Positions 1 to 64,000 of a DNA stretch of 64,000 nucleotides are shown one piece after another. The first letter of the stretch is position 1, and every line of letters starts with the position of its first letter. This DNA is from Antedon bifida. Taxonomy: Eukaryota; Echinodermata; Crinoidea; Comatulida; Antedonidae. The position numbers and the translations under genes were made by a program. The stretch spans positions 11,295,501-11,359,500 of the forward strand of contig OY727093.1 in assembly GCA_963402885.1 (NCBI GenBank). Direction: 5' to 3'. The notes beneath the pieces were generated by a model. The model made no database searches. It had not been told where the DNA came from and saw only the letters and a program-made list of their open reading frames with translations.

Positions 1-573
1 AAAGGACCACTGATACCATACTGCAAAATTAAAATAAGAATTGATAAATTATTTGATTTCAAAGAGTTGATGATGTATGAATGATTTATATTTTATTATT
101 TAATTTATTAATATGAATTATACAGACCTTTGCTGCTACTGATGATGACTGAAGGAGTGTTGCTGCCCATGTCCATTGTGATACAATTGTTGCTGCAGTA
201 ATGCCAATGTTTACTTTACCACCAGCATCAAAACTTGTGTCCAGATTGTCCTGTTTGTGTAAATAAAAAAAATATATATTACCATGGAGTAAAGAATATT
301 CTTTACTCCATGATATTACTACTAGGCCTAGGCCCAGATCTAAAACTAGGCTACTACTTTTATAAATTAAATTATAAGTTCTAGATGAAATTGCTATAGT
401 ACCTTATCTTGAAAAACGTACGACCTTATCCAAGTAAATCCTTTAGCTAAGATGACTGCAAAAACTGCAAAGGCTAGGGTAATCCAAATGGCCACTGAGA
501 CGGTAAGCGACTCGGAATCGATAACTAGAGTACCGGTGGTCCCATTCCAAAGTATTGAATCACAGAAGTCCAT
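1..573 (-). CDS. DUR3-like sodium/urea symporter, N-terminal exons (partial)
   Basis: Three exons of a membrane transporter read leftwards and leave the window: 573-403 (57 codons from the ATG), 250-128 (41 codons) and 20-1. All junctions are GT-AG and phase 0. Exon 1 encodes an extracellular-type N-terminus followed by a hydrophobic helix (VAIWITLAFAVFAVILAKG). Exon 2 has the core GITAATIVSQWTWAATLLQS and joins exon 3 as AAK-YGISGPF. The SQWTWAATLLQSS...YGxSGPF combination is characteristic of DUR3-type urea/polyamine members of the solute:sodium symporter family, known from fungi, plants and several marine invertebrates. Substrate and ion coupling are inferred from the family only. About 105 residues are visible; a full member has roughly 600-700. 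The start is the first ATG after an upstream non-coding stretch, and the residues just after it fit a short extracellular tail. Confidence 0.8.
284..311. repeat. 28-bp perfect palindrome
   Basis: A perfect inverted repeat with no spacer (arm ATGGAGTAAAGAAT) in intron 1 of the DUR3-like gene. Its centre (AAAGAATATTCTTT) and its GGAGT/ACTCC ends resemble the hairpin at 13603-13645. No function can be assigned. Confidence 0.8.
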
Positions 574-2027
574 ATTTTAGACCTAAAAATAATAAAAACT
601 ACTATTTATGTTTTCTGAAAATGTGTTCGTATACTTTTAGAACCAGATAGTACTAGCTAGAGCTAGCTAGCACCAACATGCAATACCACAAACTATTAAA
701 CTACACAATAAGCCTAGCCTAGGCCTATATAAAAAGCATGTCAGTTTTGCGTCGTGTGTGTGTATGTAAATAGCGTGATCGAATTTTTAATGAAAGATTT
801 TTTTTCGATGCGCGCGCGTGTTGTCAAGCGCCCTCTAAAAATGTTAACACAGAAACAATTTTGGTTTAATATTTTGTTGCTATTATTATTAATTTTTATT
901 ATAATATAATGCAAGTTCTTCTTATTGTACATTGCTGGACCAATTTTTAAAATTCATAAAACACTTTATCATGCTTATCATGGGAAATTGGGGAAGGAAG
1001 TGTCACGGGCGGAGAAATATATTGACGATGCGATTACAAAAACAATATAGTATTCATTTTCTAATTCATTTTGGAGTAGCCATACAATTAAATACGCGGT
1101 ATCGGAGACTTCTGTTCACATTAATTAATATCGATTCCATCGCGCTCTCTTTTCACTGTAATGTTTCAGGAGTTCACTGTAATCTTTCAGGAGTTCGCCG
1201 TATCGCTTTGGCACTCCTGGAATGTGTATCGTGCGAAGAGGCCAACAGGGTTGTTTAGGAATTTCCTCTGAGAAATAGGGCAATTGATGCCCAACTCTTT
1301 CGTTGTCATTCGCCACTCTAGAAAATGATCGTTGATTTTTTTTTTTCGGCTGATATCCATAACGATCCATCAAAAGCCGTAGTTTTCTAATAAAATTACC
1401 ACCATACAATGGAATTTTTAAAATTCGGAATTTCAACGAAAATCTGTTTCTGTTGTCTCAGAGAAAATTCCATAAAACGTATAAACAATTTTATATAATT
1501 ATTTTATATAACCAAATTGTATTCCTTTAATGTTTCACCATTACGTAACCGTTGTTTTTTGTATAATAAACGGCAAAATTTCGCCATTTCAATCATAAAA
1601 ATAAGAACATTATTTGTATATATTGTGAGATACACGAATGCAGTTATCTTCCTCTGCATCCGGTTTAGGCATATTTACATGTTTTCACTTGAGGAAACGT
1701 TAAGTAAATATTTTATTTGCCGATTTTTGTCAATGAATCTCAAATATTAGGATAATGTAATCAATCTCATCTATCACTTTAATAAATATAGTTATAGTTT
1801 CGCTGCAATTGACCTTTTGTTAATTATTAACTTTTAATGATAAATTAAAGAGCGGGTATTGACCTTTTTGTTCACAAAAATCAAGTAAACAAGTACAGTA
1901 GGCTATTAGGTTTTTACGGGGTGTTTTTTAATGTCGCGGCGCGACGGAAATGTGCTCTATTGTGAAATCTATTTTTGTCGCAATGGCCACATTAGTTTCA
2001 GGTTCGTAATGCTTTAATGACAATTTT

Positions 2028-2071
2028 AAGGAAAGGTATAGTTGAGGAAAGGTATAGTTGAGGAAAGGTAA
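2028..2071. repeat. Short tandem repeat, 16-bp unit, 2.7 copies
   Basis: The unit AGGAAAGGTATAGTTG is repeated head to tail with almost no divergence. It is a local minisatellite in intergenic DNA. Confidence 0.85.
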
Positions 2072-3044
2072 ATCGATCAGTCACGAGATAGACCGGCCCT
2101 AATCATTCCTGTAACCAGATCTCATTTTTTACGGAACTTACTGGCCAATTTTCAGCCAATGTGCCTCAGAGGAAGTAGGCGCGCCTATTGGTGGTGCCAT
2201 GACCGATCCGCCGCCGTAAGATAATATTTTAATGGTTTCCTTTGCTTTTACAACGGTCACCAACATTATTATTTAATTAATGTTAAGTTAACTAAGATAT
2301 TAGCTTTGATAAAATAATATTTCTAAAAACAATAAAACTATCATGTTATTTCCTCATATTTACTACACACGTTCTCTCGGCCGGCAGCGTCCGCGGGTTC
2401 TTCGTATAAAACACCTAACCATATTCGTGCCGTCCTATGAGTTTTTCATCATAAAAGAATGCCTTGCTGAAATTCCACAGAATATAATTACGACATAGGT
2501 CAGCCATATCGGATGTAGCCTCCCATTATTGTTTCCGCGTACTGTATTTATATTCTTCCTGGCTGTATCATGGAAGGTTATCAATCTTTCATAAGCAGGT
2601 TTTGCCAGCAAGAGTTACCGGAATAAATTGGCTCTAACCGGTATTAACATTTTTTTTAATGCACCTTGTAAAACATTCAGTATAGTTCTAGTTGTAAAAA
2701 AAACCACATTTAGTAGGCCTACTTAGAGTTTTGTTTGTAGGCCAGACTTGCAATTAAAGTCGGAATGGTTTGGATCGAAAATTGCAGTTAACAACACACA
2801 CAATTTAGATGTTTAACGACATCACCTGGACTCGGTTTCGCTTAATTTTCCGGAATTGATCCATACTGGGAGAACACAAACAAAATGTTCAAATGGTTTT
2901 GCCGACAAAGAAATGTACAAAACATATTCAATGAAAATCCAATACACTTTAAATGTAATAACCTATTTATGAAATTGTCAATACAGTATTCATTGTATAA
3001 GAGCCAAGAGCCCGACTGAAAATCAGAAGCCACTCTTTAAAGTA

Positions 3045-3150
3045 GAATCGTCAACACATGGAACAATCTATACCACACTACAGTACAAGCAGAAAACATT
3101 AATGCATTCAAGGACCACCTAAACAAAGACAGAGCAATGGGAGTAAATTT
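3045..3150 (+). mobile_element. Non-LTR retrotransposon ORF2 3'-end remnant
   Basis: Conceptual translation gives VNTWNNLYHTTVQAENINAF followed by KDHLNKD. This resembles the WNxLP...xxxxxxFKxxLdk signature at the C-terminus of CR1/L2/RTE-like reverse transcriptase polyproteins. No catalytic domain remains. It is a short fossil fragment, and the call rests only on that signature. Confidence 0.45.
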
Positions 3151-4947
3151 TGCTACAAATTCTAGTTAAATACAGAAGAAATGGAGGGCGTTTAAAAGGC
3201 ATTTGCCTTAATCATGAGCCCGAAGATTCAAGTAAGATTCAAGTAAGAAGAATCTTAATGTATCGGGATCATTCCAAAAGATGATGAACATGATAAGAGG
3301 TTTTGTTCGAAAAACTCTAGTACAACTGAAGAGGAAATACATTTAATATTAAAGTCTCTTTTAAAAAGAACACCCAAAAATATACTGTAAATGGGCATTA
3401 AAGAAACTTTAGTCATTTTAAAGCCTGTCGGTTTTTATGCCTACAACAAAAAAGTTAAGGCGGAAATACCAAGACAATTTCATAACCACGTGTTCGAGAA
3501 CAAAAGATCTCAGATATTTAGTCACTAATTTGTTTAAAACATGTTTGGTTAATTCATTATTTTTCTCGAATAATACCTTACTAATGTATACATTTTCACT
3601 ACACAGGTTTTGTTTTTAAGATAATTTGGAACGGTCGATGTTATTCAACTCAATGAATACGGTACTGGCCTTTTGTATATATATAGCATAATTTGCGTCT
3701 CCAACATGGCCGACAATTTAAGTTCATTTAGAAAATACAAACACCACGATTTACTTACCGAAAATTATAGTCAAATACACAACACAAGTTAATTTGTAGT
3801 TTTTAGCAAATATTATTAACAATTTAGGCGCGGCAAACTGAATGTTATCTCGTAAGCAACGACTTCTCCTTCCGTATGTCAGGTTTTAGAACAACGCGAT
3901 TGCTTTTCACGGTCAAGACCAACCCCAACCAAGAGCATAGCGAACTCATGCATTATTCATTAAGCCTTATTACGTAGGCGAAAGGAAAATGCCAATATTG
4001 TTATGCACCAGTAGAATCTTTCAGATCGTAATAAGTGATGAAGCATGTTTGGTGGTATGGTGTGCTTTTATTGTCATCAGCAGTATTGATTCATACCAAA
4101 CAATACATCGACAAAACCGTTATGATTGATGACCAGAAGGGATAGCAACAATATCGTCTCCTGACAAATAATGTTAAAAATTAAAAGATTTGGTTGTTTT
4201 GTGTACATAAATAGTTTAGTAGGCGCTACATATTTGGTTATTAAAAATACACTTGGTATAGTTAAAACAGAATCTGGCAAGTTCGTTATTAAATAAACAT
4301 TTCCATGTAGCCTAATCATTGCGCAACATGCATAATTACAAATCAATATCGTGTATTTCAGTAATTATCCCATTTTGTTCCGATAATTAGATAACGTTTT
4401 CGGAACATCCGTACGCTAACAAACCCGTTTTTAAAAAGAAAAACAAAAACGAGCTTTCCTAAATAATACTATGTGGTGAATATTATAATAATTCTTTATT
4501 TTCTGTATCGGTTGGTAATGATGCATGAATTATCAAGCCTACTAATTTGGCCATGAACCCATGACATTTGTGATTTGTTGCGGTAGTAATTAATTTAGTT
4601 GTTTATTCAGGGCTATTCATTTTATGAGATGACATGTAAAAAATTTCCATTACATCATTCTGATAATGTTCTGATACGTGAAATGAATTTCAAATAGACA
4701 GAGTTCGATTCTCGGCGACACGAATTGTTTTCGCTCTCTCGGCGGCAAATTTTTAATCCTTATAATGAAAGTTTCACATTAGTATATTAAAGTATCACTG
4801 CCGGTTTATTTGGAGGTTTATTTTTTTTCTTCAAACTGACAAATTCGGGATTAAATTGACAAGCAGGGCCGTTCACATTTCAAAACCATAAAATCATTTT
4901 GGAGCAACAAAAGGTAAAAGACAATTTGAGCCTGGGAAAGACGTAGG

Positions 4948-5545
4948 CCTGTGATTCTTTAAAAAAACCAAAAGTGTGATGCTCAGATTTATTTTAAATC
5001 GGATAGTTGGATTGAGATTTAATCCAAATCCAGCTTAGCAGCAGGACCCCCTGGCAGGACAACAGTAATAATATAAGTTGTTATTGAACAACATTTAAAT
5101 CGCGATCTAACATTATTATTATCGGATAAATTTGAACATTATTCGGGATTTAGTATCCGAACCGTTCTTCTTCCAATGTCACATGCGACGGATTGTCAGA
5201 ATGCGATTTATATCCGAATTATAATTCTGGTCCTGTGATTCTTTCAAAAAAACAAAAGTGTGATGCTCAGATTTATTTTAAATCGGATAGTTGGATTGAG
5301 ATTTAATCCAAATCCAGTTTAGCAGCAGGACCAGGGAGGTATACATCCCTGGCAGAACAATATTAATAAATATTATATTATTATATAAGTTGTTATTGAA
5401 CAACATTTGAATCGCGATCTAACATTATTATTATCGGATAACAATTTGAACATTATTTCGGGATAGTATCCGAACCGTTGTTCTTCCAATTCCACATGCG
5501 ACGAATTGTCAGAATGCGATTAATATCCGAATTATAATTCTGGTC
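4948..5545. repeat. Tandem duplication of a ~300-bp block
   Basis: Copy 1 is 4948-5231 and copy 2 is 5232-5545. Both start CCTGTGATTCTTT and end AATTATAATTCTGGT. They differ by substitutions and by a ~30-bp insertion in copy 2 around 5335-5385. The block is non-coding and joins head to tail without spacer, so it arose as a local duplication. Confidence 0.9.
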
Positions 5546-8500
5546 CATTTCGGAAAAAACTGGAAAGTGAGTTCACCCCAATTGATAACCATATTTTATT
5601 ATTGTTACATCCATCTATCAGTAAAGGTTAAACATTGGATTTTTATCTCTTTCGTCACAGTTTGTCATATTCATTACAGCGGATGGCATGTTTGCTCGAT
5701 TTCTGCCAAATTACAATATGGTGTTTGATTGATTTGATTTAGTATTGGGTTGCTATCTATTTTGTAGGACTATTATTATTATTATTCATCGGAGTAGGGT
5801 ATTGTTGTACTTGTTTTCTTGGCAGAAATACATAAAAACATATAGAAAACAATTAAAACAACATGAATATATTAACTCATTTATTATTATGTATTCTGAA
5901 ACCATCATCTTTCATGACCTACCAAATATGTTTTTTTGGAAAAATTATTTTCAATAACGAAGAATGATCCCTATAATTTGCCACGTGACGAATTCAAACC
6001 TACTGTACAGTATTATCAAATATTATCGTGTTTATGACATGGTAAATGAACGCATTTCAACAAGGGGTTTTTACAAAACTTCGTTTCGGAAGTTATACAG
6101 AAAATAGATTATCCGTTCATTTCCTCCTTTTAATTCATAAAGGTCGTGGAACCTATGTAAACACAGTTGGATTTTTTTCGATTTTGTATAAGGATTTTGA
6201 ATACTAACTACAGTATTTCTGAAATCCACCTGGTGTGTATACATAATAAAAAGATTTATAACATTGCTGTACATTAGTGACATTTTAAAGGGACCATGTT
6301 CAATGTTTGAAAGCTTCGGCAAATTCGTATGGGCATATATTGCCTTTTTCTCGGGCTTCTTCTGCTCTGGATCATTTATTTGGAATCTGGGAACAAGCAC
6401 TTTACTTAGTAGAACAAAAGGAACAAAAACTGGTGAAATTTAAACCCTGGAGGTGGAATAGTTTTGTTGTGGTTTGGCGTTTCTTCCGGGAGAGAATTTG
6501 AAATTTGCTTTTCGCAATATAGAAATTTATATCCCTTGCACACAGTGTATCCTGATCGTATTTGACCTTTTTGCAACCAAGAACACATGAGTAAGTTTAG
6601 CCAACATTGTTGTTTGATTGCCTTGAACATGAGGCGCGAATGAAACGATTAAATGAATAGTACCTGTATACATTCGTTTCGTTTAAAAACCCCACGTTTC
6701 TTGATGCCACAGCAGGAAGGTAAAGAAGAATTATATTGCGCAATATTTAATACAACACGATCAATAAAAATGTCTCCACTTAATCAATTCAGAATCCATT
6801 GATTTCCCATCACCAAGCGATTTAACAAACAATACTTAATTATACAAAACAAATACCATACTATTAAATACAATGATTATTTAAGTATAAATGATAAATT
6901 AAGTAGTATATGTAATAAAGGTCATCGAGATTAATTCCATGGTCAGGTAAAAACATTAACAATGACCATTGGAAACGTAATGCCGCAAGCGTATTGAACA
7001 AATGGCCTTTACACGACTGACCGGAAAAAATCTGTAAAAATCAATAAAAAATGTCTCCGAGTTCAACCTACACGTGAGTAGGTCGTGTGTGTTTGTTCTC
7101 ATCTGTAGTGTGTGAACAAAATTCCACACGTTATTGTTCGCAAGTGTCTTGTAGTGTGACGTCATACAAACGGAACAATGTGACAAAAGGAAAACCCCGC
7201 GAAAATATATACGGAATGTAGAAATTCTTTAAGCAATGTTTAAGTCATAAATATCTTCATTGGAAACATGTTTTATAGTATACAGAGTAGTAGCAGACAG
7301 TCACGGGGATATAGTGAGAATTAAATATATTATAGACGAAAACGAAGACTATATATCGGCAGCATAAGCTTTTATAAGAAATTACTATAACAAGGAATTG
7401 TACTTAATAGTAAAATACGATGCGTTGATGGAAAAGTAATCCGTACAACGATTTTACAATAACTGTTACCACACACGTATAGAAACCATAAACACTGCTG
7501 GCCACCGCCCAAAAGTGTTAACCATCAACAACATTCTTTTAACAAAAGATTTTATTTCCTAATTTACTTTAATAACAATAAAAGTACAGGTACATACTAT
7601 ATATATAATAGTATCTTTTTAAGATAGAGCAATAACGAATTGGTATAAAGTATTATATAATAAACTACAAGAATATATATCGGTTTAACACTAAAAGTAA
7701 ATAACAATACGTACTTCTGAGAAAGCGAAAAGCAGTTTAAGCATGATCATAACCAAAAACAAGTTTGGTAAACAAATGAATTCTTATAAAAGGAAAAAAT
7801 ACGAACCTTTTTATTATGGTATTGTATTAGCTTTCAATAAATCTCCTTTTTCACAAGACCAGGCGGTGCTGCTTACGCGATGGGTTTTTTTCAGTTATGG
7901 CGATGGAAAAGAATTTGCTCCTATTTTTTCTCTGTTCACGAATGGACAGCTTTCATTACCCAGTCATAGAAGAGGTCAAATGAATATTCATAGAAATCTG
8001 ATTGACACGCTTTCGTGATGCATGATGGTTGTCACGGTGAAATAGGCATACCGAGTGAAATGTTTTCCCCACGCTTCATCGATTTTGACTTCGTCAGGAA
8101 TGTTTCTATGGCTACAAAAGCTTTTTTAAATAATCGATCCATGCCATGGAGAAAATAATTAGTAAATCTAGTTCGATATTGTATTTTTTAAATATCATTA
8201 TTTGGTACCATAGTATCAGAAGCAATTAAATGTTTCCACACTAATTATTATTACCAAAAAAGAAAAGAACTCAACAACCAGTCCAAACTACGACTGATCG
8301 GTATTGACCACGCCCAACAACACAGAACAGAATATGAACGTCACGCCCAAATTGACAATTCGTTTTTTAATGAAAGTAAAAATCTTGTGAATCCATTATT
8401 TGGGGGCAATGATCCGGTTGCTGCGATTGAATTGTTAGTCTTTAATAGTTTCAACTTAAGTTTATAAGGAAATGTACAATAACATTTAGTTTTGATTTCT

Positions 8501-9206
8501 ATAAAAATTGTAATTAGAGCAAAAAAAGTCCTCGTATTCTATGAAGCTGAACTAATAGTATTTTTATACATTGTAATACCTTATACAGCACAGTAAAATA
8601 CAATACTAGGCTTACTGTAGTTAAATCTTTGGAAGGTCATAGGTAAGATTACATAATCTTAGTTGCAGTAACTATCCGTGTTATGTGAATACCATTTGTA
8701 TTTGATCATTTGTTAGGTTTGTCATTAAAGTTGGCTTTATAGCAGATTACATCCAAAATGCTTTCAAGATTATATTAGTACCACTGTTGTCATTTTAACT
8801 GTCACAATAGTGACAGTATTTAAAAGGTAGAATAATTAGCCCACAGACAAAAAACAAGTCCACAAGCACACATTCTAATTTATTTAAACTTTATTTTATA
8901 CCAACAAAGTATAGTCCACTCCTTTTGCACACTTACAGTATAGTAGTATGTAAATTATAAATATTTTCTTTAATTTAGGCATATCTTAGTATGTATAAGA
9001 TATTATCTTTATTTTATGTTACTATGCTGGTAAAGAATATTATTTTTCCTTTAAACAATACAATTCTGTCATGTTCTAATCAATTTCATTTATTGAGTTA
9101 TAATGGATAAATTAAAAACACATTAAAATAATTCTAATATATTTCGTTACACAACATTTATTTTGTTTTGAATTTTGATTAAAACAATGTAAAATTTATT
9201 TGGAAC

Positions 9207-10082
9207 TTATAGAAATATTTCAGATGGCCAGAATTCATCATCCATGTATGATACATTATTTTCTTCTTCTTCTTCCTTTTCTTGATTTTTAACTTGCTCT
9301 TCCCAATGGTTTTCAAGAAGTTTATATACGTCCAGTGCTGCCCTAGCATCTGTAACTGAACAGTGCTCTCCCCCCTGAATGTCCCGGCCTAGCAAGCACC
9401 TGGCTAGACACCGTAACGAAGGTGTACATGAACTTTGACCCATGTTTGTGAACTCCTTCAGTAGTCCATACTCGGCTGTATCCCTTATACGATGTTGAGA
9501 GTGTCGTAATTTAAGTACGGCAAAGTCGTGATGAAGACTGTGTCCAACAATAATGCTTCCATTAAGAACGTCCTTCACTTCCGTCTGAACTTGATTGAAG
9601 CAAGGCGCCCCCGCAAGATCTTTCTCACGAATGCCGCTCCATTTAGTCCTATAATCCGTAACAGGATTTGACGGTTTAACATACTTGTCATATATAACAT
9701 CACCTTTATAGTTAACAATACTGCATCTAGCTAGTGTGCTGACACACCCTTTAATACCTGTGCCAACCATCTCACAGTCCAATGCTACTATGTCATCTTG
9801 GTGCTCATTTAACAGATAATTGTTTGCATCATAGCTTTTAATGTGCCTCTTCATAAACTCTGTAAAGACTGGATATTTGTTTAAGTCATTCTTATTTGTG
9901 CAGATTTGATGATTTGCATTGTTTTTCTTTACTTTTTTTTGTTTTTCTTTCCATTTTAGTAATCGTTGAATTCTTCTAGGAAGTAATTTTGAACTATTCG
10001 TCTTTGATTTTTTAGCTAAATGTTCATAGTGAGCTCGGTTTGACCTTTTAATAGAGGCCTTAGTATTCTGGAGTTCATTCAT
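9207..10082 (-). CDS. AEN: DEDDh 3'-5' exonuclease, AEN/ISG20L2 family
   Basis: A 291-residue protein encoded in one exon. Residues 1-60 are lysine/arginine-rich, typical of the nucleolar targeting tails of this family. The exonuclease domain spans about 97-265. Exo I has LDCEMVGTG (D102, E104), Exo II VGHSLHHDF (D186), and Exo III HCSVTDA (H240, D245), so all five DEDDh residues are present. The family includes apoptosis-enhancing nuclease, ISG20L2 (5.8S rRNA maturation) and REXO4. The acidic tail followed by SYMDDEFWPSE resembles the YMEDQYWPDD end of vertebrate AEN, which tips the call to AEN, but an ISG20L2-like rRNA-processing role is equally possible. A splice acceptor (TTTTCAG) lies at 10114-10115, so the coding exon starts at 10113 and a non-coding 5' exon lies upstream. 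A short out-of-frame upstream ATG at 10110 opens 11 codons and stops on top of the main start, which could damp translation. Confidence 0.85.
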   Translation of the reverse strand: MNELQNTKASIKRSNRAHYEHLAKKSKTNSSKLLPRRIQRLLKWKEKQKKVKKNNANHQICTNKNDLNKYPVFTEFMKRHIKSYDANNYLLNEHQDDIVALDCEMVGTGIKGCVSTLARCSIVNYKGDVIYDKYVKPSNPVTDYRTKWSGIREKDLAGAPCFNQVQTEVKDVLNGSIIVGHSLHHDFAVLKLRHSQHRIRDTAEYGLLKEFTNMGQSSCTPSLRCLARCLLGRDIQGGEHCSVTDARAALDVYKLLENHWEEQVKNQEKEEEEENNVSYMDDEFWPSEIFL

Positions 10083-11377
10083 TTTGGAACAATGTTCTGA
10101 TGAAAATCATGATCTGAAAAAATAAAAAAGTTAAATTGTTAGTTTATATTAAATAGAATAATCACCAATTTACTCCAATAATTAAAATTGTATATTATCA
10201 ATTATTGCTGTTTTCTATTTTAATGATAATTAATATTTGATAAATTATAAAAATACAAGATAAATTCATAACAATAAATTTGTGAAGAGCAGAATAGAGA
10301 TAGTCTTTTCTGAACAAATAATAATTAAAAAAAACCAACTCATAAAAATATTTCATTGTTAATATATTGAAATTACTTAGCTATAAAAGGAAAACGACAA
10401 CAATGAAAAATAACAATCGGGCTTTGCAGCAGGTCAATAGGAAACGTGTATACAGTGATGGAAAAATACAGAATATCCAATTATAATGATTCATAAACTG
10501 CAGAGAAGGCAAGCAATACTGTGTCTTTTAATAGTTTACTATAGGTTATACTTTATATGCTGGTAGTACTGTATAATTAATTTAAGTTAATAGAACTAGG
10601 AGGATAATTTCAAAATTCTAATCATATAATTTACCAAGACAATAATTTTCATTAATTATTAACAAGTTAAAGTGTAGTATCATAATAAATACAGGTACTG
10701 TACTTTAATCATAGAGAAAATATCTATATATATATTTCCTCCATGGTACAATATATACATAGTTAGCTGCATCATGTTTGTAATTTAAACTTGTGATGGA
10801 ACTTTAGGCATTATTTATAACAATTATTATTTAGTGCAGAAGAAATGAAAACATTTCTAATTTGCTGATGTGAAAATAGCTATTAAATAGACAGTGTATA
10901 ACCTCAAAAATATGCCCATTTAAAACACTCTTGAGTGGGCTTCGTTTTGGGATGGACTGATTTCAAGATTAAATATTGCAATGCAAAGCTGGGGCTTCTT
11001 TTCAAGAGTTTACAGTATACATCTTTTTACTAAAAACAAATATTTGATTTCACTGAATTTAGGCAATAAGGAATGTTAGTTTATTAAAATCTCATTTTAA
11101 TTTAATATATATAAATATAACTTTTTGTTTTGTTTTTACGCTGTTATTTATTTGTTTTTCTCATTTGTTCATTTGGTTGTGCAACTATAACTAATACTGT
11201 ATATCAATATATCAATTACTGTATATCAAATATATCAAAAATATCTCAATTTGTATCTGCATGGTTCACATTGCTTTTTTCTTATATTATATCTGTAAGT
11301 TTATGTAATGTAATTAGCAATTTTATAATGCATTATTTAAAAAAAATTTTTATTATTAATTAGGCCTATAATTATAA

Positions 11378-12878
11378 GGCGCTAATGCAGTTTCGTACCC
11401 ACCCCTTAAAATTACTCAAAATTGTTTCAATACTTCATCTAACCTACTCACGAGTTGTCTACAACATTCTGTAAACATAAAATTGTAAAATATCGATATT
11501 TTTTTATTTATAAATATTTTTAATCAATTAATAATTGAGCACCCTTCAGAAATCCATCGCCAGCTTAGCTTCGCGAAAATCATCGCTAGGCCTGCCGATA
11601 AAAGTACGGAGGCCTCACAGGACATCAAGAATTTTGGCGATCTATAGAGGACGCTGTTATGGTCATAATATATGGCTATAACAAATATTTTTTACATGTT
11701 CCTCGTGAAACGAATTTTAAGTTTTTTCATAAAGAAATATTTTGTGTTTAATTATGTTGTTAATTTTTAGAAATTCTTTTTATTTTGAGTGTTGTGTGTT
11801 ATTGTCTTGTCAAATTATATTTTTGTGAGATCAGCTTTGGCTGGATGGACCACCTTTGTAAAATATTGTTGAAATAAATAAATCAATAGTTGCTTCATTA
11901 TTTAATGATATATTTTTATTTTATTTTAATAAACACAACAGGAAAGAAGATAAAAAAGAAGAAATGAAAGATATGAAATGATGTATTCAGTGTCAGCAGA
12001 AGTAAAATAAATTCTAGTAATTGATGGAAAACATTTTTATTATAATTATCATTGTATTACTGTACATTACATTTCAATAAATTATATCTTTCTGTTTTTG
12101 TTTCATTTCTTATTTACATGTATTTGAAGAGGTCTTTCATAGGTGAATAAAAAATGTTCTTCTACAGGGAAACCATTAGCGTTTCTAGTATAGTGATAAC
12201 ATTACTAAAACAATTAATTTGTCATAAGCTTGTTTATTGTGTTATAACAATAACAATGTAGCTCAGGACTGAACGAAGTACTGTAATTCTTTTTATTTCA
12301 TTTTATTCATTTATTTGACCTATAAACCATACTGTAAAATAAAACAGAGGAAAATTGGTCAGTAGTACTTATATCTTCGAGAGTCAGCAGTCCCATATAT
12401 TTATCTTCTTTCCTGTGTGAAATTCTACTATTAAAATGAAATTACAAATTAAAAACATAACATATGATGATACCCACAATGATGAATACAACAATTGTAT
12501 ATTATTTCTTTATTAAAAATACGAAACTCATGTCAGAAATAATGCAAATTATTATTTAGTGCGTGCTTTAAACATTAGTAACTACACCCTCTATAGAACG
12601 CAACTGTTTACTCTATCAAGAGTTAATGTCCTGTGAGGCCTCCGTACTTTTATCGGCAGGCCTAGCAATGACTTTCGCGAAGCTAAGCTGGCGATGTATT
12701 GCTGAAGGGTGCTCAGTATTAATTGATTAAAAATAGTTATAAATAAAAAAAATATCGACTTTTTACAATTTTATGATTGCAGGATGTTGTGTAGACAACT
12801 CGTAACTTAGTAAAGTAGGTTGGATGAAGATTTTGAGTAATTTTAAGGGGTGGGTACGAAACTGCATTATTTAGCGCC
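11378..12878. mobile_element. Foldback (hAT-like) non-autonomous transposon, 1501 bp
   Basis: Long terminal inverted repeats span 11378-11625 and 12626-12878 (about 250 bp, with a few mismatches). The ends read GGCGCTAA...TTAGCGCC. The element is flanked on both sides by the identical 8-bp sequence AATTATAA (11370-11377 and 12879-12886), a target site duplication of the length made by hAT transposases. The interior has no open frame of interest, so it would need a transposase supplied in trans. Assignment to hAT is from duplication length only. Confidence 0.8.
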
Positions 12879-13602
12879 AATTATAATTATTAATACGGAA
12901 AAAAGCATAATACACAAAAAAAATATGCCTAAATTAAACCTATAGTAATACTAGGGGCCTAGTAGTCCGGCATACTCTAGGTAGGCAGTGTTGTTGTTTA
13001 GGCTAATGGCCCGCTCACGCGATCCGCCGCCGACCAAGTCGAGATTAGGCTACGCCTAGCTAGGCTAGGCCTAAATGGGTCCGCCGGAGGATCAAGAAGA
13101 GAGAGAGAAGGTGAGGTCATATAGGCCTAGCTTAATATTTCTAATATATAATGCATACCTACATCTATTTACTACACGTCCGTCACATTTTATTTACTGA
13201 ATTATACGTATTTTCGTAAAAACAGATGACACGTGTTGTAAGTAATAATTGCACAACCCAGCTGTGACACATTGAGGGCGTGTTGGAAGGTCGTTTGGGT
13301 TGAGGGCGTCATCAACAAAGATACAAGGTATAGGCTACAGTACAGTCAGTACTGTGTATGTTTATATTTATATTTTTAGATGTTTTTTGTTAAAAATGAT
13401 AATAATCTTTTAATGTGTTAGTTTAATGTATTATATATATTTCATATTATTTGCACTTTCAAAGCTTATGGCATTAAGTATACATAAATATGAGGCACAG
13501 ACAAAACATTCTCTCAGTCAGACTGTACTCGGAGAACTGAGATGAGGAACTGACTGCAAATCTTTTTAAACAACCTGGCCTTTGCTTTGGTAGCTTTATT
13601 TT

Positions 13603-13645
13603 ATAACTCCATGCCCTAATAAAGAATATTAGGGCATGGAGTTAT
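13603..13645. repeat. Perfect 18-bp inverted repeat with 7-nt loop
   Basis: Arms 13603-13620 and 13628-13645 are perfectly complementary (ATAACTCCATGCCCTAAT). The loop is AAAGAAT. It lies about 220 bp upstream of the HDHD2 start codon and could form a hairpin in DNA or in a 5' UTR. Confidence 0.8.
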
Positions 13646-13865
13646 AGTAAGGATTCCACCCGGTCAGTTGCAAAAGGTTAGCTTTGGTAAAAAGACCAGC
13701 GAAAACGGTTGCTCACTGACATGACTGCAGTTCTACATTACTGACCGGTAACGAAATTTGTGTTTTTTAATGTTAAGAACAATATCCACACATTTCTCTA
13801 AAATCTTTTATTATTATACAAAGACAAAAGGAATGACGACATGTGAGGTCTATTAGTTACTAGCT

Positions 13866-16800
13866 ATGACTACAAGAGTGGTAACATCAGGCTGTCGTTT
13901 GAAAGCAGTACTTGTTGATTTGAGCGGTACTATTCATGTTGAAGATTATGCAATACCTGGTGCAATACAAGCTATTCAACGGTAGATATTTTGATCTTAT
14001 TGCTAATACCTTCTGTATATTTACTTTTTAAAAGTTATTACATGGTTGTTTAAATCATTCAGTTTGTTTTTGTATAATGTTATGAATTGTGTCATTATAT
14101 AGATTCAGATTTGATTTCAATCATATGCCTACACTCATGGCAGAAATACAAAACAAAAATTTGAAAAAAAAAACATTTAAAATTTTAAAACATTATTACA
14201 CATTACTGTACATCGATATGGAACATAAATATAAAGTAAAACAACGACTAATTGAAATTCATTGTTTGTTGAAAAAAGGGGTTTGTGTTGTTTTCATGAA
14301 GTTAATCAGGTTTTTTCAAGCACAAGAGAAGAATAAAAGAAGAAAATCTGTTCAAAATTCCTTATGTTAAAATTCATCAAATAGCATAGCATAGTGATAG
14401 TGTATTTGTGTACAGTAGCCACAGTAGTTATTTAGCTTGAAGTCACGTTGGCAATCGATACCACATGCTAAAAATACATTTGGTTAGTAAATTCCTTTGT
14501 CATAAATGTGTGGAATTGATTATAGGAAATTCTACTAAAACCACTGTTCTAGGAAGTATATTACTGTAAACTATGAGACTTGTAAAAACCATACATGAAA
14601 TATATCATCATTATCGTTTCCTCTTAATATGATTGTATTCAGTTTATTAAAATATTAAAATATTATAAGATCATGGAACAATTGTGGTGATCAACCTAAA
14701 ATAACAGAATTGTAGCTTGAATTTTTTAGTAATTTTTCAAATCAGTAAAAAACATGGACAACATAAAAATTAGATATCAGGATTTCTCCTTGTTGCAAAT
14801 TTTGCCCTTCCAAAGACTGGCAACGGCCATAATCTATACAACTACGGTTTCAGCCAGTGGCTGCTTGTGTCATTTTTTAAAATAAAGACATACCGAGTAT
14901 TAATTATTGTATTAAATTTATATGTATACTAAAAAGAGATCGTTAACTTAACCTTCTACTTGAATTAGATATAATAAATCGTAAACTCTATTTATTTTAC
15001 AATCGATAAGACTACTAATAAATCTCAGTAATTATAATTTATTACATCATATAAACAATATTTTACAACCTATTTGCTAATATTAATAAAAACCTTTCTT
15101 TATAACTTAATATACTAGAAAATGATGACGTATTTATGAATTGCGGAGTGGTTTGAAAACCTGACTATCATACATAATGACCTGGTTTTAATTCCTTATT
15201 TAAGACCATCAGTCCACTCAGTGTAAATAAATATCTGTTTAAAAAATAGTAGAATATAAGGCAGTGTGGAACCGGGAACTGGTCACCCTACCACATAATG
15301 CCAAGGCTTAGTGTAATAAGCTCCTAACATCTCATTCCCTACGTTCAGAATGAACATAGGGGAAAAGAACTATACATAGGCCTATATTTTTAAATTAAGA
15401 TCAGTGAAAGAAAGAAACAAATTCAATCACCAATCAAAAATTTTTGTTTAATTTAAAATTTAAGAGAGTCACATTTTTAGTTATATAATTCGTTTGCACA
15501 AGAACAGCACATTTACATTCAGTGGGCAAGAAAATGAGACAAATAATAATGATTGCACTATCTATAGCAGAGTAGTTCTGTACTGTAGCAGTTAACTATA
15601 AACAAGTTTGGTTTTCATACCATTAAAACAGTAATTATGTTTTTCATTTATTCTAGACTGAAAGATTCATCTCTTGATGTGAAATTTGTAACAAACACAA
15701 CAAAAGAGAGCAAGAATCGTCTTTATGAGAGAATTCATCGTCTGGGGTTTAACATACAAAAGAATGAGATTTTTACTTCATTGACTGCTGCAAGAAATTT
15801 GGTTGATGAGCAGAAGTTAAGGCCTATGTTACTTCTGGAAGATGAAGCATTGGAAGACTTTGAAGGTATAATTTATAATATGTCTCAGGTCTCATGAGTG
15901 TCAAGGAGTGGAGTAGAAACAATCATGAGGTACAACCCTAGTCCTAGGTCAGGAATGAACCCTGGTCCTAGGTCAGGAATGAACCCTGGACTAGTACAGG
16001 AATGAACCCTGGTCCTAGGTCAGGAATGAACCCTGGTCCTTGGTCAGGAATGAACCCTAGTCCTAGGTCAGGAATGAACACTGATCTTAGGTCAGGAATG
16101 AACCCTGGACTAGTACAGGAATGAACCCTGGTCCTAGGTCAGGAATGAACCCTAGTCCTAGGTCAGGAATGAACCCTGGTCCTAGGTCAGGAATGAACCC
16201 TGGTCCTAGGTCAGGAATGAACACTGGTCCTGGGTCAGGAATGAACCCTGGACTAGTACAGGAATGAACCTCTGTCAACACTATTAAACTAGTTTGACAA
16301 AAAATGTGTAATGTGCCCAAATATGGTAGTGATAAGATGTCATCATATCCATATCACACTTTTTTGTTGTCAAACTAGTTTGATTAAGTCTGAATTGTTT
16401 TCTGAGTTAACATTATTCAAACTAACTCGGATTGATTGTATAATTAGTATTTTATGCTTTAATGATGATATTCCAAAACAATGTATCTAGGCACAATAGG
16501 AAATTGATTCTGTTATTGCATTAGTCACAGTAAGATTCTTTTATTAATAGAGTACTAAGCAACAGTTTTTAACTCTCAAATTTGTGATAAGATGTGGGAG
16601 TGTTGGCAAAAGCTCAGCCTCTGGTCATTTTTGACAGCAAATTAAAAATTTAAATACACAATAAACCTGTGTATTAATATTTTTGTGAGTTAGTGGAGAA
16701 GGGGAACTCTCAATTTAAATGATATTAAAATAAGTTAAGCGTATAACTATAATATATTTTACAATTTGCACTGAAAATGATAAACATATTTAATCTATCT

Positions 16801-18891
16801 GTGTACAGTTTTTTTTGTATTTTGTAAGATTGCACTTAATTTCCATGTATGTTGTATTTTATCTTATCTTTTTTGGGTTTTTTTTCAGGAATTTCACAAG
16901 AAAACTTAAATTCAGTTGTAGTTGGCTTAGCCCCTGGATGTTTCAATTATGAGAACCTTAATGTTGCTTTTAGGTAAACAATATGATTTTATTTTCATTT
17001 ACAACTAAAACGAATTTGTGTTGTTTGTGGTTTTAAAATAAATAAATATTAAATTATTATTTTATTATTTTTTCTTTAATTTGAGGTTATTAATGCAAGG
17101 TCATCCATTGATTGCTGTACATAAAGCTCGATATTATAAGAGACAAGATGGGCTAGCCCTAGGGCCAGGAGGGTTCGTTAGTGGTCTAGAGTTTGCTACT
17201 TGTACCACCGCAACGATTGTTGGCAAGCCTCAAGAAGATTTCTTTCTCCGTGCTCTTAAGACAGTCAATTGTAAGCCTAGCGAGGCAGTAATGATTGGAG
17301 ATGTAAGTGTAACTGTAACTAATGTTCTTCTCCCATATCAGCTATTTAATTTCAGATGACAAACAAATTTTAAGGCATGTTTAAACATCTTAGGTAAATC
17401 AGGGAAGATGTAATTTAACTCTTCCCTGGGTAAATTAACATTACTTAACATTCTTCACCTGAGTGTATTTAATTAGTTGTATGACATGCGGTTGACTATT
17501 AGTTCTATTGCACAGTACTATTTAATTATTCTATTACACGGCAGCTTTTTGTAAACATTTTTAGAATTGCAATAGTAGAAGGTCTACTCCACGTCAGTCT
17601 TTAAAGCCATGAAAATATTCTCCCCATTCAACTCATAAACATTCATTACTCCATATACTATTCAATCTATATATCATTCTTATGTGCCTTGTGGGCTATG
17701 GAACAAATGGAACCTGTTTCTACCTCCTCTAAAGATAATGTGGGCTAGTTATTAGCCCATTAATCTTTTTGGTAATTTCTGATTATCATAATTCCTCTTT
17801 CAATGCTGACTGGAATCTTTATTATGTCTTAAAAGGATCTAAATGATGATGTTGAAGGAGCAAATAAGATTGGAATGAAAAGCATTCTCGTAAAAACTGG
17901 TAAGTTTCTACTTATGAATGAATTATTCAACAGCGCGCTGTCTTCTTTAATTTATAGAGCCTAGCTTGGATATATTTGACATGACACTTTGATATAGGCT
18001 AAAACCACAATATATATAATTTGTATCACTTCACACTTCTTATTCTTCGGTATTAATAATAGCAATGTAGTTTAACCGTGAAGGAATTTGCTCCGTGGTT
18101 TTACCAAATAACATAATATCATTATGCATTGTTTTTACATCAATATGCATTAGTTTCTTGTTTTATGAGAAAAACAGCTCAAAATATTCTGAAAGTTATT
18201 AAATTCAGATACTAAGACTTTCATTAGACATGAGGTAGACATTAAATGCAATCATGTTTTCTCATTAAAATTGTCTAAAAATACTTCTATTATGAATATT
18301 ATGTACTATCTTCATGGAAATCTTGTTATGCAAGAATATTTTTTTGTTCTTGCCGATTTTTAAGATTAAACAGATTTTCATGTGACGAGACATTTAAATA
18401 ATCATCATGGCTTAAAAAAAAATATGTACCACTGATTTTATATTTATATGCAAACAATTGACTTTCCTTATCTCAATATTTTAAAATTATATGCAAACAA
18501 AATATATATCAAAATATAGACCAGAAAAAAACTAATATATATTATACAGTCAACTCTCTTAAATACCTGACACCTTTGGTCTGATATTCAGAATGTTTTA
18601 TAATTGTAAAAATGAATTTGGGAGCATTTTGGACATCAAGAAAAGTCTGGTTTTGGGAGATATTACGGTTTTCAGATAGTCTGGTATTGGGAGAGTTGAC
18701 TATAATATTTTTTTAAATCTAATTTTGGTGAAGTACATTTCAAAAAGCTTGTAATTTGAATTTAAACTATTTATTTGTTTTTAGGTAAGTATAGAGAAGG
18801 TGACGATAAGAAAGTTGACCCTTTTCACAGTGCTGTATGTAGTGATATCAAATCAGCAGTAGATTTGCTATTAAATGAATGGATGCATTAG
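13866..18891 (+). CDS. HDHD2: HDHD2, HAD-superfamily hydrolase domain protein 2
   Basis: Six exons: 13866-13981, 15657-15865, 16889-16973, 17086-17302, 17836-17899, 18785-18891. All introns are GT-AG with matching phases, giving 265 residues (vertebrate HDHD2 is about 259). HAD motif I reads [10 protein letters not shown], where the second aspartate of the usual DxD is serine, as in vertebrate HDHD2. Motif II follows as VTNTTKES. The segment [20 protein letters not shown] and motif III/IV region VVGKP-like ([10 protein letters not shown]) and MIGDDLNDDV complete the C2-cap HAD fold. The protein is a cytosolic phosphatase-like enzyme whose physiological substrate is not established; loss of the general acid/base aspartate makes catalysis uncertain. 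Intron 2 contains a 24-bp minisatellite and a MITE. A canonical AATAAA signal follows at 19068. The start is supported by [19 protein letters not shown] matching the family N-terminus. Confidence 0.95.
15935..16268. repeat. Minisatellite, ~24-bp unit, about 14 copies
   Basis: The unit AGGTCAGGAATGAACCCTGG (plus TCCT) repeats in HDHD2 intron 2. A variant block with GACTAGTACAGGAATGAACC recurs at regular intervals, showing a higher-order repeat of several units. It produces a spurious minus-strand Pro-Gly-Phe-Ile-Pro repeat frame that should not be taken as a gene. Confidence 0.9.
16271..16386. mobile_element. Harbinger-like MITE, degenerate copy
   Basis: The left end reads TCTGTCAACACTATTAAAC and the interior has ATGTGCCCAAATATGGTAGTG, shared with the better preserved copies at 23231 and 36046. 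The right end has the internal GTCAAACTAGTTTGA, but the terminal TIR is lost. It directly abuts the intron 2 minisatellite. Confidence 0.65.
18547..18701. mobile_element. Short inverted-repeat element (mariner/pogo-like MITE)
   Basis: The ends CAGTCAACTCTC and GAGAGTTGACT are inverted copies, with matching inner sequences (ATACCTGACACC / AGTCTGGTAT). It lies in HDHD2 intron 5. The CAGT-type terminus and AT-rich flanks fit Tc1/mariner or pogo derivatives, but the target duplication is not clear. Confidence 0.5.
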
Positions 18892-21669
18892 ATAATTGAG
18901 GTAAATGAAAAACATTGACAAAACATTCAACGTAATTACCATGATTTTCCAGACCTCCTTACTAAACCAAAGGGAGCTATTTAAATCTCATTTATTTTTT
19001 ATTTAACTACGTCCTCGGCAAATCAAAAGGCCTTGTAATTTCTTTTCAATGAGCTCCAAAGGGCTTCAATAAAATGTTTTTCCTTTTATTTTACAACAAC
19101 TACAATGTTTCCGTTATGTCACCTCGATAACATTTGATCACTGCCCAATTTTGAAATAGCAGAGTACTGTAGCAAATATTTGCTTATTTTAAAAAGAACG
19201 TCAGACTGTTTATAGAATTCTATAAAAACAGGAAAAGATTAGATCAAATGCTAAATGGAAGCCTAGTGATTAAACTGGCTAAAATTAAGAAAATGCAACA
19301 AAAAGTATTAAAACTCCTTCTATAATGATTAAATTATGCCATGTTTCCGAACAAAGTCAATCTAAGCATGTAATGTGATTATAAATATTAAACACAGAGA
19401 CTTTTCTTTTAATAATCATGATGGAACAAAGATATTGTTAGAATTCAGTAGACCGTATTGCTTTTAATAAAACCCTTATATTTCACAACTTTTGAAGTGG
19501 GTTGCTATTTTTCCGGTTCGATGATAATTGGATTCTATTTGTAAACCTGTAAAAGCTTAAGATGTATTGTCCCCCTGAAAAAATAATTATTGAACAACTT
19601 TTTGTTGAATATGCCATTTTAATGTCACATAATAGTTAACCAAAAATTAGATTTAAAAAAAAATTATTTACCTGAAAAAAACTGTAATTTAAAGCAAAAC
19701 ATTTTTATAGTGATAGCAATTTATAGTGAAAACATATTTTTGTCTGTATTTTTTTTCCTACAGAAGCAATTAACTTTGTTAAATCTACAAAATAATTTAA
19801 TTAATCTTCATATTTCATGTTTTTGGGGGGACAATACATCTTTAATTCTACATACCAACTTAATAATAATATTTTTTTTATTTATTGTGGATGAGCAAAT
19901 CTAATTATTAATATTAAATAATTAGCTTTTCTTTGTTATAAAGTTTTTTAGAAATCAATGCAAGATTGAAGTTTTCCTTAACTTTTGACATAAATCATTT
20001 TGAAAAGTTAAATGCAGTAGAACCTCTGTTAAGGAGATGCCTCAGAACCTAAGGCTGTGAGCATTTAGTTTATGTTCAGATCCATGAAGTTATGCTTCCG
20101 TATTGCAAGCATTGTCATATTATAATTAGGGTTGTATCAGCAAAGAGTTCAGACTTGCTTGACTAACGCTCATTTCGTTAGAAACTGAAATGTCACCGAT
20201 TTGGGCGAACATCTGGTAAGCAAGAGTAAATTTGATTGTTTGGAGGTAAAAATTGTTGATGTGTGACCATGTGTCGTAAGCGTCGTTCACTAATTTTGTA
20301 CCTTGTGATGTAACGAACAAAAGTGATGTAATCTGGTTCAGACCTGGAATTGTATGCCATGTACGATACGGAAGCATAACCCTGTATGTCTGGACAGACC
20401 CTTAATAGGTGTATCCAATTAATAGAGGTGTCACCTGAATCAGAGTTTACCATAGTGTTAAAACATTTCCTCTCATCATTTCACAATGAAAAGCTTCACT
20501 CAATAGTGGAGTTGTCCACTGAATTGGGGTTTCCCAATATAAAGGTTCTACTGTATATGAAACAAGATCATTACAAATTTATAACTACCTCACAAACAAA
20601 ACGTTACATAAACTATTTTTATTTCTAAAACATGAATATCACAGTGTTACTGATAATATCATATTTGATGTCATTGTCATCGTTTGAAACTAAAACAGGC
20701 GCTTGAATTTACACAAATTGGAACACATCGCTATGGTAATAATTTATTTTTAATAATTCTGAAGGAAATTTAATGAAAGTGGTGACTTTGACAAGAACAG
20801 AAGGACAGACACACACCACTTATTAGATTATTACCTTTGAATTTCCTGTTTAAGATTTTGGCAATTATTGCTTTTGACTTACTCAAATTCATGCCACCTT
20901 AAAGTAAAAAATTAATTTATTTAACACAACCGGATTTACAGTCAAGTTTGTTCTGTTTTTTCTTATGACTTTTTTTTGTGTCATTATTATGAATTCTAAT
21001 GATTTCCTGAAGCAAGTTCTGGAATTTTAACCGGTGCCAATTTTCTCTCAATTTTATTTTCCATCTTTTCCTCTTAGTTGCCATTATACACTCTGCAATT
21101 TAATTTGTTCTATTTGTATTTTAACAGTAATAGACAAAAATTGAATTCGTCATGTTAAAGATTTATGAGTGATTTTGTCTGTATTTAAATAGCATAAAAA
21201 TAGAATATTTGTTATACAATATGCCTACAACATTTCAACATTATCCCTTTATCATCAGAGGAAATGATGATAAAGTAAAACACATTTCTCTAGGCTAAAT
21301 GTTTAACTTATACTCTCAAATTACATATACAAGGAAATCGTAAATAACATTGATGGAACCTGCTCAACATGTATCATCAACATGTCGAAATTGGTATTGA
21401 GAACAGCTTTAGGGGTAATCTTAATGTACTATTAAGGGGTGGATATCAAATAACACAGTTTCTAATATACGTTGTATGTCATAATTGAAGTTTCCTATAC
21501 TTAAATTTCAATTTTTTTTGTATCAATACATGCTAATATCCAAAAGTGCTGAAATTGGAAGCTAGTTTATGTTCTTTAATACATTCCATTTATGTACACC
21601 ATCTTGTCTCATCCCTTGCATATCGATTACAAAATTGTCTTCAGATGATAAACTTGACAATGATCTTGT
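18892..21669. other. Convergent intergenic region HDHD2 / DCST2
   Basis: HDHD2 and DCST2 end toward each other here. HDHD2 has AATAAA at 19068-19073. The region holds one pogo-like MITE (20015-20553). Open frames inside that element are by-products of its sequence. No RNA gene or protein gene is recognisable. Confidence 0.6.
20015..20553. mobile_element. Pogo/Tigger-like MITE, ~540 bp
   Basis: The left terminus CAGTAGAACCTCTGTTAAGG and right terminus AAAGGTTCTACTG are inverted copies. CAGTRGAACC is a typical end of pogo/Tigger derivatives. Similar fragments occur at about 38697 (ACAGTGGAACCCCTC) and 55199-55260. There is no transposase. Confidence 0.6.
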
Positions 21670-24600
21670 TTATTTGCTATATTCTTCATCACTTGAATCT
21701 CTGTTAATAAAACAATATTCATTCAATTCAAAAATTAAATAATGATTTTAAAATGGTAATACAATACCACTGAATTCAGTAAGATGGAAAATAACAAAAG
21801 AATAACATTAACAGAGAATAAATAAATATATTCCCAAGCAACATGGTATTGAAAGTGAACTGTCTGACTGAAACTAGATCGAGAGTGAGATAGTATAAGC
21901 TACATCTATTTATATAATAGATGATAATAATATATAAAATAATAAATACTGGTAGGCCTAGTATAATTATAGCTAATCTGAAACCAATCCCGGTGTAAAA
22001 GTTGATAATAAAAGATTATGTGATTGGAAAAATTTCATTTAGCTTCGATTTTGTATAGATGACAAATTTCGTTTTTGTAAAAGCTACAAATTAACGGAGT
22101 ACTTACTCCGTTAATTTGTAGCTTTTACAAAAACGAAATTTGTCATCTATAATAAAAGATTGATACTACTACAATCTAGGAAATTGTACAAAAGTTATAG
22201 TACCTTTCCTCGCTCAGTTCGTCAAATCCAACTATATCGATTGGTCTGTAACACAGCAAACACATGTTGTTCAGATCCGCCATACACTCTAAACAATAAC
22301 AACCTGCAAGCGAAAGATAACAAATTGGGATAATTGATTTATTCTATTTATTTAATAGAATTTTTTTCAGTTTGCTGAAAATAAACCTCTACAATATTAA
22401 AAGCCACACTCTGTTTAGGTAGGTTGATTTCAACATTTATATCTTGTAAAAAAATACATATCATTGCAAATGTTTCCCTTTCCACGAAAAAAAAACACAA
22501 CATAAAAACTAGAATAGTGCCTGCTGTCTATCATACTTGTTAGCCTACCTATAAATGCATCGACACGCATATATATTTATATATGTATATATTTCATACA
22601 CAACCGTCAATTACTAAACTTCAATTTGCCCCTTTTATGTGTGACAAATTATTTCTGTCACATTTTATTATACATTGATTTGTGACGCACCATACATCTG
22701 TATGGTTCCAAACTCGTAGTGTACGTTGACACTGATTTTAGCACAAGTCAAGTAGCCTAGATTGTGCACACACAGAAACATGCACATTTTCATTTTAATA
22801 GTAAATTATCGGGATTTAATGGTAATGTCGGACGAAAAAATCCATAATAATTTACGCTCGCAATTTCTGTGAACGACAAAATAACATGACGATTACACCA
22901 CACGGGAAATAGAGCAAGAGAGTTTCTAAATGAATAAATGCGATACTTTTTTAGGTACACTTTATATACATCCTAAAAAAATCTGTAAAATATATAACGT
23001 AACTTACTTTTGCAATTTAGGTTGTCGCAGTGTCTAAAGTTTTTCTTATCTTTCCTTTTCCCTGGTTTCGCACAACCCACGCAGTATTTCTTGGACTTCA
23101 GCCCCATAAGCTTAAATATTTTTCTCCAGAATTTCGATCTATAAAATTAAAATAAGTATCAAATGCTTAGATAAAATATAATGACTATTGATCGAAAATA
23201 TTAATAATCTTAAGATATGTAGTAAGGTAAAGCTCTGTCTACACTATCAAACTAGTTTGACAAAAAAAGTGTGATGTGCCCAAATACGGTAGTGGTATGC
23301 CCAACTATGGTAGTGATATGACATCATCATGTCCATATATGGGCACATCACGTCACATAAAGTTTGATAGTGTAGACAGAGCTTAAAGTTACGTTTGCGG
23401 TACACCATGTGTTTACAAAAGGAATAAATTATGGTTGAGAATGTTTCGGCTTTATGCTTCAACTTTAGATTCTCCCTACCTTGCCGCTATTCTATCCACA
23501 ATGCTAATTTTCTCTATATCTGCTGTCGGGTCAAACTTGGCTTTCATCTGTTTTCGTAAATACTTTAGAAAACCTCCGCGTTTTTTCAAGATGCTGTTAT
23601 AAAGCCATACGACCCGTTGTCGTTCTCTTTGAGGGTAGTACCATGACGTCACCACTCTTCGAAGACGTAACCCATAGGCTTCAGTCACAACCATGATTAG
23701 AGTACATGCAAAAACTACAACTGTTAAAAAAATATAATTTAGATATAACATGACTATGCTTACTAAACCAACAACCAACACCACAACCCCCCTCTTCCCT
23801 GGACCACCGAAATTCCTTTTCGGATTTTGTGTGAATGCAGATTAGTATTAATTTCAGTTTCTCCGGTCAGTTATTGTTGATTTGATTTGTATTTATTCTA
23901 CTTTATTGCAAATGGGTAACTCTAAAAGCTGACTCGAAGATGCCCTCTACATTTTGATTATACCCTTTTTAGTGTAACAGGGGCTCATGGATTTTTTTTT
24001 TCAATTTATAGCCTATTCTGTTAAAAATAGATATCAAAAAGTTATAGTTCATAATTTTCATTTCATCTGTCAAAAAGTGAGCACTCGCCCAAGCGCACAC
24101 GTACCTATCGTTTCATAAGAGCCATAATTCGGTGGTACCGGCTCTGGAAGACATTTTGTCACGTCCAGTGTTACATTTTCTTCGTTAAGTGCTTCAAAGG
24201 AATCTATTAGACGTCGGTAAATGTTTGCTATTAAACCATCTCCATCCACGCGTACTTTAAACGGTGCCGGTGCTTTAAAAAGAAAAAAAAAATGCGTAAA
24301 AGAAAAAAAAATGCGTAAAAAAAAGCTACTCTTTTATTAAAATCGAAGTGGAGATGAGTGTTCAGAGAACAATTTTATAATAGTCTGTCTGTTCTGTTCA
24401 GAAAAACATAGTTCATCCAGAAAAGATTGAATTTCACTCTTATTGGTTTATTTTCCAAGTAAATGCTGAGAACACATTTGTTTTGGTTTATCAAGAGTGA
24501 ATTTCACTATTCCTTTGTTTATTTTCCAAATGACAATGCTGAGAACACATTTGTTTAGTTTATCAAGAGTGAATTTCACTATTCCTTTGTTTATTTTCCA

Positions 24601-27600
24601 AGTGACAATGCTGAGAACACATTTGTTTAGTTTATCAAGAGTGAATTTCACTATTCCTTTGTTTATTTTCCAAGTGGAAGTTCTGAGAACACATTTGTTT
24701 AGTTTATCAAGAGTGAATTTCACTTGTTTATTTTCCAAGTGGAAGTGCTGAGAACACATTTGTTTAGTTTATCAAGAGTGAATTTCACTTGTTTATTTTC
24801 CAAGTGGAAGTGCTGAGAACACATTTGTTTAGTTTATCAAGAGTGAATTTCACTTGTTTATTTTCCAAGTGGAAGTGCTGAGAACACATTTCTTTTAGTT
24901 TATCAAGAGTGAATTTCACTCTTCCTTGGTTTATTTTCCCAAGTGGAAGTTAGTGTTTGAGAACACATTTGTTTTAGTTTATCCAGAGAGGAGTGAATTT
25001 CGCTCTTCATTTCCAAGTGGAAATTAGTGTTGAGAACACATTGTTTTAGCTTATCCAGAAAAGAGTGAATTTCCCTCTTCCTTGATCTATCTTTCAAGTG
25101 TTTCTCATTTGTTAGTTTAAACACGAGTAATTCACTCTTCTGCCGTTTATCTTACCGTCCAGTTGTATTTTGATGCTGGCATGTTTTCGTATGACTGTGA
25201 GAAACCAAAAAATAAAAGAATCTGTGCCAATTATCATTCCAGTGTAAAGTGCGTGGGTACACCATATGACCAGACCTATCGACAGTTTTCTTTTTTCCGG
25301 TTTAGCCATTCGAAACGAAGCTGAAAAACAAATGATTTTTTAATGTTTTCTTCTAAATCTCACTTATTATCAACTATGTTATTCATTCTACCCAATTTGT
25401 ACAAAGTAATACAAATGTTGCTTACTTGGCTGAACGTAATTAAAACTCTCCTTCCACTTAAGTGGAAATATTGTCTCCTTGAAAAGTGCTTTCCGACGCT
25501 CTTCGATCTTGAAAAAGTCCGGTGTGATATACCAATTGTCGAATTTGTCCTTTGTCAAATATTTCTTCCGATACATAGCAGCCCTGCAAAAATTAAAACA
25601 TTCATTTATTGAAGTAATAATCATCACCACCATGATGATAAGTAACTGGTGCTGACCGGGGTTCAATTAGACCGATCCCTGGTTAGCGACGAAGGCGTAG
25701 GCCTATCCCCTTACTTCGGTTTGGGATGTTTTTTGGCATGGTTGGAATCCCTTTTATCGTATTAGTTTTTGTACAGCGCTTAGAGGTTTGACAACATTAG
25801 CCGCTATATAAATCCAGGATGTTATTATTATTATTATTAACTCAAGGAGTTAGTTGGTCAGATGTTTGCTCTTCTCTGACGTAATTGTATCACGTAGTTA
25901 ATACACTGACATACTCATGCATACGAAAACCAGGCTGGTGATTTGGAGTCTAAGGGCCCGTTCGGACAATTTACGTATTAACATCTGATCAATTAAATCA
26001 TCACCATTTTAGTTGATGTCTCATTTTGTGATATTGGTGATTGTTGTTATGAGTTTAATAAATGATCAACTTACTTTACAAAGAGCCATATGAAAGTAAG
26101 CGTGAGTATCTGGTTAATGATGCGGAGTACAAATCGAAACTGTTTAGTACGACTTTTGATTTCATCAACCATTCCACCTGTAATGTTCCCCACTGAACGG
26201 GATAATGTGTTGTCCATTGTAAAACTGTGCTTTAATTTGATTTTAACATAAAATTCGTCTTTTATCTCATTAACCATGCCTGTAGTCTCTAAAAGAATAA
26301 AGTTTATACTGTTTTTTTTTATTATTTATTAAGTGTCTATGATTTTTGTAATAAAAGCATGCAGTAATTTTCACAGGATTCAACTACAAGATACACACCC
26401 AATATCAAATCACTTACTTGTTGATGCGTAGCTCATTACTTTACCGGGAATATAACACAGTAGTTTACCAACTGTAATTTAAACGAAATAAATCGTGGTT
26501 AACAAATTATAGTTTTAATCGGTTATTCTTTTTTTGTCAAAATCTGTTAAGCAATGATAGGCCTATTTATATTTAGTTTTAGAAGTTGGTTATTGTGTCG
26601 GGTGAAAAAAAATCTTTCGAGCATCCCCCATACCTCTACCAAAAAGCTATGTCTACACTATGTGACTTTATGTGACAAAAAATGTTATGTGCCCATATAT
26701 GGACATGATGATGTCATATCACTACCGTATTTGGGCATATCACTACCATATTTGGTCACATCACATTGGTCAAATTATAGTTCGATAGTGTAGACAGAGC
26801 TTAAGGTTGGGGCACAACTCATCCAATTACAGAGCTTGGTCCATTTAATTAAAACTCCATACCTCTAAGTAAGTTGCATATGGGCTTAGCAATATTCACT
26901 ATTTTACACATGAATTTCAGAAAAAACTTCTTTTCGCATTTTTTCTTTCCTTTGTATATTGCATTTAAGCACGCCCTCTCAGGTTTTCCGAACTTGTCGT
27001 TACATCGTGTAACTATATCCTTTAACCATTTATGAACATCGTTCATTATACCGCCTGTAAAAAAAGTGTATTATTGTTCTTTAAAAAAAATTTGTCGGCT
27101 TTCAAATGAGGATTAAAGTAAACGTAACACGGAAGGTATTTCCATTCTTCGTTTATGAAAACAATTGCAACCATCATATTTAGGCCTACAAGTGTATACA
27201 GTTACAATAATAAAGAAGAATAGAAACACTATATTAATCAACATGTTACCTATAGAAGAAAGTGCTTTATTCAAAGCACGAAAGGATTCCGCAATTTTGT
27301 CTGTAACTTTCTTCACATCGTCTACCGTTTGCTTCAAACGATCGAAAATGACTAAAAATAAATTTAGATAAAGTTATATGTTTATGCGGTTTGTGTCTGT
27401 AATTATATTAAGTCAAAAATTCAATAATATACTGATCAGTATTGATTCATTGGCTCACATCAAAGTTGGGCAAAACCTACTTAACTATCGAAACAATGAA
27501 TACGCTAGTTAATGGGATTTCATTTATTTTTTAAAATTTAATATTGTATGTGAACTTATTTGAAGTTTTGAAACGGGAAAAGACCGAGAAGCCAAACCTG

Positions 27601-28892
27601 CAAGTGGAGCTGTTGCCATTTCAAACAGTTCCCGCGTTTGGTTGGCGGCTAACTGACCACTGCAAAGTTGACTCTGACTCGCAATATCCATATTCTCCGT
27701 TAGGTTTGCCATGGGACCAGCCATGACCAATAGGAATCCATATGCCATAAGTATGGAACGCCCTTTGCCTGAAAACAACAATATTTTGTAATTATAAAAT
27801 GATTGAGTAGCTCCGAAATATTCAAATAAAAAAGGAATGTGACACCACTGGCTTTGGGTAATGTCGTTTATTTGATGTTTTTTTTAATTCAAACTTACTC
27901 GAAAAAAGTTGAGGAACTGTTAACAAAACGATGCACCGCACATCTTTTGAGAACGCCATCCCGAAACTCATAACACCTCCCATCACAGTCGTAACAGCAA
28001 GGGCAAAGTACGGTTCATAATCTTTTCCAAATACAAATATGTAATAGAAAATATAAACCATAAAGCATCCCGTTATGAAGCCTATGACGTTACTAATAGC
28101 TTCATGTTCGTACGTGCCAGGTACGCACATACGTGTGACCCACCAGTCCGATTCAGTGCGAACTGTACATGTGCAGTACTGCTTTATCTCGTTGATGCAA
28201 GGCGCAAATATTCTTTTGATTACGTTGACGAAGTACATACACGGAGCGCACATACTCCCGCAGCAGTCTGATACCATTTCATTTTTCTTGAAAAGAAAAA
28301 AAAGAATAACGTACATTAGGCCTAGGCCTACGTAAAACAATACACGTTCTCGTCATCTGTTAAAATTAGCTTATTAGTATGGTGTCTGACTAAAGGCCTA
28401 GGTACTTGTTTAATAAAAACTTACCATATTATCCACCCTTCCTTGTATTCCTTTCGGTTTTTTCTTCTTTCGGAACATAAACTGTTCCTGTGGGATTCCG
28501 CTTTTGTCTTTTCGACCAAAGAAATCCCCTATCTCGTCTTCCACTGCCTCCTGTATACGGTCTTCAACTTCATCGCGAATCTTTTCTTTAACTTTCTTCT
28601 TTACTTTATTCTTTACCTTTTCTTTTGCCTTCTTCTTAGCTTTGTCTTTTACCTTTGATTTCACCTTTTCCTTTGCTTTTGTCTTCACTTTTTCTTTCGC
28701 TTTCTTCTTAGCTTTGTCTTTCACCTTCTGTTGAACCTTAGCTTTTACTTTCTTCTTTGCTTTTTGTTTCATTTTCTTCTGCATTTGTTGCTTCATCTTT
28801 TTCTTGACTTGCTTTTTAACCTGTTTCTTTGCTTGCTTTTTAGCTTGTTGTTTGACAACCTGTTTCCCCGCTTGTTTCGCGACAACTTGCAT
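21670..28892 (-). CDS. DCST2: DCST2, DC-STAMP domain-containing protein 2, with lysine-rich N-terminus
   Basis: Fourteen exons read leftwards: 28892-28425, 28286-27899, 27768-27598, 27351-27250, 27054-26863, 26471-26418, 26288-26075, 25583-25426, 25320-25156, 24272-24105, 23798-23480, 23138-23008, 22303-22204, 21700-21670. Introns are GT-AG and phases agree throughout, giving 886 residues. Exon 1 alone encodes 156 residues that are mostly lysine. From exon 2 on, the protein is a normal DCST: paired membrane helices (IGFITGCFMVYIFYYIFVFG and following), RSILMAYGFLLVMAGPMANL, further helices in exons 7, 9 and 11, and a C-terminal cysteine-rich RING-like region (YCVGCAKPGK, CDNLNC, CYCLECM, CLLCYRPI). 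ANIYRRLIDSFEALNEENVTL and the end ERDSSDEE match DCST2 better than DCST1. DCST1 and DCST2 are sperm membrane proteins needed for sperm-egg fusion in animals. Exon 11 has a short polypyrimidine tract at its acceptor. Several introns carry repeats. Confidence 0.88.
22055..22150. repeat. 47-bp near-perfect palindrome with 2-nt spacer
   Basis: Arms 22055-22101 and 22104-22150 are exact inverted copies separated by CT, in the last intron of DCST2. They share no terminal features with the MITEs in this window. Such spacerless palindromes can arise by template switching at a replication fork, or as an assembly or library artefact. Confidence 0.85.
23231..23383. mobile_element. Harbinger-like MITE with intact ends
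   Basis: The 153-bp element has terminal inverted repeats AGCTCTGTCTACACTATCAA and its complement, flanked by TAA on both sides (228-230 and 384-386 of 23 kb). A 3-bp TWA duplication is the hallmark of PIF/Harbinger insertion. It lies in DCST2 intron 11. The interior carries GTGCCCAAATACGGTAGTG and CATCATGTCCATATATGGGC. Confidence 0.85.
24428..25110. repeat. Minisatellite, 65- and 72-bp units, about 10 copies
   Basis: Units share GAGAACACATTTGTTTAG then TTTATCAAGAGTGAATTTCAC. The GAGAACACA anchors occur at 24468, 24541, 24613, 24685, 24750, 24815, 24880, 24959 and 25032, so periods fall into a 72/73-bp class and a 65-bp class that differ by loss of TATTCCT. It lies in DCST2 intron 9 and creates repetitive spurious frames on both strands. 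Confidence 0.9.
25640..25835 (+). mobile_element. SINE-like retroposon tail
   Basis: The sequence GTACAGCGCTTAGAGG, then GCCGCTATATAAATCCAGG and an (ATT)n tail, is the usual 3' tail of CR1/L2-mobilised SINEs in marine invertebrates. A weaker tRNA-like segment (CCAGGCTGGTGATTTGGAG) near 25930 may belong to a second SINE. Both are in DCST2 intron 7. Confidence 0.5.
26645..26801. mobile_element. Harbinger-like MITE
   Basis: Ends AGCTATGTCTACACTATG and GATAGTGTAGACAGAGCT, with interior CCCATATATGGACATGATGA. The right flank is TAA; the left flank has decayed. It sits in DCST2 intron 5 in the opposite orientation to the 23231 copy. Confidence 0.8.
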
Positions 28893-29594
28893 TGTGATAG
28901 GTTTTTAACGTCTATTTTACTAATCTATAAAATATGTGGCATAAGGCCCTGGCTAAAATAATTGAGTATAAAAAAGGATTGTAACATGTGCTTTTAAAAT
29001 TACCGCTTTAACAACTATGAAAGGTCAAGCGTTCTATTCTTATTGGTTAATTGTTCTACAGGCGCAGGGCGCGCACGCTGTGCGCATATCCACAGAAGGA
29101 CAAAATCGCCGCATATAATTATAATGAAAATATTTAAGCCGTTTTATATATTACCTAATAATAAGATAATTTTTTTGTAGTTCTCTCGCGTCTTGTGGAC
29201 GCGATGTGGTGATGACATTTCTCATTATAATAAAATTGCCTTTTATAGTATACAATAAGCAAAAACCATTGGATCTTGATGAATTTACCGCATCAGCTTA
29301 TGAATATATACACAATATTATGTATTCCAAATTGTGTATTTTTTTAGCTGTACACAAACCAGGAAGTTGTTCCTGCACTAACAGTTGAGAAGAAAAAGGA
29401 CAATAAGCACAGGTACGGTATGCCCTATACACACAAGAAGCGTAACGTTGGTGGACTTGTCTCCTAAACACAAAATCTCATTAAAAATATTTCAACAAAA
29501 ATAAAGTGAATGGTACAATAACAATATAAGGTGAAATAAATTCTCCGAATTTAATTTTAAAAAAAAAATCATTAAAAAAAAATTGACATTGTAA
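28893..29594. other. DCST2 upstream region
   Basis: This is the presumed DCST2 promoter and 5' UTR area, bounded by the tRNA-Thr gene. The part 29060-29100 is locally GC-rich (GCGCAGGGCGCGCACG and its neighbour). No coding exon or repeat is recognised. Confidence 0.5.
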
Positions 29595-29665
29595 GGCCCG
29601 AGAGGGATTTGAACCCTCGATCTTCTGTTTACGAGACAGACGCCTTGCCACTTGGCCATCGAGCC
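29595..29665 (-). tRNA. tRNA-Thr (anticodon CGT)
   Basis: Read on the minus strand the 71-nt sequence folds into a complete cloverleaf. The acceptor stem is GGCTCGA with TCGGGCC (one G-U pair). The D arm has GCC/GGC with the AAGTGGCAA loop. The anticodon stem is TCTGT/ACAGA with loop CTCGTAA, giving anticodon CGT. The T arm is GAGGG TTCAAAT CCCTC. A-box (TGGCCAAGTGG) and B-box (GGTTCAAATCC) promoters are intact, so it should be transcribed by RNA polymerase III. A T-run terminator follows downstream (29565-29585 on the plus strand is A-rich/T-rich in the right sense). Confidence 0.95.
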
Positions 29666-30421
29666 AAAGTCATTGAACTGAGGTGCGTATACTTACTAAA
29701 TTATTATTTACTCCTGTACAAAATAATTGTTATGTTTTTAATGTTTACTTGATTTGTTTTGATAGTTTATTACAATAATTCAACAAATAACGAGACTGAG
29801 TTCGAATGGACTTCATTTTAGGCGAGAAACGGCGATCTATCTTTACAAAATGACGTCAGTGAGCCGGATATTGAGGTTGTAACCTTTGAACTTTGACGGG
29901 ATGAATTTCGCGCGAAACATGAAGTTGTCAAAGCGAAGAAGAATGAGAAGTTCGTAGTTGTTTCTGTTGTTTTTTTGGTTTGAAAATTGTGATCAATAAG
30001 CATTAAAGGTGACACTATTATTTCATACTGATTATCTATTATTATTATTATGTCTATTGGATCCATCCTGTCTATTTAATTAGATAAAGTAGGGCTAGGC
30101 CTAGGCCGCCCTAGAGGCCTAGCTAGGTTTATAGGTAGGCTAGGGCCTAGCCCCTCTATGGTCTACAGACAGTACTACTAGACTTTATTCTATCCTGTCC
30201 TGGGTTTGATTGCACCTTTGTTGTTGAGTAAAATTTTAGTATTAATAAGAGGCGCCTTTAAAACCACCCGCCTACTAGAGCCAGGCCTAGGCTAGTAGTA
30301 GGCCTACTAGGCTAGTAGTAGTAGTGTGCAAGATATTTTTATTTTATAAATCTTGAAATAAACTTTCTTCTTGACTTGAAATATTTGTAGTCAGTTAAAA
30401 CCAAAAGCATAGGCTACATAC
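29666..30421 (+). promoter_or_regulatory. Probable TIMELESS promoter region
   Basis: No gene is seen here. Two well-formed motifs sit 500-570 bp before the TIMELESS start codon: a full cAMP-response-type palindrome TGACGTCA at 29851-29858 and an E2F-type palindrome TTTCGCGCGAAA at 29906-29917. E2F control would fit a replication-fork gene. The segment 30085-30320 is a low-complexity run of TAGGCCTA-like motifs. Function of the motifs is inference. Confidence 0.5.
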
Positions 30422-33400
30422 ATGGATTGTGAACTCCTAGCTACTTGTAATGGATTGGGATTTCTGGAAGAAGGAAGAATATACAAAAAGGAACCGGATT
30501 GTTTAGGTATGACTAATTATTTAATAAAGTTAATTCAAACTATTGGTTTTTAATATAATATAAATATAACAATTCATATGTTGTTTAACAATCTTTATTA
30601 CAATCCGCGTGCAGTGCATGCTGGTTTTTATAACAGGCTGCTTAAATTATTAGAATTGACTTATTTTTCACATTTCTATCATTTAAAGACGGAAAATTAT
30701 CTCAATAATAGTATTTATTTTAAAATAAAATGCAGTTTGTGACCTTAAATTTGATCGGGAAAAAAGTGTCTTAACATTCAAATAACACAAAAGTGAACGA
30801 TTGAACACACTAATAAGTCTATAGCCATGTTGGAAAAAGGGCGACTTGAATGCTTTAACTGAAAATGCTTTATGTTTTTATAATTGTATGTTTGTAGAGA
30901 CTATTAAAGATCTTATAAAATTTTTACGACGTGAAGATGACACAAAAGAGATCCGACGCCAACTTGGGCAGGCTCAAATTCTGCAGAGTGATTTATTGCA
31001 TATCGTGAAGCAGTATTCTAATGATGAGACACTATTTGAAGCAACTATCAGGTTAGTGTAACATTTTTCCAGGACCAAGTTTTTTCATTCAAAGTAAACT
31101 TATTGTCATAAGAATCCTGTTATGAGAAAAGGATTTACAATATAGTAGGTATTCAGGTTTCCATTCATTTTTCATTGTTGGTGTTGGAATGCTATCGTCA
31201 TCATCTAAAATATTTTCAGAACTAGGTTAATGATAGGATTATTAAATGTGCTTAGCAAACAAAAATTATTTAACTTTGTTTTAAGGCAATATTTTAAAAA
31301 ATAACCTACTGTATATATTCTTTTTCTTAAATCTGGTCCAATTCATAAGATAAATGAACTGGCTTGATAAATAAAAACCTTGGAAAGCAATTATGAACCA
31401 AGGTTCACAGTACAGTGATATTATTTTGTTGTTTTTAAAGGTTGATGGTTAACATTACTACTCCAGCTGAGGTTTGTTTTGGTAAAATTCCCGAGGATAA
31501 AACCTTTCATCAGTATTATCTTGACATAATATCTCATCTTCAACAGTACAAAGAAGCATTCACAGATGATGAGTTTATGAGTATATTGGCTTCGAAGCTT
31601 AAGTCACTGTTGGATAGGGTAAGGATTCTAAAAAAAGTCACCAACATGACAGATGTACTATAAGATGCTCGGCTACCTATCCCATGGGTTCAAATCCTTG
31701 ACAGGAATTTTTTATAAACTTAATTCCCAAAGATTTGTAATAAGATTTTGTGTAGAACATCCTCTGTATATGTTTGTTTTCTGAACAGGGTGTCATGTTT
31801 GAGGAGAGTAATCCTTGGTAATATGCCTAAGTTTAGATCAAATTAATAAAAATATGGGGATCATGGTACTTGCAAAAGTAAAAATTAAAATCTTAAATTT
31901 GTAATATGTCATCATTCCTTCTTTTTTTTATGATGATTTGTATATATTCCCAGGAATGGGAAGACAGACGTGATGAGCATACACTTTTAATGGAGCGAAT
32001 TCTGCTGTTAATTCGCAATATACTTCATGTTCCAGCTAATCCAGAACAGGAGATGGTAAGCTTTTAGACATCTGCGTATATGGCTGAAATAAGGATTGTG
32101 CATAGTATTTTCCTGAGGTTATTTACAGATTTCAATGACACTGTCCTTCATTCCTTGAGACGAAACATTTATGAAAGCTTAACAAAGATCCTGCTCATTC
32201 TAAATAGTGTAGTTCACTTTGTGCAGCTGCAGCCTGATGTTATGATGACTGGCTATCAATCCTATAGTCTCCCAATTGTAATTGCTACACTAACTCCTGT
32301 TCACACTAGATGATCAGCTACTGTATATTCATACTTATTCTGTTTCACATTGTTGAAGACAGCACTGTTCAACAAAATGACTTCGTCTCCCATTCTGTTC
32401 CAAGTGTCAATATAACCTATATGTTAATCATGTATTTAACTGAATTGTTTTTTGTAAAGCGAACCGATGATGATGCATCCGTACATGACCAGGTACTTTG
32501 GGCGTTCAACATCAGTGGAATGGATAAATTAATACTGTACATTGCTAGTTCAGATGATGAGCAACAGTGGTGTATGCATGCCGTTGAAATTGTGTCTCTC
32601 ATGTTTAGAGAACAGGTGAGAATTAATTACTTACAATCAGCACTGAATTATGCTATTAACAAGTAAGAATTACTTATTGACAATCAACACTGAATTACAC
32701 TATTAACAGGTAAGAATTACTTATTGACAATCAACACTGAATTACATTATTAACAGGTAAGAATTACTTATTCACAATCAACACTAAATTACACTATTAA
32801 CAGGTAAGAATTACTTATTGACAATTAACACTGAATTATGCTATTAACAGGCAAGAATTACTTATTGACAATCAACACTAAATTACACTATTAACAGGTA
32901 AGAATTACTTATTGACAATCAACACTAAATTACACTATTAACAGGTGAGAATTACTTATTGACAATCAACACTAAATTACACTATTAACAGGTAAGAATT
33001 ACTTATTTACAGTTGGTGATTATATAACACATCAAGTTGGATTTAAAAATCAATTACTGTCATGGTTATCTCATTTTACATTAGAGTTAATTTTAAGTAT
33101 TGTAATTGCCTGTTTTTATTATTAGACACCGGAACAGTTAGCAAAAGCTGGAATAGCGAAGTCCTTGACTGAGAGGCAAAATGATCAGCGCGAGTTAGAG
33201 ACCATCCGACATCGAGAGCTTGCTAAGCAAAGAGAAGTAGTGATGAAGAGAAGTTCAAGGTAACAGCATCTTGCTTCTTCATCTATATATAAATTTATGT
33301 AAGGGCAAAATTCAGTAAATCGCGCGTTATTTCTAGAATGTTTACTCGATGGTATATAAAGTTGGTTAGAATCTCGGTACTGATTTCAACCACCTGATGT

Positions 33401-36400
33401 AACCTTGTTTACTAATTAAATTTAGTTACATAATTAGTTACTGACAATTAAAACGAATTTGGGTTCAACGATTTGTCCCAAATAGGGGTGTTTTCTGATC
33501 GTGGTATACACTGTCTAATGGATGTCCTCTTGAAAAATACCTGCACACAATAATACGAGGATGCTTCGCATTTTCCTATCTCCTCCTACGATAATTGTTT
33601 TTAATAGCTGAAAACCGGTTGAACAGCTCGAGTACAGTATCATAATGTTGAAAAAAAATGTGTAAAAAATACTATTTTGATAGATTTAATATACGTTTAT
33701 ACAAATGTATTGATTTGCGATGAATGGAACATTCCAATCTCTCAGACTCCCAGTTTGTAGGTAAATTTATGAGCCCTTGGTTTAATGCAAGTAGGTAAAT
33801 TTATGGGCCATTGGAGAATAAACTTAAAACTGAGATATAGTATTGCAATACTTTGACAATATTGTAACGTATTAACCTCCATTTTTGGTTGCCATATAAA
33901 CACATATACAAAGAACATTTATTACTGTGACTGTGGGTAGGCTCTACTGCTGGATATATAAGCACATAATATACAAATAAAAACTTTATTACTGGCAGTT
34001 GCTTCTCAACGTTTGTATTAATTAATAATTATAACAAATATAAACGTCGTAGTGGTGTATCGTTACATGTACTTTACTATTTCAATCGACTATAACAGGG
34101 ACAGTTTTAAAAAAGTATTAAATCGTAAATGTTTTACTGTATCAAGTGGTATATTATTGATAGGCATATAAAACATTTAAAACAATATTTCGTTACTGAG
34201 TGGATAAAGAATATATTTAAAATTGTTCTTCCCATCCCCTTCTCCATCCCTCAACTCTATTGTTATATACAAAACACAAATTGGGTTTGTTTAATTGAAT
34301 TCAAATAAAAAAGTTGGACTCATTTTTTAAGACCTTCGGAAGTAGGCCTAATTCCCAGGGTGCTAATTTTAGTTGACTACATTAATCATCGTGTCTATTT
34401 ATTCGTTTCTGAAAACGACAATGTATTTATAGTCCTGCAGTACGTACATTTGAAATCGCCAGTTTTTTTACGCTGAAATTACTGTGTATTCGAGAACCAT
34501 CTGTGGACATGACCTAGATGGTACGCGAGCGAAGCGAGCCTACCATCTAGTAATTAAAATGTCTCCTTCCAATGAAGAACCGGATTTGAACCATACATTT
34601 ATCCTTTATCAGTTTGTTGAAATCCTGTACAAAAGAGTAGCATAAAATTGTCATCAGAGTAATGCTAAAGAAAGGAATGAAACTGCTATTCATAATAATT
34701 TTTAAAATAAGCATTAAATTTACCTTTATATAGGCATTCTAGATTTGGCGGATCGTTTAGCGTGAAGAACATGAAATCAATCAGTGACCGTGATCTAGTA
34801 TATCACCATTCAGTGAATCAAGCAAAACAAATTAATTTTGACCTTGATAAGAAACCAGCAAAGAAGGCAAAGAACCGTATGCCGATGAAGGAAAAATCTG
34901 TCTCGCGACGATCAACACTCAGTATTCGCCTTTTCCTGAAGGATTTCTGTGTGCTGTTTTTAGAAAATTGTTATAACCCGTTGATGCATAATGTTAAGGT
35001 ATAATTCTCATTTTAATCAATGTTGAGACCAAGCCTAGATTTGATGTAGACAGCAATCCAGGGTACACCTTGTGAGCACTTCGTTCACATCACAATAGAC
35101 TCCCAAAAGGATTTTATGTTACACCTTTTTAGACAAATTATAAGATTTTCAAAAATCAGATATATTTGGATTGTTAAAATATTTAGTTATCTTTAATATG
35201 GGCTGAAATATTAAATAGTATGCTCTCTGCATTTCATCCTCTCTGCAATTTGCCAAGTTTCTGAGAACGTGATTTTTAAATTTTTATTTAGGACCATATT
35301 TTGCATGATCGAGCACAACAAAATGACGAGACTTACTATTTATGGGTGATGCATTTCTTTATGGAGTTCAACCGAATATACAAGTTTAGAGTTGATATTG
35401 TAAGGTGAGAAATTTACGATTTAGCTTATGGCTAAGGGAAAATATATATAAGGAGATGAGATTCTTGTATGAAAGATTAACAACTGTGGAAACAAACACC
35501 ATCAAACTGACTTTAAGACACAAAACACATTGATATTGCATATTAATTTTCATAATATGCTTTTGGTTTCTCTTAGTGAGACATTCTCAGTTCAAGCTTT
35601 CCATTTTATTGAGACTCAAATCACAAAATACCTGGATATGATGATGACAGAGAAGAAAGAAGTGGTTTCTTGGTCCAGAAGGTAATTACAATATTTCATG
35701 TTTAGAACATTTTGAATATGAACAGATACTGTATGTACAATGTCAACAAAGTTGTAGAGAATGTGTAAAAGTGTAATTTCTGAAGTTTTCATTTCACAAA
35801 CAAATGTATAAAACAAAGAAGCTTAGCTTATTAAATATCTTAACTAACTTACAGACTTCACATGTGCCTTCGATGCTATAAAGAACTCCTGTTGACACTT
35901 GACACCATGGGACGATCAAAAGATGAGTCTCTGCGCGATACTGCACATGTTATTATCAGCAATGTTGTGTATGTTATAGAATACAGAGAAGTCTTTATTA
36001 GCCTACTGAAGAAGTTTGATGAAACTAAATTTACAGAGTGAGTAAAGCTCTGTCTACACTATTAAACTAGTTTGATGTGCCCAGATACGGTAGTGATATG
36101 CACAAATATGGTATTGATATGACATCATCATGTCCATATATGGGCATGCCACATTTTTTGTCATAAAAGTTTGATAGTGTAGAAAGAGCTTAAGAAAGAA
36201 TGTTCATGAGTTTAAATATCAATTTGATTGTTTAGGCTACTTTAAAGTGTAATACGTAAATTGGAAATAGAAACATGTTTCTTTTTTCTCAAAATGTATT
36301 TGTTTTTTTTTTATTGTTGTAGAGTTTACTTGAAAGATCTGGTTGAAACAACACATGTATTTCTGAAAATGCTGGAATCATTTTGTAAGAACAAGAACAA

Positions 36401-39400
36401 AGTTATTGTGCAGAAAAAGGCCAGAAAGAAACGCAAGAAGAAAAAGAAAGGTTAGTCTCATATAAAAGTCTTATAAATTGTACATTTGATTGCATTATGC
36501 AAAAATCGGTTAAACTTAACATTTCTCAACTTGCAGTCAATGTGCAGAACAGTCAAGCTGAAGAAGACTTGGATGCTTTATGGAGTGGCGTGTCCAACAC
36601 TCTGTCAGCCATGGTTGAGGGCAGTGAGGAAGTACCTGACGATATCACTCCATTTGATGCAACTTCTGACCGTCCGGTTGAAGAACAAAGGTAGACATTT
36701 TTTATAGTTTTAGCCACATAGATTTTTTTTTTCAATAATCAATTTACTACTGACCACAATAAACTTTTTATTTTGTTATTCAGATCAGATGCCGTCGTCA
36801 GAATCCAGCAATGTCTTAAGAATGACAAGGCAGGAGAAGCATTAGGACTTCTTAGAGCAGCAAGGTTAGTGTGTAGACAGTGCTGTGGGATTTAGACCTG
36901 CCATCAGTAATGTAAAACGATGGATTCTTCATAGATTTGAATCTGCTTGTAGCAATTAGAATGAGTAGATTTGCGAGAGTCTGTTTACAGCAGTATAGAA
37001 TGACAGTTGTGGAAGTGAGCAGCTAGATTAGATTCATGCTTCAGAAAGGTATATTGGGAAATCCATTGTGTGTATTTGATTGTTAGAATATAAGCATCTA
37101 GAACATTTGAAATTAGGTTATTTTTGTATCATACTTCAGGGAAGTATGGTCAGATGGAGACGTGTTCGGTGCAGTAGATATTGAACCGCAAGAAGAATTG
37201 ATGGCACTTCGTGAAATTCTTACAACCAATCTAAATGGTAAGATTTTGCTTTACTGCAGATATACAGTCACTCTGAACTTTATTGCAATTACCTTCATAG
37301 TTTTCCCTTATTTTTGCGTTTTTCTCTCTACAGTGGATAATACTGTCCAAGACAGAAGTATAAATGAAGAAGGTAATTGTTGTCTGTCATATACAGTTTG
37401 TTGTTTTTTTTTCCACTAATATACATATATTTCGTAATAAATCATTGGTAAATGAATAATGAATGCACATCAATAGTAGACATAGTTGAAAAAAAAAAAC
37501 AAAATTGTGGTATTGTTTTAGTTTCATAAATTTGTTACGCATTTTTCAGAGGATGATGATGATGATGAGGAAGACGAAGAAGATGAATTAATGACAGCAA
37601 ACTATGCTGAGGAAACCTTCAATCTTAAACAATATTTAAACAGGTATTGAAACTTTTATTCCTATTTTCAAAAATACATTCTTAATAATATTCGTATTAG
37701 TCTACACTATCAAACTTTTATGTGACAAAAAATGTGATGTGCCCATATATGGACATGATGATGTCATATCACTACCTCATTTGAGCATATCACTACCATA
37801 TTTGGGCACATCACACTTTTTTTGTCAAACTAGTTTGATGTGTAGACAGAGCTTTAAGCAACAAAGCCAAGTCAATTTTCCATCGCTGTATGGATTTGTT
37901 GGTCCATGAATTGCAATACTGGATAACCAATTTGATATTTTTTTTCTTAATAATTTTTTTTTATTTCAGATTTGCTCATTACAAGATTATCCAGGCATAT
38001 GTGCACCTGTTGAAATTCTTTAGAAAAAACTCAACGCATACCAACCACTGCATTTTGAAGCTGTTACATCGTGTGGCCTTTGACCTTCACATGGAACCAC
38101 TTCTCTTCCAGTTGTCATTATTTCGCCTCTTTCAGAAGTTGTTGAACGACTCAATGGCCAAGTTACCTGAATACAAGGTGGGTTAAGCAGTATAAATAAT
38201 TGATTACTGAATGAGTATATAAATAATGAATACTTATTTTATGTCTTGAATGGGAAGAATATTGTAATAGGTTATTTATTGGTGGTTTTTAACATATCTA
38301 CTGTACACGAAATGAAAATCAGACGTGGTATAACTTTTTTTTAACGTTATTATTGAATATATATAAACATTTCCTGAACTGTGCCATGATAAAGATGTTC
38401 TGCATTTTATATTGTGTTGTTTATTATTATTTTATATTTAGGAAATGGTGACTTTTGCAAAGTACATTATGAGAAAATTCTTTGAGAAGTTGGAGACAAA
38501 CAAGAAACTGTATGTTGAGATTCTATTTTGGAAGGACGTTAAAGAGGCATATGAGCTATCAGAAGGCTATGGTAGTCTAGCCAGTGAAAATGCAAACAAA
38601 CAAAAGACAAGTTTCTGGGCAGAGGAAGAGGAGGAGGAACTAAGAATGCTGTATGAGCAATATAAAGACAAAGAAGATGAAGATATAGGTTAGTTTATAC
38701 AGTGGAACCCCTCTTTAGGATAGCCATATTAAGGCACCTTGATATTGACACCTTCAGGACCCAACAAATAATCTACTTTATCAGAATTCAAAATATCAGC
38801 TCCTGAAAATTGGTCTGTAAGTAGTTTCCAGCCTCCCGCTTCATAATCATTCTTATATGATATATCAATTATTGTTTTTCACAGAGTTAGATGTTGTGGA
38901 TCATATTATGAAAGATATTATCAACCAGGGACGTACACGCAGACAGGTAAATGATCTATAGATCAATATTATTTTAGGTAGCATATATATATATATTTAG
39001 TGAGTACAAATCTATCCCACATTTTACTTCATTTTACAATAATGATGCTGGGAAACATTGCTTCCAACTTTATATTTGGGATTACCTTTGTTTTTTTTCG
39101 TAAGCGTTTCAATCTTACTTTTCGTTTTATTCCCATATCAGATTATTGCGCAGCTCATCAGAATGGACATTATCTCATCTACCAAAGATATTAAAAAGAA
39201 AAAAGTGTGAGTCAGAGTTTTTATTTATAAAGTTTTCTATTTTATAAGTATAATCTACATATGCTGACTTCTAATAATTGTACACCGATAGTAAAAGTGT
39301 GTATTACTTTGCATTGCATTCTTTTCAATTATATTGTATAGTTTTTAAATTAAATTTTCACAGAGATAAGCGACCAGGAGTTTGGCTGGAAGAACATGAG

Positions 39401-42400
39401 TATGAATTAAGAAATCTGTTTGACCAATTTAAAGGGTCTAATGGTAAGATTTTACACTGCAAAATAAATATGACACTTGTGCAATTTAAAAGAACAGAAA
39501 CTTAAATTGCTCAAGACTTTATTCACTTTTCAATTTAGACGTTGTTGGATGTATACTAGAAAACATGACAGTAAAGCGATCGAAAAACAAAGTTATTGAG
39601 AAAATAATGAGTATGGAACTAGTAAATGATAAAAAAGAACTTTACAAGAAAAGAGAGAAGAAGGCCGGAAATGAAGGAAGGCGACGAAAAAGAAAGAAAG
39701 GAAGTGATGAGGATGATGAGGTAATCATTTCAACTTTTCTTTATAATCTTTTGCCCTATGAAAGAACAACCATGTGTTGATCTTGGCCTCCGTGGTTAAA
39801 TAAAGTTGAATTGAATTGTCTGCAAGAATAATCATATCTTCTGAAATAACAAACATTGGAAAGATATACAGTAGCACTGAAGGAACATCAAAAAGAGACA
39901 CTTTTAAAAACATATTTTTTATTCTATATATTTATTTGATTTTTATATTTATATTATAGGATGATGACATAGTTGACAACACAGAAACATTAGAATTCCA
40001 ACGTAAGTGATGCAGTTTGAACTTTTGAATTTAGTTAATCAGTAATAAATGAAACTAAGGATCAGTTAAGAGCCACCTGAGAAGATGGTGGATATAAGAT
40101 GGATGGATGTGAGCTCAGTAAACAACCTTTCCTTACAAATTCTTAATATTTCACTGGTGTGAAACAAAGAAACTGTCTTAATCATAACCCAGATTTAAAG
40201 TACACTTTGTTTTGTCATGTTTGCAGAGGGACTGCCATCAGACTTTGAAGAACCAGAAGCTTCAGCAACCTCAGACTCTGGGTCAGAGAGTGATGGAGAG
40301 GTCAAGACAACAGAATCAATGCTTATCAATGCTCAGCGTGAAGGTAAGTTGTTAATGTATTTTACTTGTCACAAAGAGCATGCATGATTCGCTATAGTGC
40401 TTACATTGTTTTCATGTAGAAATGGAACTTTAACCAATTCAGTGAAGCTATAAAATACATCATATTTCATTACCGTAGTTCATCACTATAATTTAAGGTT
40501 ACCAAAATATTTTTGAAATTATATAAACTTTAAAATCTTCTATGTATAATACAATACTCTTATTTTTTATATATTTTTATATATATTTTTATGGCAATTT
40601 CTTGTGCTGTTGAGTATGTTGAAAGTGCTATTGATTATTCTGATTTCTTTTGAAATAGGTTTGACCAATCAGGTGAGGTGGATACAGGATCTGCTCAGAA
40701 CAACTGCCAATGATTTGGATGAGGAAGGTATATAAGATAATTATTTATAATGACACAATAGTACCCTTTTGATCTTTCATTCAGGAAAAAACCTCACAAT
40801 AGTAGTATTATTTTCAACAATTTGACAACAGAATTTGACTTTTACTGTTTTAGTCATGTTAATATGTTTTACTTTTCATGTATTTGATTATTTAATATTT
40901 ACACACTGTATAGTATTCCTTTATCCTTAATAGTTCTCAATGTAAATCCTTAGAGAAGAACAGTGAAACTCTATTTTTTATTTATTTGTTTTTAGATGAT
41001 GATGACGAGGAAGATGTTCCCATTGTGACATTTAGCGAGGAGCACAACACAGCTATTAGCAACCGCACTTTTCAGAAGTTCCTCAAACAACTTGGTGTAA
41101 AGGCTCCATCTAATCACCAGGTTGGTGTCATAACATGTCTTTATCTAATCGATAAATAACTAGATTAATGTCTCTGGTACGACTATAACCTATGACCCTT
41201 TATTTATAACTCATAACATTGTGTCTGATATGTATTTTAAACCATTATGTATTTTATTGATTGGAATGAATGCTTTGTACAAAGGAACAATTTTGGAGAA
41301 TCCCAGGTCATCTGACTTCTGCTGACCTTCGAAGGCTTGCCGATGAAATTGAACCAAAAGATGACATCACCGAGGTTGACAAGAAAGCTCAATCTCGTAA
41401 AGATATGTTGAAAGAGATGTCAAAAGCAAAAAGAAAGGAAAATAAAGCTGCGAAAAGAGCTGAAAGGGAAAGAAAGAGGGAAGAGCAGAGGAAGAAATTC
41501 TTTAAGGAAAAGAGAGGCGATGAAGTGAAGGAGAACGGTATGTCAAAGAAGAGGAAAAAACAGAAGAACAAGATCATTAGAACAGCAGACAGTAGTAGCA
41601 GTGACAGGTCAGTCTATTAAATCTTGAATTTTTACAAACTTCCTTTTCAACCAAACCTTCGTCATTTAAAAATAAATACAATTGTTTAAAATTTAATTGT
41701 TTTCAGTGATGACAAATTGTCTAATTTGAGATCAAAACCTTCTAAAAAACAACCAAACGTAAATAACCTAGCAGATAGTGATGAGGATAATGTACCTATC
41801 AAGTCAACAAGCGTTCCAGTTGAGAGGGCATCTAAAAAGAGAATGCTGAGTGAGTCGTCTAGCAGCGATGATGGGCAGACGATAAGAAGTCATTCTAAAC
41901 AAGCAAAGAAATCAAGGTTAATGAGTGACAGTGAAGAAGAAGAACAAGTAACTACAAAAAGTGGTTCCAAAAAACAGAACAGGTCATTGATTTCAAGCGA
42001 TGAAGAAGGCATGGTTGTAGATGATCAGCTTAAAACTGCAGGATTAGGTGATGATCAGGAAGATAGTGTAAACGTAAAAAGTAGTTCCAAGAGATTGAAA
42101 AAGTCATTGGTTTCAAGTGATGAAAAAAACATGGTTGTGGATGAGAAATCTGATCAAGTCGATGGTAAGACCGATAGTTTGAAGCAAGATAAGGAGAAAA
42201 GAATGTCAAAGGATGAAGACAATTCGAATGAACCAAAGAGAGCACATAAATTTAGGATGATAAGTGATAGTGAAGTGGAAGAAGACACAGTTAATGATAG
42301 TCATTCAAAAGATGAAGATGATGTAGCGATGAAAAACACCTCTGATCAAAGTATGAATCTAAGATACAGTGACAGCGAAGAGGAAATGACATCACACGAC

Positions 42401-42875
42401 AGGAATCAGATGGACAAGGAAGAAACACTTGGTAAAACAAGCCGTAGGCAGAAGTCATGGTTGCTTGACAGTGATAGTGAGGATGACGAAAGTGAACAGT
42501 TAGATACAGCAAAAAGTGTAGAAGCTAATAACGTTGCAGGGAAGAATAAAGAAGAAAATTCAAAGACAAATACTAGTGATGTAAATGAAGGTATGTTTTA
42601 TCTATTTAATAGACACAGCCTACATATATAATAGAGAGTATGTGACAAAGTGTGTTTGAAGTTGGACTGCTGATCATGAGATAGGTAGTTCAAGTATGAT
42701 GCTCATCTAATTGCTTGTGTCCTAGGCAAGACACTTTACTTTATATATACTCAGTCATTGTTTTTCTAGTACTTATTTTGTCTTTTTTTTTTCAGCTTCA
42801 AGTTCAGATTCTGATGACGATATACCCATTAAAAAGCGGTTTAACAAAATAGATGATGATTCTGATAGTGATTAA
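30422..42875 (+). CDS. TIMELESS: TIMELESS, replication fork protection protein
   Basis: Twenty-nine coding exons, all GT-AG and in phase: 30422-30506, 30898-31051, 31441-31618, 31954-32055, 32460-32615, 33126-33259, 34734-34998, 35292-35404, 35577-35681, 35855-36037, 36323-36450, 36537-36690, 36784-36864, 37140-37237, 37334-37372, 37550-37643, 37970-38177, 38442-38688, 38885-38946, 39142-39206, 39364-39443, 39539-39720, 39960-40002, 40227-40343, 40659-40727, 40996-41120, 41285-41607, 41707-42590, 42796-42875. The product has 1517 residues; human TIMELESS has about 1208. The N-terminal armadillo-like region ([54 protein letters not shown]) matches the family closely. The central [20 protein letters not shown] block and the PARP1-binding region ([42 protein letters not shown]) are present. 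With TIPIN it stabilises stalled forks and supports cohesion. The extra length is a Ser/Asp/Glu/Lys-rich tail from exons 27-28 with repeated SSDEE/SDSEEE acidic (CK2-type) motifs. Exon 27's acceptor has a weak pyrimidine tract. AATAAA lies near 42921. Confidence 0.96.
31655..31720 (+). mobile_element. tRNA-derived SINE remnant
   Basis: ATGCTCGGCTACC...ATGGGTTCAAATCCTTGACAGG (within 31659-31706) contains a B-box-like GGTTCAAATCC in TIMELESS intron 3. Only the tRNA-like part can be seen. Confidence 0.4.
32616..33004 (+). repeat. 47-bp tandem repeat beginning at a splice donor
   Basis: The period is exactly 47 bp from the intron 5 donor onward, with unit starts at 32616, 32663, 32710, 32757, 32804, 32851, 32898, 32945 and 32992 (last unit partial). 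Each begins GTGAGAATT or GTAAGAATT (GCAAGAATT at 32851), and most end TTAACAG. Thus each boundary reads AACAG then GTAAGA, a full donor consensus. Translation past the true donor stops after 16 codons, so use of later donors would truncate TIMELESS. Confidence 0.95.
36046..36190. mobile_element. Harbinger-like MITE 8 nt inside TIMELESS intron 10
   Basis: TIRs AGCTCTGTCTACACTATTAA and GATAGTGTAGAAAGAGCT are flanked by TAA (36043-36045 and 36191-36193). The left target duplication is part of the splice donor context GTGAGTAA that ends exon 10 at 36037. Confidence 0.85.
37699..37853. mobile_element. Harbinger-like MITE
   Basis: Same family; the right end GTAGACAGAGCT is followed by TTA, while the left terminus has lost its first bases (starts TAGTCTACACTATCAAAC). 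It lies in TIMELESS intron 16. Confidence 0.8.
39778..39825 (+). mobile_element. Non-LTR/SINE 3' tail fragment
   Basis: TTGGCCTCCGTGGTTAAATA followed by AAGTTGAATTGAATTG is a typical 3' tail of LINE-mobilised retroposons with an (ATTGA)n end. It lies in TIMELESS intron 22. Confidence 0.45.
42640..42765 (+). mobile_element. tRNA-derived SINE remnant
   Basis: A degenerate tRNA body (GAGATAGGTAGTTCAAGTAT) is followed by GTGTCCTAGGCAAGACACTT, a segment found in many marine-invertebrate SINEs. It lies in the last TIMELESS intron. Confidence 0.45.
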
Positions 42876-44023
42876 ATTTGTCATTAATCAAACCGAAATT
42901 ACTCACTGTTAATTTTCTACAATAAAGTACTGTAACCATTGCCATTTTATGATTTAAGTATTGCAAGTTTTGACTACCACATTTTTACATAGCATGGACC
43001 AGAATCTGATACTGTATGAATCTGATACTGTATGAATCTGATACTGTATGTGTCTGAATACACTCTGTTTAAAAGTTCATGTCTGGACTTTTGGCTTTCG
43101 ATTTACGCTGTGATTCCAGTTTTGGCAGACTGAAAACGCCTACAGTACGTCATAGCTCGTCGCATATCGAAAGCTGTATGTGTTTCAAAAGTTGTATTAG
43201 ATGAATGTAAATAATTGTATTCGAATAAATATTACATGTAACACATAATAACACTATTGCCTTTTTTTGGTTCATTTAGATATTTCCCAGCCTTCTAATT
43301 TATCGATGATGGTGTCCTATTGACTTATGGGCCAAACATCATTACATTTCTCTCGCGCTCATGTTGCATTTGCATTACCGATACCAATCTCTGTTTTTAT
43401 CTTCAATCACAAAGATGACCTATAATATGTCAAACTAGTTCATATTAGAGTTGCTTTGAGATCAATAAAGTGTTTATAGTTGTATTATCAAAGACAAAAC
43501 TTGATACTGATTAATTTTATTCCATGCATTTGCCCTTTTATTCTTCTTACATTGTGTCTATATTAAACACAATTTGTCGATACATTTTTTTTAATTTACA
43601 AAATCTAATAATCAGTGAATCAAAAAGATTGATTACTCTGAACGTATAAAATACCTGTTACATTGTATATCAATCACTAACTAATTTCATCTTAATTAAT
43701 TTTGATTATATGACCGTGTATTGACGAAAATTAACATTAAATGAAAGGTCATGGATGACCTATGTTTTGATTTTATGTCTTTATAGGCACATGTGGCCAA
43801 GGATTATAATCATCAAATAATCCCCTGATACAGGGCTATTTTATCGGCCTCCAAACCATGCCGTTAACCACTTGAACCGCTTGGCCATGTTCCTGGTAAC
43901 TTTTATTAAGATGTCATTTCTGTAGACCCCTGGTGGTGTTCCTCCAATTCAAATGATACATTTTTTTTTCAGATTGACGCGGTGTTTCTGAAGGAGGTGT
44001 CTTGATATCGTAGGCCCATATAA
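42876..44023. other. Convergent intergenic region TIMELESS / LamG gene
   Basis: It contains the TIMELESS polyadenylation signal near 42921, a triplicated 16-bp GAATCTGATACTGTAT around 43008-43052, and a possible minus-strand tRNA-like SINE piece at about 43800-43890 (A-box-like TGGCCAAGCGG). No coding exon is supported. Confidence 0.5.
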
Positions 44024-45352
44024 CTAATTTATGATGTTATAATAATAATCGCTAACTTCATTTTCAGACAAAACTTTATTATAAAACTTGACTTCATCAA
44101 TCAATCCAACAAACCAACGTTGATTACGTACGTCTGAGCCTCCAATGCAGACTGTTCTGTTAAGTGGTGGAATCGGACCTGAGCAGCTACCAGAGTGAGC
44201 CACTATTTGTCCATTTAGGTATAAAAATACCGCGCTTCCATTGTATGTCATAACTACGTGATACCATTCATCGTGCGTTGAGTTGACAAAAATGGTGTCA
44301 TCTTTATTCATAGAAAATAGTTTTGCTCTGAGTCTTTCGGGTTTTGACCCATGACCAATCATTATTTCAAATGTGCTAATTTTATGTCCACCATTATTCA
44401 ATATGTACGCTCTGTAACATGAATTGTCGTATTTGTACCAGGCACTAACGGAAAAATCTGCTCCAAAATTAAAATTACGAAAGGCCTCTATTAAGAGCGT
44501 ATGTGAACCTGTAAACGCACCAGCACTACCTTTCACTCCATCTGCGTAAGTAAAGTTGTTCCCAGTTACGGTGCCGTGGCGTGCGTTTCCTGAAACATCG
44601 TATACGTTTCCTTCAAAGGCATAGTATGCCAACAAATAGTCACTTCTTTCAGAATCATTAGTTACTACTACGGTGCTTACAGATGTTAAACGCTCATCGA
44701 CGCCTGACGTCACAGTTGTATTATCGTCGACGTCTGGTGTTACAGATGTCATACGCACGCCAGCGCCTGACGTCAAAGATGTGTTATCGTCGACGTCTGG
44801 TGTTACAGATGTCATACGAACGCCAACGCCTGACGTCAAAGATGTGTTATCGTAGACGTCCGGTATTACAGATATCAAACGCACGTCGACGCCTGACGGC
44901 AAATATGTGTTATCGTCGACGTCTGGTGTTACAGATGTCATACGCATGTCGACGCCAGACGTCAAAGATGTATTCTCGTCGACGTCTGGTGTTACAGATG
45001 CCATACGCACGCCGACACTTGACGTCAAAGATGTGTTATCGTCGACGTCTGGTGTTACAGATGCCATACGCACGCCGACGCCTGACGTCAAAGATGTGTT
45101 CCTGCCTACGTCAGATGCTACACTCACAGACGGCGATCCTTTTGTATAATATTTTGTATCAAATGTTCGCGGTTTATCTGCGAGTTCCGTTAGTTTCCAA
45201 AAGTTTGGATAACTAATGCATTTTCTTCCGCTAACAAGTACTTTTACACAAGCAGGCATACCGTCTATTGTCAATAGCACTTGGTCGTGTCGACAACTAG
45301 GTATACTTTTAACAGTCAAACACAGCAAGAGAACTAATATTAACTGAAGCAT
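44024..45352 (-). CDS. Secreted LamG-like (concanavalin A-fold) protein with tandem repeats
   Basis: A 442-residue protein. The start chosen is the ATG at 45352 because MLQLILVLLLCLTVKSIPSC is a good signal peptide. An acceptor (TTTTCCAG) just before it and a donor (CAACG then GTGAGT at about 45471) show that the longer upstream frame is intronic. Residues ~18-75 form a cysteine-containing N-terminal region. Residues ~95-235 are seven to eight copies of a 21-residue Thr/Ser/Val/Asp repeat (SLTSGVGVRMTSVTPDVDDN), a coding minisatellite. Residues ~245-440 form one LamG/Laminin_G_3 jellyroll: LLAYYAFEGNVYDVSGNARH, SVSAWYKYD, WYHVVMTYNG, VFLYLNGQIV and GLIDEVKFYNKVLSENEV. Such domains bind carbohydrate or protein ligands outside the cell. 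The particular family member is not recognised; the stalk-like repeat may be O-glycosylated (inference). Confidence 0.85.
   Translation of the reverse strand: MLQLILVLLLCLTVKSIPSCRHDQVLLTIDGMPACVKVLVSGRKCISYPNFWKLTELADKPRTFDTKYYTKGSPSVSVASDVGRNTSLTSGVGVRMASVTPDVDDNTSLTSSVGVRMASVTPDVDENTSLTSGVDMRMTSVTPDVDDNTYLPSGVDVRLISVIPDVYDNTSLTSGVGVRMTSVTPDVDDNTSLTSGAGVRMTSVTPDVDDNTTVTSGVDERLTSVSTVVVTNDSERSDYLLAYYAFEGNVYDVSGNARHGTVTGNNFTYADGVKGSAGAFTGSHTLLIEAFRNFNFGADFSVSAWYKYDNSCYRAYILNNGGHKISTFEIMIGHGSKPERLRAKLFSMNKDDTIFVNSTHDEWYHVVMTYNGSAVFLYLNGQIVAHSGSCSGPIPPLNRTVCIGGSDVRNQRWFVGLIDEVKFYNKVLSENEVSDYYYNIIN
44690..45115 (-). repeat. Coding minisatellite, 63-bp unit, ~7 copies
   Basis: Each unit encodes 21 residues of the stalk in the LamG protein. 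Copies are highly similar at the DNA level, so the array has been homogenised or expanded recently. Length is a multiple of three, keeping frame. Long frames on the opposite strand are shadows of it. Confidence 0.9.
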
Positions 45353-45475
45353 ACTCTGGAAAACAAATGAATTTAAAATATGATTAGCTTGTATATATGT
45401 AGAAATATATGGGAATAATATTGAATTAAAGGGAGGGTAAAGATATTGGTGGAATTGTCGTGTTTTAAAACTCAC

Positions 45476-46899
45476 CGTTGCAAAATTAGTGGTTGCAAGA
45501 GTACCTACAAAAAGATGAATTCAATCTGAACAGCATTTTGCAGTAAAATAATACAATAGTCTTCGTAACATATCGTTTCGTGAACAGGCCAATATAGAAA
45601 TTCGTTTGATTTGCATTACCACTAACAATACCTATCTACTCAACAATACATGTGGCGCTATGTATGTATTCATTCATTCATTCATGCAATCTTTTATTTC
45701 GGAAACTCTGGTCCATAGAAAGTAAATTACATATAAATGAAATAAATAAAATAAACAAAATTACTACTACTCATCTCAGGATGGCATTCCATCTGGAGAG
45801 CATCTTCGACTTAACTAAGACGTTGCTTATAATCGTTGAGATTAAAATATTTTGCTTGCATTAAGTCTACACATCAGGCCATATATTGATATTCTTAACA
45901 ATTCATAAAAAGAGACTTAAAATCAAAATGTGCTTATTTTTCGAGAAATTTTATATTGTGCGCTTATGATTACATTTGTCGCTTCTTAATCAACTTGATT
46001 AAAGTAATAATATAAGAAGAAAGAAAGAAATTCCTGTACTATAATAGTACTGGAATTTTCAAAAAATGTCCAAATGGTTACTATATCTTAATGTGTTCTG
46101 CGCATGTGTTACCTTAATATTATTTGAAAAGGCCGATATTTTGGCAATTTCAGAAAAATTCAGTGATTTTTACGGAAAATTGTCAAATTTCGACCCTTTT
46201 ATTTTTTGACATAACTAGTTACTATTATCATAATCTGACATGCGCAGACGCACACAATGCGTTCTGTGCATGTTACCTCTACGTTTAAAAAAAGTACAGG
46301 GATATTTACGGAGAATTACCAAATTTCGACTCTTTTATTTCATAATATAATCTGAAATGTGCAAAGTCACATAATAGAGAGGTTTCGCAACGCTACGAAT
46401 ACGATAACGAAAACGAATACGTCACGCACATGTATTCGTTTTCGTAAGCCTGCAAAAATCGAGGGCGCCGTCGATCCAAAAAAAAAAAATGTGACTGCGG
46501 TAAATTCGAAGCGCAGCAGGTACGTGTTGCTTGGCTGCCTAGGCCTAGCGTAACATCAAAGCGAGTGAGCACTTTAAAAACTGCTATTTATCAAAATCGA
46601 CTTGTTATTTTAGTAAATTACTTTTAGTAAATTACTTTCAATAAATCTATAATTATATTATAATCATGAATCATTTCTGATTCAAATGCAAAATGTGGAA
46701 AATAATCAAAAACTATACTCGTTTTGTAGTTACGAATATGACTGGTGATATTCGTCAACACAAATACGCTTTACGAATATGAAATGGGGATCAGCTCAAA
46801 AGTTTCATAAATGTATGACGTATCCGTTTTCGTTATCGTATTCGTAGCGTTGCGAAACCTCCCTAATGTGTTATGCGCATTTTACCAAAATACGTTTGA
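45476..46899. other. Upstream region of LamG gene
   Basis: Presumed promoter and 5' UTR of the LamG gene, then repeat-rich DNA. The only defined element is the inverted-repeat transposon at 46376-46864. Early degenerate traces of the satellite below (for example TACTATAATAGTACTGG near 46037) appear. No gene is seen. Confidence 0.5.
46376..46864. mobile_element. Inverted-repeat MITE, 489 bp
   Basis: Ends AGAGAGGTTTCGCAACGC and its inverted copy (GCGTTGCGAAACCTCCCT) extend inward through CTACGAATACGATAACG, about 45 bp per arm. AAT flanks both ends (a possible 3-bp target duplication). A further ACGAATATGA segment repeats inside. No transposase is encoded. Confidence 0.7.
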
Positions 46900-48282
46900 A
46901 AAGGTCAATATTTATCAATTTTTCGAAATTTTGCAAAAGTCACCCAAATTTCGAGCTTTTTCAAATTAATATGCAATAACGTTGCTATAATGTGCACGTG
47001 TAGTACCATATCATCATCTTATAGTGTCATGGGACTACTTTATGTCGAAAAATAAAGAGGTAAAAATTGGTCATTCGTCGAGAAAATCCCTGTACTAGTA
47101 ACAGGGATTTTTTTTTAAAATCATCAATTTTGTTACCCTTTTCAAATCCAATTATTATGTACTAATATTGCTATGTGCACGTATGTGCCATATCATCATC
47201 TTATAGTGTCATGGGACCACTTTATGTCGAAAAATAAAGAGGTAAAAATTTGTCATTTTTCGAGAAAATCCCCCTGTACTATAGTACATGGATTTTTTAA
47301 AAAATCATCAAATTTTCGACCTTTTTAAAATCCAATTATTATGCACTGATATTGCTATATGTGCACGTATAGTGCCATATCATCATCTTATAGTGTCATG
47401 GGACCACTTTATGTCGAAAAACAAAGAGGTAAACATTTTGTCATTTTTCGAGAAAATCCCTTGCAAAATCACCCAAATTTGACCTTTTTCAAATCTAGTT
47501 AAAATGGTCAAAATTTAGTCATTTTTCGAGAAAATCCCTGTACTATAGTACAGGGATTTTTTGCAAAATCACCCAAATTTGACCTTTTTCAAATCTAGTT
47601 AATATGTACTGATATTGCTATATGTGCACGTATAGTGCCATATCATCATCTTATAGTGTCATGGGACCACTTTATGTCGAAAAACAAAAAGGTAAAAATT
47701 TGGTCATTTTTTTCGAGAAAATCCCTGTACTATAGTACAGGGATTTTTTTGAAAAATCACCTAAATTTCGACCTTTTTAAAATCCAATTATGCACTAATA
47801 TTACTATATGTGAGCGTATAGTGCCATATCATCATCTTATAGTGTCATGGGACCACTTTATGTCGAAAAACAAAAAGGTAAAAATTTGGTCATTTTTCGA
47901 GAAAATCCCTGTACTATAGTACAGGGATTTTTTTTGAAAAATCACCTAAATTTCGACCTTTTTCAAATCTAGTTAATATGCATTAATATTAATATATGTG
48001 AACGTATAGTGCCATATCATCATCTTATGGGACCACTTTATGTCGAAAATGAAAAAGTCAAAATTTGGTCATTTTTCGAGAAAGTCCCTGTACTATAGAA
48101 CAGGGATTTTTTGCAAAATCATCAAAACTACGACCTTTTTAAAATCCAATTATTATGCACTAATATTGCTATATGTGCACGTATAGTGCCATATCATCAT
48201 CTTATAGTGTCATGGACCACTTTATGTCGAAAAACAAAAAGGTAAAAATTTGGTCATTTTCGAGAAAATCTCTATACTATAT
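46900..48282. repeat. ~185-bp palindrome-centred satellite, left block
   Basis: Units run ATAGTGCCATATCATCATC, then TTTATGTCGAAAAACAAA, then TTTTTCGAGAAAATCCC and the palindrome CCCTGTACTATAGTACAGGG. Palindrome centres near 47100, 47283, 47547, 47732, 47918 and 48098 give periods of about 180-186 bp (one truncated unit at ~47460-47540). The block is interrupted at 48283 by the foldback element and resumes at 51356. Open frames in it are repeat-derived. Confidence 0.9.
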
Positions 48283-51200
48283 AGTCAGGGTCCTCGTGTA
48301 TTTCCGTAGGATTTTAATGCCCAAAGTGAGATTTCACTTGATTTCACTTTATTATGGTGCTAGGATACCAAAAATGCTAGGTAACAAATTTTCACGATCC
48401 CGTAACCATGGTAACAGCCCCAATTTCAAAATGGCGACCAAATGGCCATATCTCCATAACTCTTTGGTCTTTCGACAAGATATTGGTATCAAAATACTCG
48501 GAATATATATATTTATATTCGTTGTAATAGAACATTTTTACTAAATGCAACCGGAAATGCTATTTTTCTGTACTATTGACCCTTGACCTTGACTTGTACT
48601 GTATCTTAAAAACGGCTGGTCATATAAATTCAAAAATGGTCTCAAATTGCTCAGACCTTATATATTTATATTTATTGTAATGCAATATTTTGTTAAAAAA
48701 TGTCCGGAAGCAAAGTTATTGACCTTTGACATAAAGAATAGCTTGCAAGGATTTTTATTCAGTAGTCTCTGGTCATATCTCCATAACCCTTTGGTCTATT
48801 GACAAGATATTGGTATCAAAATACTCGGAATAAATATATTTATATTCGTTGTAATAGAACATTTTTACTAAATATAACCGGAAATGCTATTTTTCTGCAC
48901 TATTGACCCTTGACCTTGACTCGCACTGTATCTAAAAACGGCTGATTATAGAAATTTAAAAATGGTCTGAAATTGCTCAGACCATACATATTTATATTTA
49001 TTTTAATGCAACATTTTGTTAGAAAATGACCGGAAGTAAAGTTATTGACCTTTGACCTAATAAACATGAACTTTATGTATAAGCATTTATCTATTGAGCA
49101 TGTATCGGCAATGTGGTAGGAGATTAAAAATGAGTTTATACATTATTATTATCATTCGAATATTTAATTTCTAATTCACATATTTAGTTTTTATATATAT
49201 TAGTATATACTTTATAGTGTAAGTAAACACATTTATCTATGTAAACAACTTTGGACAATAGTTAAAATTTAAGCAGAAATTCATTGCACTGTAGTAATTT
49301 TTCTCCCATCCACTTCACTAAAATGACGTAGTCAAATTGATTCTTCCTGCACTTTTCCTGAAATGTTAATTGCTATACTTTTTACATTTTTCCTGATAAG
49401 AAACTGGAGCTCCAAAATTGGATTAAAACATCTTTAATTACATCAATACCATGCATTTTTTGTGTCAGCAATCACTCAATGAGTGAGAGTGGTTGATCTT
49501 CAACTTTTGTACCTTTAATGCATTTTCATATATGGAGGTTTCTTATACATTGAACAGCTGCCGGCCATACATTATTACGTAGTTATAGACGTTCCTTGGT
49601 TTTCTTCCTAGATGTTTCGAGATATGAGAAGCAATCTTTCAATGCTAACATTGACTGCCATTTTGTGAGTCATATCGCCAAGCCAAGGAATCTATTTAAT
49701 GAGTGAGATTGTTAGAAGTGACCAAGAGGTTTTTGATGTTTACAGCATTTTATGATTTTATCTCCCTCCTTTAAGCTACTAAATGTTTTCAGGTAGTCCA
49801 CAACCAGACTTTACTCACAAATTTCAAAAAGCTTCAACTCCTATTTTTTTTATTATCTCTGTTTAAGATATATTTCTTGACTTCTTTTGAAATTATTACT
49901 AAGACAATGTTAAAAAAAGTGTTATTATTTGTTATGAATGTATTTTGATGAACTCTTGATGGATTTGTGTGTTTTGTGTTGAAGAGTGAGTTCGATGTGA
50001 TATCTAGTTCGATTTCCTCATCTTAAGTAGTGCCAACAAGACCACCAACCCATTTTAACTGTTTTCCTTCTGTATTTAAATACATTTTTTTTTCTTTACA
50101 TTCAAATGAATTACAATCTTTTATTCACTGTTATTGGGTCATCTACATCAAGCCAAGCTGTTTCATTTGTGTTAGATGGCAATGTATCAGAGACGAGCAT
50201 ATAAATGAAAACCAGTTATGGGCAAAACAAATCTGCAAGATACCTTCCTAATAAAATAGGTTATAATTACCATCAAATCTCATTCTGACATTTACTACTT
50301 TTAGCCAAATCAGAAATCTTCAATTAATACGTTTAGAGGTTCAAAGTGGCAATTGAAAACAATATTTGAAAATGCGAGTTTAGAAAAGAACTGAATAATA
50401 ATAATAATTATCCTAAGTGAACGCCAGGCTAGTGATCTGGAGGTTGTTGGAGTCCCACATTACTAGTATTAATTATTATTCTTAGTAAAAGTGAAAATTA
50501 CGTCAGAGTAGGGCAAAAAAATCTGACCAATATTTATCCATCCTTGTAATGTAAAAGCTATTCTCTATGTCAATGGTGAATAACTTTACTGCCGGTCATT
50601 TTCTTACAAAATATTGCATTACAATAAATAAAAATATGTATGGTCTGAGCAATTTGAGACCATTTTAAAATTTCCATGACCAGCCGTTTTTTAGATACAG
50701 TGCGGGTCAAGGTCAAGGGTCACTAGTAAAGAAAAATAGCATTTCCGGTTACATTTAGTCAAAATGGTCTGTTAGAACAAATATAAATATATTTATTCCG
50801 AGTATTTTGATACCAATATCTTGTCAATAGACCAAAGGGTTATGGAGATATGACCAGAGACTACTGAATAAAAATCCTTGTAAGCTATATATATATGTCA
50901 AAGGTCAATAACTTTGCTTCCGGACATTTTTTAACAAAATATTGCATTACAATAAATATAAATATATAAGGTCTGAGCAATTTGAGACCATTTTTAAATT
51001 TTTATGACCAGCAGTTTTTAAGATACAGTACAAGTCAAGGTCAAGGGTTAATAGTACAGAAAAATAGCATTTCCGGTTGCATTTAGTAAAAATGTTCTAT
51101 TACAACGAATATAAATATATATATTCCGAGTATTTTGACACCAATATCTTGTCGAAAGACCAAAGAGTTATGGAGATATGGCCATTTGGTCACCATTTTG

Positions 51201-51355
51201 AAATTGGGGCTGTTACCATGGTTACGGGATCGTGAAAATTTGTTACCTAACATTTTTGGTATCCTAGCACCATAATAAAGTGAAATCAAGTGAAATCTCA
51301 CTTTGGGCATTAAAATCCTACGGAACCCCTATTTTCATACATGAGGAACCTGACT
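48283..51355. mobile_element. Large foldback element inserted in the satellite, ~3.07 kb
   Basis: Arms 48283-49057 and 50568-51355 are inverted copies (ends AGTCAGGGTCCTC and GAGGAACCTGACT). Each arm is itself made of degenerate ~165-bp modules with CATATCTCCATAAC, AAGATATTGGTATCAAAATA, ACCGGAAATG and TTGACCTTTGAC motifs. The 1.5-kb centre (49058-50567) has no recognisable protein; a SINE-like piece lies at 50405-50470. The satellite's TATAGTACAGGG resumes directly after the right end, so insertion into the palindrome is clear, although a clean target duplication is not. Confidence 0.8.
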
Positions 51356-52291
51356 AATAGTACAGGGATTTTTTTGAAAAAAAACCCAAATTTCGACCTT
51401 TTTTAAATCTAGTTAATATGCATTAATATTACTATATGTGAACGTACAGACCTGGATTTTACAAAAAATTGTTGAATTTGTTAATATCACAATTTGACAT
51501 GCACAGACAGACAAACTTTTAAAAAGGCATTTTGTATCCTTTTGTTTTTTGACACAAACAATAATTACTTGAGAACAAAAATATAGTAGTAACAGTAGTG
51601 ATTTAGCCTGGATTTATTCATTGCACATTATTATCTGTGAACACGAGGCCATGTTTTATATACACTAATGCTTTGTAAGTATTTCAGTTTTTGCGTATTA
51701 AAAGAGTGGATAATCTCTATAGTCCATTCTATCGAGCACAACACAGAACAGGGCAGACAGCCTAGTTACCGTGCATTCCTAGCAAATAGTATAGATAAAT
51801 ACACTTTTTAAGGAACAACATTTGGCATGGGACACATTAGCTAAACGATGTAAAGAGAACATACATATTTGGCACACATTTCACAGGATCTGCTTTGAAA
51901 TTTCCAAGCTTTTAGATGGTCATAAAGTAAAAAAACTAAACTTAAAGCTGCTCACAAAAGCTATTATGCATCCCTGACTAAAACACATGTAGAGTCTACA
52001 CAGTGTATGACCTACAGTACTTTATTAAACCTGTATCAGAAATCCTTAGCATTTTAGCAACGAGAAACCCACAACACTGACAACATTAATACTCCTACAA
52101 TACAAGTTTCAGACTCTGATATATTGTCATCAAATCTGTAAATTTGTAAATGCAGAAGATCATCTTCTAATAATACATTATAATAAATTATTGTACAAAA
52201 AGAAGAGCAAATTAAAGGGTGTCTGCATTTCTGCATCCTTTAGTATCTGACAACAGCACAAGTAGCATTTCAAACAATTAGACAATTTTAT
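51356..52291. other. Satellite remnant and CCT5 downstream region
   Basis: 51356-51450 is the continuation of the satellite. The remainder is unique AT-rich DNA leading to the 3' end of CCT5. No gene or RNA is recognised. Confidence 0.6.
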
Positions 52292-55200
52292 TTAATACTG
52301 TTCTGCTGGTGATCGGATGTCATCGATTTTAAGAATCATTCTGACCAACTGTGTGGCTAACTGAATCTGTTGCTTTTTGCCTATTAGAGTCTCTATAACA
52401 TGTTGTTCCTTCATATCTGCAACCAAACAATAAGTAAGATATTATTATTATTATTATTATTATTGAATGCAAGAAACTGTTATATATATAAAATGAACCT
52501 AAATCTAAGAAAGTACAATGATATATTTACAAGTGTAGCACCATAATCAGTATGCATGGGCGCATGGTAGGCTGCCCGACAATGGTTCTTGGTGCTTTAA
52601 TCTTGCATGACATATGGTCTAAACACACATTAAATAGCATGATTAGAAATCCTGTTTGTCATGCAGTCTCCATGATTTTAAAAAATACCTGTAACTATGT
52701 ATAAATATTGAATGATGATAGTGTCTTACCATTGGTACCACTGTTGAGGCAATCAATACCTAAACGTGGGTTGTTCTCTTTCAGCTGTTTAGATTTCACC
52801 TCTGACAGAGTGCGAATTGGGTGCAGGCCGCTGTTCTCGGCAAGGGCCATTGGAATGCTTTCCAAAGCGTCTGCAAATGCTCTCATTGCATACTGTTCAA
52901 TGCTGGATATCTAAAAAGAATATCAAAATTTGTGCTTACATGTGTATCAATCAATATTACTACTATTAACACTGTCTTACATACTAAATACAGTTCCTAA
53001 GATGAGTATCTGTTCAAGTGTAGCACCATAATCAGTATGCAGGGCGCATGATATGCTGCCCGACAATGGTTCTTGGTGCTTTAATCTTGCATGACATATG
53101 GTCTAAACACACATTAAATTGCATGATTAGAAATCCTGTTTGTCATGCCTACATATTTTCCAAATAGTATATTTCTTTAAAATGGTTTGTCTTTGTAAAT
53201 GTCCCCTTACATTGTCGGCTCTTTCGCTAACTGCTAGTGCACAAGCAATCTCCGCAGCTCCGCCACCATACACGATATGATTACTACGTACAAGGTTACG
53301 TGTAACACACAGAGCATCATGCAGCGCTCTTTTAGCTTCTTCTATAATCTGTAAGAAAATAGTACATTATTCATTATAAATTCAATTTGAATAAGAAACG
53401 AAATGTAAGATAATTATTTGCAGTAATGTTACAACCATATCAGTATGCAGGGTCTACGATATTAAGTTACCCGACAATGGTTCAGGTTGTTAATTGCTTT
53501 AGCATGAACTCTAGCCTGAAAAGTTACAAATTAACCAATCAGGAATTCCGATAGTCATGCAGATTTAATGTAAAACAAAAAAATGATCTCACCATTCTGT
53601 TTCCTCCTCTGATGAAGATGGTAACAGCTTTAGTATTCGGACAGTCTTCTATGACAAGCATGTGGTCTTTAGTTGTGCCAAACGACAACTCTCTTACGGT
53701 GCCAGCTGTGCCAAGCTTCTCTGCCGTTAACTCTTGGAATCTGGGTACGATCCTTCCACCGGTTGCAATGGCAATTAACTGTAATTAATATTTATACAAG
53801 TGAACAAATATATTCATACAATTACGTATTGAAACAAGAAAAATCAGAGTTGTAACTATTATTACAGTCATATCAGTATGCAGGGCCTATGATAAATGAC
53901 CCGACAATGGTTCAGACTGTTGGTTGCTTTAGCATGAACTCTAGCCTGAAAAGTTATAGATTAACCAATCAGGAATTCCGATAGCCATGCGGAATCTTGA
54001 TTTACCTTTGTAATAAACTGGAGACATGTAAATTTTACACATATCAAAGTTTATGTGACAACAAAATGTGATGTGCCCATATATGGACACGATGATGTCT
54101 TATTTACTACCATATTTGGGCAAAATTTTTTTTTTATAGTGTAGACAGAGCTTTACACTGGGCCAGTGCTATTACGACAACAATATTTTGGTATCACTAA
54201 TTACCTCAATCTCTGGTCCTCCAACCCATCGTACAGCAGGTAGTTCATTCTGTAACAGTAAATGATTGGCTTCATCATCAAATCCCCATTGACAAATTGC
54301 TAGGTTAGCTCCAGTGTCCTTCACTTGTTTGATCATCTCTGTAAACTTCTCTTTCTCGTAAGCCTGTAGCTTTTTGTAGTCTTCAACAGACTTGATGTCC
54401 AGTTTGTGCGTCGTCTTTGGTTTCGGTGGCTCAAAAGGACACGTCAAAATGGCCATCTTTGCATCCTTGATTTCCTAAAGTGAAAAGCCATGCAAAGTTT
54501 TAATTGAATTTAATTTTTAATATTTTCAGTCATAATTCCACTGGATTGATTAATATTCAAGGCACTTCTTGATGTAGCACCATAATCAGTATGCAGGGCG
54601 CATGGTAGGCTGCCCGACAATGGTTCTTGGTGCTTTAATCTTGCATGACATATGGTCTAAACACACATTAAATAGCATTCTTAGAAATCCTGTTTGTCAT
54701 GCCCAATAAATATAGCTTAATAACAGGTGTCTAAACAACATGAAATGAGGTATGTCTTACTTTTGGCATCTGTGGGTGGCTGAAATCTTTATCAACTACT
54801 ACTCCCTTCACCAACATTGTGTCTTCCAGTTTTCCTCCTACTTTGCCATCAACCTTGATCAGTTCAAAATCAACATCTTTTCTTTCAAAGTCTGCGACAG
54901 ACATGATTGCTTTTACAGCAATTTCTGCCATCTGCTTATGACAACGATTGATACTGTAGGACAGGGACAGAATATACTTTAAAGTGAATAATGTATTTAC
55001 TTTGATTTAAACAACATTACACAATGAATTGTTAAAAGTGTAGCACCATAATCAGTATGCATGGGCGCATGGTAGGCTGCCCGACAATGGTTCTTGGTGC
55101 TTTAATCTTGCATGACATATGGTCTAAACACACATTTTATAGCATGATTAGAAATCCTGTTTGTCATGCACTTCAAGTAAATCTATTAATGGACTACACT

Positions 55201-56910
55201 AGAACCCTAGTAAACAAAACGTCCCCTCAATAGGGGTGTCACTTAAATATAGGTTCTACTATATAATTATTAAGACTCCCATACTTACATTTTAGACCCT
55301 AGTGTTGTCATCGCCACTTTCACTAGTGGTTCTATGTTATCCTTACTAACTTCAAAGCTTTCAGCTATCTTGTCCAGCCTGGCACTGGCAATTTGAGATG
55401 CTAATTCGTAACCATCTGCGATGCGAATTGGGTGAATGCCACGATCTAAAAGTTGCTCAGCTTGTTCAAGTAAAGATCCAGCCAACACTTTAAACATTAG
55501 ATAACAAATACTTGTTAATTGGAAAATATTAACAAAAATAATGGTAAAAATAGATGGTGGTGAAATTGAGAATATGTGAGTTTATCGTTTTTCTTTGTAA
55601 ATAAAATCATCATCCTCACCTACAACTCCTGTTGTGCCATCACCAATTTCATCATCTTGTGATTTGGAAAGTTCCACCATCAACTTTGCTATTTGATGCT
55701 GTACATCCATTTGTCCAAGAATAGTGGCACCATCGTTTGTGACTGTTACATCACCATCAGGACTGACTATTAATTTGTCCAAACCTAGATATTAAGAGAA
55801 AATACCTGATAATAACCTCTGGTAAAAAGTAATTTATACTGTAGAAGAAATTTGCTTAATTAATTAACAATGAAAATATTTATTATCAATCAGATCAACT
55901 TCTTTCTATTGTTCTCACCATTTGGTCCGAGTGATGTTTTTAAAGTGTTTGCTACAGCTTTTGCTGCCATGATATGCGACTGAAAAAAACAAAGAGAAAA
56001 TTAATCAAGCATAACATTATTTAGTGCACAGCTGATATACTGTGTAGCTGCCTATGTATGTGGTCAAACCATATCGTTTAAAAGTAGAACAGTAAAATAC
56101 AAGTGCAATATTTAATTGATATTAAGTTAACATTGAATTCAATAGCTCTCTCGTGAATCCCCTTCATATCTCTCTGACCTTCTTCCTCTTCACATACCTT
56201 CCCGTCTCCTTTCCATTCCGACTTTTAACACAACGTATGGCTTAATTAAGGAAGTTAAGCACCTTCACTTCTGCTTCCTCTCGCTTATGGAATAACCTAC
56301 CTGCCTCTCTACTAGATCATGTTGATGGTCGTCTACTTTCATCTTTAAATCTGCCTTGAAAACTCATCTTTTTCTTTCAGATTGAGCTCTCTCATACCTT
56401 TTTGATCACTTACTGCTGGAATTGGCGCGTTACAAATTCGTACTAGGCCTATTATTATTATTAATAGGCCTACCCTAGGCCCTAGCTAGCCTTTCTTCTC
56501 CATCTACTCTAGGCCTCTTGAGCCTGGATTAGCCTTTTTAGCCTAACTAAAAGCCTTTAGCCTAATTAATAGGTATTACTATAGGCCTACCCTACCCTAG
56601 CCAGCAGTGTAGTGAGTATCTATCTAGGCTAGCCTATCTTTTTAATAAGGTAGCCCTAGCCTACTCATAATTAGCCATTAGTCTACTCCGAATTTTGTTA
56701 TAACAAATAAACAATTGCTGGCCTAGGCATGGCCCATATCATTAGCTCCTACATTAGCCTAGATCACCAGTCATGACTGCAGCCCATATAGCCGTTAGCT
56801 ACCTTGTGTGCATCAATTCCAGATAGTCGTGTCTTGGATTCTTGATCTCTGATGATAATAAACGGTCTGCCATATTCATCAAATGCCAGTGAACCCATAG
56901 ATCCACTCAT
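52292..56910 (-). CDS. CCT5: CCT5, T-complex protein 1 subunit epsilon
   Basis: Ten coding exons read leftwards: 56910-56803, 55979-55919, 55784-55620, 55487-55289, 54953-54761, 54474-54205, 53778-53593, 53348-53211, 52910-52730, 52416-52292. All are GT-AG and phase-consistent, giving 541 residues, the same length as human CCT5. It starts [20 protein letters not shown]. Group II chaperonin motifs are intact: [19 protein letters not shown] (catalytic aspartate in GDGTT), [16 protein letters not shown], the epsilon-specific [17 protein letters not shown] and [26 protein letters not shown] and [11 protein letters not shown]. It is one of eight subunits of the cytosolic TRiC ring folding actin, tubulin and other proteins. 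Six of its nine introns host H/ACA snoRNAs, so it is also a snoRNA host gene. It is head to head with the SPMIP11-like gene; TTCTAGAA, a heat-shock-factor-type half-site pair, lies at 57001-57008. Confidence 0.98.
52531..52665 (-). ncRNA. H/ACA snoRNA, type A (CCT5 intron 9)
   Basis: The 5' hairpin closes GCATGACA with TGTCATGC. The H box AGATTA (ANANNA) follows. The 3' hairpin closes AGCACCA with TGGTGCT, and ACA (52536-52534) is three nt from the predicted 3' end. The 3' pocket strands GAACCAT and CTGAT fit 18S rRNA. The 3' end is about 115 nt before the splice acceptor. Confidence 0.88.
53016..53148 (-). ncRNA. H/ACA snoRNA, type A (CCT5 intron 8)
   Basis: Nearly identical to the intron 9 copy, with the same stems, H box AGATTA and ACA box (53021-53019). 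It lies about 105 nt before the acceptor. It lacks one G in the terminal loop region (TGCAGGGCGCATGA in plus sense), away from the pocket. Confidence 0.88.
53424..53560 (-). ncRNA. H/ACA snoRNA, type B (CCT5 intron 7)
   Basis: The 5' hairpin (closing GCATGA/TCATGC) has a sequence unrelated to type A. The H box is AAAGCA. The 3' hairpin closes ACAACC with GGTTGT and has upper stem GGGT/ACCC, changed in both strands relative to type A. The pocket GAACCAT...CTGAT is conserved. ACA is at 53429-53427. Confidence 0.87.
53857..53990 (-). ncRNA. H/ACA snoRNA, type B with AUA box (CCT5 intron 6)
   Basis: Like the intron 7 copy, but the 3' hairpin base is ACAGTC with GACTGT, a two-strand compensatory change. 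The H box AAAGCA and the pocket are kept. The box at the ACA position reads ATA (53862-53860), a tolerated but less common variant, so processing efficiency could differ. Confidence 0.82.
54042..54152. mobile_element. Harbinger-like MITE, 5'-degenerate
   Basis: The right end TATAGTGTAGACAGAGCT is followed by TTA. The interior has TGATGTGCCCATATATGGAC. It lies in CCT5 intron 6, between the splice donor side and the snoRNA. Confidence 0.7.
54570..54702 (-). ncRNA. H/ACA snoRNA, type A (CCT5 intron 5)
   Basis: Type A stems, H box AGATTA and ACA (54575-54573). One change in the 5' hairpin apex (AGAATGC in place of ATCATGC) leaves the closing stem and pocket intact. It lies about 95 nt upstream of the acceptor. 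Confidence 0.87.
55036..55169 (-). ncRNA. H/ACA snoRNA, type A (CCT5 intron 4)
   Basis: Type A copy with intact H box, ACA (55041-55039) and 18S-complementary pocket. It lies about 82 nt upstream of the acceptor and is the first snoRNA in transcript order. A short pogo-like fragment (55199-55260) lies just upstream of it. Confidence 0.88.
56120..56465 (+). mobile_element. 5'-truncated CR1/L2-type retrotransposon 3' end
   Basis: Conceptual translation includes [19 protein letters not shown] and, after a frameshift, [10 protein letters not shown], the C-terminal signature of CR1/L2 ORF2. It is followed by a tail GGCGCGTTACAAATTCG and (ATT)n. It is antisense within CCT5 intron 1 and cannot be active. 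Confidence 0.65.
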
Positions 56911-57414
56911 TTTGGTTTTAAATGTGTTAAATTCTTGAAAGAAATGAGAATAAAGCTATACGATTACAACGGATTTTATACTTCGTTCTTCTAAAATTCC
57001 TTCTAGAATCCTCCACACACACGACGACCGACCAACCCCATGCACTCGGTGCAGTTACGGGTCACTGGGTTTCTAGTTGAGATGGACATGCGTACAAAAT
57101 ATTTAAATACAGAACCTTGCTGGTAAAAAAAGTGATTATATCTTAATTTTTCTTTTACTTTTTCTTTTTAAGTAAATTTTAAAATTATTTTTATTGATTG
57201 TTTTATATACTAGGTGGTAAAAGTAATTGGGATAATTTTTAGATTAATGTTGGTGATTAGAATTTTTTTTCAGACTGAATAGGTCATATAGAAGTTACCG
57301 TGGGAACCATAGACGCAATTAAATCACTTCCTGTTTCGATTTGTAAACAAACGCTGCATGCTGCAGAGAGCACACACAGCTTTTATTATCCAATTTCCTA
57401 CCTTTTCTCCGAAA
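56911..57414. promoter_or_regulatory. Bidirectional promoter region CCT5 / SPMIP11-like
   Basis: The two start codons are 504 bp apart on opposite strands. A near X-box (RFX-type) GTTACCGTGGGAAC at 57294-57307, about 110 bp before the SPMIP11 ATG, matches GTNRCC-N-RGYAAC at all but one position, as expected for a ciliary gene. TTCTAGAA at 57001-57008 resembles an HSF site on the CCT5 side. Both are motif matches only. Confidence 0.5.
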
Positions 57415-58260
57415 ATGTCTTTCTTCAATGTGACTGCTTTGGGCTACCAGGATCCTATTAGAGCTCAAGCTCTCAATCCTAATCCAGAATACTCGTACAG
57501 TCTCGTGCATAAAATCCCAGACAATTCATACGTATCGTTTAGGCCACCGACTTCGCGTTTACCACCAATCAACATGGATCAGCATAACAAAGTCGTCCAA
57601 CCTGGCGATTATTCAGAACACAAGGGGTCATACGTGGAATACACAAGACGGCTAACTAAGCATACAAGAACACAAAATGGTATGTATGGCCCGGGGGTAA
57701 GGGCCTATTATGCCTGGGTCTAGAATAGGTTATGAAGTAACACTAACAGAATAAAATGTTGTTTGTAATGTAAGTCTAGGCCTAGGCCTAGGCCTCTATT
57801 CAATATTCTATTCTGATTTTCCGTTTTACTTTTTTTTAGCACCAAATGATCTGTATAGAAATCCTTTAACATCTGCTCAAGGACATGGATGGTGGGATAA
57901 AAAAGACAACATAGAAAAACGAGAACCATGGACACACGTACCTCGACATCGGCATGTTAATAGTGAGATGACAAGGTAATTACTAGCCTAGACTAGTATT
58001 AATATTATTTATTATGCAACAAATGGTTTAAATAAATTCAATAATTATACAATAAATTAAAGCTATGAAATAACATTAACAATAGGCATAGTTTTTAACA
58101 AGTATGTAATGTAAGATTAAGTTGAATGTAAAGATACCTTTTTGAACATAGGCCCTAATAATAATTTGTCATGATAAATTTAAGTATAATTTTTGTCTGT
58201 CTTCTTTACAGCTTTGTGAATGAAATGGCGATTACCAACAGGGAATTTTCCTTATTTTGA
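57415..58260 (+). CDS. SPMIP11: SPMIP11/TEX49-like sperm microtubule inner protein
   Basis: Three exons (57415-57679, 57840-57975, 58212-58260), GT-AG and in phase, encode 149 residues, close to mammalian TEX49. It begins MSFFNVTALGYQDP, resembling the MAFFNLxxLGYQ start of TEX49, so the internal ATG at 57415 is preferred over the in-frame ATG at 57358. The C-terminal half (NPLTSAQGHGWWDKK, PWTHVPRHRHVNSEMTSF, TNREFSLF) follows the family pattern LTxAQxxxWW...PWxxxPRHxxxxSxMTxF...FSLY. Members bind inside doublet microtubules of sperm flagella. It has no transmembrane segment or enzyme motif. Recognition is from memory of the family and should be confirmed by alignment. Confidence 0.75.
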
Positions 58261-58519
58261 ATTAAAGGTGCTGGGTATGCTGCCCTCTGTAATCACAAGT
58301 AGTTACCAAAGAATTTTTGTAATCACTGCTTTCAATTTTTAAAAAAAAAAAGATCCATTAGATATTTTTATACCCATTTATGCCAGTAACCATAGTTTCC
58401 TTGCAAACATTTGTAGTAGTAATAATGCAATGCATATAGAGCATTGTAAACTCATGTTGAATTAAAAAAAAACTAAATATATAAATACACTAGTAATTCT
58501 TTTGTTTTTGCATTAATTA

Positions 58520-58857
58520 TGCACTTGTCAATTGTATGACCCACTATACGACCCCCGGGAGAGGTGCGTCATGGGTGCGTCATTTACAAATAATTACTGA
58601 CGCAGGGGTGCGTCAAAAAACCTAGATGGTACGTCACATCAATGAACAAGGTGTGTCAATGTCTGTCACTTTACCACCCACCATATCATAAACAACATGG
58701 TAACAGTGCGTCAAAATGGGTGCGTCATGGTCACCTAAAGGTAAGTCACATTTTTGACGCACGGGTGCGTCATGGTATTCAATGGTATGACGCACATCGG
58801 ACAAATGACGCACCTCTCCCGGGGGTCGTATAGTGAGTCATACAATTGACAAGTGCA
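58520..58857. mobile_element. Palindromic Harbinger-like MITE, 338 bp
   Basis: Inverted ends TGCACTTGTCAATTGTATGA are followed inward by CTATACGACCCCCGGGAGAG and its complement, about 70 bp per arm. TTA flanks both sides (58517-58519, 58858-58860). The interior contains many copies of GGGTGCGTCA/TGACGCAC in both orientations. It lies 260 bp downstream of the SPMIP11 stop. Confidence 0.85.
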
Positions 58858-58860
58858 TTA

Positions 58861-60834
58861 TGTCTTCATTAAAGATTAAATCTTAAGATAGGCCAACCAT
58901 GGAGTTCCATGGGCCAACAATGTCAACTTGGAACCATTTGTGCATGAGAGTTTATGTCAACTTTCGAGAAACTGTAAAGATTCAGTGTGCGGAAAGAGGA
59001 ACCAGTGTGTTGAAAGAGGAACCACTGTGCACGAGTGCTAATGTTGACATTAAACTGATCGGGGTTATCCATACCGCATGTATTCATATTCATTTATTGT
59101 CCAGAAAACATAATTAACAAGTATACATGATGGATAACAATACAAAAACCCACAACACCATTCTGGCGGATTGTCAAAAAGTAATAAAAAATATCGCTAG
59201 AACAGACTCTCCTAATATAGTAGGGCGGCCAATGTGAGCTTTTTCATCATGGAGGGCATTTTCTGTTAATAGCAGGCAACCATGTGGAATATATCCCTTA
59301 TGGGATGACAAAAAAGATAGGGGTGGATGCCGCTCTCAAATTTCAGGTCAAAGGTCATTTTCAAGGTTATAAGGTCAAATATTGTAAAATAGAGGTTTAA
59401 GCTGTTTTCAACAACATATAAGCTAATTAAAAGAAATGTAACCATTATTGGATCATTATTGACATATTGCTGTAGATGGTGAAGTTCATCAATTTTTCAA
59501 CTTACAAGTTTAAAGGTCATTTTCAAGGTCATAAGGTCAAATAGAGCACAGACCTGTTAATTATCGGTATTAATAATTGAAATAAATATAATTTTCATGA
59601 TAGCCTGGGGCTGATGGTTATAGTGTGGTGTCAAAAAGACCAGAATTGTACTGGGAAGATTTTAAACTTTTTGAGTCACTCCTGGAAGGTGTTCAAGGAA
59701 TGGAGAGGATGAGTCCTAAAGTATCAAAATAACCGAAATTGGAGGCCAACTGGAACGTCTTAAATTTCATTTAAAAACGGTCACAGAGGGTTTGTGGGTT
59801 GGGAGTAATGGGCGGCATGGGCACATGCCAATATTCGAAATGTTTCTGTTATGGAAGGAGGTAACGCTCTGAGGTGGGTATTTCTTCAAGCACTGATATA
59901 TAATGCCTACTGGCCATCTGGGTAACGGCAAACGATTGAATCACAACCACATATGCATGCTTTCTGTAACAACTTCATCGGCTCTTTAGTTTACATACAC
60001 ATGTAACAAGTTCCAAACTGACAACTGGGTTAGGGGCTTCCAAACGACCCGATTCATTTAGGCCACATACTGATCTCTGCCTGATAGTTGGCTCGTATGT
60101 TTAGGTTCTATGATGTCTGTATTCACCATAGGTGAGTTTTTTTAATTTTAATTGTTTCCCGAAGTAGAAATACAGGTACTTAAATATTTATTGAGTGAAG
60201 TGAAATACTTAATATTTAAGGGAAATATATATCACTAGTGTTAATGGTATATGGTCACTGAGTCTAGATGGAGGTAGCACCAAAGAGTAGTCTGTTATTA
60301 TACAGTTATCTGCTCAAGAGTACCATATATTTGGCAATATTAAACTTTAGTGTACACTGTACGTGGAAAGTCTTAATCTTAATCAATTCCATTTACAAGG
60401 AGTGGATGCGTTACAAATGATTTCCAGTATGACCTCTTCCCATAACCAGCAAATAATGACGTGCTGCAACCTGTAATGGCATGCAAGCTGGTTAGATTAT
60501 TCTTAATAGGTTTTCAACCACTCACTTTATTGTTCACTATACCAGACATCGTCCATACTTGTGAAGGCTACTTTCAACTTTCATGTATGATTGCAAGCTC
60601 TTTGTTATTGACATAAAGAATGTCTAAAACATTTGTGATATTTGTTCTCCTCCAAACCGATGAGTGTGGCCCAAAACACATACGGAAGTACAGATTAGTA
60701 CATTGGGACTATCCTTTCAATCGGGTCACTGCTTTTATCCACCCTTTCCAATGTAATAATCAAATATAGTCCAAGAGCATTAGTTCATAAGTATAGGCAG
60801 ACCCGGAAATTTCTGGTAACAAGCTAATTTTTTC
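58861..60834. other. Intergenic DNA with AGGTCA-containing repeat
   Basis: No gene is recognised. Two copies of a ~165-bp degenerate unit containing AAAGGTCATTTTCAAGGT and ATAAGGTCAAATA occur at about 59351 and 59512. The first includes a perfect direct repeat AGGTCA-A-AGGTCA at 59345-59357. Confidence 0.5.
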
Positions 60835-61654
60835 AGGAAAGGTCGAGAATTGGAACATCATACTAAAAGTCCTGAAAAATCCTCCTTGTGCTCTCCGAGA
60901 AATCCAAGATGGCGTCCAAAATGGCTGCCATTTTAAATTGGTCTATAACTTTGTAACCGCTTGTCGTAGAGTATCGATTTTGGTGTCAAATAGTTCACAA
61001 TATATACATTCCTATTTGCTCTAACAGAAAATTTTGTCAAAAAATGGCTGCTACTACAGTTTCTGGCAGTTTGACCTTTGACCTGGTCTTATCATATCTC
61101 GGTAATGGCTTGTCATAGAGAATTAAGATTAGGCCCAAATTGTTCAGAACATGCATATTTTTATTTGGTTTAATGAAATATTTTATCCCAAAATGACCGG
61201 AAGTGAGGTTATTGACCTCTTATTGACCTATTCATATCTCTTTACCGTATCTCAAGAAATATTTGTCGTAGAGCATTACTTTTGGTCATATTGTTTGGAA
61301 CATATACATTTCTATTTAGTCTAATACAACAGTTTGCCCTCAAATGCTCGGAAGTAAGTTAATTTATTGAAAACTTAAAAAATCAAAGAGCTACATAGGC
61401 AGAGGATATGAATACTGTAGAAAAAATCTAAATCAAAGTTTTAACTCAGGTCTTAAAACATGTTTTGGGCATAGCACATCATCAGGTAAAGTGAATTGTT
61501 ACAAAAAGAAAATATAAAGTCAATAAATTACAAAGAATAACTGTCAGTGGCTAATCAAAGTTGGTTAAGTAAACAAAAGACAATTGGCAAATACCTATGT
61601 ACACAGCACATCCGACCATTTATATGCAATTTTGAGTTTCGTGCAAACGCGACT

Positions 61655-62085
61655 CTATTGCTCACTATGTCGGTCGGTAAACACTAACTGTACTCATATT
61701 CATATTTTTTCGTTATTTTGACACTGGATATTAATACTACAAATATAAATGTTTTTAAACATTTTTCAACATTTTTTTACCTTTCAGCAATTTCAGTTGG
61801 TTGGTCAGTCGGTAAACACTAACTCACATTCATATTTTTTTGTTATTTTGACACTGGATATTAATACTTGGAGGCAAATATAAATGTTTTTACAAATTTT
61901 TTTACATTTTCAGCAATTTCGGTTATTCGGTCAGTTGGTAAACACTAACCCATATTCATATTTTTTCGTTATTTTGACACTGGATATATTATTTAATACT
62001 TGGAGGAAATGTTTTTAAAATGTGAACTTTTTTAAACATTTTCAGCAATTTAAGTTGGTCGGTCAGTAAACATTAACTCAAATTT
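61655..62085. repeat. ~120-bp tandem repeat, about 3.5 copies
   Basis: Units share GGTAAACACTAACTCA, TTCGTTATTTTGACACTGGA and TTTTCAGCAATTTCAGTTGG. They lie in the centre of the right-hand foldback element and vary by small indels. Confidence 0.85.
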
Positions 62086-62308
62086 ACGCACGCGACTGCA
62101 GCCATGTATATGGCCTTGTTGACTTTGTAAAAATAATGCATTTTGAAACATTCCTTGATTTAAATGTTTGTTGTATGGCTTATTTATGATAAAAAGAGAA
62201 TATACCCTAGGTATTTCACGTCAAACGCTCTTTACTTGGCATGCATAGACTTTCTTTTCCAGATTCAGATTTGATTTGGTCCTTGCTGAAATCTATGAAA
62301 AATAGATT

Positions 62309-62380
62309 GGAATACCCGGGCAATGATCCCGGTACCTCTCACATGCTAAGTGAGAGCTCTACCATTTGAGCTAGTCCCCC
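62309..62380 (-). pseudogene. tRNA-Ala(AGC)-like sequence, probably pseudogene
   Basis: On the minus strand, GGGGGACTAGCTCAAATGG and the anticodon arm CTCAC TTAGCAT GTGAG (anticodon AGC) are intact. The T loop is ATCATTG instead of the expected ATCGATG-type sequence, damaging the B box. The acceptor stem GGGGGAC/GTATTCC has one mismatch and two G-U pairs. It sits inside a mobile element, so a decayed or SINE-borne copy is likelier than a working gene. Confidence 0.65.
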
Positions 62381-64000
62381 AGTTACATTAACTGTTTAAA
62401 GATGAAAAAGTATCGCCATATGCCCTATATATGATTTATTAAATATTGAAAATATGCAAAATAAGGGTCTTTAAATCACTTCAACATTGATCAGCAGCAT
62501 TCTGTTACAGTCATTCATCATCTGATGTTGCATCTTCAACTTTTTGGTGTTTGTTGCTTCTTTCACATCATTATCATCATGTTCATCTGCATGGGTGTTG
62601 TTGCATGTTTGCCCAAAAGTTATGACGTTATGACGTTAGAGAACGTTCAATAGTGCATTCTCTTTTAAAACAAGGAATGACCTGGTTTTATGTTTCAAAA
62701 TGCATTATTTCTACAAATAAAATGGTCTTTAACATTAAGTTTTTGACAATCCGGAGTATAATATATGCCATGTACATAGTTTTCCCTGCCAATTGAGCAT
62801 TTCCATGCGAAATGTATATGACCTGAACATTTCATTCTCATACTCACAGTAGTCTATACATTTCCTAAATTACATAAAATTTCTACTTTTCTGAAAAAAA
62901 ATAATTATCATAATTTCTATAATAAATAATAAAAATAACGACATGATTTCAACAAAAGCACTAATTCGCGTATGTACTGTAATGCGAGTTACAGACGAAT
63001 AACGCATTTAAAATGTATTCATGACATCTACATATAGGTGACATTTTGTAGCAATAACTTTTCAACCATAACTAGTATGAGAATTTCAATTAACGTGTCC
63101 CTTTGTTCTATCGAAGTTAAATAAATAATTATTTTGGTTTTTTCTTGTATAGTTCATACCCTTATTACAGTAAAATTTACCCTCAAGGTTATTGTTGAAA
63201 ATAACAAAACACTCTTCAACTACCCAATAAAATGTTGCAGAATAACCCATTTTTTTGTTTACTTAACCAACTTTGATTAGCCAATGACAGTTATTCTTTG
63301 TAAGTTATTGACTTTATATTTTCTTTTTGTAACTTTACCTGATGATGTGCTATGCCCAAAACATGTTTTAAGGCAGAGATAAAACTTTTAGATTTAGATT
63401 TTTTCTACAGTATTCATATCCTCTGCCTATGTAGCTCTTTGATTTTTAAAGTTTTCAATAAATTAACTTACTTTCGAGCATTTGAGGGCAAACTGTTGTA
63501 TTAGACTAAATAGAAATGTATATGTTCCAAACAATATGACACCAAAAGTAATGCTCTACGACAAATATTTCTTGAGATACGGTAAAGAGATATGAATAGG
63601 TCAATAAGAGGTCAATAACCTCACTTCTGGTCATTTTGGGATAAAATATTTCATTAAACCAAATAAAAATATGCATGTTCTGAACAATTTGGGCCTAATC
63701 TTAATTCTCTATGACAAGCCATTACCGAGATATGATAAGACCAGGTCAAAGGTCAAACTGCCAGAAACTGTAGTAGCGGCCATTTTTTGACAAAATTTTC
63801 TGTTAGAGCAAATAGGAATGTATATATTGTGAACTATTTGACACCAAAATCGATACTCTACGACAAGCGGTTACAAAGTTATAGACCAATTTAAAATGGC
63901 AGCCATTTTGGACGCCATCTTGGATTTCTCGGAGAGCACAAGGAGGATTTTTCAGGACTTTTAGTATGATGTTCCAATCATAGTTCTCGACCTTTCCTGA

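Follow-up and report, generated by a model that had tools for sequence, protein, structure and literature searches.

Each of introns 4-9 of the CCT5 gene of Antedon bifida carries one element with the layout of a box H/ACA RNA. The gene lies in a 64 kb stretch of genomic DNA, here called the window. From their sequences, the six elements are very probably intron-encoded H/ACA snoRNAs related to SNORA42/80 that would act as 18S rRNA guides, and that arose by duplication within the gene with divergence of the 5' guide. Their anatomy and placement, their covariation and their pairing with the organism's own 18S rRNA can all be read from the DNA and carry this interpretation.

The CCT5 gene and its six intronic elements

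CCT5 (T-complex protein 1 subunit epsilon) occupies positions 52292-56910 of the window on the minus strand, with coding exons 1-10 and introns 1-9. Joining the 10 exons over GT..AG introns gives an open reading frame of 541 amino acids, which scores 970.6 bits against the CCT epsilon model TIGR02343 (cut-off 710.5). In a comparison with the PDB, 12 of the 13 best sequences are labelled CCT epsilon and the remaining one is labelled just 'T-complex protein 1 subunit'. Introns 1 to 9 are 823, 134, 132, 335, 286, 426, 244, 300 and 313 nt long, and the element-bearing introns are the last six.

The surroundings of CCT5 contain several other features. An open frame for an SPMIP11-like sperm microtubule inner protein (57313-57720, plus strand) lies head to head with CCT5, and a 328-base unit is present downstream of the gene in two head-to-tail copies (50555-51184). 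Repeats of 182-base and 186-base period form tandem arrays at 46964-47460 and 47501-48281, respectively; microRNA and other Rfam models match the second of these, every one below its own cut-off. Minus-strand open frames encode a Laminin_G_3 domain (44027-45520), which is underlain by a repeat of 63-base period at 44672-45100, and an RNase_T exonuclease domain (9207-10103). A tRNA gene is located at 29594-29665 on the minus strand, and a tRNA is the sole match to Rfam at gathering cut-offs in the whole 64 kb window.

The six elements are on the minus strand, in host sense, and fall into two types. A-type copies are found in intron 4 (55036-55169, 82 nt from the splice acceptor), intron 5 (54570-54702, 95 nt), intron 8 (53016-53148, 105 nt) and intron 9 (52531-52664, 114 nt). 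B-type copies are found in intron 6 (53857-53990, 78 nt) and intron 7 (53424-53560, 75 nt). An earlier note on this DNA had described one host-sense H/ACA-layout element of about 135 nt in each of these introns, 75-115 nt before the acceptor and in the transcript order A, A, B, B, A, A. The elements are real, with lengths of 133-137 nt and a measured spacing of 75-114 nt, and alignment of the copies gives the same order. Its reading of the boxes also holds: the ANANNA hinge is AGATTA in A copies and AAAGCA in B copies, and the tail reads ACA plus 3 nt in every copy but that of intron 6, which has AUA plus 3 nt.

A copies differ from one another at 2-8 of 133-134 positions, the two B copies differ at 18 of 137, and A and B copies are separated by 52-55 differences. 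Homology between elements ends at about the first base of the 5' stem and a few bases past box ACA; with the elements masked, the best mutual similarity among the introns is no better than E 0.015. Among the A copies, the outermost pair (introns 4 and 9) shows the fewest differences, 2, and has in common an extra A that is absent from introns 5 and 8, which gives the order of A copies a nested look.

When each copy is cut at the hinge, both halves fold as hairpins in all six cases. The 5' hairpin was not formed when the intron-6 B copy was folded whole with its flanks. Both hairpins covary in the RNAalifold consensus structure of the six copies, where standard pairs fill 94.7% of 208 cells, both-side changes occur at 10 of 35 base pairs and the covariation score is 0.316. 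Each of these values was reached by 0 of 500 shuffles, a lenient control because structure and alignment derive from these very copies, which in effect represent two or three lineages. Pairing falls to 25.5-48.0% when the partners are slid out of register. Further pair types are no more numerous than chance allows, their count being matched by 203 of 500 shuffles. Two both-side changes in the lower stem of the 3' hairpin distinguish the two B copies from each other. A hand-drawn structure (46% paired, no covariation) was out of register, and the RNAalifold consensus was used in its place.

Variation among the copies is unevenly placed. In the A copies there are 11 variable columns, 0 of 72 in the lower stems, pockets, hinge and boxes versus 11 of 62 elsewhere (p 0.00012), and for the B copies, with 18 variable columns, the corresponding counts are 6 of 72 and 12 of 65 (p 0.13); these p-values are descriptive and not a test, as the column classes were picked after viewing the alignment. 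Guide pockets hold none of the variable columns of either type (0/11 in A, 0/18 in B). This pattern bears on the possibility that some copies, above all the four A copies, are recent retrocopies or products of gene conversion, with one or two loci active and the rest passengers. Such a history would explain why the A copies have only 2-8 differences despite intron flanks that cannot be aligned, and copies with weaker features do exist, as in intron 6 with its AUA for ACA. Against it stand the position of all 11 A-variable columns outside the lower stems, pockets, hinge and boxes, in classes chosen post hoc, and the placement of every copy 75-114 nt from the acceptor. We consider this history less likely than not.

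Family relationships and predicted rRNA targets

All six copies align on the minus strand to the Rfam family RF00406 (SNORA42/80) over model positions 1-136. The B copies score highest (46.0 bits in intron 6, 42.1 bits in intron 7), followed by the A copies of introns 8 (28.2), 5 (26.8), 9 (26.6) and 4 (26.0). The curated cut-off of 70 bits is reached by none of the six (26.0-46.0 bits), so no CCT5 copy is an RF00406 member by the curated criterion, and the A matches are weak over the whole 64 kb window (E 0.07-0.26). B copies also match SNORA15 (RF00398), with 28.5 bits in intron 6 and 25.9 bits in intron 7 falling short of the cut-off of 47, and SNORA35, at 22.4 and 18.1 bits (cut-off 39). 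Judged by the look of the alignments, the match to SNORA15 is chiefly through the 5' half. The earlier note had proposed running H/ACA models on the six intervals; this gave full-length alignments in favour of the assignment and scores below the cut-off against it. Taken with the anatomy and the covariation, these sub-cut-off matches agree with its identification of the elements as H/ACA snoRNAs. The hallmark of scaRNAs is a CAB box, UGAG, in the hairpin loop; TGAG occurs in none of the six copies.

In H/ACA RNAs the arms of the pocket pair on either side of an unpaired UN, and the target U lies about 14-16 nt before box H or box ACA. Pocket pairing was examined on the organism's own 18S rRNA, which is complete (1804 nt, L014:2929-4732). 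The 3' pocket of all six copies pairs with AUCAG[UU]AUGGUUC, where U108 and U109 fit equally. Shuffled pockets equalled the real pairing in 1 of 400 cases for A, 3 of 400 for the B copy of intron 6 and 10 of 400 for that of intron 7. The B 5' pocket pairs with UCUGG[UU]AAUUCCGAUA at U1316, forming 10+5 pairs with one G-U, and for either copy 0 of 400 shuffles were as good. Target-to-box spacing, counted by eye, is 14 nt for the 3' pockets and for the B 5' pocket. We take U108 and U1316 to correspond to human 18S positions 109 and 1367, by comparison with a human 18S sequence, on which the pocket scan gives the same two sites.

Both human positions are reported as pseudouridines, 109 at 99% and 1367 at 98% (PMC6182160). 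SNORA42 is listed for human 18S-109 and 18S-572, and SNORA15, hosted by CCT6A, for 18S-1367 (PMC6466398). Human U1367 is also given as the counterpart of an Arabidopsis site without a known snoRNA (PMC8351944). Pairing on the organism's own 18S rRNA thus assigns to the six copies a common 3' guide and two different 5' guides. The description of the array as one guide family stands for the 3' guide; it does not extend to the 5' pockets, which differ between A and B, the latter pairing with a second known site.

The likeness to SNORA42/80 consists of the full-length alignment, the layout and the 3' guide site at 18S-109. Complementarity to the second SNORA42 target, 18S-572, is still 7 nt long in the left arm of the A 5' pocket but only 1 nt in the right arm, where the Rfam consensus pairs 4 nt. 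B copies differ from SNORA42/80 in the 5' guide, and the human host of SNORA42 is KHDC4, a gene other than that of the CCT5 elements. With SNORA15 the B copies have in common a 5' pocket that points to the same uridine, 18S-1367, and a host that encodes a chaperonin subunit (CCT6A in human), but their 3' half is SNORA42-like. The 5' hairpins of B and A can be aligned with each other, so a common origin of the B copies with SNORA15 is not demonstrated.

The 5' pocket of the A copies is identical in all four and has H/ACA pocket geometry. On the own 18S rRNA it has no significant site (27 of 400 shuffles were as good), and no target was found in the own 5.8S rRNA or in the first 436 nt of the own 28S rRNA. 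Against human U1, U2, U4, U5 and U6 nothing strong was obtained, the best score being 7.9 on U2. In a segment of human 28S, U4558 offered 6+4 pairs, but this candidate was rejected: the side pairing with the right arm is altered in the own 28S rRNA, and the site is not among the pseudouridine rows consulted in PMC6182160. In two further pieces of the organism's own sequence, none of the four best sites falls inside a stretch that Rfam names as 28S, and an 83-base match on contig C11 contains no Rfam rRNA. The own 28S rRNA was recovered in pieces that lack model positions 429-2389 of 3401, and the target of the A 5' pocket may lie in 28S. Three 85-base stretches on contig C7 (G000:C7 15726390, 12854646 and 16766079) are 87-88% identical to part of the 18S query; this contig is distinct from the two with long 18S matches.

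The elements might instead be intronic structures that regulate the splicing or expression of CCT5 and are not processed into guide RNAs. A single structure per intron through six introns in a row, with similar spacing from the acceptor, would suit such a role. A splicing role would not, however, lead one to expect the boxes, the family match or the pairing with two 18S sites known to be pseudouridines, and we regard this reading as highly unlikely.

As snoRNAs, the elements would follow the usual intronic route. The CCT5 pre-mRNA would be spliced and each intron debranched and trimmed to an RNA of 133-137 nt, which dyskerin, NHP2, NOP10 and GAR1 would protect, and each resulting particle would convert a uridine of 18S rRNA to pseudouridine. 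The six 3' hairpins are predicted to guide U108 (human 109) and the two B 5' hairpins U1316 (human 1367). For the CCT5 elements themselves, we infer expression, processing and modification from these sequence features.

Distribution in the genome and in other chaperonin genes

DNA searches of the 315.6 Mb genome found four A places with the intron-9 copy as query and two B places with the intron-7 copy, all in CCT5. Neither type was found elsewhere, so the elements are not a dispersed SINE; genome-wide dispersal was what the earlier note had named as evidence against its reading, and the copies are confined to CCT5. A repeat resembling an H/ACA RNA that landed six times in this gene would have left, like any inserted unit, sharp ends of homology and masked introns without similarity better than E 0.015, both of which are seen, but it is extremely improbable in view of this confinement, the host sense of all six copies with one per intron, the covariation and unchanged guide pockets, and flanks that share strings of only 4-7 nt, among which no target-site duplication stands out since strings of 7 nt or longer occur in 116 of 2000 random intron pairs.

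A model built from the six copies recovered these six in the 64 kb window plus one extra match at E 0.88, taken as noise. With RF00398, for which 50 of 52358 genomic candidates were scored, two sub-cut-off matches (28.6 and 23.1 bits) were found; they fold as long palindromes and were also taken as noise. These weak SNORA15 matches, at the centres of L016 and L017, lie on long, near-perfect palindromes like those of a miniature inverted-repeat element. With RF00406, for which 42 of 6188 candidates were scored, both B copies were recovered together with two weak matches of 22.6 and 20.5 bits, whose loci score 8.1 and 10.2 bits with the six-copy model. The two genome searches are not proof of absence, as few candidates were scored and the B copies were unlisted with RF00398 and the A copies with RF00406; more distant relatives of the elements may exist elsewhere in the genome.

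Sibling chaperonin genes were surveyed in seven stretches from six chaperonin-like places; those on C13, on C9 at 31.3 Mb, on C14 at 4.6 Mb and on C1 at 32.4 Mb were left out. No H/ACA family of Rfam reached E 1 in the seven stretches, and the six-copy model had a single match among them, of 10.3 bits (E 3.2). For the CCT6 stretch (L032), Rfam gave no match up to E 1 and the six-copy model none up to E 10. MicroRNA models match within the seven stretches, all below their cut-offs, and the C/D model snoZ118 matches in L038 at 28.9 bits (cut-off 48, E 0.4).

One of these genes contains an array of another kind. In L033 (G000:C14:5114001-5123500), identified as CCT4 by its two exon pieces, both of which match the delta model best, five intronic elements with C/D-like boxes and terminal stems lie in host sense at 2304-2397, 2943-3033, 4731-4824, 5082-5175 and 7669-7749. 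Two are copies of one kind and three of another. A CCT-like stretch lies between the two copies of the first kind (BLAST E 1.5e-6), and another, between the first two copies of the second kind, was recognised on visual inspection and has no support from BLAST. In two of the three second-kind copies the 11 nt before box D match the own 18S rRNA at 111-121, which would place a 2'-O-methyl group at U115, the equivalent of human Um116. The third copy of this kind and both copies of the first have no exact match of at least 8 nt to the own 18S rRNA. As Rfam names none of the five at E up to 1, their reading as C/D elements is based on boxes and pairing.

Origin and significance of the array

The CCT5 array is best read as an intragenic snoRNA duplication with guide divergence, an arrangement of a known type that requires only an ordinary mechanism. 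The RNA unit would have been copied several times from one intron of the gene to another, by an RNA-mediated route or by a DNA-mediated one with later decay of the flanks. During this process the A and B types would have come to differ in the 5' guide and kept the same 3' guide.

Chaperonin genes were already known as hosts of H/ACA RNAs, as the earlier note had stated. A table of chicken snoRNAs places ACA20 and ACA29 in TCP1 and ACA28 in CCT6A (PMC2653536), and the human host of SNORA15 is CCT6A (PMC6466398). The suggestion that the array is undescribed is borne out in part. Full-text searches and searches of the literature on multi-copy arrays returned no snoRNA array in CCT5, but arrangements of this kind are well described. 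Paralogous snoRNAs occupy neighbouring introns of one gene in chicken (PMC2653536) and in sponges (PMC3412847), and in Drosophila mfl one C/D snoRNA is present in four copies, one per intron (PMC1821038). These duplications in cis involve other host genes and other guides, whereas CCT5 holds six H/ACA copies with two guide types.

A larger example is SNHG14, which is a non-coding host. Like CCT5 it has many copies in consecutive introns, 29 of SNORD116 and 48 of SNORD115, but these belong to the C/D class and are described as without known target (PMC11608373). What sets the present array apart is its host gene, an unbroken series of six occupied introns, and a 5' guide that diverged as the 3' guide was retained.

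A broader reading, which we offer as speculation and consider unlikely, is that the CCT genes make up a set of hosts whose guides act on a single region of 18S rRNA, with the CCT5 array aimed at U108 and the C/D-type array of CCT4 at U115, 7 nt apart. Under it, guide dosage might be tuned by copy number, at six for U108 against two for U1316, and B-type RNAs might each join two guides that are separate RNAs in human.

The CCT5 array opens no new mechanism. It is a clean case of the multiplication of a guide RNA within one host gene, and it extends the chaperonin hosts of snoRNAs to CCT5 and, with weaker evidence, to CCT4 of this genome. The B type also points to a way in which a single RNA can combine guides that in human belong to separate RNAs.
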